From Aminobacter sp. AP02 (GTDB taxonomy: Bacteria; Pseudomonadota; Alphaproteobacteria; Rhizobiales; Rhizobiaceae): DNA of 64,000 bases. The translations under genes and the position numbers were made by a program. Position 1 is the first letter of the stretch. Each line of letters opens with the position of its first letter. This document shows, one piece after another, positions 1 to 64,000 of the stretch. A model generated the notes under the pieces. That model ran no database searches. It was not told the origin of the DNA and was given only the letters and a program-made list of their open reading frames with translations. The stretch lies in the NCBI RefSeq assembly GCF_003148805.1, contig NZ_QGGX01000019.1, forward strand, positions 1 through 64,000, written 5' to 3'.

Positions 1-27
1 CTCAAGAACGAAGCCGGCGTGCTGTAA
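1..27 (+). CDS. etfB: EtfB C-terminus (partial)
   Basis: The window opens in the last eight codons (LKNEAGVL) and the TAA stop of a gene 24 bp upstream of etfA. The position directly before etfA, and a Lys/Glu-rich tail of the kind found at the end of electron transfer flavoprotein beta subunits, point to etfB. The visible part is too short to prove this by itself. Confidence 0.75.
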   Translation, partial: LKNEAGVL

Positions 28-51
28 GCGAAGCGGAAAGGGATCAAAGAC

Positions 52-981
52 ATGGCAATTCTCCTCATCGCCGAACACGACAACGCTTCGCTCTCCGACC
101 AGACCGCCAAGGCGCTGTCGGCAGCGCAGAAGATCGGTTCCGACATCGACGTCCTGGTGGCCGGCAAGGGTGCGAAGGCAGCCGCCGATGCGGCCGCCAA
201 GCTCAAGGGCGTGCGCAAGGTTCTGCTGGCCGAAGCCGAAGAACTGGCCGAACGTCTGGCCGAGCCGACCGCAGCGCTCGTCGTCGGCCTCGCCGGCAAC
301 TACGACACCATCGTCGCCGCCGCCACCTCGACGGGCAAGAACGTCGCCCCGCGCGTTGCGGCGCTGCTCGATGTCGCCCAGGTCTCGGAGATCATCGAGG
401 TCGTCGCCCCGGACACCTTCAAGCGTCCTATCTATGCAGGCAACGCCATCCAGACGGTGCAGGCGACCGACGCCAAGAAGGTCATCACCGTTCGTACGGC
501 CTCGTTCCAGGCAGCCCCTGAAGGCGGTTCGGCCGCAGTCGAGACGGTTTCGGCTGCAGCCAACCCCGGCCTCTCGACCTTCGTTGAAAACAAGCTGTCG
601 GAAAGCGACCGCCCGGAACTGACCTCGGCCAAGATCATCATCTCGGGTGGCCGCGCGCTTGGTTCGTCGGAAAAGTTCCAGGAAGTCATCCTGCCTGTCG
701 CCGACAAGCTCGGTGCCGCCGTCGGCGCTTCACGCGCTGCCGTCGACGCCGGCTACGCCCCCAACGACTGGCAGGTCGGCCAGACCGGCAAGGTTGTGGC
801 GCCCGACCTCTACATCGCCTGCGGCATTTCGGGAGCGATCCAGCACCTCGCCGGCATGAAGGACTCGAAGGTCATCGTCGCCATCAACAAGGACGAGGAA
901 GCCCCGATCTTCCAGGTCGCCGACTACGGCATCGTGGGTGATCTTTTCGTCGTCCTGCCGGAACTCGAAAAGGCGCTTTGA
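52..981 (+). CDS. etfA: Electron transfer flavoprotein subunit alpha
   Basis: The 309-residue product has the family's usual length. With EtfB it forms the FAD/AMP heterodimer that carries electrons from acyl-CoA dehydrogenases to ETF:ubiquinone oxidoreductase. The C-terminal FAD domain (about residues 190-309) is clear: [11 protein letters not shown], then [19 protein letters not shown], then [17 protein letters not shown], the region that contacts FAD. An AAAGGGA Shine-Dalgarno sequence lies 7-13 bp before the ATG. A strong terminator follows, although hbd downstream is functionally linked to fatty-acid oxidation. Confidence 0.97.
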
Positions 982-1010
982 CGCCCCAACGCGTGCCGTA
1001 TTAAAATATG

Positions 1011-1050
1011 ATGGCCGGGGTAGACGAGTGCTACCCCGGCCATTTAGTTT
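1011..1050 (+). terminator. Intrinsic terminator after etfA
   Basis: A perfect 12-bp stem (ATGGCCGGGGTA at 1011-1022 with TACCCCGGCCAT at 1032-1043) encloses a 9-nt loop. A short T-rich run (TTAGTTT) follows. It lies between etfA and hbd and should separate or attenuate them. Confidence 0.8.
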
Positions 1051-1092
1051 GCATTGCACAAAACTAAAAAAGCCTTCGACGGGATAGGTGTG

Positions 1093-1974
1093 ATGACGGG
1101 TAAGATCGAGACGATCGGTATTGTCGGCGCTGGCCAGATGGGCGGCGGCATCGCACATGTTTCCGCGTTGGCTGGCTACAGCGTTTTGCTCTACGACGTG
1201 TCACCGGAGCGCATCGAAAAGGGCATCGCAACCATCAACGGCAACCTGGCGCGCCAGGTCGCTTCGGGCAAGCTCGAAGACCAGGCCCGCAAGGACGCCA
1301 TGGGCCGCATCTCGTCGGCGCCTGCCATGGCCGACCTCGCCAGCGCGGACCTCGTCATCGAGGCGGCGACCGAAGACGAGACCATCAAGCGCAAGATCTA
1401 TGCGCAGCTTTGCCCGCAGCTGAACCCCGAAGCGATCCTGGCCACCAACACCTCGTCGATCTCGATCACGCGCCTCGCCGCGCAGACCGACCGTCCCGAG
1501 CGCTTCATCGGCATCCACTTCATGAACCCGGTTCCGGTGATGAAGCTGGTAGAGCTGGTGCGCGGTATCGCCACCGAAGACAAGACCTTCGAGACGGCCA
1601 AGGCCTATGTCCGCAACCTCGACAAGACGGTGACCGTGTCGGAAGACTTCCCGGCCTTCATCGTCAACCGCATCCTCTTGCCGATGATCAACGAAGCCAT
1701 CTACACGCTCTATGAGGGCGTCGGCACGGTGGAAGCCATCGACACGGCGATGAAGCTCGGCGCCAACCATCCGATGGGACCGCTGCAGCTTGCCGATTTC
1801 ATCGGCCTCGACACCTGCCTGTCGATCATGCAGGTGCTGCATGACGGCTTGTCGGACTCGAAGTATCGCCCCTGCCCGCTGCTGGTGAAATATGTCGAAG
1901 CCGGCTGGCTCGGCCGCAAGACCGGTCGTGGCTTCTACGATTATCGCGGCGAACACCCGGTTCCGACGCGCTGA
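1093..1974 (+). CDS. 3-hydroxybutyryl-CoA dehydrogenase
   Basis: The 293-residue protein oxidises 3-hydroxyacyl-CoA with NAD(P), in butyrate/PHB or fatty-acid metabolism. The N-terminal Rossmann motif GxGxxG is at residues 12-17 (GAGQMG). The catalytic histidine sits in the [15 protein letters not shown] stretch near residue 140, and the C-terminal helical domain ends in [13 protein letters not shown], typical of the family. The ATG at 1093 was chosen because the Rossmann strand starts four codons later and a GGGATAGG sequence precedes it. An in-frame TTG at 1054 would add an unlikely tail overlapping the terminator. Confidence 0.93.
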
Positions 1975-1980
1975 CGAAGT

Positions 1981-2781
1981 TCAGTTCAGCTGGGGCTGAT
2001 ACCATGCCGGTGTCCGGTCAGGCGGCATCGGCGCGAGTTCAACGCGATTGCGCCCGGCGCCCTTGGCTTCGTAAAGATTGAGATCGGCGATGCGGAAGAG
2101 CTCCGCGAAGCCGACGGGACGTTCGAACACCGCGCCGCCGACACTGACAGTCAGCCGGTGATCGCGGCCACCAGGCTGGAACGAAGCCTCGGCCACCGAC
2201 CGGCGGATCCGCTCGGCGATATCGGCAGCATTAACCGGTGAAGCCCCCGGCAAGAATACGGCAAACTCTTCACCCCCGAGCCGGCCCAACATGTCGTCGG
2301 CACGCAGGCATGGCTGGATGGCGGCCACGATGATACGCAGCGCCTCGTCGCCTTCGGCGTGGCCGAAGCGATCGTTGATCGACTTGAAGTGATCTGCGTC
2401 GATGACCAGCAGTGCTCCCACTGATCGTCGACCGCGGCGCGCGATTTCGCGGGTGAGCACGTCGTCGACACGGGTCGAAAATGCTCCTCGGTTGAGGCAG
2501 GCCGTCAGCGCATCGGTTGACGCCGCGACCACGAGCTTGTGGTTGACGATCGCGAGCTCGCGCAGCTTGAGCGTCAGGTAGAAGAACAAAGGTGCCGCCA
2601 GAAGGATCGGCACTAATGTGGCTTCGATCAGCACGAGATCGAAGACTTCGGCGCTGGTGTTGCGGAAAAGCACATAGGTGACGGCAAGGGAGACCGCGAC
2701 GCAGCCGAGCGTGCCGAACACCGTCCAGCCGGCGAGCTGCAGCCAGGCGCGTGGCGACAACTTCTTCAACGATGCCCGCAA
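1981..2781 (-). CDS. Membrane GGDEF diguanylate cyclase
   Basis: The 266-residue protein has two predicted membrane helices (about residues 15-40 and 45-70) and a C-terminal GGDEF domain that makes cyclic di-GMP from GTP. The active-site motif is intact as GGEEF. An RxxD inhibitory site (RADD) lies exactly five residues before it, so an active, product-inhibited cyclase is expected. No sensory domain is visible outside the membrane part. The start is a TTG six bases after a perfect AAGGAGGTGA ribosome binding site, so I prefer it to the internal starts. It converges with hbd, with only 6 bp between the stops. Confidence 0.9.
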   Translation of the reverse strand: MRASLKKLSPRAWLQLAGWTVFGTLGCVAVSLAVTYVLFRNTSAEVFDLVLIEATLVPILLAAPLFFYLTLKLRELAIVNHKLVVAASTDALTACLNRGAFSTRVDDVLTREIARRGRRSVGALLVIDADHFKSINDRFGHAEGDEALRIIVAAIQPCLRADDMLGRLGGEEFAVFLPGASPVNAADIAERIRRSVAEASFQPGGRDHRLTVSVGGAVFERPVGFAELFRIADLNLYEAKGAGRNRVELAPMPPDRTPAWYQPQLN

Positions 2782-2897
2782 GTGCCGTCACCTCCTTGAA
2801 CCGGCCACGATCTTCCGTCGGGCCGCATGAACAGGAGGTTATCACTCGGGTGCAAATGCGAGCAATGACGCGATCAGTTGCACGATGCGGTGTGTGT

Positions 2898-3076
2898 GCC
2901 CGGTTGTGCGTCCTTCGACACGCTCAGGATGAGGGTCGCTTGCGCCGACCGCATCTTCGGAATCGCAGCGCAAGACCCGTTGGCACTGCCCGAGGATACC
3001 GAGCCGGACTCTCCAAACGGGGGCGCCAGCACCAACCGCCCTCATCCTGAGCGTGTCGAAGGACGCACGACCGGGC
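2898..3076. repeat. Inverted pair of interspersed palindromic-type repeats
   Basis: Two 38-bp arms, 2898-2935 and 3039-3076, are reverse complements with one mismatch and share the core TCCTTCGACACGCTCAGGAT. They flank about 100 bp with no gene. They fill the 304-bp gap between the divergent starts/ends of the GGDEF gene and ugpC, just 9 bp beyond the ugpC stop. This kind of sequence is commonly dispersed in rhizobial genomes. Here it may act as a bidirectional stop or 3' mRNA stabiliser. Confidence 0.8.
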
Positions 3077-3085
3077 AGCCCAGGC

Positions 3086-4131
<1,046 letters not shown>

Positions 4132-4132
<1 letters not shown>

Positions 4133-5028
4133 TATTTCTCCGTATCGACGAGGCCGCGGACGAACCAGCGCTGCATCAGCACAACGACCAGGATGGGCGG
4201 CACGATGGCCAGCATGGAAGTGACCATCACCAGATGCCATTCGGTATCGGCGTCGGCGAACGAGATCATCTTCCTGAGCGCAATGACGATGGTGTTCATG
4301 TCGTTGCGGTTGGTGACGAGAAGCGGCCAGAGATATTGCGTCCAGCCGTAGATGAACAGAATGACGAACAGGGCCGCGATGTTGGTCCGCGACAAAGGCA
4401 ACAGGATATCCCAGAAGAAGCGCCAGGGTCCGGCGCCATCGACACGTGCGGCCTCGACCAGTTCGCCCGGAATGGTGAGGAAGAACTGACGGAACAGGAG
4501 CGTCGCGGTGGCCGACGCGATCAGCGGCACGATCAGCCCGGTATAGGTGTCGATCAGGCCGAGATCGACCATCACCTTGTAGGTCGGCAGGATGCGGACC
4601 TCGACAGGCAGCATCAGCGTGATGAAGATCAGCCAGAAGAAGAACATGCGGCCAGGGAACCGGAAGAAGACGATCGCATAAGCCGACAAGATCGAGATGA
4701 TGATCTTGCCGATGGCGATGCCGAAAGCGACGATGGTGGTGTTGATGAGCAGGGTCGCGACGCTGACTCCGCCGATACGACCAACGCCACCGAACAGCGC
4801 CTCGGAGTAGTTTTCGAGGAACCGGTCGCCTGGGAGCAATGGCAGCGGCGGGCGCAGGATGGTCTGCAGCGAATGGGTCGAGGCGACGAAGGTGTAGTAG
4901 ATCGGGAACGCCACGATCAGGATGCCGAGGATCAGGATGGCATGCGCCATGTAGATGCCTGCCTTCGACTGGCCGATCATGAGCTTGTCGTGCCCGCTTG
5001 CGGGCGGAAGCGCCTTCGGCTCAGCCAT
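4132..5028 (-). CDS. ugpE: sn-glycerol-3-phosphate ABC permease UgpE
   Basis: The 298-residue inner-membrane permease of the MalG type has six predicted helices. The cytoplasmic EAA loop that docks the ATPase is [20 protein letters not shown]. The chosen ATG at 5028 has an AAGAAGG ribosome binding site and overlaps the last 8 bp of ugpA. An upstream in-frame start at 5049 would lie further inside ugpA. It pairs with UgpA to form the pore. Confidence 0.9.
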
Positions 5029-5905
5029 AGTGCACCTTCTTTTCGACATAGCGGAACTGGATGGCCGTGAGCGCGATGACGATGATCATCAGGATCACTG
5101 ATTGCGCCGCTGAGTCGCCGAGGATCAGATTGACGAAACCGTCATTGTAGACCTTGTAGACCAGCGTCTCGGTGGCCTTGCCCGGCCCGCCGCCGGTGAC
5201 CGCGTGGATGATGCCGAAGGTGTCGAAGAAGGCATAGACCGTGTTGACCACGAGCAGGAAGAATGTGGTCGGCGCAAGCAGCGGAAAGACGATCGTCCAG
5301 AAGCGCTTGAACGGCTTCGCGCCATCGATGGCGGCAGCCTCGATCAGCGTCTTGGGGATCGCCTGCAGCCCGGCGACAAAAAACAGGAAGTTGTAGCTGA
5401 TCTGCTTCCACGACGCGGCCGCGACGACGAGCGCCATCGCCTGCGAGCCGTCGAGCAACGGATCCCAGTTGATGCCGAGCCAACGCAGGCCATAAGCAAG
5501 CGAGCCGATCGACGGGTTGAAAAGGAACAGCCACAGCATGCCGGCGATGGCGGGTGCCACCGCATAGGGCCAGATCATCAGCGTGCGATAGAGGCCACGG
5601 CTGCGCACCACCTTCTCGGCCATGACGGCGAGCAGCAGGGCTGTACCCATGGCGACGGCGGCCACGGAAATGGAGAAGATTGCCGTGACTTGGATCGAGT
5701 TGAGGTAGTTGGGGTCCGACAGCACCTTTTTGAAATTGTCGAACCAGACGAATTTCGATGACAGGCCGAACGGGTCTTCCCTGAGCATCGACTGGCGCAG
5801 CGCCTGGCTGGCCGGCCAGTAGAAGAAGACCAGCGTGATCGCCAGCTGCGGGGCGACCAGCAGGTAGGGCAGGATCTTGTTGGGAAAGACGACGCGTGGG
5901 GACAA
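5021..5905 (-). CDS. ugpA: sn-glycerol-3-phosphate ABC permease UgpA
   Basis: The 294-residue MalF-type permease carries the EAA loop [20 protein letters not shown] and six predicted helices. The N-terminus [16 protein letters not shown] matches the usual UgpA start. I therefore chose the TTG at 5905, preceded by GAGG at six bases. The upstream in-frame ATG at 5980 would run into the palindromic repeat. The 173-bp gap to ugpB contains that repeat, so ugpA-E-C are probably expressed at a lower level than ugpB. Confidence 0.85.
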
Positions 5906-5940
5906 TGAGGGCCTCGAGTCAGACGTCAGACGTTGATGCT

Positions 5941-6056
5941 GCCCCTCATCCGCCTGCCGGCACCTTCTCCCCGTAAACAACGGGGAGAAGGGACAAGCGG
6001 GAACGTGGACGCCCCCTCTCCCCGTTCTTCACGGGGAGAGGGTAAGGGTGAGGGGC
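5941..6056. repeat. Composite palindromic repeat between ugpB and ugpA
   Basis: Two 12-bp-stem hairpins stand side by side: 5963-5974 with 5980-5991 (CCTTCTCCCCGT arm) and 6014-6025 with 6031-6042 (CCCTCTCCCCGT arm). An outer 8-bp inverted pair, GCCCCTCA (5941-5948) and TGAGGGGC (6049-6056), encloses both. Each hairpin carries the same CTCCCCGT/ACGGGGAG core. The layout resembles the short palindromic elements scattered through rhizobial genomes. The place, after the binding-protein gene, is where such elements stabilise upstream mRNA in other ABC operons. Confidence 0.85.
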
Positions 6057-6078
6057 AATTCCGAGCAGACGACCGAGA

Positions 6079-7389
6079 TCAGTTGCCGATCGCTTCCTGG
6101 ATCGCCTTGTTGCCGCGCGCGACGGTGTTATCGAGCGCCTGCTGGGCGGTCTGCTGGCCAGCGAGCATCTTTTCGAGCTCTTCGTTCTCGATGTCGCGGA
6201 CCTGCGGCAGGTTGACGAGGCGCACGCCCTTCGAGTTTTCGGTCGGGGCCTTGCCCATCATCTGCTTGATCGGGATCTCGCGGGCCGGGTTCTTGTCGTA
6301 GAAGCCCGACTTCTTGGTTTCCTCATAGGCAGCGAGCGTGACCGGCAGGTAGCCCGATACCTGGTGCAGGCGGGCCTGGATCGGCGTCTGCGAGAGGAAG
6401 TTGAAGAAGGCGGCTACGCCCTTGTACTGCTCTTCGGGCAGTCCGGCGAAGACCCACAGCGAAGCGCCGCCCGGGATGGTGTTTTGCGGCGCGCCCGCGG
6501 CGTCTGCCTCGTAAGGCAGCTGGCCGGTGCCGTAGTTCATGCCCGACTTGACGATGTCGCCGAGACCGCCCGAGGATTCGGTGAAGATGCCGCATTCGCC
6601 GGCGAGGAAGATCTGCTTGGCTTCGGAGGTGCGGCCGCCATATTTGAAGGTGCCGTCCTTGGCGAGATCGGCAAGCTCCTGGAAGTGCTTGACGAAGGCA
6701 GGAGCGTTGATCTTGAGCTCGACGTCGGTACCGCCGATGCCGTTTTCATTGGTGCCGTAGGACAGGTTGTTCCAGGCGGCGAAATTCTCGGTGTGGATCC
6801 AGCTCAGCCAGGTCGAGGTGAAGCCGCAGGGCGCGGCACCGCTCGACTTGATCTTCTTGGCCGCGTCCCAGACCTGGTCCCAGGTCTTGGGCGGGTTGTC
6901 GACGTCGAGGCCGGCTTTCTGGAAGATGTCCTTGTTGTAGTAGAGGATCGGCGACGACGAGTTGTAGGGGAACGACAGCATGGTGCCGTCCGGCTTCGAA
7001 TAATAGGCGACGATACCCGGCAGATACTGGCTCTTGTCGAAGGCCTGGCCGCCCATCGACAGGATCTCGGCGACCGGCTTGATGGCGCCTTCGGCACCCA
7101 TCATCGTGCCCGTGCCGGCATCGAAGACCTGCATGATGGCAGGTGGCTGCTTGGCGCGGAAGGCGGCGATGCCGGCGTTCAGCGTCTCGGGATAGGTGCC
7201 CTTGAAAACCGGAACGATCTTGTAGTCGCTCTGGCTCTTGTTGAACTCGTCGGACAGCTGGTTGACGACCTCGTTGTTCGCGCCCGTCATGGCGTGCCAC
7301 CATGAAATCTCGGTGACTGCGAAGGCGGAGGTGCTGGATAGCAATGTAATGGTGGCGGCAACTCCGGCCGCGAAGCCCAGGGTCTTCAT
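6079..7389 (-). CDS. ugpB: sn-glycerol-3-phosphate periplasmic binding protein UgpB
   Basis: The 436-residue extracellular solute-binding protein (family 1) starts with a Sec signal peptide (MKTLGFAAGVAATITLL, cleavage near SAFA). The mature start VTEISWWHAMTGANNE and the internal FPYNSSSPILYYNKD and CGFTSTWLSWIHTENF match UgpB proteins that bind glycerol-3-phosphate or its diesters. A GGGAGCGAG ribosome binding site precedes the ATG. It is the first gene of the operon. The 356-bp region upstream (to tlpA at 7745) holds a candidate operator and no gene I can support. Confidence 0.93.
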   Translation of the reverse strand: MKTLGFAAGVAATITLLSSTSAFAVTEISWWHAMTGANNEVVNQLSDEFNKSQSDYKIVPVFKGTYPETLNAGIAAFRAKQPPAIMQVFDAGTGTMMGAEGAIKPVAEILSMGGQAFDKSQYLPGIVAYYSKPDGTMLSFPYNSSSPILYYNKDIFQKAGLDVDNPPKTWDQVWDAAKKIKSSGAAPCGFTSTWLSWIHTENFAAWNNLSYGTNENGIGGTDVELKINAPAFVKHFQELADLAKDGTFKYGGRTSEAKQIFLAGECGIFTESSGGLGDIVKSGMNYGTGQLPYEADAAGAPQNTIPGGASLWVFAGLPEEQYKGVAAFFNFLSQTPIQARLHQVSGYLPVTLAAYEETKKSGFYDKNPAREIPIKQMMGKAPTENSKGVRLVNLPQVRDIENEELEKMLAGQQTAQQALDNTVARGNKAIQEAIGN

Positions 7390-7540
7390 GTCTCGCTCCC
7401 GTTCTGGTTGGCGAAATGTTTAGTTCCGCGAGGAGCAGTATTGTCGGATTATGACAGCGCGACAACAGTTTTGTAGCGATCATATGAAGGTCGCATTCGG
7501 CTCGCTTCGATTTCGCTTTCGCCACAACCTTGAGACATGT

Positions 7541-7563
7541 TTTCGTTTTCATAAGAAACGAAA
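7541..7563. promoter_or_regulatory. Candidate DeoR/GlpR-type operator for ugp
   Basis: A perfect inverted repeat TTTCGTTT (7541-7548) and AAACGAAA (7556-7563), 7-nt spacer, lies about 150 bp before ugpB. Further TTCG-type half sites occur at 7506-7520. TTTCG-rich repeats are typical of operators for DeoR-family repressors such as GlpR, which respond to glycerol-3-phosphate. No such regulator gene lies in the window, so the link is inferred. Confidence 0.45.
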
Positions 7564-7745
7564 GAAACTTGCCGAGAATTAGACTCGCCTCAACTATGGG
7601 CGGCGCCGGCTCACGAAAGGCTGGAAATGGAACGGGCATGCCGCCGGACACCCTTCGCGGACGAAAGCCGCGAAAGTCTTGTCTCAAACCACGCAATCAT
7701 GAATTGCAGGCGCAACAGGTTAAACGTGTGTGGAAACTCTCGCCG

Positions 7746-8441
7746 CTATTTGGCGAGCGCGGCCTCGATCAGCTTCTTGGCGTCGGGGCTCGCCCACTCC
7801 GCCGGCCCGTTCATGTTGGCAAGCAGGCAGCCTTCGCCGTCGATCAGCAGCGTCACCGGCAGGCCGAGCGCCAGACCACGCTTCTTGAGATCGTTGAACA
7901 CGCCGAGCGTGTTGTCGCGGTAGTAGCCCAGCGAGGAGACGTTGATTTCTTCGAGGAACTTCTTGGGCTTGGTATCGTCGCCGGTATCGACATTGATCGC
8001 CACCACCTCGAAATTCTCGCCGCCCATTTCGCGCTCGAGCGCATCGAGCGCCGGCATTTCGGCGCGGCATGGCGCGCACCAGGTCGCCCACAGATTGACC
8101 AGCAGCGTGCGCCCGCCATGGTCGGCGACCGTCATCGGCTTGCCCTGGGGATCGTTGAAGGCGAGCGTCTTGAGCGACTGCGGCGGATCGGCGGGCAACA
8201 TCGCCGCCACGTGGCCGGTGGCCGCAGCGCCGATCGCCTTGGCGGCATCGGCCTTGGCGGCGCACAGCTTGTCGTCGGCGCTGGCTTGCGCACTTGTGTC
8301 GGCTGCCACTGTCGGCGACGGCGTCTTGTTGCCAGAAAGGGTGGTGCTGACATATACCGCGACCGCGCCGGCGAGCACGCCCGCGACGGCGGCAACTACA
8401 ATATGGCGTGGGGCGGGAAACATTTTTCTGCGGTCCGACAT
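7746..8441 (-). CDS. tlpA: TlpA-type thiol:disulfide interchange protein
   Basis: The 231-residue protein has an N-terminal membrane anchor (about residues 13-33), a variable Ala-rich periplasmic linker, and a thioredoxin-like domain with the redox motif WCAPC at 121-125. The cis-proline region is LGLPVTLLIDGEG. TlpA proteins reduce periplasmic thiols, for example for cytochrome oxidase assembly. An extra pair of cysteines (C60 and one near residue 205) is visible. It is divergent from argH with only 34 bp between the starts, so the two promoters must overlap. Confidence 0.9.
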   Translation of the reverse strand: MSDRRKMFPAPRHIVVAAVAGVLAGAVAVYVSTTLSGNKTPSPTVAADTSAQASADDKLCAAKADAAKAIGAAATGHVAAMLPADPPQSLKTLAFNDPQGKPMTVADHGGRTLLVNLWATWCAPCRAEMPALDALEREMGGENFEVVAINVDTGDDTKPKKFLEEINVSSLGYYRDNTLGVFNDLKKRGLALGLPVTLLIDGEGCLLANMNGPAEWASPDAKKLIEAALAK

Positions 8442-8475
8442 CTAAACCAATTTTCTCCGGAGCCCGGTTATCACG

Positions 8476-9876
8476 ATGAGCGACAAGAAGGCCAGCAACC
8501 AGATGTGGGGCGGACGTTTTGCCTCGGGCCCGGCCGCGATCATGGAGGCGATCAACGCCTCGATCGGCTTCGACAAGAAGCTGTACGCCCAAGACATAAG
8601 AGGATCCGTTGCCCATTCTGAAATGTTGGCGGAAACGGGCATTATTTCGGCTGGCGATCAACAGAAAATCGCTCACGGGCTGAACACGATCCTGCGAGAA
8701 ATCGAAGACGGCAAATTTGCCTTCTCGACCCGTCTCGAAGACATCCACATGAACATCGAGTCGCGACTGGCCGAGCTGATAGGCCCTGCCGCCGGGCGCC
8801 TGCACACCGCACGCTCGCGCAACGACCAGGTGGCGGTCGACTTCCGGCTCTGGGTCAAGGACGAGTTCCACCGTGTCGCCGAAGCGCTCAAGGGGCTGAT
8901 CGCGGCCTTCCTCGAACGCGCCGAGCAGCATGCCGCGACCGTCATGCCCGGCTTCACCCATCTGCAGACCGCCCAGCCAGTCACCTTCGGCCACCACTGC
9001 ATGGCCTATGTCGAGATGTTTTCACGCGACCTTTCCCGCGTCCGCGACGCCATCGAGCGCATGAACGAGAGCCCCCTTGGCGCAGCCGCACTCGCTGGCA
9101 CCGGCTTCCCCATCGACCGGCACAAGACGGCAGCAGCACTTGGCTTCCGCGAACCGACCCGCAATTCGCTCGACTCCGTGTCGGACCGCGACTACGCGCT
9201 CGAATTCCTGTCGATGGCTGCCATCTGCGCCACGCACCTGTCGCGCCTGGCTGAAGAAATCGTCATCTGGTCGACGCCGCAATTCGGCTTCGTGCGCCTG
9301 TCGGACAGCTATTCGACCGGCTCGTCGATCATGCCGCAGAAAAAGAACCCCGACGCCGCCGAGCTGGTGCGCGCCAAGACCGGCCGCGTCAACGGCCACC
9401 TGATCGGCCTGTTGACCGTCATGAAGGGCCTGCCGCTGACCTATTCCAAGGACATGCAGGAAGACAAGGAAGCGGTGTTCGACGCCGCCGAAACGCTCGA
9501 CCTGATGCTGGCGGCGATGTCGGGTATGGTCACCGACATGACGATCAACGACCAGGCGATGAAGAAGGCCGCCGGCTCGGGTTATTCGACCGCGACCGAC
9601 CTCGCTGACTGGCTGGTCCGCACCCTCGGCCTGCCCTTCCGCGAGGCGCACCATGTCACCGGCCGTGCCGTGGCGCTGGCGGAGCAGAAGAAGCTCGGGC
9701 TGGAAAAGCTCGCTCTTGAAGACCTGCAATCGATCCATCCCGGCATCACGGCCGACATCTTTTCGGTCCTGTCGGTGCAGAACTCTGTGAAGAGCCGCAC
9801 ATCCTTTGGCGGCACCGCTCCTGCCGAGGTGAAGAAACAGATCCGTTACTGGAAAAAGCGCCTCGCAAAAGCTTGA
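8476..9876 (+). CDS. argH: Argininosuccinate lyase
   Basis: The 466-residue enzyme splits argininosuccinate into arginine and fumarate, the last step of arginine synthesis. It has the superfamily signature [15 protein letters not shown] with the catalytic serine loop, plus the conserved [16 protein letters not shown] and [10 protein letters not shown] stretches. Full family length. The gene order argH, small lipoprotein, lysA is the usual rhizobial one. Confidence 0.98.
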
Positions 9877-9947
9877 TCGAGCCGGGGTGCAATGACCAAA
9901 AATCTCCGCTACAAGCGGCGGGGAAAATTTCTCGGACGGATGGATCG

Positions 9948-10154
9948 ATGACCGCTGGCAAGATTGTGATGACGCTCGGGCTTATCGCGGCGGTCGGCCT
10001 GGTTTCGGCCTGTGGGCGCAAGAGCGGTCTCGACACGCCTTATGAGGCCGCCGTGCAGGCCCAAAAGGATGCACAAAAGGCCGGTCAGCCGGTCGGGCCC
10101 GCGCCACAGCCACCGGTCGCTGACAAGCCTTTCATCCTCGATCCGCTGCTCTGA
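9948..10154 (+). CDS. lptM: Small lipoprotein, LptM-like
   Basis: The 68-residue lipoprotein has a signal peptide and a lipobox (VSAC followed by GRKSGLDTPYE), then a Pro/Gln/Ala-rich tail ending in KPFILDPLL. The position between argH and lysA, the GRKSGL sequence after the lipidated Cys, and the size match the YifL/LptM family, which in E. coli helps mature the LPS translocon LptD. The ATG at 9948 was chosen because the signal peptide begins there. An in-frame ATG at 9873 overlaps the argH stop and adds a non-signal-like extension. Confidence 0.75.
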   Translation: MTAGKIVMTLGLIAAVGLVSACGRKSGLDTPYEAAVQAQKDAQKAGQPVGPAPQPPVADKPFILDPLL

Positions 10155-10184
10155 GCGGCGCCCTGTTTTCGAAAGCCTGTTGCC

Positions 10185-11453
10185 GTGAACCATTTCGACT
10201 ATCGTGACGGCGTCCTGCACGCCGAAGACGTGGCGCTGACCGACATTGCAAAGGCAGTCGGCACGCCGTTCTACTGCTATTCGACAGCGACCCTGACGCG
10301 CCATTTCAACGTCTTTTCCAAGGCCTTCGCCAACCTCGACTCATTGGTTTGCTACGCCCTGAAGGCGAATTCCAACCAGGCGGTGCTGAAGACGCTGGCC
10401 AGGCTCGGCGCAGGTGCGGACGTGGTGTCGGAAGGCGAGATGCGACGCGCCCTCGCCGCCGGCATTCCAGCCAGCAAGATCGTCTTTTCAGGCGTCGGCA
10501 AGACGGCACGCGAGATGGATTTCGCGCTGCAGGCCGGCATCTTGTGCTTCAACGTCGAATCCGAACCCGAGCTCGAGCTGCTTTCGGCGAGGGCCGTGGC
10601 CAACGGCAAGACTGCGCCGGTGTCACTGCGCATCAATCCCGACGTTGACGCAAAGACCCACAAGAAGATCTCGACCGGTCTCGCCGAAAACAAGTTCGGC
10701 ATTCCACGCCAGCGCGCTCGCGAAGTCTATGCTCGCGCGGCCGCCCTGCCCGGCCTCAAGGTTGCCGGCATCGACATGCATATCGGCAGCCAGATCACCG
10801 AACTGCAGCCCTTCGACGACGCCTTTGCGCTTTTGGTCGAACTGGTCGCGACGCTGAAGGCCGACGGCCATGCCATCGAACATGTCGACCTCGGCGGCGG
10901 GCTTGGCATTCCCTACAAGACCGACAATTCGCCTCCGCCGCTGCCTGATGCCTACGCCGCGATCGTACACAAGCATGTCGGCAAGCTCGGCCTCAAGGTG
11001 ATGTTCGAGCCTGGCCGGCTGATCGTCGGTAACGCCGGCGTGCTGGTCTCCGAGGTAATCTTCGTCAAGGAGGGCGACGCGAAGAACTTCCTGATCGTCG
11101 ACGCAGCGATGAACGATCTCATCAGGCCGACGCTGTATGACGCCTTCCACGACATCCGCCCAGTGGTGCAGACGCCGGCCGATGCGCCGCGCATGATGGT
11201 CGATATCGTTGGGCCGGTTTGCGAGACCGGCGACTACCTCGGCCTCGACCGCGACCTTCCGAGGCTCCAGTCGGGCGACCTGATCGCGGTGAGCACTGCC
11301 GGCGCTTATGGTGCGGTCCAGGCAGGCACCTACAACACCCGTCTGCTGGTGCCCGAAGTGCTCGTCGACGGCGATCGCTTCCATGTCGTGCGCAAGCGTC
11401 AGACTTACGAGGAACTGATCGGGCTCGATTCCGTGCCCGACTGGTTGGCCTGA
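10185..11453 (+). CDS. lysA: Diaminopimelate decarboxylase
   Basis: The 422-residue fold-III PLP enzyme decarboxylates meso-diaminopimelate to lysine. The PLP lysine is K60 in VCYALKANSN. Other features are HIGSQI, the glycine-rich phosphate loop LGGGLGIPY, and the active-site loop CETGDYLG. It starts at a GTG 30 bp after the lipoprotein gene. The 157-bp gap that follows contains no gene. Confidence 0.97.
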   Translation: MNHFDYRDGVLHAEDVALTDIAKAVGTPFYCYSTATLTRHFNVFSKAFANLDSLVCYALKANSNQAVLKTLARLGAGADVVSEGEMRRALAAGIPASKIVFSGVGKTAREMDFALQAGILCFNVESEPELELLSARAVANGKTAPVSLRINPDVDAKTHKKISTGLAENKFGIPRQRAREVYARAAALPGLKVAGIDMHIGSQITELQPFDDAFALLVELVATLKADGHAIEHVDLGGGLGIPYKTDNSPPPLPDAYAAIVHKHVGKLGLKVMFEPGRLIVGNAGVLVSEVIFVKEGDAKNFLIVDAAMNDLIRPTLYDAFHDIRPVVQTPADAPRMMVDIVGPVCETGDYLGLDRDLPRLQSGDLIAVSTAGAYGAVQAGTYNTRLLVPEVLVDGDRFHVVRKRQTYEELIGLDSVPDWLA

Positions 11454-11610
11454 CGAGCCGCGGCACCAGCGTTCCTTGCACATCCAACGGGATGTACAGC
11501 GCAATTACTGCACTTCACGTTTGCGTTGGCCGCCTCGCCTTCGCCGTGATTGATGGTATTCTGCCATAGGCAGGTGGGCCGCATCCCGCGCCACCCAAGC
11601 GGAAGGGCCG

Positions 11611-14211
11611 ATGACGGAACAAACCAGATCAGCGCTGCATCGCGACATCAACGCCAGCCTGGGCAGGACACGCCTGGCCATCGGCGCTGCGATGATCGTC
11701 GAGCGCGGCTGGCCGCTGGTGCTGCCTCTGGTCATTGTCGCAAGCCTTTTTGTCTCCCTGTCCTGGCTCGGCCTGTTCCGGCTGATGCCCGACATGGCGC
11801 GGCTTGCGCTGACGGTTGCCTTTGGGCTCGCCGGGCTGGCCTCGCTTTATCCGCTTCGTTTTTTCCGCCTGCCGTCATGGGCCGCGATCGACAGCCGCCT
11901 CGAACGGGCCAACGAGCTTCTCCACACGCCTGTACAGGCCCAGACCGACCGCCCCTCGGGAAAGCCTGACCATTTTGCCGATGCCCTGTGGCGCGAGCAC
12001 CAGAAGCGCATGGCCGAGAGGCTGGGCACGCTTGGCGGCGACCTGCCACAGACCCGCGTTCCGGAACGCGACCCATGGGCGCTGCGCGCGGCGGCGGCGC
12101 TGCTGTTTGTCTGCGCCTTTGCCTTCTCTTTCGGCCCCATGGGCGGCCGCCTCGGCGATGCGTTCAAAGCGCATGCTACACGCGACGCGGTTGCCCCGCG
12201 CATCGACGCCTGGGTGACGCCGCCGACCTATACCGGCAAGGCACCGATCTTCCTGGCCGCCGATGCCAGCCCCGATATGCCCGTCATCAGCGTGCCCGAG
12301 GGCAGCGAACTGTCGCTGCGCGTCACCGGCGGTTCAGGTGAGGAAACGCTTGCCTTCACCGACGCATCGGGTGCTGCGCGCGACATCGCGCCAATGGGAC
12401 CGGCAGCCGATCCCGCCAGGCCCGCCGCGACCGGCCCGGCCGCCACCGTCAGGCAGTTTTCCGACAAGCTGGTTGCCGAAGGCAGGATGACGCTGAAGTC
12501 CGACGGCGACGAGCTCGACAGCTGGGGCTTTACCGTCATTCCGGACAACCCGCCGACGATCAGCTTCGTCGGCGAGCCAAAGCGCGCGGTCAATGGCACG
12601 CTGGAACTCAACTACAACATCGAAGACGACTATGGCGCGGCGTCCGCCAAGGGCGAATTCGCCCTGGAAGAAGTCCAGTCGCCAAACGCCCGCCCGCTCT
12701 ATGGCGCCCCTGAAATGCCACTGACGCTGCCCCGTCGCGGCGCGGCCAAGAAGCCGGTCAAGGCCACGCGGGACCTGACGGAACACGTCTGGGCTGGAGC
12801 GCCCGTGAAACTCACGCTGCATGCGGTGGACGATGCCGGCCAGGAAGCCGAAAGCGAAACCAAGACGTTCATCATGCCCGAAAGGCCGTTTGCCAACCCG
12901 CTTGCCCGGGCAGTGATCGAACAGCGGCGGCTGCTGGCGCTCGACGCCAACGTCAAGCCGCGCGTGCTTGACCTGATGGATGCGATCACGCTGCGCCCGG
13001 AAGACACGATCGACAATCTCTCGCATTATCTCGCCTTGATGAGCGCCCGCACCCGCCTCAAGATGGCCGGATCCGACGACCAGTTGCGCGAGGTGGTCAG
13101 CTATCTCTGGCAGGTCGCGCTCGGCATCGAGGACGGCAACCTTTCGGCGGCGGAAAAGCGCCTGCGCCAGGCGCAACAGGCCTTGCAGGACGCGTTGGAG
13201 CGCGGTGCCAGCGACGAAGAGATCGACAAGCTGATGGCCGAACTGCGCTCGGCAATGGACTCGTTCCTGCGCGAATTCGCCCAACGCGCCCAGCAGAACC
13301 AGCAGTCGGCGCAGTCACAACAAGGTCAGGAGCTGCGGCAGAGCGACTTGCAACGCATGCTCGACCAGATCGAGAACCTGGCCAAGTCGGGCAACCGCGA
13401 CCAGGCCAAGGAGCTTCTGTCCCAGCTTCAGGACATGATGAACAATCTTCAGGCAGGGCGGCCGCAGCAAGGCCAGCAGGGCCAGCAGAACTCCCAGATG
13501 CGCCAGCAGATGGACAAGCTTGGCGAGATCATGCGGCGCCAGCAGGAGACGATGAACGAGACATTCCGCCTCGACCAGATGCAGCGCGGGCAGCAGCCCG
13601 GCGACGAACAGTCCGACCCCTTTGGCGACAATCGCGACCCCGGCCAGCAGGATCGCTCTGGACAGCAAGGCCAAGACCAGCAGGGCCAGGGCCGGCAGGG
13701 CAAGTCGATGACCCCGCAGGAATTCGCCGACGCGCTGAAGCAGTTGCAGGAAGGCCAGGGCCAGCTGGAAAAGGACCTTGAGGCGCTGATGAAGGGCCTC
13801 GAGGGCATGGGCATCAAGCCGGGACAGGGTTTTGGTGAAGCTGGCGAGTCGATGAACCAGGCCGAAGGCGCGCTCGGCAAGGGCGAAGGCGACCGCGCCG
13901 TCGGGCATCAGGGCCGGGCGCTGGAAGCATTGCGCAAGGGCGCCCAGGACATGATGCAACAGATGCAGGCCATGCAGGGCGACCAGGGCGGCAACGGCGA
14001 AGGTGGCCGCCAGCAGAACGCCGACCGCGACCCGCTCGGCCGACCGCGCGCCACCACCGGTCCCGACTTCGGCAATTCGGTGAAGGTGCCGGACGAGATC
14101 GACGTGCAGCGCGCGCGCCAGATCCTCGACGCCATCCGCAAGCGGCTCGGCAACGCGCTGAGTCCCGAGCTGGAGCGGAGTTATCTCGAGCGCCTGCTGG
14201 AGCTGAAGTAG
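11611..14211 (+). CDS. TIGR02302-type large membrane protein
   Basis: The 866-residue protein has two membrane helices near residues 35-75 and a third near 150-170. A periplasmic beta-rich region follows, then a long Gln/Gly-rich, probably coiled or disordered segment (about 525-830). It ends in a conserved VQRARQILDAIRKRLG and SYLERLLEL motif. This architecture and its place after lysA match the DUF4175/TIGR02302 family of alphaproteobacteria, whose role is not established. The Q-rich part is biased in composition but stays in frame to a normal stop. Confidence 0.85.
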   Translation: MTEQTRSALHRDINASLGRTRLAIGAAMIVERGWPLVLPLVIVASLFVSLSWLGLFRLMPDMARLALTVAFGLAGLASLYPLRFFRLPSWAAIDSRLERANELLHTPVQAQTDRPSGKPDHFADALWREHQKRMAERLGTLGGDLPQTRVPERDPWALRAAAALLFVCAFAFSFGPMGGRLGDAFKAHATRDAVAPRIDAWVTPPTYTGKAPIFLAADASPDMPVISVPEGSELSLRVTGGSGEETLAFTDASGAARDIAPMGPAADPARPAATGPAATVRQFSDKLVAEGRMTLKSDGDELDSWGFTVIPDNPPTISFVGEPKRAVNGTLELNYNIEDDYGAASAKGEFALEEVQSPNARPLYGAPEMPLTLPRRGAAKKPVKATRDLTEHVWAGAPVKLTLHAVDDAGQEAESETKTFIMPERPFANPLARAVIEQRRLLALDANVKPRVLDLMDAITLRPEDTIDNLSHYLALMSARTRLKMAGSDDQLREVVSYLWQVALGIEDGNLSAAEKRLRQAQQALQDALERGASDEEIDKLMAELRSAMDSFLREFAQRAQQNQQSAQSQQGQELRQSDLQRMLDQIENLAKSGNRDQAKELLSQLQDMMNNLQAGRPQQGQQGQQNSQMRQQMDKLGEIMRRQQETMNETFRLDQMQRGQQPGDEQSDPFGDNRDPGQQDRSGQQGQDQQGQGRQGKSMTPQEFADALKQLQEGQGQLEKDLEALMKGLEGMGIKPGQGFGEAGESMNQAEGALGKGEGDRAVGHQGRALEALRKGAQDMMQQMQAMQGDQGGNGEGGRQQNADRDPLGRPRATTGPDFGNSVKVPDEIDVQRARQILDAIRKRLGNALSPELERSYLERLLELK

Positions 14212-14245
14212 CTATCAGCGGCGCGCCTGTCCGGGGCTCCCGGCC

Positions 14246-14872
14246 TCAGCCCGTAACCATGCCCGCCGCTTGCGCCATCTCGAAATCCTTCTCGGTCGCC
14301 CGCTGGAACGCCGGCCTCGCCGCAAGCCTTTCGACATATTCGAGGAAGACCGGCTTCTCGGGCAATGTCTTCAGCACACGCATGCCGAAGTTGATGCCAC
14401 CGCCCATCTGCGTGTCGGCCGCCGTGAAGCGGTCGCCTGCAATGTGGGGCCGCGACGACAGTGTTTTTTCGATATTGGCGACCATCTCGCTGAACGAGCC
14501 ATAGGAATAACCGCTGCCCATGAATTCGTGGCCATGCGCCTTTGCCGCCAGGACGGGATCGAACACCGAATCGGCATAAACGAGCCAGGTCAGATAAGGC
14601 GCGCGCATCTTGTCGCCGATGGCGGGCGCGAGCCCTGCTTCGGGAAAGGCGTCGCAGAGATAGGTGCAGATCGCCGCGCGCTCGGTGACCACGACGCCGT
14701 CATGGTCTATCGCCGGCACCTTCTTGTTGGGCTGGATCGAGCGATAGTCTTCCGATACCCCGCCAGGCGCACGGATGTCGACCCTCTCGATCTGGTAGGG
14801 CGTTCCAAGCTCCTCCAGCAGCCACAGCATGTTGGACGCGCGCGACCAGGGCGCGTGGTAAAAGGTGATCAT
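14246..14872 (-). CDS. Glutathione S-transferase family protein
   Basis: The 208-residue protein has an N-terminal thioredoxin-like domain (ITFYHAPWSRASNMLWLLEELG) and a helical C-terminal domain. S/N residues near the start of helix 1 are in the usual glutathione-binding place, and VPAIDHDGVVVTERAAICTYL is the conserved cis-Pro and SNAIL-like region. The ATG at 14872 follows a strong GGAGGAA ribosome binding site. Substrate unknown. It converges with the TIGR02302 gene. Confidence 0.9.
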   Translation of the reverse strand: MITFYHAPWSRASNMLWLLEELGTPYQIERVDIRAPGGVSEDYRSIQPNKKVPAIDHDGVVVTERAAICTYLCDAFPEAGLAPAIGDKMRAPYLTWLVYADSVFDPVLAAKAHGHEFMGSGYSYGSFSEMVANIEKTLSSRPHIAGDRFTAADTQMGGGINFGMRVLKTLPEKPVFLEYVERLAARPAFQRATEKDFEMAQAAGMVTG

Positions 14873-14967
14873 CGGCTTCCTCCTCGTTTGGATACCCTCG
14901 GATAGCACCACCCCTCCTGACACCATTTTGTCAGCAGGATTGGCAAGGAGTCCAATCAGCCTCGAGA

Positions 14968-15828
14968 TCAGCGCCGCTGATGAAAGGCATCGCGGATGGC
15001 GTCGGCCATCGCGTGGACGGCTTCGCTGTTGGCACGCGGATTGCGGTGCATCACGACCCTGCTGGTATCGATCTGCCCGAAGCCTTCGGCTTCCGTCAGC
15101 TCGCGGCAGTCTTCGGGTATGTTGCTACGCGCCATGGGCGCCAGCGCCAGACCGGCGGTGACGGCAAGGGAAAGTCCGTTGGTGGTGTCGCTGGTGTAGG
15201 CGAACCGATAGTCGATCCCGCGCCGTTCGAGCGAGCGGAGCGCATATTCTCGAGTCCACCCATGGCGCGTGTACATGGCGATCGGCAGCGGCCGTTCGAG
15301 GTGCAGGTGATGATGGATGGAGGTCACCCAGACGGTGGGATCGTTCATCAGCACTTCAACGCCCGATGACTTTTGCCACTCGAAGACCACGGCCAGATCA
15401 AGCTCTCCAGCCACGAGCGCCGCCAGTTGGGAGACCGAATAGCCGAACCGGACGGTTACCTCGACCTGAGAGTGACGCTTCGCAAAAGCCCCCAGCGCGC
15501 GCGACAGGACGGGCTGCCCGTACTCTTCCGGCAGGCCGATCCGAACCGGTCCGCCGAGCGGCGGCGTCCGCATCGACGACTCCGTTTCCTCAAGCAAAGC
15601 GACGATGCGGCGGGCATTGCCGACGAGATCGGCACCGCGTTCGGTGAGCGAGACGCCTCTGGCGCCGCGCTCGAAAAGGCTGTCCCCGACAATCTCTTCG
15701 AGCCGCTTCATCTGCATGCTGATTGCCGACTGCGTACGCCCGACTGTCCCGGCCGCGCGGGTAAAGTTGCCGGTCTCGGCCACCGCCAGGAAGGTACGCA
15801 GCAACTCGCTGTCGAGACGGGCGCTCAT
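14968..15828 (-). CDS. LysR-family transcriptional regulator
   Basis: The 286-residue regulator has the N-terminal winged HTH (LDSELLRTFLAVAETGNFTRAA and IGRTQSAIS-type recognition helix, residues 5-60) and a C-terminal periplasmic-binding-like effector domain. It is divergent from the DMT transporter at 16115 across 286 bp and could control it, or the GST just downstream. Effector unknown. Confidence 0.9.
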   Translation of the reverse strand: MSARLDSELLRTFLAVAETGNFTRAAGTVGRTQSAISMQMKRLEEIVGDSLFERGARGVSLTERGADLVGNARRIVALLEETESSMRTPPLGGPVRIGLPEEYGQPVLSRALGAFAKRHSQVEVTVRFGYSVSQLAALVAGELDLAVVFEWQKSSGVEVLMNDPTVWVTSIHHHLHLERPLPIAMYTRHGWTREYALRSLERRGIDYRFAYTSDTTNGLSLAVTAGLALAPMARSNIPEDCRELTEAEGFGQIDTSRVVMHRNPRANSEAVHAMADAIRDAFHQRR

Positions 15829-15976
15829 GGCCGTGCACCATCAGTCATCAAAAAATCTAATCGCTGTCATAATTCCAATTCGTTTGCATCGTGTCAAACG
15901 CCGATGAATAGTCGGCTACCCATTGGAAGGTGGCCGTCAGATGCGGCTACGGACTGGTAGTACCGTCCTTACTTTC

Positions 15977-16009
15977 ACCCGCCGCAACATTGCCGGCGGG
16001 TATTTTTTT
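15977..16009 (+). terminator. Intrinsic terminator inside the DMT-gene leader
   Basis: An 8-bp GC stem, ACCCGCCG (15977-15984) with CGGCGGGT (15994-16001), is followed by TATTTTTTT. No + strand gene ends before it: the only neighbour is the divergent LysR gene. It therefore ends either a short untranslated RNA or an attenuated leader of the transporter gene, which starts 105 bp downstream. A small upstream hairpin, GCCGA/TCGGC, is at 15900-15916. Confidence 0.7.
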
Positions 16010-16114
16010 GGCCGAACCACTGGCCCAACAGGACGGCGCGACAAGCGCTCTCGCCCGGCCCCGACCCAAGATAGAACTGACCCCAAGATCTCATACGACA
16101 GCCACACGGACACC

Positions 16115-17059
16115 ATGCCCAACAGAACACTTCTCGGCATCTTGTGCCTTTGCCTTGGCGTGCTGGTGTTTTCGATCCAGGACGCGCTGATCAAGGCCGT
16201 TGCCGGAACCTATCCGGTGAGCGAAGCGCTGCTGATTCGCGCCATGGTGGCGCTGCCGATCCTGCTTGTGATGGTGCATCGCGATGTCGGCCTGGCAGCG
16301 CTCGCCTCGCCCAACTGGCGTTTCCTCGCCACGCGCTCTTCGATCCTGTTCATTTCCTACTGCGCCTACTATCTGGCGATCCCTGCCCTGCCTATCGCCG
16401 ATGCGGCCGCGCTGTTTTTCCTGGCGCCGCTGCTGATCATGACCATGGCCGGCCCTTATCTCGGCGAACGGGTGCCTTGGCAAAGCCTTGCCGCGGGCGC
16501 CGTCGGCTTGCTCGGCGTGATCGTCATGGTCAGTCCGGGGGCTGGTATCTTCGAATGGGCGGCACTGCTGTCGCTGGTCTCGGCGTTCCTCTACGGTTTC
16601 TCGCAACTGATGGCGCGCAAGATCGGCGTCGCCGAGAGCGCCACAACCATGGCCTTCTACCAGAACGCCGCCTATCTCATCGGCGCAGTAGCCATATCGG
16701 CGATCTTCTCCGCCACCGGCTTCCACAAGACCGGCCACCCAAGCCTCGACTTCCTGATGCGGCCGTGGGTCTGGCCAAGCCTGGGCGACTTCCTGATGAT
16801 GGGTGCCTGCGGCGTGATTGCAGCGGTCGGCATGGTGTTGCTTGGCCAAGCCTACAGGCTGGCACCGGCCAACAAGGCAGCGACGTTCGAATACACCGGC
16901 CTGCTATGGGCACCGCTCTGGGGCTTCCTGTTCTTCGCAGAAATCCCCGACAGCGGCACCGTTGTCGGGGCGCTGCTGATCGTGGGCGCCGGCATCTTCG
17001 CGCTGAACGCCGGCGCAAGAGCGCGTCAGGCTGCGCCGGCGAGTGCAGCCATCGACTGA
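16115..17059 (+). CDS. DMT/EamA-family transporter
   Basis: The 314-residue protein has ten predicted membrane helices in two EamA repeats, the plan of drug/metabolite transporters that export amino acids or other small molecules. The ATG at 16115 was chosen because the first helix (LLGILCLCLGVLVFSIQDAL) starts right after it. A longer reading from 15923 would translate through the terminator hairpin. Its end overlaps the convergent response regulator gene by 34 bp. Substrate unknown. Confidence 0.88.
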   Translation: MPNRTLLGILCLCLGVLVFSIQDALIKAVAGTYPVSEALLIRAMVALPILLVMVHRDVGLAALASPNWRFLATRSSILFISYCAYYLAIPALPIADAAALFFLAPLLIMTMAGPYLGERVPWQSLAAGAVGLLGVIVMVSPGAGIFEWAALLSLVSAFLYGFSQLMARKIGVAESATTMAFYQNAAYLIGAVAISAIFSATGFHKTGHPSLDFLMRPWVWPSLGDFLMMGACGVIAAVGMVLLGQAYRLAPANKAATFEYTGLLWAPLWGFLFFAEIPDSGTVVGALLIVGAGIFALNAGARARQAAPASAAID

Positions 17060-17427
17060 TTCGTCTTTGCCAGCGCCAGCGAGACGCGGTCGCGGATGTC
17101 GGCCAGCGTGAAGGGCTTCTGCACGACATCGATGATGATGGCGTCGAGTTCCTCGGCACGCTCGCGCTGGTCGGCATAGCCGGTCATCAATAGGATCGGC
17201 AGGCCGGGATAGGAACGGGCTGCCGCCTGCGCCATCTCGATGCCATCCATCTCCGGCATCCGGATATCGGAGACAACAAGGTCATAGATGCCGAGTTCGG
17301 CGTGGATGCAGTCGAGCCCATGCGCGCCGTCGAAGGCGACATCGACACTATGGCCAGCGCGTTCGAGCGCGCGGGCAGCGAGGGTGCGGACGGACTCGTC
17401 GTCCTCAACGATCAGAAGTTTTGCCAT
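17026..17427 (-). CDS. Single-domain response regulator
   Basis: The 133-residue protein is a stand-alone CheY-like receiver. The acidic pair is D9/D10, the phosphoacceptor D54 in VVSDIRMPEMDG, the switch residue T82 in LLMTGYA, and the conserved lysine K104 in QKPFT. There is no output domain. It resembles the CpdR-type receivers of alphaproteobacteria, which steer ClpXP proteolysis, but a different role is possible. The partner kinase is not in the window. Confidence 0.88.
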   Translation of the reverse strand: MAKLLIVEDDESVRTLAARALERAGHSVDVAFDGAHGLDCIHAELGIYDLVVSDIRMPEMDGIEMAQAAARSYPGLPILLMTGYADQRERAEELDAIIIDVVQKPFTLADIRDRVSLALAKTNQSMAALAGAA

Positions 17428-17495
17428 GGCCGCGATATTTGCCGCGACTGGTTGACGATTTCTGAAAGTCGAAGACGCAAGCCATCAAAAAAAAA

Positions 17496-18038
17496 TTAGG
17501 CTTCGCCTTTGACCACCCCGACGAAAGGCAGTTCGCGGAAGGCGTGCGCCACGTCCATGCCGTAGCCGACGACAAAATAGTCCGGGCAATCGAAACCGAC
17601 ATAATCGGCATTGAGATCGGTCTTGCGGCGCATGCGCTTGTCAAGCAGCACGGCGATCGAGCAACTCTTGGCGCCGCGCGACATCATCAGCTCACGAGTG
17701 AACTTCAGCGTCTTGCCCGACTCCAGAATGTCGTCGATCAACAGCACGTCGCGGCCTGCGACCTCGTTGTCGATGTCGCGCAGCACGCGGACCTCGCCGC
17801 TGGTCGTGCCCGCGCCATAGCTGGAGATGAAGATGAACTCGACTTCCGGCGACAGTCCGACATCGTGCATCGCCCGGATGAGATCGGCGGCGAAGATGAA
17901 CGAGCCCTTGAGCACCGAGATGACCAGGAGGTCGGTGTATTCGTGTGCCGCAATGTCCTTGGCGAGCTCGAGATTGCGCCGAGCGATCGCCGAGGCGGAG
18001 AACAGCACTTCGATTTCCTTGTCGCGCACGACTGGCAT
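17496..18038 (-). CDS. hpt: Hypoxanthine phosphoribosyltransferase
   Basis: The 180-residue purine salvage enzyme joins hypoxanthine or guanine to PRPP. The PRPP-binding loop is DVLLIDDILESGKT at 97-110, the catalytic flexible loop is SSYGAGTTSGEV, and the base-binding region near the C-terminus is YVGFDCPDYFVVGYGMD. Usual family length. It lies 9 bp downstream of the next gene and is probably co-transcribed with it. Confidence 0.96.
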   Translation of the reverse strand: MPVVRDKEIEVLFSASAIARRNLELAKDIAAHEYTDLLVISVLKGSFIFAADLIRAMHDVGLSPEVEFIFISSYGAGTTSGEVRVLRDIDNEVAGRDVLLIDDILESGKTLKFTRELMMSRGAKSCSIAVLLDKRMRRKTDLNADYVGFDCPDYFVVGYGMDVAHAFRELPFVGVVKGEA

Positions 18039-18047
18039 GACAGTATC

Positions 18048-18686
18048 CTATTCCGAGAAAGCGACCGTGACGGTCTTTATCCCGTTCATAGGCACGTCGA
18101 GCCGGCTCGAAAAGGCCCATCTTGCGCCCGGAGCCACCGCGGCGGCCCCTGTCCCCAGCCTGTAGCGCAGGATTTTGCCGTCATTTCCGACCACTGCAAT
18201 ATCGATCGGCGGCAAGGATACGGGGCTTCTACCGTCGTTGAACGCTGCGCCATCAACGAGCAAAACAGGCTTGTGGCCGGAGCTGTCGATGCGCGAAATG
18301 ACATCGGTTATCTGCAGTTGCCGTGCCTGCCAGGACGGCGGAAAGCCTGCCGCGCGCACGATGGCATGCCCACCCGAAACCCAGAAAACCATTGCCGCCA
18401 AGGAGATACCGGCAACCCAAAGAACAGGACCGCCACGCCCGCGAGGCTTGACGCCAGCCATGCAAGCGGATCGCAGCATCTCCATTCCGCCCGCATCCGC
18501 TGCATACCTGGCGAAAACGGGCTGGTCGGCAGGTGATTCGCCTGGAGTGTGCGACGGTGCCACGACCTCGAAATCGGCGTCGATGATGTCGGCTTGGGCC
18601 ACGCACGACTGCTGGGCGAATGTGTCGCGGCCTTCCGCGGTCATTATTTCGCCGGAAACCGGGCGTGCTTTCCGCTGCTCAGCCAT
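18048..18686 (-). CDS. Conserved membrane protein next to ftsEX, zinc-ribbon-less
   Basis: I do not recognise a characterised function. The 212-residue protein has a charged N-terminal cytoplasmic part, one membrane helix (PVLWVAGISLAAMVFWVSGG, about residues 87-107) and a periplasmic domain containing a DUF3426-like stretch (PVLLVDGAAFNDG, then WAFSSRLDVPMNGIKTVTVAF). Homologues in this spot normally begin with a CxxC MJ0042 zinc ribbon. Here the N-terminus has only an isolated Cys, so the ribbon appears lost or the true start lies elsewhere. It precedes hpt in the same direction and is divergent from ftsE. Confidence 0.6.
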   Translation of the reverse strand: MAEQRKARPVSGEIMTAEGRDTFAQQSCVAQADIIDADFEVVAPSHTPGESPADQPVFARYAADAGGMEMLRSACMAGVKPRGRGGPVLWVAGISLAAMVFWVSGGHAIVRAAGFPPSWQARQLQITDVISRIDSSGHKPVLLVDGAAFNDGRSPVSLPPIDIAVVGNDGKILRYRLGTGAAAVAPGARWAFSSRLDVPMNGIKTVTVAFSE

Positions 18687-18882
18687 CAGACCCCTTAGAC
18701 ATTTTGCCGAGAGGGGGTAAACGGAAATGGTTAATGCTTCGCCATCGAGGGGCTTTCAGGTCCCATCCCGGACGGAAATTTAACCGTCCATTAACCATGC
18801 GGACCCATGGTCGTTTCGTAGAAACGGGCAGCCAGGGTCCCGATGAATCTCCGTGGATTCGCAAGTTCAAGGTCTGCAGCAC

Positions 18883-19542
18883 GTGATCCGCTTCGAGAAT
18901 GTCGGCCTCAGATACGGAATGGGACCGGAGATCCTGCGTGACATCTCCTTCCACATTCCCGAGCGCTCGTTCCAGTTTCTGAGCGGGCCTTCCGGCGCGG
19001 GCAAGACCACCTTGCTGCGCCTGCTTTTCCTGTCGCTCAAACCGACGCGCGGGCTAATCAGCGTCTTCGGCAAGGACCGCTCCCGTATCTCGCGCACCGA
19101 ACTGCCGCTGATGCGCAGGCGTATCGGCATCGTGTTCCAGGATTTTCGCCTGCTCGACCACATGACCACCTATGAGAACGTCTCGCTGCCGCTGCGCGTG
19201 CGCGGGCGCGAGGAATCAAGCTACCGAACCGACGTCACCGAGCTGCTGAAATGGGTCGGACTGGGCGAGCGCATGCACGTTTTGCCGCCGGTACTGTCTG
19301 GTGGCGAAAAGCAGCGCGCAGCTATTGCCCGCGCACTGATCGAGCAGCCCGAGGTGCTTTTGGCCGACGAGCCGACCGGCAATGTCGATCCGCCACTCGC
19401 GCGGCGCCTGCTGCGCCTGTTCATCGAGCTTAATCGCCTCGGCACCGCCGTGGTGATCGCTACCCACGACCTCGGGCTGATGGACCAGGTCGACGCCCGG
19501 CGCATGATTCTCGCCGGCGGAAAGCTCGACATCTATGACTGA
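18883..19542 (+). CDS. ftsE: Cell division ATP-binding protein FtsE
   Basis: The 219-residue ABC ATPase couples with FtsX to activate peptidoglycan hydrolysis at the division site. Walker A is GPSGAGKTT (35-43), signature LSGGEKQRAAIARAL, Walker B VLLADEPTGNVD, H-loop VVIATHDLGLM. I chose the GTG at 18883 (VIRFENVGLRYG) because it gives the standard FtsE N-terminus. A GTG at 18853 would add ten residues and lacks a ribosome binding site. Confidence 0.93.
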   Translation: MIRFENVGLRYGMGPEILRDISFHIPERSFQFLSGPSGAGKTTLLRLLFLSLKPTRGLISVFGKDRSRISRTELPLMRRRIGIVFQDFRLLDHMTTYENVSLPLRVRGREESSYRTDVTELLKWVGLGERMHVLPPVLSGGEKQRAAIARALIEQPEVLLADEPTGNVDPPLARRLLRLFIELNRLGTAVVIATHDLGLMDQVDARRMILAGGKLDIYD

Positions 19543-20551
19543 AGCCCCCGCCGACGCCCGCGCTCACGACGAAGACTTCGAAGACGAGTTCGAAGATACG
19601 CCGTTGCAGCAGCAGCCGCCGCCACGAACGCAGCGCAAGACGGCCCCCATCGTGCCGTCGCAGAATGTGGCCGGCCGCGCGCTGGTGCTGGTCATCGCCA
19701 TAATGACCTTCCTGTCGTGCCTGACGCTCGGCGCGGTCACGCTGGTACGCGATACGGCGTCGGTCTGGGAAAACCAGATTTCGCGCGAGGCAACGATCCA
19801 GATCAAGCCGGCCGACGGCCTCGATATGGAGGCGGCGCTGGAGACCGCCGCCCGCATCGCCGGCGAATTTGCCGGCGTGCGCGCGACGAAGGTCGTGGAC
19901 CGCCAAGCCACTGCGCGTCTGCTCGAGCCTTGGCTCGGCTCGGGGCTCAACATCGATGAGTTGCCGGTGCCGCGGCTGGTGATCGTGACCATCGACGAAA
20001 ACAGCCCGCCTGATTTTGCCGCGATGCGCCAGGCGATCACCCCAAAAGTGCCAACCGCCACGCTTGACGACCATCGCACCTGGGTCGACCGGCTGGTGGC
20101 GATGGCGCGCACCACCGTCACCATCGGTACCGGCGTCCTGGTGCTGATGCTGGCCGCGACCGTCTTGTCGGTGGTGTTTGCAACACGTGGTGCCATGGCC
20201 GGCAACGGCCACATCATCGAGGTGCTGCACTTCGTCGGCGCGGAGGCTGGCTTCATCGCCCGCGAGTTCCGCCGCCACTTCCTTTTGACCGGCATGAAGG
20301 GTGCGGCAGCCGGTGGCGTTGCGGCGGTCATCGTCTTCATCGTCTTTTCCTGGTGGTCTTCGCGCAATCTTGCGACGCCGGAAGCCGACCAGGCGACAGC
20401 GCTGTTCGGCAACTTCGCCATCGGCGCCAACGGTTATCTAGGCGTCGCCGTCATCGTCGCGGTGATCGGGGCGCTGACCGCCGCAACCTCGCATTTCACC
20501 GTCGTCAACTATCTCGGTGACATCGACACGCATCAGCCGGACGGGATGTAA
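19535..20551 (+). CDS. ftsX: Cell division protein FtsX
   Basis: The 338-residue permease-like partner of FtsE has an acidic cytoplasmic N-terminus (residues 1-45), a first helix near 49-72, a periplasmic domain, and three further helices near 190-215, 250-270 and 290-320. This is the standard FtsX layout. The ATG overlaps the end of ftsE by 8 bp, so translation is coupled. Confidence 0.93.
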   Translation: MTEAPADARAHDEDFEDEFEDTPLQQQPPPRTQRKTAPIVPSQNVAGRALVLVIAIMTFLSCLTLGAVTLVRDTASVWENQISREATIQIKPADGLDMEAALETAARIAGEFAGVRATKVVDRQATARLLEPWLGSGLNIDELPVPRLVIVTIDENSPPDFAAMRQAITPKVPTATLDDHRTWVDRLVAMARTTVTIGTGVLVLMLAATVLSVVFATRGAMAGNGHIIEVLHFVGAEAGFIAREFRRHFLLTGMKGAAAGGVAAVIVFIVFSWWSSRNLATPEADQATALFGNFAIGANGYLGVAVIVAVIGALTAATSHFTVVNYLGDIDTHQPDGM

Positions 20552-20634
20552 TCACGGATGATGTCAATTTGTCACCGAATGTGCATAATTGGGCTCTCCA
20601 AAAGCCGCATTCCCTGCTTAACCATGAGTTAGTG

Positions 20635-21345
20635 ATGGGACAGAACGTGCTCGCAGCGCCGGGGACAGTTTCAGGAACCGAATTCTACCCTGCCGGGCGC
20701 AAACCGCGCCGGAGAACGATCTTTTTGCGCCGCATACTGTTCATCCTGGTTGCCGCAGCCTTCATCTTCACCGGCGGCTTCGCGCTTTTTGCGACTCACG
20801 TCAGCGGCCTGAGCACGCCTGCAGATCCTGCCCGGGCAGACGCCATCATCGTCTTGACCGGCGGCCAAGCGCGGCTGGACGCCGCGCTCGACCTGCTGAA
20901 GGCAGGCAAGGGCGAACGTCTTTTGATCAGCGGCGTGCATCCTGCGGCCACGCGCCGGCAACTGCAACTGGCCACCCGAAGCGACAAGTCCCTGTTCAGC
21001 CGCGTCGACATCGACCGCGCCGCGCTCGACACCATCGGCAATGCCGAAGAGAGCGCCAAATGGGTCGAGAGCCACGCCTATCAGCGCGTCATTCTGGTAA
21101 CAAACAACTATCACATGCCCCGCAGCCTGCTGGAAATGGGCCGGCTGCTGCGCCATGCCAACCTGGAGCCTTATCCGGTCGTCAACTCCAAGCTCGACGA
21201 CGGCAGCTGGCTGACCAAGCCCGAGGCATTGCGCGTGCTGTTCACCGAGTACAACAAGTACCTTCTGGCGCTGGCGCGAGGCATCGTGCCCGTCAAGCCT
21301 TCGTCTGATGGCGAGCTTGTTGCGCAGGCCCAGGCGGACGAATAG
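20635..21345 (+). CDS. YdcF/DUF218 membrane protein
   Basis: The 236-residue protein has one helix (IFLRRILFILVAAAFIFTGGFALF) and a periplasmic DUF218 domain. Its conserved elements are DAIIVLTGGQARLDAAL, LLISGVHP, NAEESAKWV and VILVTNNYHMPRSLLEM. DUF218 proteins such as SanA/ElyC act in envelope integrity. A catalytic role is not known here. The ATG at 20635 places the helix near the N-terminus. It follows ftsX and precedes the acyltransferase gene on the same strand. Confidence 0.88.
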   Translation: MGQNVLAAPGTVSGTEFYPAGRKPRRRTIFLRRILFILVAAAFIFTGGFALFATHVSGLSTPADPARADAIIVLTGGQARLDAALDLLKAGKGERLLISGVHPAATRRQLQLATRSDKSLFSRVDIDRAALDTIGNAEESAKWVESHAYQRVILVTNNYHMPRSLLEMGRLLRHANLEPYPVVNSKLDDGSWLTKPEALRVLFTEYNKYLLALARGIVPVKPSSDGELVAQAQADE

Positions 21346-21448
21346 GCGCCCCCTGCCCTAAAGGCACTGCAGCAGCTACGCACCGTTTTCCTTTTTGGAC
21401 GGCTTGGTGTAACCAACGGCAAAATCCGTCCTCAGGCGCTTCTCAACA

Positions 21449-22237
21449 ATGCTCTATATCCGCTCGCTGGCATTCAACTTCGTCTTCTATGTCAGCCTGG
21501 TCGTCCAGATGATCCTGTGGACGCCCTACTACTTCCTGTCGCCGCGCCATCGCGCCTGGTTCGTGCCTAAATTCTGGGCGCGGAGCAGCCTGTGGCTGCA
21601 GGACAAGATCGCTGGGACAAAAAGCGAGATTACCGGACAGGAGAATTTGCCCGAGGGCTCGTTCATCCTGGCACCCAAGCACCAGTCGTTCTGGGACGCG
21701 ATCGCCTTTTTCCCCTACCTGCGCGACCCGCTCTACATCCTCAAGCGCGAACTGATGTGGATCCCGGTGTTCGGCTGGTATGTCGCCAAGATGAAGATGA
21801 TCCCGGTCAATCGCGGCAAGCGCTCGGTGGCGCTCAAGGCCGTGGTCATTGCCACTCGCAAGGAGATGCAGAACGACCGCCAGCTGATCATCTATCCCGA
21901 GGGCACACGCCGCGCGCCGGGAGCCGAGCCGGCCTATAAATGGGGCATCGCCGAACTTTATTCGGCCCTCAACCTGCCGGTCGTGCCAGTCGCCCATGTT
22001 GCTGGCCTGTACTGGCCGCGCCGCAAGTTCCTGCGCTTTCCCGGCACCATCAAGGCGCGTTTCCTGCCGCCGATTCCCGCAGGCCTGGACAAGGAAGAGT
22101 TCATGAAGCGCCTGGTCGCCGAGACCGAGGCTGCTTGCGACGCGTTCCTGATCGAGGTTGCCACGTCAGCCAACCCGCCGGACATGCCGCCTTCGGCGGT
22201 CAAGCGGCTGAAGGAATTGGGCGTTAGCGTCCGCTAG
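21449..22237 (+). CDS. plsC: 1-acyl-sn-glycerol-3-phosphate acyltransferase
   Basis: The 262-residue membrane enzyme acylates lysophosphatidic acid to phosphatidic acid. The catalytic HX4D motif is HQSFWD at 78-83, and the substrate motif is YPEGTR at 149-154. There is an N-terminal helix (residues 8-30). Its end overlaps the convergent ada gene by 14 bp. Confidence 0.92.
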   Translation: MLYIRSLAFNFVFYVSLVVQMILWTPYYFLSPRHRAWFVPKFWARSSLWLQDKIAGTKSEITGQENLPEGSFILAPKHQSFWDAIAFFPYLRDPLYILKRELMWIPVFGWYVAKMKMIPVNRGKRSVALKAVVIATRKEMQNDRQLIIYPEGTRRAPGAEPAYKWGIAELYSALNLPVVPVAHVAGLYWPRRKFLRFPGTIKARFLPPIPAGLDKEEFMKRLVAETEAACDAFLIEVATSANPPDMPPSAVKRLKELGVSVR

Positions 22238-23288
22238 CCATCCGCCGCTCATGCTCGAGCAGCCAGCGCTTGCGCCAAAGGCCGCCGCCATAGCCGGTGA
22301 GATCGCCGCTTGTACCGATCACTCGATGGCAGGGAATGACGATAGCGATCGGGTTGGCGCCGTTCGCCCGTCCGACGGCCCGCATGGCAGGGGGATTGCC
22401 GATATCGGCAGCGAGGCCTGAATAAGTGGCAGTTGTACCTACCGGAATCTGCCGCAGCCCATCCCAGACCTTTCGCTCGAAGGCCGAGCCCTGCGGCGCA
22501 AGCCGGGTCGAAAAGCTCGAGGATCTTCCCTCGAAATAGCCGGCGAGTTCGGCTGATATCTGGTCGATGGGTGCGGCGCGACCGAAGACGATGGCCGAAC
22601 CGGTCACTGCCTGCAGTTTGGCCACTTCGGTCGCCAACGCCTTGCGTTCCAGAAATTCGAGGATGTGCAGCGCATGCGCGTCGGCGATCGCAATCATTGG
22701 GCCGATCGGGGTTTCGACCCAGTCTGCCTTGAGCATGGTCTTGCCGCGCAGCCTGGCCGGCGCTTCGCCAAGCATCCTGGTGATCGCGGCGCGAAAACCG
22801 CTGCCGGAATCGAACCCTGCTTCGATCTGCGTGTCGATGACGCTGTCGCCCGATGCCAGGCGCTCGGTCGCCTGTCCGAGGCGCCGCAACCGCGCCATTT
22901 CGAGAAAGCTCATGCCGAAGCGCTTCTTGAAGGCACGCCTCACGGTGGAAGCATCGAAGCCCATGGCGATGACGTCGGTTTCCAGCCACCGCCGCTCCGG
23001 CTCGCGATCAAGCGCATCGACGAGCGTTGCGACAAGCGGTTCCGGCTCGCCGGTGCCCGTCATCGGCCGGCAGCGCTGGCAGGGGCGAAAACCGGCATGC
23101 AGACATTCGGCGGTCGTGTCGAAGAACTGCACGTTCTCGCGCTTGGGTTTTCGCGCAGCGCAGGTGAGCCGGCAGAAGATGCCCGTCGTTCTGACGCCGA
23201 CATAGGCAAAGCCGTCATACCCAGCGTCGCGCGCGAGAAGGGCATCGTAGAGCGTGTCGTCGTCAGGGCGTTGGAAAAGCATGGCCAA
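22224..23288 (-). CDS. ada: Ada: adaptive-response regulator and O6-methylguanine-DNA methyltransferase
   Basis: The 354-residue protein contains all three Ada parts. The N-terminal methylphosphotriester domain has zinc cysteines C39, C43, C70 and C73. An AraC-type HTH spans about 85-180. The C-terminal O6-alkylguanine transferase has acceptor motif IPCHRVI near residue 320. It repairs alkylated DNA and activates its own regulon once methylated. The start could also be the second methionine (residue 3). ChaC lies 68 bp upstream on the same strand. Confidence 0.95.
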   Translation of the reverse strand: MAMLFQRPDDDTLYDALLARDAGYDGFAYVGVRTTGIFCRLTCAARKPKRENVQFFDTTAECLHAGFRPCQRCRPMTGTGEPEPLVATLVDALDREPERRWLETDVIAMGFDASTVRRAFKKRFGMSFLEMARLRRLGQATERLASGDSVIDTQIEAGFDSGSGFRAAITRMLGEAPARLRGKTMLKADWVETPIGPMIAIADAHALHILEFLERKALATEVAKLQAVTGSAIVFGRAAPIDQISAELAGYFEGRSSSFSTRLAPQGSAFERKVWDGLRQIPVGTTATYSGLAADIGNPPAMRAVGRANGANPIAIVIPCHRVIGTSGDLTGYGGGLWRKRWLLEHERRMASGR

Positions 23289-23356
23289 TCCTTAGCGCGA
23301 GTCCGCACGGGGCACCGCCGAAAATCGCGCATGTATTTTTCGCTGCTGAGAGCGCT

Positions 23357-23878
23357 TCATTGGTGGCTGACCAACCGCGCTACCTCTTCCAGCCAGTGGT
23401 CGCGTATGCCGAGCGCGCGCAGATGCTCGACCGTGCTTGCCACATAGTCCTCGTTGCGGCCGGATTGGCCGACCGCTCCTGTGACAATTTCAGCGGCATG
23501 GACCGCGTCGAGCTTCCCGGCATATTGGACGTGGCTGCGGTCAGCGATGTAGCAAACAGCTTCGGCAACATTGCCGTCATCGAGCCGGATGCGCAGCGTG
23601 CGTTCTAGATAGACGCTGGTGACAAGCTCACGCTCGCGCAGATAGGCCAAGACCTCGTCGCCAAGGTCAGCAGGCACGCGGAAAGCAAGGCCGACGCATG
23701 AGCCGCCACGGTCGAGGCCGAGCACCAGCCCCGGCCTCTGTTCGGTTCCGCGATGCACAAACGAGCGAATGCATAGCGAGCGGCGAAAGCCCATCAGGCG
23801 GGCACGCCGCGTCTCGATATGAGCGAAACCCGGCCGCCACATCAGCGAGCCATAGCCAAAAACCCAAAAATCGCCCAT
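23357..23878 (-). CDS. ChaC-type gamma-glutamylcyclotransferase
   Basis: The 173-residue enzyme releases 5-oxoproline from glutathione. The substrate loop VFGYGSLMW is at residues 6-14, with RRSLCIRS and the catalytic glutamate region near RERELVTSVYLER. It is divergent from the DUF2125 gene with 54 bp between the starts. Confidence 0.9.
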   Translation of the reverse strand: MGDFWVFGYGSLMWRPGFAHIETRRARLMGFRRSLCIRSFVHRGTEQRPGLVLGLDRGGSCVGLAFRVPADLGDEVLAYLRERELVTSVYLERTLRIRLDDGNVAEAVCYIADRSHVQYAGKLDAVHAAEIVTGAVGQSGRNEDYVASTVEHLRALGIRDHWLEEVARLVSHQ

Positions 23879-23932
23879 ATCGCCAAGCCTGTTGGTGTTT
23901 CGCGGGTTTCCCGCGTTAACGAGAGCCCGAGC

Positions 23933-24931
23933 ATGACGTCAAGCCACGAACCGAAACCGAGTTACAGCCGCCGCTTCCTGTGGCTCGCAATTTTCATCGT
24001 AGTTTTATTCGGCGGCTACAGCGCGGCCTGGTTCTGGTTTGCCGGAAAGGCCGAGAACGAGGTGCGCAAGACGATCGCCGGCTTGAACCGCGACGGCGTC
24101 TCGGTCGAATGCGTGAACTCCACCGTCAGGGGGTTTCCCTTCCGCATCGGCCTGTTCTGCGACAGGCTGGAGTATGAGGATGCTGCCCGCAGGATTTCCG
24201 CCAGCGCCGGCAACCTGCGTACCGCAGCCCAAGTCTACCAGCCGATGCGCACGGTGCTCGAACTCGACGGGCCGCTGCGCGTGACCGCACCCGACATGCC
24301 CCAGCTTCAGCTCGACTGGGAGCTCATGCACGCCAGCGCCCGCATCGCCAACCCATTGCCCGAACGGCTTTCAGTGGAAACGCGCAAGCTCTCCGGCCAG
24401 GCCGCCTTCAGCGACGGCGCGCCGACACCGCTGTTCACCGCCGAGGAAACGCAGATGCATCTGCGCCCCAATGGCGCCAATGTCGACCTTGCCGGCACTT
24501 TCACCGGGCTCGCCATCGACCCGCAGGTGACGGACGGCCGCTCGCTGCCCAAGCTCGACGGCAGCGCCGACACGACGCTCAACAATGGCGTCGACCTCGT
24601 AAAAAGCAGACAGCCTGTCTTGCGCGGCCAGTCAGGTACGATCCGATCGATGACATTGACGTCAGGCGGCAGCTCCGGCGTGGCACTCAGCGGGCCATGG
24701 TCGATCGATACAGACGGGCTCGTCGACGCCGATTTGAAAGTGACGATTCAAAACCCTCGCGAATTGTCGCGAATCCTGTCCGAGATCATCCCCGAGCAGC
24801 GTCAGCAGATAGGGTCGGCGTTTGCCGGCCTGGCCTTATTTGGTGATGCCCCAACCTTGCCGCTGAAGATCGCCAAGGGCCACGCCACGCTTGGCTTCAT
24901 TTCGCTTGGGATGGTGCCGGCGGTAAAGTGA
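23933..24931 (+). CDS. DUF2125 family envelope protein
   Basis: The 332-residue protein has an N-terminal helix (FLWLAIFIVVLFGGYSAAWFWF) followed by a periplasmic beta-rich domain typical of DUF2125, an alphaproteobacterial family with no fixed function. The ATG at 23933 was preferred to one at 23819, which would extend back through the divergent chaC gene. A hairpin follows the stop within 4 bp. Confidence 0.85.
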   Translation: MTSSHEPKPSYSRRFLWLAIFIVVLFGGYSAAWFWFAGKAENEVRKTIAGLNRDGVSVECVNSTVRGFPFRIGLFCDRLEYEDAARRISASAGNLRTAAQVYQPMRTVLELDGPLRVTAPDMPQLQLDWELMHASARIANPLPERLSVETRKLSGQAAFSDGAPTPLFTAEETQMHLRPNGANVDLAGTFTGLAIDPQVTDGRSLPKLDGSADTTLNNGVDLVKSRQPVLRGQSGTIRSMTLTSGGSSGVALSGPWSIDTDGLVDADLKVTIQNPRELSRILSEIIPEQRQQIGSAFAGLALFGDAPTLPLKIAKGHATLGFISLGMVPAVK

Positions 24932-24934
24932 GTT

Positions 24935-25016
24935 AGGGGAATAGGGCATTGGGGCAGTAAGGCAGCAGGAAAGCGCCAGTGCGGCAAACATTACTGCCCT
25001 ATTGCCCTATTCCCCT
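24935..25016. terminator. Long bidirectional hairpin between DUF2125 and tyrC
   Basis: Two 26-bp arms, 24935-24960 and 24991-25016, are reverse complements except for two positions, with a 30-nt loop. They fill nearly the whole gap between two convergent stops. The arms contain repeated GGG-CCC runs, and the two mismatches lie in the middle. It could serve both strands as a terminator, though a long T tract is lacking. Confidence 0.7.
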
Positions 25017-25022
25017 CCTGCC

Positions 25023-25958
25023 TTAACTCTTCGCCGGATGCTCGATGGCCTCACGTCCGAAGTTCGGCACATCGACTTCCTGGCCGGCCTCGATGATCGA
25101 CCGGCGGATGGCGCGGGTTCGCGTGAACATGTCGAACAGCTTGTCGCCGTCGCCCCAGCGGATCGCCCGCTGCAGCGAGGCGAGATCCTCCGAGAAGCGC
25201 GCCAGCATTTCAAGGATCGCGTCCTTGTTGTGCAGGCAAACGTCGCGCCACATGGTCGGGTCCGACGCCGCCAGGCGCGTGAAATCGCGGAAACCGGAAG
25301 CCGAGTACTTGATGACTTCCGACTTGGTCACCGCTTCGAGATCGTCGGCGGTGCCAACGATGTTGTAGGCGATGATGTGCGGCAGGTGAGACACGATCGC
25401 GAGCGTCATGTCGTGATGCTCGGGGTCCATCGTGTCGATGTTGGAACCGCAGCGGCGCCAGAACTCCGACAGTTTCTCCAATGCCACCGGATCAGTATCC
25501 GGCAGCGGCGTGAAGATGCACCAACGGTTTTCGAACAGGTCGGCGAAGCCCGCGTCTGGACCTGACTTTTCGGTACCTGCAAGCGGATGGCCGGGGATGA
25601 AATGGACCCCCTGCGGCACGAATGGCTGCATCTGAGCGATGACCGAGGCCTTGGTCGAACCGACATCGGTGAGGATCGCGCCCGGCTTGAGCGCCGAAGC
25701 GATGTCGCTGGCAACGGCGCCTGACGAGCCGACCGGTACCGAGACGATGACAAGGTCGGCATCCTTCACCGCAGCCTTGGCGTCGGTCGAATAGCTGTCG
25801 CCGAGGCCGAGTTCCTCGGCGCGGGCGAGCGTAGGAGCGCTGCGGGTGGAAATGGCGATGTGTCGGGCCAGGCCCTCGCGCCGGATGACCCGGGCAAGCG
25901 AGGACCCTATCAGGCCGATGCCGATGAGGGCGATCTTTTCAAAAAGAGGATCGGACAT
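25023..25958 (-). CDS. tyrC: Prephenate/arogenate dehydrogenase
   Basis: The 311-residue NAD(P)-dependent enzyme makes the tyrosine precursor. The Rossmann motif is IGIGLIGSSLA (residues 12-22). VSVPVGSSG, DVGSTK, FIPGHPLAGTEKSG and the helical C-terminal domain (HDMTLAIVSHLPHIIAYN) are the family landmarks. It follows hisC by 3 bp, giving a hisC-tyrC operon common in rhizobia. Confidence 0.93.
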   Translation of the reverse strand: MSDPLFEKIALIGIGLIGSSLARVIRREGLARHIAISTRSAPTLARAEELGLGDSYSTDAKAAVKDADLVIVSVPVGSSGAVASDIASALKPGAILTDVGSTKASVIAQMQPFVPQGVHFIPGHPLAGTEKSGPDAGFADLFENRWCIFTPLPDTDPVALEKLSEFWRRCGSNIDTMDPEHHDMTLAIVSHLPHIIAYNIVGTADDLEAVTKSEVIKYSASGFRDFTRLAASDPTMWRDVCLHNKDAILEMLARFSEDLASLQRAIRWGDGDKLFDMFTRTRAIRRSIIEAGQEVDVPNFGREAIEHPAKS

Positions 25959-25961
25959 GGT

Positions 25962-27074
25962 TCAACTTTTCAGGAATTCTGTGAGTGCGGCAATCACGCC
26001 GCGATTGGCCTCTTCGGTGCCGATGGTCATGCGCAGCGCGTTGGGGAAGCCGTAGCCGGCGACCCTGCGCAGGATATAGCCCCGCGCGCTGAGATAGTCG
26101 TCAGCAGCGGCGGCACCGTGCCTGGTATCGTCGGTGAAGTGGATGAGCAGGAAGTTGCCGACGCTCGGCGTGACACGGAGGCCAAGGGCGGTGAACTGTT
26201 CGATCAGCCATTCGGACCACTGGGCGTTGTGGGCCACCGTACGCTCGACATGGGCCCGGTCCTGCATGGCTGCAACACCTGCCTCGATCGCCGCGGCATT
26301 GACGTTGAAGGGGCCGCGCATGCGTTCGAGCACGTCGATGACGTGCGCCGGCGCATAGATCCAGCCGATGCGCATGCCACCGAGACCGTGGATCTTGGAG
26401 AAAGTGCGCGTCATGACGACGTTTTCGTTGCCAGCCACCAGTTCGACACCCGACTCGTAGTCGTTGCGGCGGACATATTCCGCATAGGCCCCGTCAAGCA
26501 CGAGAAGCACGTTCCTAGGCAGTGCCGCGTGCAAGCGGCGCACTTCCTCGAACGGCAGGTAGGTGCCGGTCGGATTGTTCGGATTGGCCAGGAAAACGAT
26601 CTTCGTCTTGGGCGTCACTGCCGCGATGATGTTGTCGACGTCGGCCTTCTCGCCAGTCTCCCTGGCAACGACCGGCGTGGCACCGGCGGCCTGGGTGTAG
26701 ATCTTGTAGACCATGAAGCCGTGTTCCGTGTACACGGCCTCGTCGCCCGGCGAGAGGTAGCTCTGCGCAAGCAGGCCGATCAGTTCGTCGGAGCCGTTGG
26801 AGCACAGGATGTTTGCGGGGTTCAGTCCGTGCACGGCGGCAATCGCCTGGCGCAGGCGCGACGACGATCCGTCGGGATAGAACTCCATCTTGCCGGCTAG
26901 TGCTTTCACGGCCTCGATCGCATGGGGCGACGCACCCAGCGGATTTTCGTTCGACGAGAGCTTATGGACCTTGGTGACACCAGCGCCGGCTGTGCTCTTG
27001 CCGGGCACGTAGGCTGCGATTTCCATGATGCCCGCGCGGGGTTCGGGCCGAATCTGTTCAGGTGCCTTGGTCAT
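25962..27074 (-). CDS. hisC: Histidinol-phosphate aminotransferase
   Basis: The 370-residue fold-I PLP enzyme transaminates histidinol phosphate and often aromatic substrates as well, which fits the neighbouring tyrC. Landmarks are [25 protein letters not shown], and the PLP lysine in [15 protein letters not shown]. The ATG at 27074 is the natural start. The open frame continues upstream for over 260 codons into the metA leader and metA antisense, which was rejected. It is divergent from metA. Confidence 0.94.
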
Positions 27075-27233
27075 GTCGAAAATCCTGGATTGGCGCCTCC
27101 GGCCGGAGGTCGCAGCGGGAATACCGCCCGAGGCACAGAATGTCGAGAAAAACCGGCAATTGTGGCAGCTCTGGCGCCCTATTTGGGTCGCAGTTGACGC
27201 AATCGGCCACCGGGCGTAATAGCAAGCATCGAT

Positions 27234-27288
27234 CCGTGGTGATTTGGCCGGTCGGCTTGCAGCCACGTTAAACAAGTCGCTAAAGGGC
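27234..27288 (+). promoter_or_regulatory. SAM-II riboswitch
   Basis: The element matches the SAM-II (metA) consensus: P1 CGTGG (27235-27239) pairs with CCACG (27263-27267). The loop GTGATTTGGCC and the 3' pseudoknot segment AACAAGTCGCTAAAGGG are at the expected spacing. This class binds S-adenosylmethionine as an H-type pseudoknot and represses methionine synthesis genes in alphaproteobacteria. Confidence 0.92.
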
Positions 27289-27302
27289 CGTTTGCGATCC
27301 GT

Positions 27303-27341
27303 AAACCGGCTTTGCGACAGCAATGCCGGTTTTTGTTTTTT
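27303..27341 (+). terminator. Terminator controlled by the SAM-II riboswitch
   Basis: The stem AAACCGGC (27303-27310) with GCCGGTTT (27325-27332) is followed by a T-rich run (TTTGTTTTTT) just after the riboswitch and before the metA start. The expression platform is therefore probably transcription termination, not only start-site occlusion. Confidence 0.85.
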
Positions 27342-27353
27342 GGAGTTCGCACA

Positions 27354-28277
27354 GTGCCAATCAAGATTCCGGATCAACTCCCCGCCCGCGAAGTACTGGT
27401 GAAAGAGGGCGTCTCCGTCATGGACGAGCAGACAGCGCTGCGCCAGGACATCCGTCCGCTGCAGATCGGCCTGCTCAACCTCATGCCAAACAAGGTGCGG
27501 ACTGAGACCCAGATCGCCCGCCTGATCGGTGCCAGCCCGCTGCAGGTGGAACTGACGCTGGTGCGCATCGGCACCCACAAGGCCAAGAATACGTCCGAGG
27601 ACCATCTCATTGCCTTCTACCAGACCTGGGAGGAGGTGAAGAACCGCAAGTTCGACGGTTTCATCATCACCGGCGCGCCAGTGGAACTGCTGCCGTTCGA
27701 GGAGGTGACCTACTGGGACGAACTCAAGCAGATCATGGATTGGACCACCACCCACGTGCACTCGCCGTTCTTCATCTGCTGGGGAGCGATGGCGGCTGCA
27801 TGGCATTTCCATGGCGTGCCCAAACACACCCTGGAGCAGAAGGCCTTCGGCGTCTTCCGCCACAACAACAACGCGCCCGCCTCCCCCTACCTCGCCGGCT
27901 TCTCGGACGATTTTGCCATTCCGGTGTCACGCTGGACGGAGGTTCGCGCCCAGGACATTCCCGAGGGCTCCGGCCTGGAGTTGCTGATGGAGTCCGAGGA
28001 GACCGGCCCGAGCCTGCTCTCCGAGGACGCCGGCAACCGGCTCTACATGTTCAACCACATCGAATACGACTCAACCTCGCTCAAGGAAGAGTACGACCGC
28101 GACGTGGCCGCCGGCGTGACCATCGCCGTGCCGCATGAATACTACCCCGACGACGATCCGAAGCGCCGGCCGCTCAACCGCTGGCGCTCGCACGCGCATC
28201 TGCTTTTCGGCAACTGGATCAACCGGGTCTACCAGACGACGGCATACGATCTGGAGAATATCGGCAAGGATCGCTAG
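27354..28277 (+). CDS. metA: Homoserine O-acyltransferase MetA, predicted acetyl-specific
   Basis: The 307-residue enzyme acylates homoserine, the first committed step of methionine synthesis. From the GTG at 27354 the numbering matches the E. coli family: catalytic C142, H235 and E237. Residue 111 is Glu (GAPVE), which in Bacillus-type enzymes selects acetyl-CoA, where E. coli has Gly for succinyl-CoA. TGGAG is 8 bp before the GTG. A TTG/ATG further upstream would lie inside the terminator and is rejected. Confidence 0.93.
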
Positions 28278-28322
28278 ACGGTCGTCTCGATCGCGCTCGG
28301 CATCCGGGCGCGATCTGTTGCC

Positions 28323-29180
28323 CTACCCCGCATTCGCCCGGTGTTCGCGGAAGGCGCATGCGAGTATCCGCAGCGCCTCGCGAGACCGGCGGTCGGTCAG
28401 CGTCGTATGCAGCACGATTTCCGACGACGGCACCGCCGGAAGGCCAAACTTGCGGCTGATCTCAAGGGTGCCGGGCGGCGCCAGCCTGTTGGGAAAGACG
28501 GATGTCGCAAGCCCGGCTGCGACGCCTGCCGTGACCAGCGACGAGCCGCCGCCGACGAACACCTCGACCCAAGGAATACCGGCATCGTCGAGCGTGCGCG
28601 TGGCCACGTCGCGCACGCCACAGGCCCGCGACAGCGTCGCCAGCCGGATCGGCTCGCCCGGGCGGTGGTGGAAATCGGGCGTCGCAAACCAACCAAAATG
28701 CTCCGGCCCCAGCACCTCGCCATCGCGGCGGTCATCCTCGCGCCTGACGATCGCCGCATCCAGCTTGCCGCGGTCGAAAGCGTCGAGAAGGTTGCTCGAA
28801 TTGTCGACCTGGACCTCGATGGTCAGCGCCGGATCGTGCTGGTTGAGCCGCGCCAGCAAGGTCGTCACCTCCGGCCCGGCGACATGTCCGGCAATGCCCA
28901 GCGCAAAACGACGCGTCCCGCATGACAGGCCGGCAACCGCATTGTCATGGGCGGCCAGGAACGCACGCGCCGAATCGATGAACAACGCGCCCTCGGCAGA
29001 CAACCGCACGCGCCGGGGCGTGCGTTCGATCAGCTTGCGGCCAACCCGCTCCTCAAGGCGCTTCAGCTTGATGCTGACCGCCGCCTGCGTCGAACCCATG
29101 GCGTCGGCAGCGCGGGTGAAACTTTGCAGTTCCGCCACCATGACAAAGTTCCGCACCGCTTCAGCATCGAGCCACAGCAT
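28323..29180 (-). CDS. LysR-family regulator, divergent from MFS gene
   Basis: The 285-residue regulator has an N-terminal winged HTH (LDAEAVRNFVMVAELQSFTRAA, then GSTQAAVSIKLKRLEE, residues 3-60) and a C-terminal effector domain. It shares a 136-bp intergenic region with the MFS pump at 29317 and probably regulates it. Effector unknown. Confidence 0.9.
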   Translation of the reverse strand: MLWLDAEAVRNFVMVAELQSFTRAADAMGSTQAAVSIKLKRLEERVGRKLIERTPRRVRLSAEGALFIDSARAFLAAHDNAVAGLSCGTRRFALGIAGHVAGPEVTTLLARLNQHDPALTIEVQVDNSSNLLDAFDRGKLDAAIVRREDDRRDGEVLGPEHFGWFATPDFHHRPGEPIRLATLSRACGVRDVATRTLDDAGIPWVEVFVGGGSSLVTAGVAAGLATSVFPNRLAPPGTLEISRKFGLPAVPSSEIVLHTTLTDRRSREALRILACAFREHRANAG

Positions 29181-29316
29181 CGCATCTATTCCAAGTTGTT
29201 ATCACTGAAATAGAAATACATGCCATTTCGATATGTTCAAGCTTCACCTATCTCGATTGCTCAAAGCAACGTAACGGCAAGGCACCCGAGTCTCTGCCGC
29301 CGGCCAGAGGTATGGC

Positions 29317-30861
29317 ATGAACCTGATCAGCAGAGACAATCTGGCGCTGGGCGCGATCTGTCTGTCCGCACTGATGTTCGGTCTTGAGATATCGAGCGTA
29401 CCGGTGATCGTGCCGACGCTCGAGCATGTGCTGCAGGCCGACTTCAAGGACATGCAGTGGATCATGAACGCCTACACCATCGCCTGCACGACGGTGTTGA
29501 TGGCGACGGGTACGCTTGCCGACCGTTTCGGACGACGGCTGGTGTTTGCCATCACTGTCACCGCTTTCGGCGCAACGTCGCTGATGTGCGGGCTCGCCCC
29601 CAACACGCAGACACTGATCATCAGCCGCTTCCTGCAGGGCTTGGCCGGCGGCGCGATGTTCATCTGTTCGATCGCCATCCTCTCGCACCAGTTCCAGGAC
29701 GTGAAGGCACGCAGCAGGGCGTTTGCCATCTGGGGTGTCGTGTCCGGCATAGGCCTGGGCTTCGGGCCGGTGATCGGCGGCGTGATCGTTGCCCTGTCGA
29801 CATGGCAGTGGGTATTCCTCGTGCATGCGCCGCTGGCGCTGCTGTGCCTCGCACTCACCTACAGCAGCGTGGAAGAGTCGAACGACCCGCAGGCCAAGAA
29901 ACTGGATATTCCAGGCATCGTCACTCTAAGTGTCGCGGTCTTCGGGCTGACCTACTACATTACCCAAGGTGCCGATGTTGGCTTCATGAGCCCGACCGCT
30001 CTCGCTATTGCCGCCGTCACCATCATCGGCTTCGTCGCGTTCATCCTGGTCGAGCGCTTTCACGCTCACCCGATGTTCGATTTCTCGGTGTTCAGGATCC
30101 GTGATTTTTCCGGCGCGATCGTCGGCTGCATCGGTATGAACTTCAGCTACTGGCCGCTGATGATCTACCTGCCGATCTATCTTACCGTCGGACTTGGCTA
30201 TGACAGCACGACCACGGGGCTCGCACTGCTCGCCTACACAGTTCCATTCCTGGTGATGCCCCCGGTCGCCCAATATCTGCTATTGCGCACAAGCGCCCGC
30301 ACCATCATCCCGCTTGGCCTGTTCACTATCGGTCTCGGCTTCATTGTGATGTGGTTCGGCAGCGGCCTGGAGCAGGCGACCGGAGCAGTCGTGCTCGCCG
30401 GCGCCTTGATCTCCGGCATAGGCCTTGGCCTGACGACCACGCCTGCCACCAACATGACCACCGGATCGGTGTCGGCGAACCGCGCCGGCATGGCTTCGGG
30501 CATCGATGCCAGCGCGCGCCTGATCACGCTCGCGGTCAACATCGCTGTGATGGGTTTTGTTCTAGTCGAAGGCATTCTCTACACGTTGACAGACGCGCTT
30601 CCTGAAGCGACCAACGCCGGGCAGTTGCGGGCGCTGGCGGAACTCATCGCCGCAGGCGGCGCGGTTTCGCCCGAAAGCGCACCATCCGCCCTGGACGTGC
30701 CTGCCGCCCTCGCTCACGCGGCACTGGTCAACGGCTTTGGCTGGACGGCACTCTATGGCGGCATCGGCGTCTGGATCCTCGCTGCCATCAGCTTCGCGAT
30801 TTTTGGGCCAAGCAAGGCGACCGGCGCTTCCGAACGCTGCCCGGAAGCCTCGGCCACCTAG
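29317..30861 (+). CDS. MFS transporter, DHA2 (14-helix) type
   Basis: The 514-residue protein has about 14 predicted helices. The motif-A loop between helices 2 and 3 is GTLADRFGRRLVF, and the antiporter motif C region is SGIGLGFGPVIGG. These mark EmrB/QacA-type drug:H+ antiporters. AGAGG lies 6 bp before the ATG. It converges with the ABC exporter. A GGGCCGCG/CGCGGCCC stem at 30873-30900 lies between them and reaches into that gene's stop. Confidence 0.9.
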   Translation: MNLISRDNLALGAICLSALMFGLEISSVPVIVPTLEHVLQADFKDMQWIMNAYTIACTTVLMATGTLADRFGRRLVFAITVTAFGATSLMCGLAPNTQTLIISRFLQGLAGGAMFICSIAILSHQFQDVKARSRAFAIWGVVSGIGLGFGPVIGGVIVALSTWQWVFLVHAPLALLCLALTYSSVEESNDPQAKKLDIPGIVTLSVAVFGLTYYITQGADVGFMSPTALAIAAVTIIGFVAFILVERFHAHPMFDFSVFRIRDFSGAIVGCIGMNFSYWPLMIYLPIYLTVGLGYDSTTTGLALLAYTVPFLVMPPVAQYLLLRTSARTIIPLGLFTIGLGFIVMWFGSGLEQATGAVVLAGALISGIGLGLTTTPATNMTTGSVSANRAGMASGIDASARLITLAVNIAVMGFVLVEGILYTLTDALPEATNAGQLRALAELIAAGGAVSPESAPSALDVPAALAHAALVNGFGWTALYGGIGVWILAAISFAIFGPSKATGASERCPEASAT

Positions 30862-30880
30862 TGCGACGAACCGGGCCGCG

Positions 30881-32686
30881 TCAGGCATCGGCCGCGGCCC
30901 GCGTCCTTCCTTCAAGGCGTATCTTCTTGAGCGCCGGCCCACGCTTGTCCTTGGCGAGATGGACAGTCCTGTCGAACAGGCCGCCACTCTGCCGGGCCGG
31001 ACCGAAATAGATGACGCCGGTGTCGGCGAGTTCGCCTTCGAACATTGCCCTGACACGCTCGTGCGCTGCCGCATCGATCGTGTCGAACGCCTCGTCGATG
31101 ATCACCCAGTCGGGCCGGTGCAGGCGAAGCCTGGCGAATGCGACAAGCCGCAACTCGTCGGTATTCAGCTCCTCGCTCCATGATGCGACACGGTCGAGCG
31201 ATCCCGTCAGGCGCTCCAACCCGACAGCCTGAAGTGCTTCGGCGAATTCAGCCTCGGCAAATTGCCGGTCAGCCGAGGGGTAGCACAGCACATCGCGCAG
31301 CGTGCCGGGTGGCACGTAGGACGCGCGCGGCAGGAAGGCGACCTGCTTGCCGCCCGGAAGTTCGATGCGGCCCTTACCCCACGGCCACAGCCCCGCCAAG
31401 GCACGGAACAGCAAGGTCTTGCCGGCACCTGCCTCGCCGACGACGAGCACGCGTTCGCCTGGCTTGACCCTGAGATGCGGCTCCGAGAGCCTGGTGCAGC
31501 CGCTGGGCGAAACGATCTCCAGATTGTCGAAGGCGAGACTGCCGTCACTGCTTTCGCCGAAGGCGATGCGGTCCTCCTTGTCGTGCAGCACGTCGGCGGC
31601 CACCAGCACGCTGCGGATCATGCCAACCCGCATCAGGGTCGCGCGCCAGTCGGCAATGGCACCGACATTGTTGATGAACCAGCGCAACGAGGCGTGGACC
31701 TGATTGAAGGCGCTGACCGCCATCATCAGCCCACCGAAGCTGAGATCGCCGGCGAAATAGACCGGCGCCGCAACCAGTATCGGCGCGACTACCGTGAACC
31801 AGCCATAACCGTCGGTGACCCAGGCAAGGTTGATCTGGGTGGCGAAGATGCGCCGCAGCGCGGCCAAGACGCTCGCGAGGTCCAGCTCCAACCGCCGCCT
31901 TTCGTCGGCTTCGCCCCGGGCCAGCGAGATCGCATCGATGTTCTGGTTGATGCGGACCATGGAAAAACGCAGTTCCGCCTCGCGCGAGTAGCGGTCGGAG
32001 TTCTGGGTGATCAGCGGCCGGCCAACAAGCCAGCTCAGGAACGAGGCCGAGCCGGCATAGATGATGGCGGCCCAGACCATGTACCCGGGGATGCTGAACG
32101 AGCTTTCGCCGACATGAAAGACGAAGCCAGACGACAGGCTCCACAAGACGCCGACGAAGGAGACGAGAAGGATCGAGGCCTGCAGCAGGCCGATGCCCAG
32201 ATCGGTGGTCAGGTCCGCAAGGTGACCGGCATCCTGCTGCATGCGCTGGTCCGGATTGACCCCGACAGCACCGGCATTGGCAAGCCGGAAGGCACGCCCC
32301 GGGCGCAGCCACTCGGTGATCAGATCGAGCGTCAGGCCCTCGCGCAGCTTGAGCCGGATCATCTGGTTGAGCCATTGCTGGCCGACATTCAGCACCAGAA
32401 GGCAGCCAGCGATCACCGCAAAGATCATCAACTGGTCCAGGAAGGCGGCAAGGTCTCGCCTTTCCAGCGCGTCGTAGAACGGCTTGTTCCAGCGGTTGAG
32501 CACGATCTGCCCAGCCGAGGTGGCAATGATGACGCCCAGGATCGACAAACTAAGCCAGGTCAGCGTCTTGCGCACCGGCGAAGACGCCAGCGCCTGCCGT
32601 GCCATCTTCAGATGATTGAAAAACCCACCGTCGAAATCAGGCGCCAGAGGCTCGCGATTGGCTTGGGTGAAAGATTTGCCTGGCAT
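30881..32686 (-). CDS. ABCD/SbmA-BacA-type exporter with degenerate ATPase
   Basis: The 601-residue protein has an SbmA/BacA-like membrane domain (about 25-330; WNKPFYDALERRDLAAF, NPDQRMQQDAGHLADLT) and a C-terminal ATPase, the YddA/ABCD plan. Walker A VGEAGAGKT and Walker B WVIIDEAFD are intact. The signature reads ELNTDELRLVAFA where LSxGEQQRLAFA is expected, and the H-loop histidine is absent (VIYFGPARQ). ATP hydrolysis may therefore be altered. ATG 32686 has a strong GGAGGAA site; an ATG at 32743 lacks one. Substrate unknown. Confidence 0.85.
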   Translation of the reverse strand: MPGKSFTQANREPLAPDFDGGFFNHLKMARQALASSPVRKTLTWLSLSILGVIIATSAGQIVLNRWNKPFYDALERRDLAAFLDQLMIFAVIAGCLLVLNVGQQWLNQMIRLKLREGLTLDLITEWLRPGRAFRLANAGAVGVNPDQRMQQDAGHLADLTTDLGIGLLQASILLVSFVGVLWSLSSGFVFHVGESSFSIPGYMVWAAIIYAGSASFLSWLVGRPLITQNSDRYSREAELRFSMVRINQNIDAISLARGEADERRRLELDLASVLAALRRIFATQINLAWVTDGYGWFTVVAPILVAAPVYFAGDLSFGGLMMAVSAFNQVHASLRWFINNVGAIADWRATLMRVGMIRSVLVAADVLHDKEDRIAFGESSDGSLAFDNLEIVSPSGCTRLSEPHLRVKPGERVLVVGEAGAGKTLLFRALAGLWPWGKGRIELPGGKQVAFLPRASYVPPGTLRDVLCYPSADRQFAEAEFAEALQAVGLERLTGSLDRVASWSEELNTDELRLVAFARLRLHRPDWVIIDEAFDTIDAAAHERVRAMFEGELADTGVIYFGPARQSGGLFDRTVHLAKDKRGPALKKIRLEGRTRAAADA

Positions 32687-32816
32687 GCGCTTCCTCCGAC
32701 TGGCCCGCTCCGCTCGAATCGAGGCGTCCATAGTGCCATTCAACGACAGCTACGTATCAGCGTTCGTTGAGAAAGGCCGTGAGCGAAGCCGGGGCGCTAA
32801 CCGGTCAAGCTTAGCG

Positions 32817-33677
32817 TCAGGTCCTGGGCGCGAAAACGCGCACCGATTTCGGCCGGATACGGAAATGCGCCGGTGTCCAGGTGACCAGCTCGCCGTCAGT
32901 GTTGACCGGGCGCGGGCGCTTGGTGCGGATGGTCACTTCGGTGGTCTTGAAGGCGCGAACATCGTCCCACTGGCCTTGCGTGCCCTTGCGCAGGCTGGGC
33001 AGCAGGCGAAGCAGCCGCCACCAGTGATCGACCTCCAGGCTGTAGAAATCGAGCCAGCCGTCGTCGGCAGTGGCCGTTTCCTCCACGGTCATGCCGCCGC
33101 CATAGTGGCGGCCGTTGCCGACCGAGACCTGCATCGTGTGGATTTCTTCGGTCGTGTCGTCATGGTCGACATAGGCCGTAAACAGCCGCGAACGCATCAA
33201 AAGCCGCGCCGCAACAATGCCGTAGCCGAGCGTGCCCCAGCGCTTCTTGGCGTGCTCGGTTAGCTCGCCCGCGAGTTCCGCGCTGAAACCGATGCTGGCG
33301 ACGTTGAAGAAGAGATGGCCGTTGACCTCGCCGAGATCGACTGTCGTCTGGTGGCCGGCGGCGATGATCTCGGCCGCTTTGACCGGGTCCGGCGCAATGC
33401 CCATTGTGCGGGCGAAATCATTGGCGGTGCCCAGGGGCAAGACGCCAAGCGTCAGACCCGTATGGGCAAGCCCGGCCGCCGCATTGTTGAGCGTTCCGTC
33501 GCCGCCGCCGACGATCGCTATGTCGAAATGATCGGCATGGCGTGAAATCAGCTCGGAGGCGTTCTCGTCCTTGCTGGTCGCCATCTCTTCGATCTCGAGC
33601 CCGGCATCGACAAGCACCTGCCTGGCGGCGTCGATCGACCCGCCGCCACGGCGCGCGCGCGGATTGACGATCAGCAT
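32817..33677 (-). CDS. Diacylglycerol/lipid kinase family protein
   Basis: The 286-residue protein belongs to the DAGK/YegS family. It begins with LIVNPRARRGGGS, has the nucleotide-binding VGGGDGTLNNAAAGL and LPLGTANDFART motifs, and ends in the beta-sandwich domain with INTDGELV-like VNTDGELVTWTPAHF. It phosphorylates a lipid, possibly diacylglycerol. ATG 33677 immediately precedes the conserved first strand. The same frame stays open upstream into a decarboxylase remnant, which is not part of this protein. Confidence 0.88.
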   Translation of the reverse strand: MLIVNPRARRGGGSIDAARQVLVDAGLEIEEMATSKDENASELISRHADHFDIAIVGGGDGTLNNAAAGLAHTGLTLGVLPLGTANDFARTMGIAPDPVKAAEIIAAGHQTTVDLGEVNGHLFFNVASIGFSAELAGELTEHAKKRWGTLGYGIVAARLLMRSRLFTAYVDHDDTTEEIHTMQVSVGNGRHYGGGMTVEETATADDGWLDFYSLEVDHWWRLLRLLPSLRKGTQGQWDDVRAFKTTEVTIRTKRPRPVNTDGELVTWTPAHFRIRPKSVRVFAPRT

Positions 33678-33893
33678 CGCGCGCTTGCCTTTTGAGTGCT
33701 GGACAGCGCGTTTTTGGTGGATGACGTCGGTCAGGTGAAGAATTCCTGTTGTTGTCGAGGAAGCGGATCTCGTTCCTGCCGACGCATTTAAGACGGGTTC
33801 TTGCAGATTTGAAGGCCGCAGCTCGAATAAGGCTCCGGACAACCGAAAGTGATCGGCCCGAACATTACAGCAAAACCAAGGGCTAGGTGCCCC

Positions 33894-34330
33894 TTGAACT
33901 GCACGCCAACTGGCGACGATGGCATCCGCGGCGGCCACGCCCGCAGCTTCATCAGTCAGCCACGAGATGACCGAAATACGCATCACCTCGCGACCGCGCC
34001 ATTTGGCGCCGCCGGCGAAGACAGCGCCATCAAGCTGGATGCGCGCGATGGCCGCCCTGGTCAGTTCGTCGCCGCGCTCGGCGGTTTCATCTGCGCCGAA
34101 ACGCACGACCACCTGGTTGAGCACGACGTCGTTCAGCACTGCGATCGCATTTTCGCTGCGGAGCCGGTCGGCGATCAGGCGCGCCCCCGGCAATGCCGCT
34201 CGACCATTGCAGCAACTCCCTCACGGCCGAGATGGCGGATGATCGCCCAGGTGGCGAAGCCGCGTGGGCGCCGCGACAATTGGGGCACGAAATGGCTTGG
34301 ATCACGCTCGCCTTCCACTGACGAAGGCAG
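33894..34330 (-). pseudogene. Remnant of a PLP-dependent amino-acid decarboxylase
   Basis: About 145 codons match the C-terminal third of group-II PLP decarboxylases (aspartate/DABA/glutamate type). One frame reads SHFVPQLSRRPRGFATWAII and GREGVAAMVERHCRG, then hits a stop. After a one-base shift at the GGGGG run near 34188 it continues ARLIADRLRS, VLNDVVLNQVVVRFG, DGAVFAGGAKWRGREVMRIS. The N-terminal two thirds, including the PLP lysine, are absent: DUF1194 ends 3 bp upstream. The fragment lacks its own stop and runs in frame into the lipid kinase. Confidence 0.8.
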
Positions 34331-34332
34331 TG

Positions 34333-35136
34333 CTATCTGTCGAGTTCGGGGAAGTAAGGATCGGAGTAGATACGCCGGTCACGCTCGCCGGCCATGCAAT
34401 CGACAGGAGCTGTGGCATCCGCCTTCACGATTGCCGGAATGTCAGTTCCGCCACTGACTTCGAGGACAAGCTTGCGCCTGATCGCCGTGGCGAACTCCGA
34501 CGCCGCTCGGATCGGCAGGACGAACGAACCGGGTCCACCAGTGACGCACTCCGCATAATATCGATCCAGCTGACCCGCCGTACGAGAAGGCCTGATAAGA
34601 ATCGGCAGCCCGTTGATGACGATGCCCCTTCCCACGGCGGCATCTCGCGCACGCGTAACGGGGGTGCCGAAATTGTTCGGACCGTCGCCGGAGACATCGA
34701 TGACGCGGCGCCAGCTATCGGCATTGTTGCGGTCGAACAGCCCCGCGCCATATATCACGGCACCCGAGATCGAGGTGCCGCGAAATCCGCTGAAAGGTCG
34801 CGCCTCAAGCCTTTCGGCGAAGGCAGCCGCGCTCTCCGCACTGTCGATGATCTGCCATGGCACAACCGATTCTTCGCGCACCGTTCCCGCCCATTCGAAA
34901 TAGGTGATGGCAACGCGATGATTTTGGCCGGAAAGCACCGCATCGATGAAATCGGGATGCCGTAGAGCTTCGACGTAGCCGGCACGCTGGAGGGTGAATT
35001 CCTCCAGATCCATCGAGCGCGAAACATCGACCGCAAGCACCAGCTCGACATCGACGGCCAGACCGGCTGCGGGCACGACAGCAGGGCTGGGCAACTCGCA
35101 GCCCATGCACATGACAATTGCCAGTGCTCCAAGCAT
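34333..35136 (-). CDS. DUF1194 VWA-like protein
   Basis: The 267-residue protein has a hydrophobic, Cys-containing N-terminus (ALAIVMCMGC, a possible lipoprotein signal). A von Willebrand A-like DUF1194 domain follows: VLAVDVSRSMDLEEF carries the MIDAS DxSxS motif, and GTSISGAVIYGAGLF and VIDVSGDGPNN the other metal-site loops. Function unknown. Such proteins bind metal-dependent ligands outside the cytoplasm. Confidence 0.87.
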   Translation of the reverse strand: MLGALAIVMCMGCELPSPAVVPAAGLAVDVELVLAVDVSRSMDLEEFTLQRAGYVEALRHPDFIDAVLSGQNHRVAITYFEWAGTVREESVVPWQIIDSAESAAAFAERLEARPFSGFRGTSISGAVIYGAGLFDRNNADSWRRVIDVSGDGPNNFGTPVTRARDAAVGRGIVINGLPILIRPSRTAGQLDRYYAECVTGGPGSFVLPIRAASEFATAIRRKLVLEVSGGTDIPAIVKADATAPVDCMAGERDRRIYSDPYFPELDR

Positions 35137-35225
35137 CGCCTGACAACCCTAGTTGATGGGCCGAGTGTCGCGGCAAAGGCGTCCAAATGGAAGTGGGCAA
35201 GCTTCACCCCTTCGTGAGCTGCCGA

Positions 35226-35993
35226 TCAGCCACCACCCTTGTCGCCGCGCCTGAGCGCGGGAAATCCGCGCGTAGCGCCGCTCGGCGTGAGCACCGGCAC
35301 GAAGACGCGGCGCGAGGCTCGCTGCGCCACTGGAATGCCCTGATAGACGCGCTTCTGCGCCTCGACGACGATGACGCCGGAGAAGATAGGCCACAACCGG
35401 CGGCCGGCGCGTTCGAACAGATGGTCGAAGCGCATCATCCATTTGCGCCGCGACGGCGGGAAATGCAGCGCGTCGGACCATGCCGAGACGGTAAAATTGG
35501 CCTCGCGCAGCAGCTCGTTGAGCTGGCCGGAAGAAAACGGCCTGCCAGTGCCGAACGGCGTGTGTTCGAAACGCGCCCACACGCCCCGCCGGTTGGGCAC
35601 AACGATGACGATGCGGCCGGCGGGCGAAAGCACGCGCCAGATTTCCTTCAGGGTCTCGCGCGGGCTCTCGGCATGTTCGAGCGAATGGACGAGCAGCACC
35701 CGGTCGATGGACGAATCGACAAGCGGCAGCTCCTCGTCGAAGACGAGAGCGGTCGCCGACGGCCCTTGCATCGGCCACACGACCGCGCCTTGCGTCGCCG
35801 GCATGAAAGCAAAGACCCGCTCGGCGTCTGACCCGAAACGGTCGAGCCAGGGCAACGTGTAGCCGAGACCGACCAAGCGCTCGTTGGGCAGGCCTGCCCA
35901 GACCGACGACAGCCCCATGGTGATCGATTGCTCGGCCAGGCGGCCAAGCGGTGTCGAATAAAATGAGCGAAGGTCGACGATGTCGGAATTCAT
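35226..35993 (-). CDS. Class I SAM-dependent methyltransferase
   Basis: The 255-residue protein has the post-motif region of a SAM methyltransferase: LLVHSLEHAESPRETLKEIWRVL, then PAGRIVIVVPNRRGVWARFE. The glycine-rich motif I is not classic (LVGLGYTLPWLDRF). ATG 35993 was chosen at the conserved N-terminus. It is divergent from gloB, and this pairing is usual in rhizobia. Substrate unknown. Confidence 0.82.
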   Translation of the reverse strand: MNSDIVDLRSFYSTPLGRLAEQSITMGLSSVWAGLPNERLVGLGYTLPWLDRFGSDAERVFAFMPATQGAVVWPMQGPSATALVFDEELPLVDSSIDRVLLVHSLEHAESPRETLKEIWRVLSPAGRIVIVVPNRRGVWARFEHTPFGTGRPFSSGQLNELLREANFTVSAWSDALHFPPSRRKWMMRFDHLFERAGRRLWPIFSGVIVVEAQKRVYQGIPVAQRASRRVFVPVLTPSGATRGFPALRRGDKGGG

Positions 35994-36098
35994 GGCGTGA
36001 AGGTAGACGCCCGCAACGACGACTTCAACGACTGCCGCCAATTGAGGTGACAGGGGGGAAAGCGCGCCCTATCGTTCGCGACGGAACGGAGTTTTGCC

Positions 36099-36866
36099 AT
36101 GCCAGTCGAGACCAAGCTTTTCATGTGCCGCACCGATAATTTCGGCGCGTTGCTGCACGACCGCGAAACCGGCGAGACGGCGATCATCGATGCTCCCGAG
36201 GAAGGCCCGATCCTGTCGGCGATCGAAGGTAGCGGCTGGACGCCGTCGATGATCCTGACGACGCACCATCATGGCGACCACGTCGAGGGCAATCTGGCGC
36301 TGAAGCAGCGCTTCAAGCTGCGTATCGTCGGCCCCGAAGCCGAGCGCGACAAGATCCCCGGCATCGACGACACCGTCGAGGAGGGATCGGTCATCCCCTT
36401 TGGCAACGAGACCATCGAGGTGATTTCGACGCCCGGCCACACCGCCGGTCATGTCTGCTATCACCTGCCCAGATCGAAGATCGCGTTCACGGCCGACACG
36501 CTGTTTGCGCTGGGTTGCGGCCGGCTGTTCGAGCGCCCGGCACCGGTGATGTTCGAGTCGCTGAAGAAGCTCGCCGCCCTGCCGCCAGAAACGGTGGTCT
36601 ATTGCGGGCATGAATACACGCAGTCCAATGCGCGCTTTGCGCTGACCATCGATCCTGACAATGCGGCATTGCGCGCTCGCGCCGAAAAGATCGACGCGCT
36701 GCGGTCGGACGGCAAACCGACATTGCCGACGACGATCGGCGAGGAATTGGCCACAAATCCGTTCCTGCGCTGGGCTGACCCGGCGATCAGGAGGCATCTC
36801 GGCATGGAAAAGGCCACCGATAGCGAAGTGTTCGCCGAAATCCGCAAGCGCAAGGACAACTTCTGA
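36099..36866 (+). CDS. gloB: Hydroxyacylglutathione hydrolase (glyoxalase II)
   Basis: The 255-residue metallo-beta-lactamase-fold enzyme hydrolyses S-lactoylglutathione to lactate in methylglyoxal detoxification. The metal motif THHHGDH is at 55-61. TPGHTAGHVCYH and FTADTLFALGCGR supply further ligands, and YCGHEYT the glutathione-site histidine. The next gene starts 1 bp after its stop. Confidence 0.96.
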   Translation: MPVETKLFMCRTDNFGALLHDRETGETAIIDAPEEGPILSAIEGSGWTPSMILTTHHHGDHVEGNLALKQRFKLRIVGPEAERDKIPGIDDTVEEGSVIPFGNETIEVISTPGHTAGHVCYHLPRSKIAFTADTLFALGCGRLFERPAPVMFESLKKLAALPPETVVYCGHEYTQSNARFALTIDPDNAALRARAEKIDALRSDGKPTLPTTIGEELATNPFLRWADPAIRRHLGMEKATDSEVFAEIRKRKDNF

Positions 36867-36867
36867 C

Positions 36868-37305
36868 ATGTACGCAGCCGAAATCATTGCCATGCTCGGT
36901 ATGCGCCGCCACCCCGAAGGCGGCTGGTATACGGAGACCTTTCGCGACAATCCATATGGCGGCCCGCACGGTGCGCGTGGCAATTCCACGGCGATCTACT
37001 TCCTGCTTGAACATAACGACGTGTCGCACTGGCACCGCGTCAGGGACGCGTCCGAAGTCTGGCACTTCCATGCCGGCGCGCCGATCGAACTCAAGCTGCA
37101 TCAGGAAGGTGGCGGCGTCATCGCCTACACGCTCGGCATCAACCTCGCCGCCGGCGAGCAGCCGCAATGCGTGGTCCCGGCAGGCTGGTGGCAGACGGCG
37201 CGCAGCCTGGGCGACTGGACGCTCGTCGGCTGCACCGTATCGCCCGGCTTCGAATTCGAAAAGTTCGAACTGGCCGAACCGGGTTGGGAGCCAAAGGTGG
37301 CCTAA
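36868..37305 (+). CDS. Cupin_5/DUF985 family protein
   Basis: The 145-residue single-domain cupin has HPEGGWYTETFR, the ligand-like SHWHRVRDASEVWHFHAG and the C-terminal VGCTVSPGFEFEKFE. The family's role is uncertain. It starts 1 bp after gloB, so it is probably co-translated. Its last 4 bp overlap the convergent EamA gene. Confidence 0.88.
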   Translation: MYAAEIIAMLGMRRHPEGGWYTETFRDNPYGGPHGARGNSTAIYFLLEHNDVSHWHRVRDASEVWHFHAGAPIELKLHQEGGGVIAYTLGINLAAGEQPQCVVPAGWWQTARSLGDWTLVGCTVSPGFEFEKFELAEPGWEPKVA

Positions 37306-38204
37306 GCACCCGCCCCGTCGGTGGCGGGACGATTGTCGTTGCGCTCGCCAAAGATCAACGACTTCGCCGCAAGCACCGCACCGCCGGTGATCAGCACGCA
37401 AGCCGCGACGATGCGCAGGCTCGGCTCGGCGAAACCGGCAACGATCAGCACCAGCGTCGACAGCAGCGGCGCGGCGTAGCTTGCCGCCCCCAGCACCTGG
37501 ATGTTGCCGCGCTTGACGCCGATGTCCCAGGCGTAGAAGGCCGCGCCCACCGGCATCAGGCCGAGGCCAAGCACGGCAAGCCATTGACCGGCATTGGCCG
37601 GCAGCACCGTCTCTTCGAGCGCCAGATGGCAGGCGAACGACAGGATCGACGTCGCCAGGCAGAACCAGGTGACGATGGTCGTCGGCACCGATGGAAAGCG
37701 GCGCGACAAAAGCGAATAGCCCGACCACAGGAAGGCGCAGACGAAGGCCATGGCGTAGCCGAATGCGTAGCGCGGATCGAAAGCCAGTCCGCCACCCTTG
37801 GTGACGATTAGGAAGGTGCCGGCGAGCCCGAGCAAAGCGCCCGCGATGTGGTTCCAGCGCAGCCGCTCGCCCGGCATCAGGGCGGAGCCCAGCACAATGA
37901 ACAGCGGCCAGAGATAGGCAATCAGGCTGGCCTCGACGGCCGGGGAGTTACGCAGTGCGGTGAAATAGAAGAAGTGGTAGCCAAACAGGCCGGCGATGCC
38001 GATGACCCAGACCTGCGGCGGGATCTTCTCGGACTTCTCCGGCTTGGCCATGAACAGCCTGGCAACAAGCCCGACGCAGGTGCCGATGGCGAAGGTGATG
38101 GCCGAAAGCAGGAACGGCGGCACCGAACCTGACGCATCGGTGAGCAGCGCCAGCAGCGCCCACATGGCGACCGCCGAAAATCCAATCAAAGTCGCGCGCC
38201 CCAC
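37302..38204 (-). CDS. EamA/DMT-family transporter
   Basis: The 300-residue protein has ten predicted helices in two EamA repeats (AFGYAMAFVCAFLWSGYSLLSRRFP marks the centre, residues 146-170). It resembles YddG-type aromatic amino-acid exporters in layout, but the substrate cannot be read from the sequence. It follows the DUF3108 gene by 14 bp on the same strand. Confidence 0.86.
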   Translation of the reverse strand: MGRATLIGFSAVAMWALLALLTDASGSVPPFLLSAITFAIGTCVGLVARLFMAKPEKSEKIPPQVWVIGIAGLFGYHFFYFTALRNSPAVEASLIAYLWPLFIVLGSALMPGERLRWNHIAGALLGLAGTFLIVTKGGGLAFDPRYAFGYAMAFVCAFLWSGYSLLSRRFPSVPTTIVTWFCLATSILSFACHLALEETVLPANAGQWLAVLGLGLMPVGAAFYAWDIGVKRGNIQVLGAASYAAPLLSTLVLIVAGFAEPSLRIVAACVLITGGAVLAAKSLIFGERNDNRPATDGAGA

Positions 38205-38218
38205 TCACCCCTCCCGGT

Positions 38219-39001
38219 CTAATCAGTCGCCTCGAAACGCCTGGCCTTGACGGTGATCGTGCCGATCTCCGTGCCGATGGTGGCGTGGATGGGCGCGTAT
38301 ACCCCGGTTTCGCCGACAGGCGCAAACGTCACCATGATCCGGCTGCGGTCCCTGAGATAGGTCAGCGCCCGCTTGTCCGTGCGATAACCCGACACAGGCT
38401 GAAAGCCCATGCGACAGGTGACCGTCTGGCCCTTGAATCCGGGAACCGACATTTCACGTGTCGAGACTGCCGTAAGCTTGAGGTCGACGCGCATCTCGCC
38501 GTCATACATCTTCACCGTGCGGCCGCAGACCTTGTCGAGGCTGGGCGCGCGGATGATGGTGGCAGCGATCGGATCGGCAACCCCGCGAAGATCGCCGGCG
38601 CCAAGCGGGATCCAGGTCTTGCCACGCTTCTTGGGCGCCGGCACGACCTTGCTGCTGGTAACCCGGTCGCCGGCAAACCTGATATCGACCAGCGATTCCT
38701 TCTTGCCCGAGACATAGTCGGCGCGAAAGGCGCTTGGCTGCATGCGGCCATCGCCCAGGCGCCCGCGTGTCGAGATCGTGCCGCGCGTGTCGTCGAAGAA
38801 AGCGGCCAGCCCCGCACTGGTCACGGTGCCGTTCACGGCATAGGAATTGCCGTCATAGCTGCTTTCGAAAGTTGCCTTGGCAACGGGTATGCCCAGGAAG
38901 GATAGCGAATAGTCGCCACGAAACGACTTGCCGGCGGCCATCACCTGCGACGGCGACAGGACGACAGCAAGTGCGAGGAAGACAAACCCAGAGCGGCGCA
39001 T
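38219..39001 (-). CDS. DUF3108 periplasmic protein
   Basis: The 260-residue protein has a signal peptide (RSGFVFLALAVVLSPSQVMAAG) and a beta-rich DUF3108 domain (YSLSFLGIPVAKATFESSYDG at its start). Members resemble lipocalin-like envelope proteins without a known function. The ATG at 39001 follows GAGGTG. A TTG at 39013 is the alternative. It is divergent from rpmB. Confidence 0.83.
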   Translation of the reverse strand: MRRSGFVFLALAVVLSPSQVMAAGKSFRGDYSLSFLGIPVAKATFESSYDGNSYAVNGTVTSAGLAAFFDDTRGTISTRGRLGDGRMQPSAFRADYVSGKKESLVDIRFAGDRVTSSKVVPAPKKRGKTWIPLGAGDLRGVADPIAATIIRAPSLDKVCGRTVKMYDGEMRVDLKLTAVSTREMSVPGFKGQTVTCRMGFQPVSGYRTDKRALTYLRDRSRIMVTFAPVGETGVYAPIHATIGTEIGTITVKARRFEATD

Positions 39002-39127
39002 TGATAGCAACACCTCATCTCCAGCGGAAGCTGGCTTCCGGCTGTTCGCATCCCTCGCAATCGGTTATAGAAGCAATTCCGGCCATTCTGTGGAGTTGGG
39101 GACAACACCCTGAAACGACCGGGACGC

Positions 39128-39156
39128 TTGACGCGTCAGCCAAATACAACTATGGA
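39128..39156 (+). promoter_or_regulatory. rpmB: Candidate housekeeping promoter for rpmB
   Basis: The -35 box is TTGACG (39128-39133), then exactly 17 bp, then the -10 box TATGGA (39151-39156). This is a good sigma-70-like match about 100 bp before rpmB. The 243-bp gap upstream of rpmB has no other gene. Confidence 0.6.
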
Positions 39157-39256
39157 ACGCCAACTTTTTCCATGAGGCCGCCTGACTGAGACCGCGCGCC
39201 ATTCCTTAATTGGTGCGTTATCGTCGCTTGGTCCGCCAGAACTGAAGGTAAGTAAC

Positions 39257-39553
39257 ATGTCCCGCGCTTGCGAACTCACCGGCAAAGCCGTCATGACCGG
39301 CAACAATGTGAGCCACGCCAACAACAAGACCCGTCGTCGCTTCCTGCCGAACCTGGTCAACGTCACGCTCATCTCCGAGGCGCTGAACCAGAACGTTCGC
39401 CTGCGCATTTCGGCCAACGCCCTGCGTACGGTCGAGCATCGCGGTGGCCTCGACGCCTTCCTGATCAAGGCCGACGCTGAAGAGCTGTCGCAGCGCGCTC
39501 GTCTGCTCAAGAAGCAGATCGCCAAGAAGACCGCTGAGCAGGCCGCAGCCTAA
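39257..39553 (+). CDS. rpmB: 50S ribosomal protein L28
   Basis: The 98-residue protein is a typical L28: [33 protein letters not shown], with a basic, Lys/Ala-rich C-terminal tail found in alphaproteobacteria. GAAGGTAAG precedes the ATG. Confidence 0.98.
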
Positions 39554-39675
39554 TCGACGAATCAAGGCGGGGGACGACCGCCTGGAGCCTCTGACGGCCG
39601 CAAGGACGATGGGGGCTCCGACCAATCCGCCCGGGCTTTGCCCGTCGAGCTGGTTCCATTACCCAGGATAAAAAA
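39554..39675 (+). promoter_or_regulatory. Structured leader between rpmB and the VUT gene
   Basis: Three potential hairpins are packed into 122 bp: AGGCGG/CCGCCT, GGAGCC/GGCTCC and CGGGC-TTT-GCCCG. An A-rich stretch (GGATAAAAAA) follows directly before the transporter ATG. It could be the rpmB 3' terminator or a riboswitch-like leader of the queuosine-precursor transporter. I cannot match it to a named preQ1 class. Confidence 0.35.
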
Positions 39676-40359
39676 ATGAACTCCGGTTCACGTTATCTGC
39701 CTTTCGTGGTTGCCATGGCACTTGTCGTCCTGGCGTCAAACATTCTCGTCCAGTTCCCGATGCAGGGACAGGTCGGATCTCTGGCGCTTGCCGATATCCT
39801 GACGTGGGGCGCCTTCACCTACCCCTTCTCATTCCTGGTCACCGACCTCGCCAATCGCCGCTACGGGCCGAAGATGGCGCGGCGGATCGTCTTTGTCGGC
39901 TTCATGACGGCGGTCATCTGCTCGATCGTCGCGCCGCCGCTTCTGTTCCGCTACGGCCTCATTCCCTTCGACACCGCAGCAGACCGTCTGGCGCGCATAG
40001 CCGCCGCCTCCGGTGCCGCCTTCCTGACCGCTCAGCTGCTCGATGTCACCGTGTTCAACTGGCTGCGCCGGCAGAGCTGGTGGCGCGCGCCGATCTTCGG
40101 CACGCTCGTCGGCTCGGTGTTCGATACCGCGATCTTCTTTGGTATCGCCTTCTCCGCCGCCTTCGCCTTCATCGGTCCCGAGGACGCTTTTGCGGTCGAA
40201 GCTGCACCACTTCTGGGCATGCTGTCGACGGAAGCACCGCGCTGGGTTTCCTGGGCGCTGGGTGATCTCACCGTGAAGCTGCTGATCGCCATTTTCGCGC
40301 TGATTCCTTATCGCCTCATCGCGGCCCGCTGGAGCCAGCCAGCCTTGGCCGCGAACTAG
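39676..40359 (+). CDS. VUT-family (YhhQ-like) queuosine precursor transporter
   Basis: The 227-residue protein has six or so predicted helices and the family landmarks DILTWGAFTYPFSFLVTDLANRRYG and QLLDVTVFNWLRR. YhhQ of E. coli imports 7-cyano-7-deazaguanine or its amine for queuosine in tRNA. Proximity to rpmB is usual in rhizobia. Confidence 0.87.
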   Translation: MNSGSRYLPFVVAMALVVLASNILVQFPMQGQVGSLALADILTWGAFTYPFSFLVTDLANRRYGPKMARRIVFVGFMTAVICSIVAPPLLFRYGLIPFDTAADRLARIAAASGAAFLTAQLLDVTVFNWLRRQSWWRAPIFGTLVGSVFDTAIFFGIAFSAAFAFIGPEDAFAVEAAPLLGMLSTEAPRWVSWALGDLTVKLLIAIFALIPYRLIAARWSQPALAAN

Positions 40360-40365
40360 CGATCG

Positions 40366-40794
40366 CTACCTGTCGATTCGCGTCGACAGGATGATCGAAG
40401 ATAGAGTGCGCTCGACGCCTTCGAGCGCACCGATTCGGTCGATCAAGGCGTCGAGATCGCGCACCGATGGCGCCTCCACGACGATGATCATGTCGAAATT
40501 GCCGCTCACCGAGTGCAGCGTGCGCACCTCGGGGATACGCCGCAGCACCGCCTCCACCGCAGCCGATACCTTGGGTAGAGCCGTCACCAGTATGTGCGCC
40601 CGAACGAGGTTCTTCTCATAGTCGGACGACAGCTTGACGCTGTAGCCCGAGATCACGCCGCGCTGTTCCAGCCGCTCGATGCGGCTTTGCACCGTGGTTC
40701 TGGACACGCCGAGCTTGCGTGCCAGTTCGGCGGTCGAGGCGCGCGCATTCTCACGCAGGAGGCTCAGCAGCGCCCGGTCGGGATCGGTCGTCAT
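40366..40794 (-). CDS. Lrp/AsnC-family regulator
   Basis: The 142-residue regulator has an N-terminal HTH (DPDRALLSLLRENARASTAELARKLGVSRTTVQSRIERLE) and a C-terminal RAM domain (VEAVLRRIPEVRTLHSVSGNFDMIIVV). The ATG at 40794 gives the standard length. An in-frame start at 40971 would run into the divergent dehydrogenase. It is 115 bp from that gene and probably controls it in response to lysine or a related amino acid. Confidence 0.9.
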   Translation of the reverse strand: MTTDPDRALLSLLRENARASTAELARKLGVSRTTVQSRIERLEQRGVISGYSVKLSSDYEKNLVRAHILVTALPKVSAAVEAVLRRIPEVRTLHSVSGNFDMIIVVEAPSVRDLDALIDRIGALEGVERTLSSIILSTRIDR

Positions 40795-40909
40795 TTCGTC
40801 AATACTCTTCGTCGTTCTGCCAAATACATACCGTCTTTTCGGCGAAACCGACACTGCCTTTCGACGAGACGCGGACATAGAATCCGCGCGAAATCCATTC
40901 GAAGGGGAC

Positions 40910-42016
40910 ATGACCATGAAACAGATCGTAGTCGTAGGCGCAGGCAAGATCGGCTCGACCATCGCCGACATGCTGGCCGAAACAGGCGACTATAACGTCA
41001 CCGTGGTCGATCGCTCGCAGGCAGCACTCGATTCGCTGGAGACAGGCAACGCCGTGCAGACGCTGAAGGTCGAAATCGCCGAAGCCGGCGCGCTCGACCC
41101 AGTGCTTGCCTGCAAGTTCGCGGTGCTCTCTGCAGCCCCCTTCCACCTCACCACGCGCATCGCACAAGCCGCCGCCAAGGCCGGTGTGCACTATCTGGAT
41201 CTCACCGAAGACGTCGCCTCGACCCGCATCGTCAAGGAACTCGCCGCGACCGCCAAGAGCGCCTTCATCCCGCAGTGCGGCCTCGCGCCGGGCTTCATCT
41301 CGATCGTTGCCAACGACCTCGCCAAGCGCTTCGATTCGCTGGAAAGCGTACGCATGCGCGTCGGCGCGCTGCCGCAGTATCCGTCCAATGCGCTCAACTA
41401 CAACCTGACCTGGAGCACCGACGGCGTCATCAACGAGTACTGCGAGCCCTGCGAGGCGATCGTCGAAGGCTCGCTGGTCGAAGTGCCCCCGCTCGAGGAG
41501 CGCGAAGAGTTTTCGCTCGACGGCATCACCTATGAAGCGTTCAACACCTCTGGTGGCCTTGGCACGCTGTGCGAGACCTACAAGGGCAAGGTGCGGACGC
41601 TGAACTACCGCACCATCCGCTATCCCGGCCATGCGGCGATCATGAAGGCGTTGCTCAACGATCTCGGCCTGCGCCATCGCCGCGAGGTGCTGAAGGACAT
41701 CCTGGAAAACGCCCTGCCCGCCACCATGCAGGACGTAGTGGTGATCTTCGTCACCGTCAGCGGCCGCAAGAACGGGCGCCTGCTGCAGGAGAGCTACGCC
41801 AACAAGATCTACAGCCGCCAGATGGGCAAGATGACGCGCAGCGCCATCCAGATCACCACTGCATCCGGCATCTGCTCGGTTCTCGACATGCTCGCTTCCG
41901 GCGCGCTGCCGCAGCAGGGTTTCATCCGCCAGGAAGACATTGCGCTCGACGCTTTCCTCGCCAACCGCTTCGGCCACAACTACGCCCAAGCCGCGACAAG
42001 CCATCTGGCAGCCTGA
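40910..42016 (+). CDS. Saccharopine dehydrogenase family protein
   Basis: The 368-residue NAD(P)-dependent protein has a Rossmann start IVVVGAGKIGSTIADML and a saccharopine-dehydrogenase C-terminal fold (YNLTWSTDGVINEYCEPCEAI, GTLCETYKGKVRTLNYRTIRYPGH). Together with the divergent Lrp regulator this fits lysine catabolism through saccharopine, though related polyamine enzymes share the fold. ATG 40910 is preceded by GAAGGGGAC. Confidence 0.85.
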   Translation: MTMKQIVVVGAGKIGSTIADMLAETGDYNVTVVDRSQAALDSLETGNAVQTLKVEIAEAGALDPVLACKFAVLSAAPFHLTTRIAQAAAKAGVHYLDLTEDVASTRIVKELAATAKSAFIPQCGLAPGFISIVANDLAKRFDSLESVRMRVGALPQYPSNALNYNLTWSTDGVINEYCEPCEAIVEGSLVEVPPLEEREEFSLDGITYEAFNTSGGLGTLCETYKGKVRTLNYRTIRYPGHAAIMKALLNDLGLRHRREVLKDILENALPATMQDVVVIFVTVSGRKNGRLLQESYANKIYSRQMGKMTRSAIQITTASGICSVLDMLASGALPQQGFIRQEDIALDAFLANRFGHNYAQAATSHLAA

Positions 42017-42062
42017 TTTCAGGACGCCTTACGGGGAGGATACCCCGGTGGTCCGATTTTGC

Positions 42063-42096
42063 AGCGAGGGGTTAAGGGACCCCTCGCTTTCTTTTT
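42063..42096 (+). terminator. Intrinsic terminator after the saccharopine dehydrogenase gene
   Basis: A 9-bp stem AGCGAGGGG (42063-42071) with CCCCTCGCT (42080-42088) is followed by TTTCTTTTT. It ends the gene before the convergent SnoaL-like gene. Confidence 0.88.
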
Positions 42097-42152
42097 GCCT
42101 GAATGTCTGCGGTGGGAACGCACGTGCCTCAGGCATCAATGGGTCGCGCAGA

Positions 42153-42524
42153 TCAGATCGCCGCCATCGGCCCGAAGAAGCCGACGATACGCTCGATGCG
42201 CGTTTCGTCGGGTGCCAGGAAGGCGATGTCGATCCCTTCGGGCAGCGGCGTGCCATCGGCCTCGACAACACGCCAGCCGAAACGGGCAATGCCATGGTGA
42301 TGATCGACGGCGGTCGTGCGCTTGATGGCCGCCCCCGGGCGGCTCGCCCTGATGCTTGCGATATGGGCCAACAATGCGTCGGCACCGACAGTGTCGGCGC
42401 GCGGATCGGTGTACGTGGCATTCTCCGCCCAGACGGCATGGAGCAGCGCCCTGCGATGCCCCTCGTCAGGTTCGTTCCAGACCGCGCAATAGCGGTCGAT
42501 GAGGCTGGTGACATCGGACGACAT
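42153..42524 (-). CDS. SnoaL/NTF2-like protein
   Basis: The 123-residue protein has the short alpha-helix/beta-sheet NTF2 pattern (VTSLIDRYCAVWNEPDEGHRRALL, ENATYTDPRADTVGADALLAHI). Such proteins are isomerases or small-ligand binders. The activity cannot be assigned. ATG 42524 has GGAG six bases upstream. Confidence 0.78.
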   Translation of the reverse strand: MSSDVTSLIDRYCAVWNEPDEGHRRALLHAVWAENATYTDPRADTVGADALLAHIASIRASRPGAAIKRTTAVDHHHGIARFGWRVVEADGTPLPEGIDIAFLAPDETRIERIVGFFGPMAAI

Positions 42525-42571
42525 GGCTTGCTCCCGTATCGCAGGTGCCAACCATAGCGAAAAATCGCCGC

Positions 42572-43591
42572 TCAATCGTCGTGCAGGATGAATTCCAGAT
42601 AGAGATTGCGCTGCAGGATCGAGTGGTTGTCGTCGGAAATCAGCGACACCATCAGCGCCCCGTCGCTGCGCTGCCAGACATCGAGCCCTTCCATGTTGTC
42701 GATCTGGTAGCCCATATTGGCCTCGAGCAGCACCGGGCCGTCGGCGACCTTGCCCCTGGCGATACTATCCGACGCGATGCGCCTCAACCGCATCTTCACC
42801 CCAGATGCCATCGAGAAGCTGCGCTCCAACAGCAACAGATCCCCATCGGGCAGGAAGGCACCGTCCGTGATGTCGAACTCGCCGTCGCGCTTGACGGTGA
42901 AGACACCCTTCTGCGGCCCCTCGATGATCGCCGCGAAGATGTTGCCGGCCACATCCAGGCTCTTTTCCGACACCACCACCAGTCCGCCCTTCCCGGCGGA
43001 ATAGGCAACAGTTTCGAAACCCCTGTTCTGGCGCAGCTCGTTGCGCGGCACCAGGAAATCGAGTTCGCACAGCGGCGGCTTCATGTTGTCAGGATCGATC
43101 TGGTACTGGGCGACGCGATGCATGCGCTCGAAGCCGACGGTGGCGATGCCGTCCTTGACGGCGAGACCCTCGGCATCGGCCAGCCACTTCTTTTCGAAGG
43201 CGATGCCCGACGCGTCGACCATCTGCACCATGCGGAAATTCTCGACACCTGTCGGCCGCAAGGCCGGGTCGCGGGCGATGCGGCCGAAGAACCAGAAGCC
43301 GGTATCAGCGACTCCGACAAAATCGCTGCCCGGTTCAAGAAAGCGAAACGCCGACAAGGCGCCAAAATTGCGCGACGACGAGGTCAGTTCGAGGCCGCCG
43401 ACGAATTCGAGCGGACCGAACATCTTCTGGTCGAGGCCGATCTGGAACTGCGAGATCGGACGGGCGGAAATCTCCATCCGTTCGATGGCCGGCTGCTCGG
43501 CCCGCGAAGAGGCGCTGAGCATAGCCGATAGCGCAAAGGCTGCCGTTGCAGCGCACGCAAACCGCCGCAATCGGGCCGCGGAAAAGATCAT
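42572..43591 (-). CDS. Esterase-like activity of phytase family protein
   Basis: The 339-residue exported protein has a signal peptide ([21 protein letters not shown]) and a beta-propeller-like PF13449 domain ([48 protein letters not shown]). Despite the name, the family's substrate is unsettled. Its ATG overlaps the cobT stop by 4 bp. Confidence 0.85.
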
Positions 43592-45486
43592 CCCGCGTGC
43601 CGGAAGCCGCCGCGGCGGGTCTCGCGCGCGCGCTCTTCGCCGAACAGCGAAGCAAGCTGCTCGGTCATCGCACCTGCCAATTCTTCGGCGTCGACGATGG
43701 TGACGGCACGGCGATAGTAGCGCGTGACGTCATGGCCGATGCCGATGGCGAGCAACTCGACCGGCGAGCGCGTCTCGATGAGGTCGATGACAGCGCGCAG
43801 ATGGCGCTCAAGATAGTTGCCCGGATTGACCGACAGCGTCGAGTCGTCGACCGGCGCACCGTCCGAGATCATCATCAGGATCTTGCGCTGCTCGGGCCGC
43901 GCGATCAGCCGCTGATGCGCCCACAGCAGTGCCTCGCCGTCGATGTTTTCCTTGAGCAGGCCTTCGCGCATCATCAGGCCGAGATTGCGCCGCGAACGCC
44001 GCCAGGGCGCGTCGGCGCTCTTGTAGATGATGTGCCTGAGATCGTTGAGGCGGCCGGGATTTGACGGCTTGCCGTCCTTCAGCCACTTCTCGCGCGCCTG
44101 CCCGCCCTTCCAGGCGCGGGTGGTGAAGCCGAGGATTTCGACCGAGACGCCGCAACGCTCCAGCGTGCGCGCCAGAATGTCGGCGCAGGTGGCAGCAACG
44201 GTGATCGGACGGCCGCGCATCGAGCCGGAATTGTCGAGCACCAGGGTGACGACCGTGTCGCGGAACTTGGTGTCGCGCTCCTGCTTGAACGACAGCGGCT
44301 GCATCGGGTCGATGACGACGCGCACGAGACGCGCGGGATCGAGATAGCCCTCTTCCAGGTCGAAGTCCCAGGAGCGGTTCTGCTGCGCCATCAGGCGGCG
44401 CTGCAGGCGGTTAGCGAGACGGCCGACCACGCCCGAAAGGTTGGCAAGCTGCTTGTCGAGAAAAGCGCGCAGACGGTCGAGTTCGTCTTCGTCGCACAGT
44501 TCCTCGGCCCCGACAGTCTCGTCGAAGGCGGTGGTGAAGACCTTGTAGTCGATTTCCCTGGGCAGGTTGGCAAAGGGATTGTCTTGGCGACGCGCCTCGC
44601 CCGGCGTCTCCGAATCGACATCGTCGTCGTCGGACATCTCGTCGGAGGTGGCGTCGGACGCCTCCATCTCGCCGGACTGCTCTTCCTCAGCGGACGATTC
44701 GGCATCCTCGGACTGAGCCTGGTCGGAACCGGAATCGTCCTCGCCGCCCTCCTCGCTCTGCTCTTCGCCCTGCGGCTGGTCGTCGTCCTGGTCCTCGTTA
44801 TCCTCGGTTTCCTGGTCGTCGCCGTATTCCTCGGCCATCTCCAACGAAGCGAGCATGTGACGGACGACGCGGGCGAAGGCCTGCTGATCCTGAAGGCTGC
44901 CGAGCAGCCCGTCGAGGTCGCCGCCGGCCTTGTCTTCGACCCATTCGCGCCAGAGATCGACCATGCGCTCCCCGCTCTTCGGAACGGGCTGGCCGGTCAG
45001 CTTCTCGCGCACCATCAGCGCCAGCGCCTCTTCGAGCGGCGCCTCCGACTGCTCGGTGACATCGGCGAGATTTGCCTTGGCGTATTTGTCCTCGAGCATC
45101 GAGGTGATGTTTGCGGCAACACCGGCCATGGCGCGGCTGCCGATCGCCTCGACACGGGCCTGCTCGACGGCGTCGAAGACAGCGCGAGCCTGCTTGCCCT
45201 CGGGCGCCAGGCGGGCATGGATGCGGGTGTCGTGGCAGGCGCGCTTGAGCGCCATGGAATCGCCGAGGCCACGTGTGACCGCGATGTCGCCGGCCGACGC
45301 CTTCTTGGGCAGTTCAGGCAAGCGGGCGCGGTTGCCGGCAAGCGCCGGCCGCTCCTTGGCGAACGCGACTTCCAGCCCGTTGTCGCCCGAAATGGCACGC
45401 ATGCACACGGTCACGGCGCGCTTGAAGCTGTCGGCTTCAGAGCCCGTCTTCGACTTGTTGCGTGTGTTGTCGCCCGGCCCCGCCAT
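43588..45486 (-). CDS. cobT: Cobaltochelatase subunit CobT
   Basis: The 632-residue subunit of the aerobic, ATP-dependent CobNST complex inserts cobalt into hydrogenobyrinate a,c-diamide in vitamin B12 synthesis. It has an N-terminal domain, a long Asp/Glu-rich acidic linker (about 210-310) and a C-terminal VWA domain with the MIDAS motif [11 protein letters not shown]. cobS lies 12 bp upstream. CobN is not in the window. Confidence 0.96.
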
Positions 45487-45498
45487 CTGAGCCCGTTC

Positions 45499-46485
45499 TT
45501 ATCCCAGTACGACGTTGGCGGCGGATTCAGGCAGGTCTTCACCGAAGGCGCGCTGATAGAACTCCGCCACGACAGAGCGCTCGAGTTCGTCGCACTTGTT
45601 GAGGAAGGTCAGCCTGAACGCCATGCCGACATCGCCGAAGATCTCGGCGTTTTCGGCCCAGGTGATGACCGTACGCGGGCTCATGACGGTCGACAGGTCG
45701 CCATTGACGAAGGCCGAACGCGTCATGTCGGCGACGCGGACCATCTTGTTGACGATCTCCTTGCCCTTGGCGTCGCGGTAGTGCTTGGCCTTGGCAATGA
45801 CGATGTTCACTTCGTTGTCGTGCGGCAGATAGTTCAGCGTGGTCACGATCGACCAGCGGTCCATTTGCGCCTGGTTGATCTGCTGGGTGCCGTGATAAAG
45901 GCCGGTGGTGTCGCCGAGGCCGACCGTGTTGGCGGTGGCGAACAGGCGGAAGGCCGGGTGCGGACGGATGACGCGGCTCTGGTCGAGCAGGGTCAGGCGG
46001 CCCGAGGATTCCAGCACGCGCTGGATGACGAACATCACGTCGGGGCGGCCGGCATCATATTCGTCGAAGCACAGCGCGACATTGTGCTGGTAGGCCCAGG
46101 GCAGGATGCCGTCCTTGAACTCGGTTACCTGCATGCCTTCCTTGACCACGATCGCGTCCTTGCCGACGAGGTCGATACGGCTGACGTGGCTGTCGAGGTT
46201 GACGCGCACCATCGGCCAGTTGAGGCGAGCGGCGACCTGTTCGATATGGGTCGACTTGCCGGTGCCGTGATAGCCCGACACCATGACGCGGCGGTTGTAG
46301 GCGAAGCCCGCGAGGATCGCCATCGTGGTTGCCTTGTCGAACAGATAGTCCGGATCGATGTCGGGTACGTGTTCGGACGAAGCGGCATAGGCCGGAACGA
46401 CCATCTTCGAATCGAAGCCGAAGGTGTCTTTCACCGACACTGTCGTGTCTGGCAGGTTGGTGATGTCGCGATCGACCTTGTTCAT
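45499..46485 (-). CDS. cobS: Cobaltochelatase subunit CobS
   Basis: The 328-residue AAA+ ATPase works with CobT and CobN. Walker A is [14 protein letters not shown], Walker B is [14 protein letters not shown], and the sensor region is [17 protein letters not shown]. Standard length. A 116-bp gap separates it from the J-domain gene upstream. Confidence 0.97.
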
Positions 46486-46601
46486 AGCGTCTCCACGCGC
46501 GAGGCTTCAAACCACGCCGGCAATCGAATTTTCTTCGGGGGCGGTCTTAAAGCCTTTTCCGACCAGATGAAAGTTGGAAAAAGGCCGCGACCGCGGCTGG
46601 C

Positions 46602-47228
46602 TCAACACAATCCCGCTTGCTTGAGCACGCGATATGCCTGGAGCACATCCCTGAAGCGGTCTTCCGACCCCCGGTCGCCGCCATTGGCGTCGGGGTGGTG
46701 GCGTTTCACCAGTTCCTTGTAGCGCGTCTTGATGTCGGTGCCGGTGGCTCTCGAATCAAGCCCGAGCGTCTCCAGCGCCTTGGCCTCCAAGGGCTTGGCC
46801 TTGCGCTGGCGCGGCGTGCCATGCCCGCCAAATATGGTGTGGGGGTCGCGCATGCGGTTGTAGTAGCCGGCGCGGCCAGACCGCTGCTGGGCGAAGTCCG
46901 GCGCCGAGCGTGCCCCACCACCGGAACCTGCCGCAGCGTTGGAACCGATGGTCCAGGTCGGCCTGTGCCCGGTCAGCGCCTCCTTCTGGAAGCGCGCGAT
47001 TTCGCCATCGGCCAGCCCGGAGAAATAATTGAAGCCCTTGTTGTACTCGCGCACGTGGTCGAAGCAGAAGCGGAAGTACTCGCCCTCCTTCATGCGGCCG
47101 ACCGGCGCCTTGTGGGTGCCCGGCTGCTTGCAGCCGTCCCACTGGCAGATCGGAGCGTGCGACTTCACCTCCGCTTCCGGATCGGGCCGGACGCGGATCT
47201 TGTCGAAATATTTCGGATACGGCTTCAT
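46602..47228 (-). CDS. J-domain (DnaJ-like) protein
   Basis: The 208-residue protein has a conserved N-terminal part with a CxxC/H-rich patch (ICQWDGCKQPGTHKAP, CFDHVREYNKGFNYF). It ends in a C-terminal J domain with the HPD motif (YKELVKRHHPDANGGDRGSEDRF) that would stimulate a DnaK-type chaperone. This J-domain gene beside cobST is a usual rhizobial arrangement. Client unknown. Confidence 0.88.
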   Translation of the reverse strand: MKPYPKYFDKIRVRPDPEAEVKSHAPICQWDGCKQPGTHKAPVGRMKEGEYFRFCFDHVREYNKGFNYFSGLADGEIARFQKEALTGHRPTWTIGSNAAAGSGGGARSAPDFAQQRSGRAGYYNRMRDPHTIFGGHGTPRQRKAKPLEAKALETLGLDSRATGTDIKTRYKELVKRHHPDANGGDRGSEDRFRDVLQAYRVLKQAGLC

Positions 47229-47369
47229 CGGATCATATTTACCGCCTCTTGGCGCGGCGAAACAAGAATTGACATTTCAAGGATGTTGGCCCTAACGCCT
47301 GATTTGCGGCCCAATTTTGCCCAAAGGCACCAATAGCCGCGGCGACACATGTGGTGAAAGGTGAGACCG

Positions 47370-47672
47370 ATGTCCATACAGGCGACCATCGAAGACAAGC
47401 TGAACAAGGCATTTTCGCCCGAACGGCTTGCCGTGCTCAACGAAAGCCACCTGCATGCGGGCCACCATCACGTCGACGGTGGCCATGAAGCGGTCTTCGA
47501 CGGCTCGGGCGAGACGCATTTTCGCATCCGCATCGTCGCGCCTGCATTTGCCGGCATGAGCCGCATCGACCGCCACCGCGCGGTCAACGACGCGCTCGCA
47601 GCAGAGCTCAAGGCCGGCCTCCACGCACTCGCCATCGAGCCGGCAGCACCCGGCGAAGCGACACGCTGGTAA
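47370..47672 (+). CDS. bolA: BolA family protein
   Basis: The 100-residue protein shows the BolA fold landmarks: IQATIEDKLNKAFSPERLAVLNESHLHAGHH, ETHFRIRIVAPAFAGMSRIDRHRAVNDAL and LHALAIEPAAPGE. BolA proteins partner monothiol glutaredoxins in iron-sulfur handling. ATG 47370 is preceded by AAGGTGAG. It is divergent from the J-domain gene. Confidence 0.92.
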   Translation: MSIQATIEDKLNKAFSPERLAVLNESHLHAGHHHVDGGHEAVFDGSGETHFRIRIVAPAFAGMSRIDRHRAVNDALAAELKAGLHALAIEPAAPGEATRW

Positions 47673-47728
47673 GGGGGAGCCGGGGCGGTCATAGAAGTGT
47701 CACAGGAGGCGGGCACTGTGGGTTCGCC

Positions 47729-48256
47729 ATGAGCCACAAGCCTTACAACGTCCTCTTTCTCTGTACCGGCAACAGCGCCCGGTCGATCCTTGCCGAGGGC
47801 ATCCTGCGCAAGGACGGCGCGCCCAATTTCAACGCCTTCTCCGCCGGCAGCCAAGCCAAGGGTGCCGTCAGTCCGCTGGCGCTCAAAGTGCTCGAAAGCT
47901 ACGGCTATCCGACCGACGGTTTTCGCTCGAAAACCTGGGACGAATTCGCGGTCGAAGGCGCGCCCCAGATGGATTTCATCTTCACGGTCTGCGACGACGC
48001 CGCCGGCGAAGCCTGCCCGATCTGGCCGGGCCATCCCGCAAATGCGCATTGGGGAATCGAAGACCCCAGCAACGCGGAAGGCAGCGATCTCGCAAAGGAG
48101 GCTGCTTTCGTCACCGCCTTCAAATACATGCGCAACCGTATCGGAGCCTTCCTCGCATTGCCCCTGACCAGCCTCGACCACATGGCGCTGACCTCCCATC
48201 TCGAAGAGATTGGAAAGATGGCCGGGGCGACGGGAAAGACCCCTCCGGGGGCTTGA
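47729..48256 (+). CDS. Low-molecular-weight phosphatase/ArsC-type arsenate reductase
   Basis: The 175-residue protein has the P-loop CX5R at C12-R18 (CTGNSAR) and a second thiol pair, C88 and C96 (TVCDDAAGEACPIWPG), as in thioredoxin-linked arsenate reductases. No ars operon surrounds it, so the role could also be general phosphatase or thiol chemistry. It converges with hlyC across 6 bp. Confidence 0.85.
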   Translation: MSHKPYNVLFLCTGNSARSILAEGILRKDGAPNFNAFSAGSQAKGAVSPLALKVLESYGYPTDGFRSKTWDEFAVEGAPQMDFIFTVCDDAAGEACPIWPGHPANAHWGIEDPSNAEGSDLAKEAAFVTAFKYMRNRIGAFLALPLTSLDHMALTSHLEEIGKMAGATGKTPPGA

Positions 48257-48262
48257 AGCTCT

Positions 48263-49180
48263 TCAGTCCGCCCGTCGCGGCGCCACTGCCTCCACGGCCA
48301 CCGGCCTGATCCTGATTCGCGCGAGGCGATTCTTGTCGCGTTTCATCACGATGAAACGTTTGCCGTGGAAGGTGAAGGCCTGCTTTTCCTCGGGGATCGA
48401 CTGGGTCTCGTGAATGACAAGGCCCGCGATCGTCGTTGCCTCGTCGTCGGGCAGGTGCCAGTCGAGCGCGCGGTTGAGGTCGCGGATCGGCACTGTGCCG
48501 TCGACCACGACTGAGCCGTCGGCTTCCTGCTTGACGCCCTGGACGTCGATGTCGTGCTCGTCGGCGATCTCGCCGACGATTTCCTCGATTATGTCTTCGA
48601 GCGTCACCAGCCCTTCGACCTCGCCATACTCGTCGACCACGATGGCGAAGTGCTGCTTGCGGCGCAAAAAGGCGTTGAGCTGCTCTTGAAGCGTGGTGGT
48701 GTCGGGCACGAACCACGGCTTGGAGGCGACCTTCGGCACATCGACGCGAGAATAGTCACCCTCGACGTCGTTGAGCGCCCGCAGCAGGTCCTTGGCGTGG
48801 ACAACGCCGACAATGTTGTCGATCGAGCCGCGCCACAAGGGCATGCGTGTATAGGGGCTCTGCAGTATCTCGCGGACAAGCGCTTCGGAGGCGATGTCGG
48901 CATTGACCGAACGCATGGCGGTGCGGTGGACCATCACGTCGGAGACTTCCAGCTCGTGGAGGTCGAGCAGGCCCCCGACCTGGTCGCGGTCCTGCTTGAC
49001 CACATGGCCGTCGCGGTGGAACTCATCGACTGCGCCGCGCAATTCGTCATGGGCGGAACGCTGCGGCGTCAGCGCGATCAACTCATAGCCAAGGGAAGCA
49101 AGCAGACGGTCGCGGAAGGCCAGGACCACAAGGACCAGTCCCACCAGAACTCCCGCAACGATCCAGCCCGCTTCGCTCAT
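48263..49180 (-). CDS. Short HlyC/CorC-type CBS protein lacking most of DUF21
   Basis: The 305-residue protein has a CBS pair ([57 protein letters not shown]) and the CorC/HlyC C-terminal domain. Most family members are about 430 residues, with an N-terminal four-helix DUF21 domain. Here only one helix remains ([17 protein letters not shown]) before [17 protein letters not shown]. The gene seems complete: its ATG overlaps the aroB stop by 4 bp. Ion transport is therefore doubtful. Confidence 0.82.
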
Positions 49181-50292
49181 CCCGGGTGATTCTCGTTGAG
49201 GAACGAGATCACTTCGGAGGCCGGCACGTCCTTGGCGATGAAGGACTGGCCAATGCCGCGCGTCAGGATGAAGGTCAGCGCCCCGCGCGAAACCTTCTTG
49301 TCCTGGGTGATGTAGTTGAAAAGCGCCTCGGCACCGGGAAGGCCGCCGGGAATATCGGCCATGCGCCAGGGCAGGCCGACGTCGCGCAGATGCGCCTCGA
49401 CGCGCGCGGCGTCGTCTGGGCTTGCCAGGTTGAGCCGCGCCGAGAAGCGATGCGCCAGTGCCATGCCGATGGCAACGCCCTCGCCATGGACCAGGCGCGA
49501 ACCATCATAGGCGGTAGCGGCTTCAAGCGCGTGGCCGAAGGTATGGCCGAGATTGAGCAGCGCGCGGTCGCCGGTCTCGAATTCGTCGCGGGCGACGACG
49601 TCGGCCTTGGCGCGGCAGGATTGAGCGATGGCCTCGATACGAGCCGGGCCGCCGTCAAAAACCTCGCGCCAGTTCTTCTCCAGCCAGGCGAAAAAGTCCG
49701 GCCGATCGATCAGTCCGTATTTCGCGACCTCGGCATAACCGGCGCGGAATTCGCGCAGCGGCAGCGTGTCCAGTGCTGCGGTGTCGGCCAGCACCAGCTT
49801 GGGTTGATGAAAGACGCCGATCAGGTTCTTGCCGCGTGGGCTGTTGATGCCGGTCTTGCCGCCGACGGACGAATCGACCTGGGCCAGAAGCGAAGTCGGC
49901 ATCTGCACGAAATTCATGCCGCGCCGAACGATGCCGGCAGCAAAACCGGTGAGATCGCCGATAACCCCGCCACCCAGCGCGATTACCGCGTCGCCGCGCT
50001 CGAGGCGGGCAGCGATGATCTGGTCGACAACGGTTTCAAGCGAATCGAAGCTCTTGGTCTTTTCGCCAGCCGGAAGCTTGATCACCGCAGGCGCGTTGCC
50101 AGTAGCGGCGAGGTTCGCCACCAGCGGTTCGAGATGGGCAGCGGCGACGTTTTCATCGGTGACGATCGCCGAGCGCGCCTTGGGCAAGCGCTTCTGGATC
50201 AGCTCGCCGCCTCGGGCGATCAGGCCCGGACCGATCAGGATGTCGTAGGCGCGGTCGCCAAGCCCGACTTCGACTGTGACGATGCCTGTCAT
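49177..50292 (-). CDS. aroB: 3-dehydroquinate synthase
   Basis: The 371-residue NAD- and zinc-dependent enzyme forms 3-dehydroquinate in the shikimate pathway. Landmarks are [42 protein letters not shown] and [12 protein letters not shown] with the metal histidines. The start overlaps aroK and the end overlaps hlyC, each by an ATGA, so all three are translationally coupled. Confidence 0.97.
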
Positions 50293-50912
50293 TCGTGATC
50301 CTCCGAGACTTCCGAGACGTGTATCCTGCCGGGCACGCCGAGATGATTGCAGAGTGCTTCTATGACCTCGCTGGCGATCGCTTCCTTGCGATCGTCCCGG
50401 GTAGCGACGGTGAGCTCGGCAAGCGCATAGACCGGATAGCGCTCATCCATCAGCTTGGCGAGCACGGCGCGCGGATCCGGGTTCTGCAGCAACGGCCGGT
50501 TCTGCTTCTTGGAGACGCGTTCCATCAGCAGATCGAGATCGGCCCTGAGCCAGACGGAGACGCCGTGAGCTGCGATAGCCGACCGCGTCTGCGCGTTCAT
50601 GAAAGCACCGCCACCGGTCGAAAGGACCTGTGGGCCGCTCTCCAGCACCCGGCCGATGACGCGCTGCTCCAGCGCGCGGAACTCGACCTCGCCGTAGCGT
50701 TCAAACAGCTCGGGAATGGTCATCCGCGACACGCTTTCGATCTCGTGGTCGCTGTCGATGAAAGCAAGGCCCAGCGCCTGCGCTACCTTACGGCCGATGG
50801 CGGTCTTGCCGGCCCCCATCAGGCCGACAAAGACAATCGAGCGCGTGCCGAGCCTTTCGAGCAGCGCAGCTACGGAGCCTTCGGGAAATGGAGTCTGCAC
50901 GTCGGGTGTCAT
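50289..50912 (-). CDS. aroK: Shikimate kinase
   Basis: The 207-residue enzyme phosphorylates shikimate. Walker A is [13 protein letters not shown], the shikimate site DSDHEIES, and STGGGAFMN the next substrate loop. NRPLL is the lid. An in-frame extension upstream to 51413 runs against xerD and the small membrane gene and was rejected. Confidence 0.95.
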
Positions 50913-51044
50913 GGCGTCCCTTTCGCCGGCGTATCGACATGAAAACCCCCGTTGCGTCAAGCGCATGGCGTCAAACGCGCCCTTGAATTGCAGGGAATGG
51001 CGTCCCATAAGGGCACAGGATAGGACAGACGGGCAAACACATCG

Positions 51045-51194
51045 ATGCCGACACTTTTCCGGTTCCTTGTCACGCTCGCGGTTCTGGCGGGCATCGCTTA
51101 CGGCGCGATGTTCGCGCTGGTGATGTTCGTCGAGCCGAAGAAAGCAGAAATGACAGTCCGCATCCCTCCGGAAAAACTCGCCCCCAAGAAATGA
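51045..51194 (+). CDS. Small membrane protein upstream of xerD
   Basis: The 49-residue protein ([20 protein letters not shown] at the start) has one membrane helix, residues 5-29, and a basic/Pro-rich tail ending PPEKLAPKK. Its TGA overlaps the xerD ATG (ATGA), which supports real translation coupled to xerD. It is too short for standard gene finding. I recognise no function. The position before xerD seems usual in rhizobia. Confidence 0.75.
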
Positions 51195-52102
51195 AAAGCG
51201 GCGCGCGCATCGAGGCTTTCCTCGAGATGATGAGTGCGGAGCGCGGTGCCGCCGACAACACGCTTTCAAGCTATCGCCGCGACCTCGAAGATGCCTCCGA
51301 ACATCTGGGCGGACACCTCGCCGACGCCGATTCCGCTGGCATTCGCAGCTATCTCGACGACATCGCCGGCCGCGGCTTCGCTGCCACCTCGCAGGCGCGC
51401 AAGCTTTCAGCACTCAGGCAGTTCTTCCGTTTCCTCTATGCCGAAGGGCTGCGCGCCGACGACCCGACCGGCATCCTGGACAGCCCGAGGAAAGACCGGC
51501 CCCTGCCCAAGACGATGAGCGAGGCAGAAACCGGCCGGCTGCTCGACCGGGCAGCGACGGAGGCCAGCGATCCAGCCGGCAGCGACGCCCTTGCCAAAAC
51601 GCGGATGCACGCGCTTGTCGAGGTGCTCTACGCCACGGGCTTGCGTGTTTCAGAGCTCGTCAGCCTGCCACTGACGGTTGCCCTACGCGACGAGCGCTTC
51701 TTCGTTGTGCGCGGCAAAGGCGACAAGGACCGCATGGTACCGTTGTCGGCCAAGGCGCGCACCGCGATGCGATGCTGGCTCGACGAACGCAACCGCGATC
51801 CAAAGCAGGCCGAGAGCCCATTCCTGTTTCCGGCAGCGTCGGAAAGCGGCCACCTGCCTCGCCAGGTTTTTGCCCGAGACCTCAAGGGGCTTGCCGCTCG
51901 CGCCGGCATCGCATCGACAAAAATATCGCCGCATGTGCTGCGCCATGCCTTTGCCAGCCACCTGCTGCAGAATGGTGCGGACCTGCGCGCCGTGCAGCAA
52001 TTGCTGGGTCATTCCGACATTTCGACCACCCAAATCTACACGCATGTGCTGCAGGAAAGGCTGTTGAAACTGGTCAACGAACATCACCCGCTTGCCGATT
52101 AG
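51191..52102 (+). CDS. xerD: Site-specific tyrosine recombinase XerD
   Basis: The 303-residue recombinase resolves chromosome dimers at dif with XerC. The catalytic set is complete: R152, K176, H248, R251, H274 and Y283, within [31 protein letters not shown] and [15 protein letters not shown]. The N-terminal SAM-like domain covers residues 1-95. It is a housekeeping enzyme, not the island's integrase. Confidence 0.96.
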
Positions 52103-52200
52103 GGTCCATATCGCTATGTGAGTGCCACGTTCCACTGGCGCGGCGCCGCAGTTTTTGTGCTCCCAGTGCCTCCTTTTTCAGCGTGGTAGTCCGCTCGCCA

Positions 52201-53151
52201 ATGTACAATTACCTCGATTTCGAAAAGCCAGTCGCCGATCTTGAAGGCAAAATCCTCGAGCTCAAGAAGCTCGCCGAGAACGGCGAGGCTGTAGACGTCG
52301 GCGATGAGATCAAGCGGCTGGAGAAGCGCTCGCGAGATGCGCTGCGTGACGCCTACAAGGCGCTGACGCCGTGGCAGAAGGTTCAGGTGGCACGCCACCC
52401 CGACCGCCCCCATTGCCTCGACTACATCAACGGCCTGTTCACCGACTTCACCCTGCTCGCCGGCGACCGCAGTTTCGGCGAGGACAATGCCATGGTCGGC
52501 GGCTTTGCCCGCTTCCGCGGCGAGTCTGTGCTTGTGCTGGGCCAGGAAAAGGGTTCCGACACTAAGAGCCGCCTCAAGCATAATTTCGGCTCGGTGCGCC
52601 CCGAAGGCTACCGCAAGGCCGTGCGCCTGATGGAGATGGCCGACCGCTTCAAGATTCCGGTCGTCATGCTGGTCGATACCGCTGGCGCCTATCCAGGCGT
52701 GGGTGCCGAAGAGCGCGGCCAGGCCGAAGCCATCGCGCGGTCGACCTCGACCAGCCTTGGCCTCAAGGTGCCTTCGATCGCCATCGTCATCGGCGAAGGC
52801 GGTTCGGGCGGCGCGATAGCGATCGCTGCGGCCAACCGCGTCTTCATGCTCGAGCATGCGATCTATTCGGTAATCTCGCCGGAAGGTGCGGCCTCCATCC
52901 TGTGGCGCGATACGACGCGCTCCAAGGACGCGGCCACCAACATGAAGATCACTGCCCAGGACCTGCTCGGCCTCAAGATCATCGACCAGATCATCACCGA
53001 GCCGCTTGGCGGTGCCCACCGCAACGCGGAAGCGGTGATTTCGGCTACTGGCGACCTGATTGCCAAGACGTTCAGCGAATTTGCCGGCTCGAACATCGAT
53101 TTCCGCGAGCAGCGCCGCGAGAAGTACCTGGCTATCGGCCGCAGCCTGTGA
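52201..53151 (+). CDS. accA: Acetyl-CoA carboxylase carboxyltransferase subunit alpha
   Basis: The 316-residue subunit forms malonyl-CoA with AccD. Landmarks are the N-terminal MYNYLDFEKPVADLEGKI, RSFGEDNAMVGGFARF, VDTAGAYPGVGAEERGQAEAI and IGEGGSGGAIAIAAANRV. A GTGGCC/GGCCAC stem follows at 53163-53180 without a clear T tract. Confidence 0.97.
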   Translation: MYNYLDFEKPVADLEGKILELKKLAENGEAVDVGDEIKRLEKRSRDALRDAYKALTPWQKVQVARHPDRPHCLDYINGLFTDFTLLAGDRSFGEDNAMVGGFARFRGESVLVLGQEKGSDTKSRLKHNFGSVRPEGYRKAVRLMEMADRFKIPVVMLVDTAGAYPGVGAEERGQAEAIARSTSTSLGLKVPSIAIVIGEGGSGGAIAIAAANRVFMLEHAIYSVISPEGAASILWRDTTRSKDAATNMKITAQDLLGLKIIDQIITEPLGGAHRNAEAVISATGDLIAKTFSEFAGSNIDFREQRREKYLAIGRSL

Positions 53152-53376
53152 TCGCGCAAACTGTGGCCTGAATGGGCCACGGCCCATTTTCGCCACAAAA
53201 TAGCCGTCTCGGCGCGTTCAATGAACTTGCCGTGATCTTTGCGTGCGTGGGACGGGCCAGGAACTTGCGGTAAGGATTTTTCAAGGTTAACGGCCTTAGA
53301 GTCGAGGCAGTATCAGGACGGGCCGGTCGACGGCGTGCTTACGCTGTCGCCGATTTGAAGAAGACGACCTTTATCG

Positions 53377-54639
53377 ATGATCGCCAATATCGCACGCGCT
53401 GGATTGCTCATGGCCGCTTTCGCGGTGGCCGGTTGTTCGGAATCTTCCGTGAACGATTTCGTGCCGCAGTATGCCAACAAGCAGCTGCCGGCCAGGATCG
53501 TGCAGGAAATGAACGCCAAGGGCATGACGCGCACCTCGCCTGTCCTGGCGCGCGTGTTCAAGGAAGAAGGCAAACTGGAAGTCTGGAAACAGAAGACCAA
53601 CGGCCGCTACGACCTGATCGCCAGTTATGACATCTGCAAGATGTCCGGCAAGCTCGGACCAAAATTCACCGAAGGCGACCGCCAGTCGCCGGAGGGGTTC
53701 TACACCGTCCGCCCGGGACAGATGAACCCGAACTCGAGCTATCACCTGGCCTTCAACATCGGCTACCCCAATACCTATGACCGTGCCAACGGCCGCACCG
53801 GCTCGAATCTGATGGTGCACGGCGCTTGTTCTTCGTCGGGCTGCTTCTCCATGACCGATGCGCAGATCGAGGAGATCTATGCCTTCGCGCGCGACGCCTT
53901 CAAGGGTGGCCAGACAGAGTTCCAGGTACAATCGTTTCCGTTCCGCATGACCGCCGCCAACATGGCGCGCTATCGCAACGACCCGAATTACCAGTTCTGG
54001 GCGATGCTCAAGGAAGGCTACGACCACTTCGAGATCACCAAGGTGCCGCCGAAGGTCGACGTCTGCGAAAAGCGCTACGTTTTCAACGCCGAAGGCACGG
54101 GTGCATTCAACCCGACTGGCACTTGCCCGGCCTTCACCCAGCCGCAAGGCCTGCAGACGGCATACCAGGCCTATCAGAGCAAGTATGATGCTGCCTTCGC
54201 CAGCGCCTCGAAGGGCAGCGCCGATGCGCCCAAGCCGACGATCGCCGGCGTCAAGGAGGCGGCCATCGTCTCGGATTGGACCAAGAAGCGGGCGCGCGGC
54301 GAGCGCGTGCCGATCGAGCCACCGTCCATGAACCATGACGGCACGGTGACCGTGACCGAGCGCATGGGCCGCATCGATTCGGAAGCAGGTCGCCGCATGG
54401 CGGCGCTCGACGCCGCCGAAGCCGCAAAGAAGAAGGCCGCCGAACAAAAGGCAGCTGCCGCCGCCGCGGCGAAGGCGGCCAAGGCAGCATCTGCGCAGCC
54501 TGTTGTCACCGCGACCATACCGTCGCCATCGCCCGTGGCCGCCGAAGCTCCTGCGCAGGCTGCGGAGGCGGCACCGGTCGAACAGGCCGGCACCACCGCC
54601 AAGCTCAAGAACAAGCTGCTCGGGCTGTTCGGCAGCTGA
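53377..54639 (+). CDS. Murein L,D-transpeptidase (YafK-like) lipoprotein
   Basis: The 420-residue protein has a signal peptide with lipobox AVAGC (Cys20). Its YkuD-type catalytic domain carries H148 and C156 in MVHGACSSSGCFSM. A C-terminal Ala/Lys-rich, probably disordered tail (about 340-420) follows. YafK/DpaA-type enzymes act on peptidoglycan cross-links or the Braun lipoprotein link. The following gene starts 5 bp after its stop. Confidence 0.9.
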   Translation: MIANIARAGLLMAAFAVAGCSESSVNDFVPQYANKQLPARIVQEMNAKGMTRTSPVLARVFKEEGKLEVWKQKTNGRYDLIASYDICKMSGKLGPKFTEGDRQSPEGFYTVRPGQMNPNSSYHLAFNIGYPNTYDRANGRTGSNLMVHGACSSSGCFSMTDAQIEEIYAFARDAFKGGQTEFQVQSFPFRMTAANMARYRNDPNYQFWAMLKEGYDHFEITKVPPKVDVCEKRYVFNAEGTGAFNPTGTCPAFTQPQGLQTAYQAYQSKYDAAFASASKGSADAPKPTIAGVKEAAIVSDWTKKRARGERVPIEPPSMNHDGTVTVTERMGRIDSEAGRRMAALDAAEAAKKKAAEQKAAAAAAAKAAKAASAQPVVTATIPSPSPVAAEAPAQAAEAAPVEQAGTTAKLKNKLLGLFGS

Positions 54640-54644
54640 TCGCA

Positions 54645-54878
54645 GTGCACGAAACGGCAGATATCTATGATCTCAGGGGGCTCAACTGCCCCCTGCCCGT
54701 ACTCAAGGCAAAGCGTCGCCTGGCCGACATGGTTCCGGGCAGCCTTTTGTGGGTCGAGACCACCGACGCGCTTGCCGTGATCGACATTCCCGCCTTTTGC
54801 CAGGATGCCGGCCACAGGCTGGTCGAGACAGCCGCCGTTACAGGCGGGCACCGCTTCCTGATCGAACGCGGCCCCTGA
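54645..54878 (+). CDS. TusA/SirA-family sulfur-carrier protein
   Basis: The 77-residue protein contains the conserved persulfide cysteine in DLRGLNCPLPVLKAKRRL and the typical two-layer fold length. It begins at GTG right after the transpeptidase gene. TusA proteins carry sulfur for tRNA thiolation or molybdenum cofactor. The exact partner is not shown. Confidence 0.88.
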   Translation: MHETADIYDLRGLNCPLPVLKAKRRLADMVPGSLLWVETTDALAVIDIPAFCQDAGHRLVETAAVTGGHRFLIERGP

Positions 54879-54898
54879 ATTCCTGAAAATCGTAGGGC

Positions 54899-56008
54899 TT
54901 ACAGGCCCGCTATCGCCAGCGGATTGTTTTCCATCGCCTGGCGATCGGGCGTGTCGATGGCAGGCTTGTTGACGAAGGCCGCAAACAGCCGCTGAACATA
55001 GTCCTGCTGCAGATCGATACCGATCAATACCAGCCGGGTGCCACGCACCGCGTCCGGCCATGCCGGCAGCCGCGCCGGCGGATGCAGCATCTTTTGAACG
55101 CCATGAATGACCAGCGGCCGCGCCGGGTCTTCCATCAGTTCAACGATGCCTTTGATGCGCAACAGCTTGTCGCCCTGCGTCGACAGCAAAAGGTCGAGGA
55201 ACATCTCCAGCGTCGAAAATGGCAGCGCACCATCGTGCGTCAGCGAGAACGAACCGATCCGCGCATCGTGATGATGCGCATGCTCGTGGTGGTGATCATC
55301 ATGGTCATGATCATGGTGGTGATGGTCGTGATCGTCCACTGCGCCCAGCCAACGGCGCACGTCGGCGGTCTTGGTCGCCGGATCGTACAGTCCGCATTGC
55401 AGAAGCCTTGCTACTCCTGCGCCCTCGACGGCGCGGATTTCAGCGCCCGGATTGATGCGGGCGAGCCTGACCTTCAGCGCTTCGAGCCATTCTGCATCGT
55501 CGACGAGGTCGGCCTTGGTCAGAACGATGCGGTCGGCGACAGCCACCTGCTTGACCGCCTCGACATGCGCATCGAGCGTCGCTGAACCGTTGACCGCATC
55601 GACGACTGTTATGACGCCGTCGAGCCGGAAGGCATGGATCAGGGCCGGATGCCCCATGATCGACTGCAGCACCGGCACCGGATCGGCAAGACCGGTGGTC
55701 TCGATCACCACGCGCGCCAGCCTGTTGATACGGCCGGTTTGCAAGCGGTCGACCAGATCGGCGAGCGTATCGACGAGTTCGCCGCGCACCGTGCAGCACA
55801 GGCAGCCGTCGGAAAGCTCAATGACGCCGTCCGAGGCCTTTTCGACCAGCAGATGATCGATTGCGACGTCACCGAATTCGTTGATGATGACGGCGGTATC
55901 GACCAGTTCCGGGTCCTTCAGGAGCCGGTTGAGCAGCGTTGTCTTGCCGGCACCGAGAAAACCGGTCAGCACCGATACGGGGATCGGAAAGACGGCTTGC
56001 GGGTTCAC
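54899..56008 (-). CDS. CobW/COG0523 GTPase with His-rich metal-binding loop
   Basis: The 369-residue G3E GTPase has Walker A TGFLGAGKTTLLN, the metal-binding CxCC (SDGCLCCTVRGEL), INEFGD and the NKxD-like LTKAD. A His/Asp-rich stretch of about 25 residues at 55,233-55,340 lies between the GTPase and C-terminal domains and should bind zinc or a similar metal. CobW-type proteins deliver metal to enzymes. GTG 56008 overlaps the preceding gene's TGA. Confidence 0.9.
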   Translation of the reverse strand: MNPQAVFPIPVSVLTGFLGAGKTTLLNRLLKDPELVDTAVIINEFGDVAIDHLLVEKASDGVIELSDGCLCCTVRGELVDTLADLVDRLQTGRINRLARVVIETTGLADPVPVLQSIMGHPALIHAFRLDGVITVVDAVNGSATLDAHVEAVKQVAVADRIVLTKADLVDDAEWLEALKVRLARINPGAEIRAVEGAGVARLLQCGLYDPATKTADVRRWLGAVDDHDHHHHDHDHDDHHHEHAHHHDARIGSFSLTHDGALPFSTLEMFLDLLLSTQGDKLLRIKGIVELMEDPARPLVIHGVQKMLHPPARLPAWPDAVRGTRLVLIGIDLQQDYVQRLFAAFVNKPAIDTPDRQAMENNPLAIAGL

Positions 56009-57150
56009 GACCTGGCTGCCCCCAACACCAGCGGCGCGGCTCCTGCCGGCGCTGGCCTGTCGGGCCGCCATGTCGGCAAGGGTACGTCGGCATACTCGAT
56101 CAGGTCGCGACCGCCGAGTCCCTTGGGCTTGGGCCCGGTTGCGCCACCCAGGCTGACGGTCACCCAGTTACGCGGGCGCGTCATTTCGGGGATGATCGAA
56201 ACCTTGTCGGGCGCAGCCCCCGCTTCGGTCGGCGCTGGGCCGTCGGAAGCCACATGCTTGGCCTTCTTGGAGCAGACCTCTTCGCGCATGTTGGTCACCA
56301 GATCGCGGCTTTCGCCATAAGGCGCCAACATGGCGACGGTGACTGAACTTGTGCCGCGGCTGAAGCCGCTCTGCAACAGCTTGGCCGCTTCTTCGGCACG
56401 GTCGTCAGGCGAGTTCGCGCCAAGCACGATCGCCGCGAGTGTCCTGCCTTCACGGGTGGCCGAGGCGATCAGGTTGAAGCCGGACTCGCAGACAAAACCG
56501 GTCTTCATGCCGTCGGTGCCAGGAAACCGGCCGACAAGCGGATTGAAGTTCTTGAGTTTTGCCTTGCCGGCGATGATGCCTTCGATATCGAAATAGGACG
56601 CGTATTGCGGGAATTCGAGGCGAATCGCCCGCACCAGGATCGCGAGGTCGCGCGCCGTCGTGTACTGGTCGGGGTCATGCAGGCCGTTGGCATTGACCCA
56701 GTGGCTGCCGGTCATGCCGAGCCGCTGCGCTTCCGCATTCATGCGTGCCGCAAACGCCTCGGTGGTGCCACCGACATTCTCGCCGATCGCCGCGGCGACG
56801 TCATTGGCCGACTTGACCATGATGATCTTAAGCGCGTTGTCCAGCGTCAGCACCGAGCCGGGCTGATATCCCATCTTGGCCGGCGGAAAGGCTGCCGCCT
56901 TCTTGCTGATCCTGATCGGAGAGTTGAGCGCCAGTTCGCCCGCCCGGACGGCGCGGAAGGCAGTGTAGGCCGTCATCAGCTTGGTCAGCGATGCCGGGTG
57001 CCAGCGCAGAAATGCGTCCTGGTGTTCGATGATGGCGCCTGAATTGATATCAAAAAGCAATGCAGGATTAGCGGCCGCGGGGCCGGCGCCAAGCGCGGTT
57101 GCGGCTGCAAGGCCAAAAAGCATGCTTCTGACGAACTGCATCTTCATCAT
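56005..57150 (-). CDS. D-alanyl-D-alanine carboxypeptidase (low-MW PBP)
   Basis: The 381-residue secreted enzyme trims D-Ala from peptidoglycan stem peptides. The active-site triads are SxxK (SLTK, S54-K57), SxN (SAN, S114-N116) and KTG in DGMKTGFVCES. A signal peptide ends near PAAANPALLF. ATG 57150 starts the signal peptide; 57147 and 57141 are alternatives. Its stop overlaps the CobW start. Confidence 0.93.
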   Translation of the reverse strand: MMKMQFVRSMLFGLAAATALGAGPAAANPALLFDINSGAIIEHQDAFLRWHPASLTKLMTAYTAFRAVRAGELALNSPIRISKKAAAFPPAKMGYQPGSVLTLDNALKIIMVKSANDVAAAIGENVGGTTEAFAARMNAEAQRLGMTGSHWVNANGLHDPDQYTTARDLAILVRAIRLEFPQYASYFDIEGIIAGKAKLKNFNPLVGRFPGTDGMKTGFVCESGFNLIASATREGRTLAAIVLGANSPDDRAEEAAKLLQSGFSRGTSSVTVAMLAPYGESRDLVTNMREEVCSKKAKHVASDGPAPTEAGAAPDKVSIIPEMTRPRNWVTVSLGGATGPKPKGLGGRDLIEYADVPLPTWRPDRPAPAGAAPLVLGAARS

Positions 57151-57359
57151 CAAATCCGAAATCGCCTCTTGCCGATCATAGCCGGCCGTCCATAAGATTT
57201 CCGTAAACCGGGATGGCGACGCGCTGGCCGGCAAACAACCCATGGCCACGGCGTCGCCGCCGCTGCTAAATAGCCTATGTGACGCCAAGATGGCAGAGCC
57301 TGCGCGATCACAAATGCGAATCGGGACCTCTGGTCCACAAACAGGAAGTCGAGACAAAC

Positions 57360-58523
57360 ATGCCGATCCTGAACCGAGCCGCCGAAATGCAGGAAGAGAT
57401 CGCCGGCTGGCGCCGACACCTGCACCAGAAGCCGGAACTCAATTTCGACGTCTTCGAAACCGCCGATTTTGTCACCGGCAAGCTCAAGGAATTCGGCTGC
57501 GACGAAGTCGTCACCGGGATCGGCCAGACTGGTGTGGTCGGCATCATCAAGGGCAGCCTGGGTGCCGGCGACGTGATCGGCCTGCGCGCCGACATGGACG
57601 CGCTGCCGATCGAGGAAATCACCGGCAAGCCCTATGCCTCGACCGTGCCCGGCAAGATGCATGCCTGCGGCCATGACGGACACACCGCGATGCTTCTGGG
57701 GGCGGCGAAGTACCTCGCCGAGACGCGCAATTTCGCCGGCTCCGTCGCCGTCATCTTCCAGCCCGCCGAAGAAGGCGGTGGCGGCGGCAACGAGATGGTC
57801 AAGGACGGCATGATGGAGCGCTTCGCCATCCAGAAGGTTTTTGGCATGCACAACATGCCAAGCCTGCCGGTCGGCCAGTTCGCCATCCGTCCGGGCGCGA
57901 TCATGGCCGCGACCGCCGAATTCACCATCACCATCCAGGGCAAGGGCGGCCATGCCGCCATGCCGCACCGCGCCATCGATCCCATCGTTGCCGGCAGCCA
58001 GCTGGTGTCTGCCTTGCAGACGATTGCCTCGCGCAACACCGACCCGGCCGAGGCGATCGTCGTTTCGGTGACCAAGTTCATTGCCGGCTCGGCCTACAAT
58101 GTCATCCCCGAACAGGCCGTGATCGCCGGCACCGTGCGCACGCTGAAGAAGGAAGTCGCAAAGCTAGCCCAGGAGCGCATGAGCGCGGCCTGCCGCGGCA
58201 TTTCGGAAGCGACCGGCACCACGATCGAGCTCGACTACGACTCCAACTACCCCGTCACCGTCAACCACCCGGACGAGACGGTGTTTGCCGGCGATGTCGC
58301 CGCAACCGTCGCAGGCGAGACCCAGGTGCACCGGGCGATCCAGCCGCTGATGGGCGGCGAGGACTTCTCCTACATGCTGGAAGCCCGCCCCGGCGCCTTC
58401 ATCTTCATCGGCAACGGCGACAGCGCCAATCTCCACCACCCCGCATATGACTTCAACGACGAGGTCATCCCCCACGGCGTCAGCTATTGGGTGCGCCTTG
58501 CCGAGACCGCACTGGCTGCCTGA
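57360..58523 (+). CDS. M20-family amidohydrolase/peptidase
   Basis: The 387-residue enzyme has the dinuclear zinc site of hippurate/N-acyl-amino-acid hydrolases: GLRADMDALP, HACGHDGHTAMLLGAA with the metal Cys and His, FQPAEEGGGGGNEM with the catalytic glutamates, and a C-terminal HHPAYDFND. Substrate could be N-acetyl or indole amino acids. ATG 57360 gives the standard HLHQKPEL start. Confidence 0.92.
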   Translation: MPILNRAAEMQEEIAGWRRHLHQKPELNFDVFETADFVTGKLKEFGCDEVVTGIGQTGVVGIIKGSLGAGDVIGLRADMDALPIEEITGKPYASTVPGKMHACGHDGHTAMLLGAAKYLAETRNFAGSVAVIFQPAEEGGGGGNEMVKDGMMERFAIQKVFGMHNMPSLPVGQFAIRPGAIMAATAEFTITIQGKGGHAAMPHRAIDPIVAGSQLVSALQTIASRNTDPAEAIVVSVTKFIAGSAYNVIPEQAVIAGTVRTLKKEVAKLAQERMSAACRGISEATGTTIELDYDSNYPVTVNHPDETVFAGDVAATVAGETQVHRAIQPLMGGEDFSYMLEARPGAFIFIGNGDSANLHHPAYDFNDEVIPHGVSYWVRLAETALAA

Positions 58524-58533
58524 CGACTGTTTT

Positions 58534-58568
58534 TGGCGGGATCGTCAGGCCTTTGGCCGATCCCGCCA
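58534..58568 (+). terminator. Hairpin after the M20 gene
   Basis: An 11-bp stem TGGCGGGATCG (58534-58544) with CGATCCCGCCA (58558-58568). It lacks a strong T tract, so it may be a weak or factor-assisted terminator. It lies between the M20 gene and the tRNA. Confidence 0.55.
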
Positions 58569-58625
58569 TTGCCCGCCAAAAATCATTGGCGAATCCGCCG
58601 GAAGCCGCTATGTGTGCAGCCGAGT

Positions 58626-58702
58626 GGTCCCGTAGCTCAGTAGGATAGAGCGGCAGATTCCTAATCTGTAGGTCACAGGTTCGATTCCTGTCGGGATCAC
58701 CA
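58626..58702 (+). tRNA. tRNA-Arg (anticodon CCT)
   Basis: The 77-nt gene folds as a complete cloverleaf. The acceptor GGTCCCG pairs with CGGGATC, D stem GCTC/GAGC, anticodon stem GCAGA/TCTGT with loop TTCCTAA (anticodon CCT, decoding AGG), and T arm ACAGG-TTCGATT-CCTGT. Discriminator A and an encoded CCA end it at 58702. tRNA genes of this kind are frequent integration targets, and the foreign-looking region starts directly after. Confidence 0.97.
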
Positions 58703-59027
58703 TCCAAGCCCTTGAAATAGATAGACATTTCAAGATGCCGAAATGGTGCCGAGAGCCACTGATGCGGTCGGGACCAACTTGGGACCATCTGTTCAGGTAT
58801 TAGTTCTAGCTGCGTGCCCGGTGCGCCTCTGCAGAGCCAATTCGCCGAGCCTCCCCCGCGAAATGCCTAAACACTCAAAGCACCGTTCTTTCCGCCTTCA
58901 TAGGGCGGCCGCTCCGAAACGCTTATGGACTGGCGCAAGCGTGCCTGTGGCATCCAGCTAGCTTCGCTTTCCCGCCCTGTCGGGCTTCCAGAACGGCTGC
59001 ATGGTGCAGCCGACATTGGAGGCCACA
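58703..59027. other. Gene-free stretch at the island boundary
   Basis: No gene can be supported in these 325 bp after the tRNA. They hold an inverted repeat CTTGAAAT/ATTTCAAG at about 58,711-58,735 and a direct repeat GGGACCA twice, about 10 bp apart (near 58,771 and 58,781). These could be recombinase-binding repeats next to an attachment site, with the tRNA 3' end as the core. No second copy of the tRNA 3' end and no integrase gene occur in the window. Confidence 0.4.
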
Positions 59028-59363
59028 ATGCTTCTCACTGCCAAGCTTCGCACCCATCTTCGCCGCAACGCCGCCACCTCCGAACGCGGCGAAGTCAATC
59101 ACCGCCCCGTGGTGAAGTTCTTTCTCCCAGGTACCTCTGCGATCTGGCTCTTCACCGAACTCGCGGCTGACGACGACACCCTTTTCGGGGTCTGCGATCT
59201 AGGCCACGGCACTCCGGAACTGGGTTACGCGTCACTCGCGGAAATCCAGAGCCTTCGCGGTCCCAATCGTCTTCTGGTCGAGCGCGATCGGAGCTTCCAG
59301 AGCACCAAGCCTTTGTCCGAGTACGCCGCCGAAGCTCGCCGCCATGGCAGGATCGTCGCATAG
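59028..59363 (+). CDS. DUF2958 protein
   Basis: The 111-residue protein has the DUF2958 core: VKFFLPGTSAIWLFTELAAD, GHGTPELGYASLAEIQSLRG, then the VERDRSFQSTKPLSEY ending. This family is frequent on plasmids and integrative elements. Its function is not known. I chose ATG 59028, preceded by GGAGG at 59018-59022, over the ATG at 59001. It is the first gene of the suspected island. Confidence 0.88.
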   Translation: MLLTAKLRTHLRRNAATSERGEVNHRPVVKFFLPGTSAIWLFTELAADDDTLFGVCDLGHGTPELGYASLAEIQSLRGPNRLLVERDRSFQSTKPLSEYAAEARRHGRIVA

Positions 59364-59426
59364 CGACGGTCCCTCTCACCCCATCACCACAACACATGAG
59401 GAACATACAGAGAACATAGGATTGCA

Positions 59427-59467
59427 TCTGGGAAGGATCATGACATTATGTCTCGGTCTTTCCCAGA
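59427..59467. promoter_or_regulatory. 41-bp near-perfect palindrome before the methyltransferase gene
   Basis: Outer arms TCTGGGAA (59427-59434) and TTCCCAGA (59460-59467) and an inner palindrome GACATTATGTC (59442-59452) share the same centre, 59447. Across the 20 opposed positions, 16 are Watson-Crick pairs, 2 are G-T wobbles and 2 are mismatches. It ends 19 bp before the methyltransferase ATG. It is the best candidate operator for that protein's N-terminal HTH, as in the autoregulated SsoII/Ecl18kI-type methyltransferases. Confidence 0.7.
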
Positions 59468-59486
59468 ATGATGATTCGAGGTTTTC

Positions 59487-60737
59487 ATGTCCGAGTTCAA
59501 CGACTTGCTCCGCCAGAGTGGACTAACGAGAGAGCAGGCCGCTGAGGAACTGGGCGTTTCAGCGCGCACCGTCAGACGATATGAAACGGGACAGACACAG
59601 CCGAGACCTCGTGATCTACGCGTGTTAAAGGGTCTCGTGGCAGCGGGCGCAAGACCGATCGCCAAGCCGACGGCTATACCCTTCCGCTTCATCGATCTGT
59701 TTGCCGGAATCGGAGGGCTCAGGCTGGGTTTCGAGGCAATTGGAGGCCGCTGCGTTTTCACATCGGAATGGGACCAGGGAGCACGCACGACCTACTCCCT
59801 GAATTTCCGCGACAACCACGAACTCGGCGGGGATATTAGAGAATTCTCAAAAGACCCAAGCAAAATACCCGAGCACGACGTGCTTTTGGCAGGATTCCCA
59901 TGTCAACCGTTCAGTATTGCCGGGGTTTCCAAGAAGAATTCATTGAATAGACCGCACGGCTTTCTTTGTGACACTCAAGGAACTCTTTTCTTTGACGCAG
60001 CACAAATTATTGCCCATCGCAGGCCTGCGGCGTTTGTTCTTGAGAATGTCAAGAATCTTGAACGCCACGACGGTGGAACGACTTTCCGGACGATCATCAA
60101 CGTCCTTAAGAACGAGCTAGGCTACCACGTCCAGCATCGCGTGATTAGCTCTGAGCCGTGGGTTCCTCAAAAGCGCGAGCGCATTTTCATCGTGGGCTTC
60201 CGGGAACCATCAGAGTTTGATTTCGATGCCCTTGAGATTCCGAATGCGAAGACCAGACCTAAGCTGAAGGACATCCTCCAGCCGCACGACGAGGTGGACC
60301 CGAAATATACCCTGACACCGCGTCTCTGGCAGTACCTCCAAGACTACAAGGCTAAACATCAGGCGAAAGGCAACGGGTTCGGGTACAGCCTGTTCGGACC
60401 GGAGGATGTCGCGCGCACGCTGTCGGCCAGGTATTATAAGGACGGATCCGAAGTCCTGATCGAGCAGCCTGGTGAGAGGCCGCGTCGCCTTACCCCATTG
60501 GAGTGTGCACGGCTCATGGGCTTTGACAGGGGCGATCGCCGCTGGCGGATCGAGGTTTCCGACACCCAGGCATATCGCCAGTTCGGAAACGCGGTCGTAG
60601 TTCCTGTCGTGGAGTTCATAGCGAAGGCGATCGAACCTCACATCCGCAAGGCTATCGGGCAACCCAATCAGGCCGAGCGCGCACCGCATGTTGTGCCAGT
60701 TATCACGCGGCCAGATCGAAGTGCGGTGGCAGCATAA
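59487..60737 (+). CDS. HTH-fused DNA cytosine-5 methyltransferase, Dcm/EcoRII type
   Basis: The 416-residue protein has an XRE-like HTH ([20 protein letters not shown], residues 13-32) joined to a C5-methyltransferase. Motif I is [10 protein letters not shown] (68-77), the catalytic Cys is C139 in [11 protein letters not shown] is at 186-188, QKRER at 228-232, and motif X begins QFGNAVVVP at 365. The recognition part has [13 protein letters not shown] and [17 protein letters not shown], as in Dcm and M.EcoRII, so CCWGG or CCNGG is likely. Codon use and GC are lower than in the core genome. Its TAA shares a base with the vsr ATG. Confidence 0.93.
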
Positions 60738-61189
60738 TGCCCGACATAGTGTCGCCCGATGTCCGCAGCCGTATGATGGCGGGCATTCGCGGCACAAATA
60801 CAAAACCGGAATTGACCCTGCGCCGTGCGCTCCATGCCGCCGGGTTCCGGTACAGGTTGCATGACCGCTCCCTTCCCGGAAAACCGGACATCGTGTTTCC
60901 CCGATATCACGCAGTCCTGTTCGCGCATGGCTGCTTCTGGCATGGGCATGACTGTCACCTGTTTCGCATGCCATCGACCCGTCCAGATTTTTGGTCAGAG
61001 AAAATCGCTCGAAACCGTGAAGTCGACCGAAGGGCGGATGACGAGCTGAGCCGGGCGGGCTGGCGGATTGGTGTCGTTTGGGAATGCAGTCTGAAGGGTC
61101 GTACACGCCGGGACATTGCCGACGTGATCGGATTGTGTGCCGACTGGCTGCGTGGCAGCGAGCAGCGGCTTGAAATACGAGGCATCTGA
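60737..61189 (+). CDS. vsr: Vsr very-short-patch repair endonuclease
   Basis: The 150-residue enzyme nicks 5' of T in T:G mismatches made when 5-methylcytosine deaminates. Residues fall at E. coli Vsr numbers: E25, catalytic D51 (GKPDIVFP), H64, zinc ligands C66, H71, C73 and C117, and H69 in CFWHGHDC. It should protect the methyltransferase's own sites from mutation. Its stop abuts the next ATG with no spacer, so it is coupled to the restriction gene. Confidence 0.96.
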   Translation: MPDIVSPDVRSRMMAGIRGTNTKPELTLRRALHAAGFRYRLHDRSLPGKPDIVFPRYHAVLFAHGCFWHGHDCHLFRMPSTRPDFWSEKIARNREVDRRADDELSRAGWRIGVVWECSLKGRTRRDIADVIGLCADWLRGSEQRLEIRGI

Positions 61190-62440
61190 ATGGCCATACG
61201 GCGGGGGCTGCTTTCCGAGCATTTCGAGGGTGTGGCCGTCAAGCGGCTGGCAGCCGTCGATGCCAATCCGGAGTCTTCCAACCAGCATGAAGTCACCGGG
61301 TCGGAGCCGCTTCTCAGGATTCTCGGCAGCGAGGATCGCAAATTCCCGAAAGGTGAGACAGATAACCGCTTCTCCGCTACCTACATTTGGCTTGGTGGAG
61401 AGCAGGAAGCTTTGTCGGAGGAAGGCTTTCTGTCCTGGTACGATTCTCGCAGGAACCAGCCGAAGCGAAGTGCTGAATGGCGGCTCTATTACCAGAGCAA
61501 CGCCGTCACCGAACTGATGAAGCCCGGCGATGTCCTCTTTCTTGCCAGGAAGCCAGACAGCCACATCCTTTTCATCGTAACACCCGACGAAAGCACCATC
61601 AGGAACCAGCTGCTTTGGCTCTTCGGCCTGGACGAGCAGATAGGCATGAAGTTCGAATCACAGGAAATTGGCGACGGTAACGATGCCGAACTGGATTTTG
61701 CAGCCCGGTACATCCTTGATGAGCTTGGCATCGAACTGGAAGAGAAAGAGGCCGACAAGCTGGACGGCCTTATCGAGAAGTTCGGACTGAAATTTCCGAC
61801 GACCAGCGTTCTTTCTGGCTTGGCACGTTCGTCGCTCCTCGGTGTCAATGCAGCGGACGATCCGGACGAGGCCCTGTTGCTATGGATGGAACGGGAAGAA
61901 CAGCTTTTCCGACGACTTGAGAGGCGCATCGTTGCCGAGCGTATCGCTCAGGGGTTCACGCTGGTTGATGGTGCCGATGTGGATGGTTTCATAGCGTTCT
62001 CGCTCAGCGTCCAGAACCGCAGGAAGGCCCGTGCCGGAGCCGCCTTGGAAAATCACATCGCAGCCGTGCTTGAGGCGAACCAGATCCGGTTCGCACACGG
62101 TGTCGAGACGGAAAACAGGAACAAACCGGACTTCCTGTTTCCCGGTCAGCCCGAATACCGAGACACGACGTTTCCAACCGCACGTCTGACTATGCTTGGC
62201 TCCAAATCCACCGTGAAGGACCGCTGGCGGCAGGTACTCTCCGAGGCCGTAAGGATCGAGGAGAAACACCTCCTTACATTGGAGCCAGGCGTTTCCGAGA
62301 ACCAAACAGATGAAATGCGTGCAAAGCTGTTACAGCTTGTTGTGCCGAGGAAGTTGCATCAGACGTACAGATTGACTCAGCAGGCATGGCTCATGGACCT
62401 GTCTGCATTCATTACTGTGGTCATCGATCGACAGTCATAG
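61190..62440 (+). CDS. EcoRII-type restriction endonuclease
   Basis: The 416-residue protein has an N-terminal EcoRII-N-like effector domain (about 55-150; LYYQSNAVTELMKPGDVLFLARK) and a C-terminal PD-(D/E)xK EcoRII-C domain. Catalytic residues keep EcoRII spacing: E287, D314 (KPDFLFPG), Y323, K339 and K343 (SKSTVKDRWRQ); D-to-Y is 9, Y-to-K is 16 and K-to-K is 4, as in EcoRII. It likely cuts CCWGG-type sites as a type IIE enzyme. No truncation is seen. Start ATG directly follows the vsr stop. Confidence 0.9.
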   Translation: MAIRRGLLSEHFEGVAVKRLAAVDANPESSNQHEVTGSEPLLRILGSEDRKFPKGETDNRFSATYIWLGGEQEALSEEGFLSWYDSRRNQPKRSAEWRLYYQSNAVTELMKPGDVLFLARKPDSHILFIVTPDESTIRNQLLWLFGLDEQIGMKFESQEIGDGNDAELDFAARYILDELGIELEEKEADKLDGLIEKFGLKFPTTSVLSGLARSSLLGVNAADDPDEALLLWMEREEQLFRRLERRIVAERIAQGFTLVDGADVDGFIAFSLSVQNRRKARAGAALENHIAAVLEANQIRFAHGVETENRNKPDFLFPGQPEYRDTTFPTARLTMLGSKSTVKDRWRQVLSEAVRIEEKHLLTLEPGVSENQTDEMRAKLLQLVVPRKLHQTYRLTQQAWLMDLSAFITVVIDRQS

Positions 62441-62458
62441 CGAATCGCTGCAAGAAAT

Positions 62459-62476
62459 GCCCCTTTCTGGAGGGGC
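62459..62476 (+). promoter_or_regulatory. Hairpin covering the HNH gene ribosome binding site
   Basis: GCCCCT (62459-62464) can pair with AGGGGC (62471-62476), with a 6-nt loop. The right arm is the GGAGGGG ribosome binding site of the next gene, whose ATG follows at 62480. If it forms, the hairpin would lower HNH translation, a plausible way to limit a nuclease. The stem is short. Confidence 0.45.
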
Positions 62477-62479
62477 AAA

Positions 62480-63412
62480 ATGCAAGAATTCGATCGGCCA
62501 TTTTTCAAACAGTTGGCAAAAAACGATACTGGCCAGGCAAAAGGCAAGCAGGCAGGAATAGTCATTGTAAAGGATCTGGCAGGCTTCTTCCCTCAGCTTG
62601 CGCTGCCTTCCGCCTCAAATTTTGCGCCTGACATTCGACTGAACGCCGCAATGTTCGACGGAGCTCATCAAGTTGGGTTGGCCAACACTCGATATCAGTA
62701 TCAGTCATGGGGAGGCACCCGCCTTGAGCGGCGACTAACTGACAATCTTGGCCCGATCCGATCATTGGCAAAGAAAGATGATTTACTTGTCATGGAGCGC
62801 AGCCTCTCCGACCCGCTTTTCTATCGGCTGACGCTTCATCGCGCGGGAACTCCAAGCTTTCCAGCCATTCTGTCGAAGGCCGCCGGGAGGCCGTGGGGGC
62901 CTCTGGACACACTGGACCCCCCAGTTCCTGAGACAGAGATAGCTGCCTGCGAAAAGGACCAGGAAGAGCAAGAACTCCTGCCTTTCGACCTTTTCGACAA
63001 CAGCGCCGCTCTTCACGAATCCAGAGTCAAGCGGATTGCTCGGAACAGGGCATTTGGACGGCGCGTCTTGCCTCTGTACGATCACCGTTGCGCTGTTTGC
63101 GGGCTTGGCCATGCTGGTGAAAATATTCAGGAGGCCGAGGCTGCTCACATTGTCCCCCGAGGCCTAAAAGGAGCGGACGATGCCCGAAACGGGTTGGCGC
63201 TATGCAGGTCTCATCACTGGGCTTTCGACGCAGGATTGTTTGGTGTCGGGGCTGACAGGAAGGTAGTCATCAATCCGAAGGCAGCAGCGGATGCCCGCAA
63301 CACGCATCTGCTTCCTTTCGATGGACAGCCTATTCGGGATCCTTCGAATCTCTCGCTTCGGCCCGACCTGTCTGCCCTCGAATGGCATTTGAAGAATGTC
63401 GCAGGGCTATAG
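62480..63412 (+). CDS. HNH nuclease with B3-like N-terminal region
   Basis: The 310-residue protein ends in an HNH domain: zinc pair C204/C207 (CAVC), metal/catalytic H223 (EAAHIVPRG), N237 (ARNGLAL), C242 and H245-H246 (LCRSHHWAFD). Its N-terminus (FFKQLAKNDTGQAKGKQAGI) resembles the B3-like DNA-binding domains of restriction enzymes such as NgoAVII, which is my inference from memory. It is the fourth gene of the cassette, 39 bp after the EcoRII-type gene. It may be a second restriction nuclease or a modified-DNA nuclease. Confidence 0.75.
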   Translation: MQEFDRPFFKQLAKNDTGQAKGKQAGIVIVKDLAGFFPQLALPSASNFAPDIRLNAAMFDGAHQVGLANTRYQYQSWGGTRLERRLTDNLGPIRSLAKKDDLLVMERSLSDPLFYRLTLHRAGTPSFPAILSKAAGRPWGPLDTLDPPVPETEIAACEKDQEEQELLPFDLFDNSAALHESRVKRIARNRAFGRRVLPLYDHRCAVCGLGHAGENIQEAEAAHIVPRGLKGADDARNGLALCRSHHWAFDAGLFGVGADRKVVINPKAAADARNTHLLPFDGQPIRDPSNLSLRPDLSALEWHLKNVAGL

Positions 63413-63654
63413 CTCTAGATGGCTGCTTGGCATGCCTGCCTTTCTTTCAAAAGGACCGCTCGTCGGGGTGGGTCGGTCCCGGTTCGCGTCTCCGCCGCCG
63501 CTATGCTGAACCTCCTACGGCACACCTATTAACCGAGCTCACGGCCGCGAATTGGCCTCCGCCATCGGTTTGGCTTGTCCGAATCTGCGGACATCCCGAC
63601 GGCTCCGCTTTATGCGCTGCTCTTTCCTTGAGGGGGGCAGATGCGTGCGGCAGG

Positions 63655-63684
63655 CAAAGAAAAACCCGCCTCCGAGGGGCGGGC
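63655..63684 (-). terminator. Intrinsic terminator for the minus-strand end gene
   Basis: On the minus strand, a stem of CCCGCC (63683-63678) and GGCGGG (63670-63665) with a 7-nt loop is followed by TTTTTCTTT. It lies 160 bp beyond the stop at 63847. The 63,413-63,846 gap holds no gene I can support, only this terminator and a T-rich run near 63,775 that may end the + strand cassette. Confidence 0.75.
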
Positions 63685-63846
63685 CTTCCTCTTTTACGGT
63701 CATCGCGTCCCCGCTGTACCGTGCTCCAAGGCTGACCCGTTGGCGGGCAAGGGTCAAGCGACATCGGCGGGTCCTTCCTCTTTTTTTTCTGTATCCCGGG
63801 AGCCAAGCCCCGCAGGGGCGCGGCGGGCAGAGCCCTTGAGACTTTC

Positions 63847-64000
63847 CTACGCCGCAAGTGCCGCGACCTCCGCCGCAGCTTTCTCTTTCCCTTTTCGCCT
63901 CGCTTTCGGCTCCGCCTGCCATTCCCGAAGGAGCCGCAGAGCGGCGCGGAGATCGGAACGCGTTCCTGTCGGCAGGGTGCTGAATCCTTCGGTGGCTTCC
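63847..64000 (-). CDS. C-terminal end of an unrecognised protein (partial)
   Basis: The last 50 codons (reading EATEGFSTLPTGTRSDLRAA, then a Lys/Ala/Glu-rich tail ending AEVAALAA) of a gene that enters from beyond 64000 on the minus strand, with a TAG at 63847-63849. The terminator downstream supports it. The charged alpha-helical tail gives no function. It is likely another island gene. Confidence 0.55.
   Translation of the reverse strand, partial: EATEGFSTLPTGTRSDLRAALRLLREWQAEPKARRKGKEKAAAEVAALAA

Follow-up and report, generated by a model that had tools for sequence, protein, structure and literature searches.

Why should a single DNA methyltransferase stand beside two unrelated restriction nucleases? 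The question is raised by a four-gene cassette of Aminobacter sp. AP02, located in the window, that is, the whole stretch of 64,000 nucleotides analysed here (contig NZ_QGGX01000019.1, positions 1 to 64,000). A preliminary description of this DNA proposed either that the second nuclease adds a further layer, cutting foreign modified DNA or sites which the first enzyme leaves, or that two systems have been fused. The parts themselves are known; the pairing of two nucleases and the HNH version are unusual.

Cassette organisation and component proteins

The ORF check and Pfam searches confirmed four open reading frames coding for a Dcm-type C5-methyltransferase, Vsr, an EcoRII-type nuclease and an HNH nuclease, all on the + strand (Table 1, in which every Pfam score exceeds its curated cut-off). 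The close packing described for the first three genes was also observed, the methyltransferase and Vsr genes overlapping by 1 nt (TAATG) and the EcoRII-type gene abutting the Vsr stop. The HNH gene lies 39 nt past the EcoRII-type gene. The cassette occupies one end of a ∼23.6-kb element integrated at tRNA-Arg, an exact second copy of the left attachment repeat being located beyond the window at C19:82237-82260 (exact-pattern search of the genome itself, 2 matches; 0 in the control). This element was absent from the preliminary description. Carriage by phage was rejected, as 3 of 50,697 phage records matched and none covered over 80% of the protein.

Table 1. Features of the cassette and its integration site (positions in the window)
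Feature	Position	Strand	Evidence or remark
tRNA-Arg (CCT)	58626..58702	+	ARAGORN; insertion site of the element
Left attachment repeat	58678..58701	+	24 nt of tRNA 3' end
C5-cytosine methyltransferase, Dcm type	59487..60737	+	PF00145 DNA_methylase 267 bits; TIGR00675 dcm 300.6 bits
Vsr mismatch endonuclease	60737..61189	+	TIGR00632 151 bits (cut-off 97.85); PF03852 107 bits
EcoRII-type restriction endonuclease, PD-(D/E)XK	61190..62440	+	EcoRII-C PF09019 228 bits; phmmer 3hqg E 5.5e-40
Diverged EcoRII-N/B3-like effector domain of EcoRII-type nuclease (predicted)	61190..61639 (about aa 1-150)	+	Foldseek, hhalign
Predicted RNA hairpin	62458..62477	+	Covers GGAGG stretch before HNH start codon
B3-HNH restriction endonuclease	62480..63412	+	HNH_2 PF13391 53.5 bits, aa 204-256
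EcoRII-N (B3) DNA-binding domain of HNH protein	62480..62929 (aa 1-150)	+	PF09217 31.0 bits (cut-off 25)

The methyltransferase carries an N-terminal HTH at aa 8-47 (Pfam HTH_31/HTH_3, over the curated cut-offs). Its target-recognition region is Dcm-like, being 63% and 65% identical to those of E. coli Dcm and M.EcoRII, respectively, with which it has GNGFG and a second motif of 11 residues in common. In the methyltransferases of HNH-only loci, one of the 21 being truncated, GNGFG[YF] is present in only 16 and the second motif in 19. By homology, a CCWGG target, as originally suggested, is plausible. Vsr repairs T:G mismatches arising from deamination of the methyl mark.

The catalytic domain of the EcoRII-type protein (aa 240-408) has the EcoRII-C fold with a permuted PD...K...E site. 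The catalytic spacing is intact, as had been claimed: E287, D314, K339 and R345 align (phmmer alignment to 1na6) with E271, D299, K324 and R330, which we take to be the catalytic residues of EcoRII, the spacing from D to K being 25 in each protein. The N-terminal domain has no Pfam match, which suggested a protein devoid of an effector domain, a candidate ruled out by structure comparison with 3hqf and EcoRII. In Foldseek searches with the AF2 model, this domain matches 3hqf (prob 1.00, E 1.3e-5, TMt 0.50) and the model aligns to full-length EcoRII, 1na6_B, over 429 columns; the sequence profile match to B3 domains is weaker (hhalign E 5.5e-5, prob 66%). The model indicates that the protein has an N-terminal B3 effector domain, too diverged for detection by Pfam. 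In EcoRII, the central base is flipped and the ring of Y226 runs parallel to it (PMC6344858). At the position of Y226, the EcoRII-type protein has a nearly invariant Glu (E237), not an aromatic residue; another residue could serve in its place.

The HNH protein does have its own DNA-binding domain, as the preliminary description supposed, and its identity, which was missed there, is EcoRII-N, a B3 fold and the effector domain of EcoRII. PF09217 is matched at E<=0.01 by 22/22 B3-HNH proteins of alignment A2, which omits L003, L043, L179 and L180 from the 26 available. For the AF2 model (pLDDT 90.6, pTM 0.81), the top Foldseek match of the reader is again 3hqf (E 7e-7, prob 1.00, TMt 0.63), followed by the UbaLAI B3 domain, 5o63. 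Within the HNH part, which resembles TagI, VcaM4I, ScoMcrA and EcoKMcrA, H223, N237 and H246 are invariant across the 22 proteins. R94, E96 and R98 of EcoRII correspond to invariant R81, E83 and R85 in the reader and R88 to an invariant Gln (Q75), all four EcoRII residues being, we presume, functionally important arm residues. At K23 of the window protein, 19 of the 21 other A2 proteins have His. Upstream of the HNH gene, the hairpin fold has a z of -2.57 in the window (4/200 shuffles as good), -1.80 in L027 (11/200) and -2.32 in L029 (7/200), and is weak in L051 (-1.20, 26/200).

Recurrence and probable exchange of the two nucleases

If the HNH gene were a bystander, it should be found mostly alone or with unrelated neighbours, as the preliminary description recognised. 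This is not the case, a Dcm-type methyltransferase being present in the same locus for 25 of the 26 B3-HNH genes, one of those (L041) broken; the contig of the 26th, L030, ends 86 bases past the stop codon. An EcoRII-type gene was not seen in 22 of these 26 loci, one of which is that of Thauera plasmid pTha01. Correspondingly, 45 of the 47 EcoRII-type loci contain the methyltransferase and B3-HNH was not seen in 43, two of which end 2-3 bases after the gene. Methyltransferase-Vsr-EcoRII-type and methyltransferase-Vsr-(B3-HNH) each recur as separate cassettes. Recurrence of each nuclease without the other beside this methyltransferase family suggests that each is likely a cognate nuclease of the family. 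The four-gene form is seen in four loci, with frames intact in all of them, so that the proposal of two fused systems is well supported: each nuclease recurs in its own cassette and four loci hold both. Among 397 genomes of the order, scored for the best few candidates per genome, both nucleases occur together in the window's genome only and co-occurrence is therefore not enriched beyond the cassettes.

These counts were made after removal of duplicates, L093 and L104 being identical as contigs to L051 and L052, and L024 to L033. For the EcoRII-type gene, 52 loci matched and 47 were kept, the five dropped being L049 (a different EcoRII-C protein, partial match), L108 (internal stop), L113 and L118 (cut short) and L120 (broken frame). 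L093-L124 of the 68-locus search were examined and typing took in L094-L120 minus L104; L121-L158, left out of typing, are partial matches (an N-terminal piece in L157 and L158, from residue 81 or later in the others). Plasmid records containing at least 80% of the EcoRII-type protein numbered 28, and 11 of them were used (L072-L082), as were all 7 full-length genome matches besides the window (L083-L089). A neighbour could be missed where the gene lies near a contig edge, as for B3-HNH in L030, L038, L039, L044 and L180 and for the EcoRII-type gene in L054, L096, L098, L100, L110 and L112.

On a tree of 70 methyltransferases, from which L043 was left out and L041 and L120 fell below the length limit, the label for the nuclease type switches 11 times. 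L028 (HNH) and L073 (EcoRII-type) possess sister methyltransferases (99/95) with an overall identity of 82%, rising to 92% in the target-recognition region. Such nearly alike methyltransferases with different nucleases suggest that nucleases are exchangeable around a conserved mark. A single origin of the four-gene form is rejected by the methyltransferase tree, in which supported branches force 2 changes. In the EcoRII-type tree, one origin is found in 0% of 200 bootstraps but supported branches force only 1 change, and the HNH tree is undecided, 24% of bootstraps allowing one.

Both nucleases are under purifying selection. Among the window, L027 and L029, frames are kept despite strong synonymous divergence, with pS of 0.55-0.78 and pN/pS of 0.11-0.33 in 12 comparisons, indicating that the reading frames are not due to chance. 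pN/pS is 0.11-0.16 for the EcoRII-type gene and 0.27-0.32 for B3-HNH; amino-acid identity in the three related elements is 81-89% and 63-71%, respectively.

Discussion

The locus is probably a composite Type II R-M system on a mobile element, in which two nucleases restrict the same unmethylated CCWGG-like site. The Dcm-type methyltransferase would place 5-methylcytosine on this site and Vsr would repair T:G mismatches left by deamination of the mark. The EcoRII-type PD-(D/E)XK enzyme, with its diverged B3 effector, would attack the unmarked site, and the B3-HNH enzyme, an EcoRII-N-type reader fused to a McrA/TagI-like HNH, would independently attack the same site. We infer that the two nucleases have this target in common and that both are sensitive to the mark. 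Any benefit would most likely come from the second nuclease, through a reader of its own, acting where sites are sparse or the first nuclease is inhibited, since type IIE enzymes such as EcoRII require at least two sites. Cutting by the HNH enzyme of sites left by the first enzyme, as initially proposed, is possible. Translation of the HNH enzyme may be delayed by the hairpin over the ribosome-binding site. The exact target is clouded by the residue differences from EcoRII, R88 to Q75 in B3-HNH and Y226 to E237 in the EcoRII-type protein. These differences would also fit a pair of nucleases whose targets overlap without being identical, with the methyltransferase protecting a degenerate site such as CCNGG of which each nuclease covers part. 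This is unlikely, however, as the target-recognition regions are close to those of Dcm and M.EcoRII (both CCWGG, the comparison comprising CCWGG enzymes only) and are alike whichever nuclease is present.

The other suggestion of the preliminary description, that B3-HNH is a type IV-like cutter of foreign modified DNA that backs up the EcoRII-type enzyme as a second layer, draws on the HNH half, which is closest to modification-dependent TagI, VcaM4I, EcoKMcrA and ScoMcrA and, over residues 184-307 only, matches the NCBIfam phosphorothioate-dependent family (83 bits, under the cut-off of 180); the R-to-Q change in the reader could also alter what is read. It is nevertheless disfavoured, and we consider it quite improbable, because the reader is EcoRII-N/B3, with neither the Pfam matches at E<=1 nor the best structure matches including SRA or another modified-DNA reader, and because a cytosine methyltransferase adjoins 25 of the 26 genes, so that a 5mC-dependent B3-HNH would be self-destructive at that site. 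A phosphorothioate- or modification-dependent assignment of the gene was likewise rejected, only the HNH half matching, below cut-off, and the reader being B3. Alternatively, the adjacent, co-oriented nuclease genes could code for one machine, B3-HNH giving the EcoRII-type enzyme a trans-acting effector or second-strand activity, as EcoRII uses its N-terminal domain as an effector (PMC4081073) and the same domain occurs here on the neighbouring protein. This has little probability, as the EcoRII-type protein has a B3-like domain of its own and in most typed loci each nuclease occurs without the other. Least credible is a standard EcoRII-like system whose HNH gene is a bystander or decaying. 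The three related elements do show B3-HNH diverging more quickly than the EcoRII-type gene, but this reading was rejected by the partner counts and selection, including consistent methyltransferase partners elsewhere, the invariant HNH triad and frames that are unbroken in each of the four composite loci.

The composite Type II reading can be set against known systems. EcoRII R-M (type IIE, CCWGG) has in common with the cassette a Dcm/EcoRII-type methyltransferase, EcoRII-C with matching catalytic residues and an N-terminal B3 effector fold. In contrast, the cassette has Vsr, one nuclease more and a methyltransferase whose HTH is detected by Pfam; its predicted effector domain has diverged too far for a Pfam match and Glu occupies the Y226 position. 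The one EcoRII locus fetched, L092, contains the nuclease and a convergent methyltransferase with no annotated vsr or HNH. In E. coli, a Dcm-type methyltransferase is similarly followed by overlapping vsr, but MG1655 has no annotated restriction nuclease beside it. TagI, VcaM4I, EcoKMcrA and ScoMcrA, HNH type IV enzymes, have the same kind of C-terminal HNH domain, whereas their readers recognise modified DNA and that of B3-HNH is EcoRII-N/B3. A B3 domain also reads the site in UbaLAI and BfiI; the nuclease half of UbaLAI is presumably MvaI-like, not HNH. That of BfiI is PLD, not HNH (PMC4081073). As outlined in two accounts, paraMORC/MORC-associated R-M operons contain DNA methylases, Vsr, EcoRII-like/HNH nucleases and VP1/RAV (B3) DNA-binding proteins (PMC2292703, PMC8011034). 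Unlike in those outlines, the window B3 is fused to HNH and a Pfam scan of 7 proteins from the window and 11 from the element found no GHKL ATPase.

A broader proposal, which we regard as conceivable but doubtful, is that EcoRII-N/B3 acts as a movable address label for Dcm-type marks, which R-M cassettes attach to interchangeable effectors (PD-(D/E)XK, HNH, GHKL ATPases and a free-standing protein next to an MvaI-like nuclease). The window cassette would then stack two of these, a single-site B3-HNH covering sparse-site escape from the multi-site EcoRII-type enzyme and the hairpin delaying its translation until methylation is complete. EcoRII requires multiple sites, its N-terminal domain acting as effector, and the purpose of the type IIE multi-site requirement is called unclear where the review treats it (PMC4081073). 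Cassettes found in nature whose two unrelated nucleases would answer to one protective mark make this purpose testable, together with the question whether adding an enzyme of identical specificity compensates for the requirement. The B3-HNH family is the likely cognate restriction enzyme for a set of Dcm-type methyltransferases. On Thauera plasmid pTha01, annotated dcm-vsr-HNH, the nuclease is labelled only 'HNH endonuclease'.

Composition of the cassette

The cassette is real and coherent and its parts are familiar. In order, it encodes a C5-methyltransferase that has an HTH at its N terminus, then Vsr, an EcoRII-type nuclease and an HNH nuclease. Gene coordinates and domain searches bore out the four genes, the coordinates and the tight packing of the preliminary description, with a 1-base overlap between the methyltransferase and vsr genes, vsr abutting the EcoRII-type gene and 39 bases preceding the HNH gene. 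Purifying selection acts on the two nuclease genes, less strictly on the HNH gene (pN/pS 0.27-0.32) than on the EcoRII-type gene (0.11-0.16).

The HNH nuclease had also been described as apparently carrying its own DNA-binding domain, which we identify as EcoRII-N, a B3 domain: residues 8-89 match this Pfam family with 31.0 bits against a cut-off of 25, and HNH_2 is matched by residues 204-256 (53.5 bits). Both domains are matched at E<=0.01 by 22/22 proteins of an alignment of this family, hereafter B3-HNH. An AlphaFold2 model built from the alignment is confident (pLDDT 90.6, pTM 0.81), its best PDB match being 3hqf, the EcoRII effector domain on cognate DNA (E 7e-7, TMt 0.63); UbaLAI and BfiI come next with their B3 domains. 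The HNH half resembles TagI, VcaM4I, ScoMcrA and EcoKMcrA in the structure search and also by sequence profile. H223, N237 and H246 are invariant in the alignment, and H223 is aligned by sequence profile to residue 239 of the 6ghc chain, which we take to be H229, the chain having 287 residues against 277 for the protein. H229 is named as a catalytic residue in a passage of PMC7145662. In the B3-HNH proteins of loci L033, L034, L036, L038-L042, L044, L045 and L046, mostly Rhodobacterales, the H/N/H residues are kept, but the first CxxC pair is without its second Cys and the second pair without its Cys; this comparison was taken from the same alignment, outside of which L043 lies. Another HNH protein in the window's genome shows 34% identity confined to the HNH half and gave no match to the B3 query.

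The C-terminal half of the EcoRII-type protein is EcoRII-C (228 bits), its catalytic residues aligning with those of EcoRII. No Pfam match was found in its first 180 residues, and N-terminal matches across a 25-protein alignment were stray ones only, each in a single member. In the structural model (pLDDT 83.8), 429 columns match full-length EcoRII (E 1.6e-25), and a match to the effector domain of EcoRII alone has E 1.3e-5 (prob 1.00, TMt 0.50); profile-profile comparison with the family's B3 domains was weaker (E 5.5e-5, probability 66%). We read the protein as a complete EcoRII-type enzyme whose effector domain has diverged, which, together with EcoRII-N on the HNH protein, places a B3-type reader on both cassette nucleases.

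Features of the cassette, its element (contig NZ_QGGX01000019.1, C19) and related loci
Feature	Location	Strand	Remark
Cassette	window 59487-63412	+	four genes
DUF2958 gene	window 59001-59363		between tRNA and methyltransferase
Integrated element	window 58678 to C19:82260		
Second C5-methyltransferase gene	C19:63847-65199 (L091:5848-7200)	-	just downstream of cassette
Integrase-like gene	C19:80330-82075	-	Pfam just below cut-off
MobA/MobL relaxase gene			between tRNA-end repeats
Phage-GPA-like replication gene			between tRNA-end repeats
dCTP deaminase-like protein			in element
Predicted hairpin	window 62458-62477		z -2.57
Equivalent hairpin	L027 5963-6006		z -1.80
Equivalent hairpin	L029 5962-6006		z -2.32
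Other HNH protein	G000:C8:19514-19966		window's genome; L002, L090
Stand-alone B3 cassettes	L047:4300-6432; L048:4408-6432		Pfam on L047 only
B3-GHKL proteins	L049:5971-9354; L052:5938-9351		
Region 3' of EcoRII-type cassette	L073:6722-11507		Rhizobium plasmid; strand opposite to cassette

Target site

The target of the cassette is likely CCWGG, judged from sequence comparison. The recognition region of the methyltransferase is 63% identical to Dcm and 65% to M.EcoRII, both CCWGG enzymes, with motifs in common. GNGFG[YF] was detected by regex in 4/4 methyltransferases of composite loci (those with both nucleases), 42/43 EcoRII-type and 16/21 HNH-only methyltransferases, and the second target-recognition motif in 4/4, 42/43 and 19/21, respectively. 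Two aligned positions count against certainty on the target: EcoRII R88 falls on Q75 of B3-HNH, and EcoRII Y226, described as parallel to the flipped base in a passage of PMC6344858, falls on E237 of the EcoRII-type protein.

Partners and exchange of the nucleases

B3-HNH relatives were obtained from genome contigs (20 full-length among 23 loci), viral contigs (2 full-length among 3) and plasmids (1 of 90 matching records >80% covered) which, with two further genomes and the window, gave a set of 26 loci. A Dcm-type methyltransferase occurs in 25/26, broken in L041, and the contig of the sole locus without one (L030) ends 86 bases past the stop codon. Vsr is present in 19/26 and an EcoRII-type gene in 4/26, and the simplest form, dcm-vsr-HNH, is found on Thauera plasmid pTha01. 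From these associations, B3-HNH appears to be a self-standing cognate restriction enzyme. The 47 EcoRII-type loci kept of 52 matching contain a methyltransferase in 45, Vsr in 37 and B3-HNH in 4; in L098 and L112 the contig stops 2-3 bases past the gene. Among 397 genomes of the window's order, a full-length EcoRII-type protein occurs in at least 8, any match in at least 17 and B3-HNH in at least 3, one cut by a contig end. Both nucleases together were found in the window's genome only, with the best few candidates per genome scored, so that a copy could be missed.

The four composite loci are the window, L027 (Mesorhizobium MAG), L029 (Chelativorans) and L051 (viral-collection contig). Flanking DNA beyond the cassette is common to the first three, and matching in L051 is confined to the methyltransferase-vsr and EcoRII-type genes. 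Across a tree of 70 methyltransferases, 11 changes of nuclease label are required, against a shuffled mean of 20.2, and supported branches force 2 changes to the composite state. The EcoRII-type tree has 2 composite changes, a single change being obtained in 0/200 bootstraps, with supported branches forcing only one; the HNH tree does not separate one from two composite origins. L028 (HNH) and L073 (EcoRII-type) have sister methyltransferases, whose target-recognition regions are 92% identical. The simplest reading is that nucleases have been exchanged around a conserved mark.

The integrated element

The R-M cassette is cargo at the left end of an integrated element of ~23.6 kb, a 24-base tRNA-Arg(CCT) end being repeated exactly 23.6 kb downstream. 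The second C5-methyltransferase lacks the Dcm target-recognition motifs, and L027 and L029 show a matching stretch in that position.

Proposed mode of action

The methyltransferase would mark host DNA, Vsr would keep down the mutational cost of the mark and both nucleases would attack unmarked DNA. EcoRII needs multiple sites; what this allostery is for is described as unclear in a passage of PMC4081073. We infer that, by reading a single site through its B3 domain, B3-HNH could deal with DNA in which sites are sparse. A hairpin (-16.6 kcal/mol) is predicted over the ribosome-binding site/start region of the B3-HNH gene and may delay this second nuclease. Its equivalents in L027 and L029 have the same fold, with stem sequences differing among the three elements, and the hairpin is weak in L051 (z -1.20).

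Related architectures

Two features stand out: the B3-HNH enzyme, and two nucleases stacked on a single mark. Neither the enzyme nor the four-gene cassette was named in the titles and abstract openings listed for open-licence papers, and an earlier description is possible. Passages of two papers list similar parts: VP1/RAV (B3) proteins, EcoRII-like and HNH nucleases, methylases and Vsr in MORC operons (PMC2292703), and EcoRII-C, MvaI_BcnI, HNH_2 and Vsr near RR-like genes (PMC8011034). In the methyltransferase-Vsr cassettes of L047 and L048, EcoRII-N/B3 is a stand-alone protein beside an MvaI/BcnI-family nuclease. In L049 and L052 the domain forms the start of a protein of ~1130 aa that also has two GHKL ATPase domains; the next protein, of ~370 aa, has no Pfam match. 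L052 has an EcoRII-type gene besides. The L073 region encodes an HNH protein, a GHKL ATPase, a stand-alone EcoRII-N protein and a helicase.
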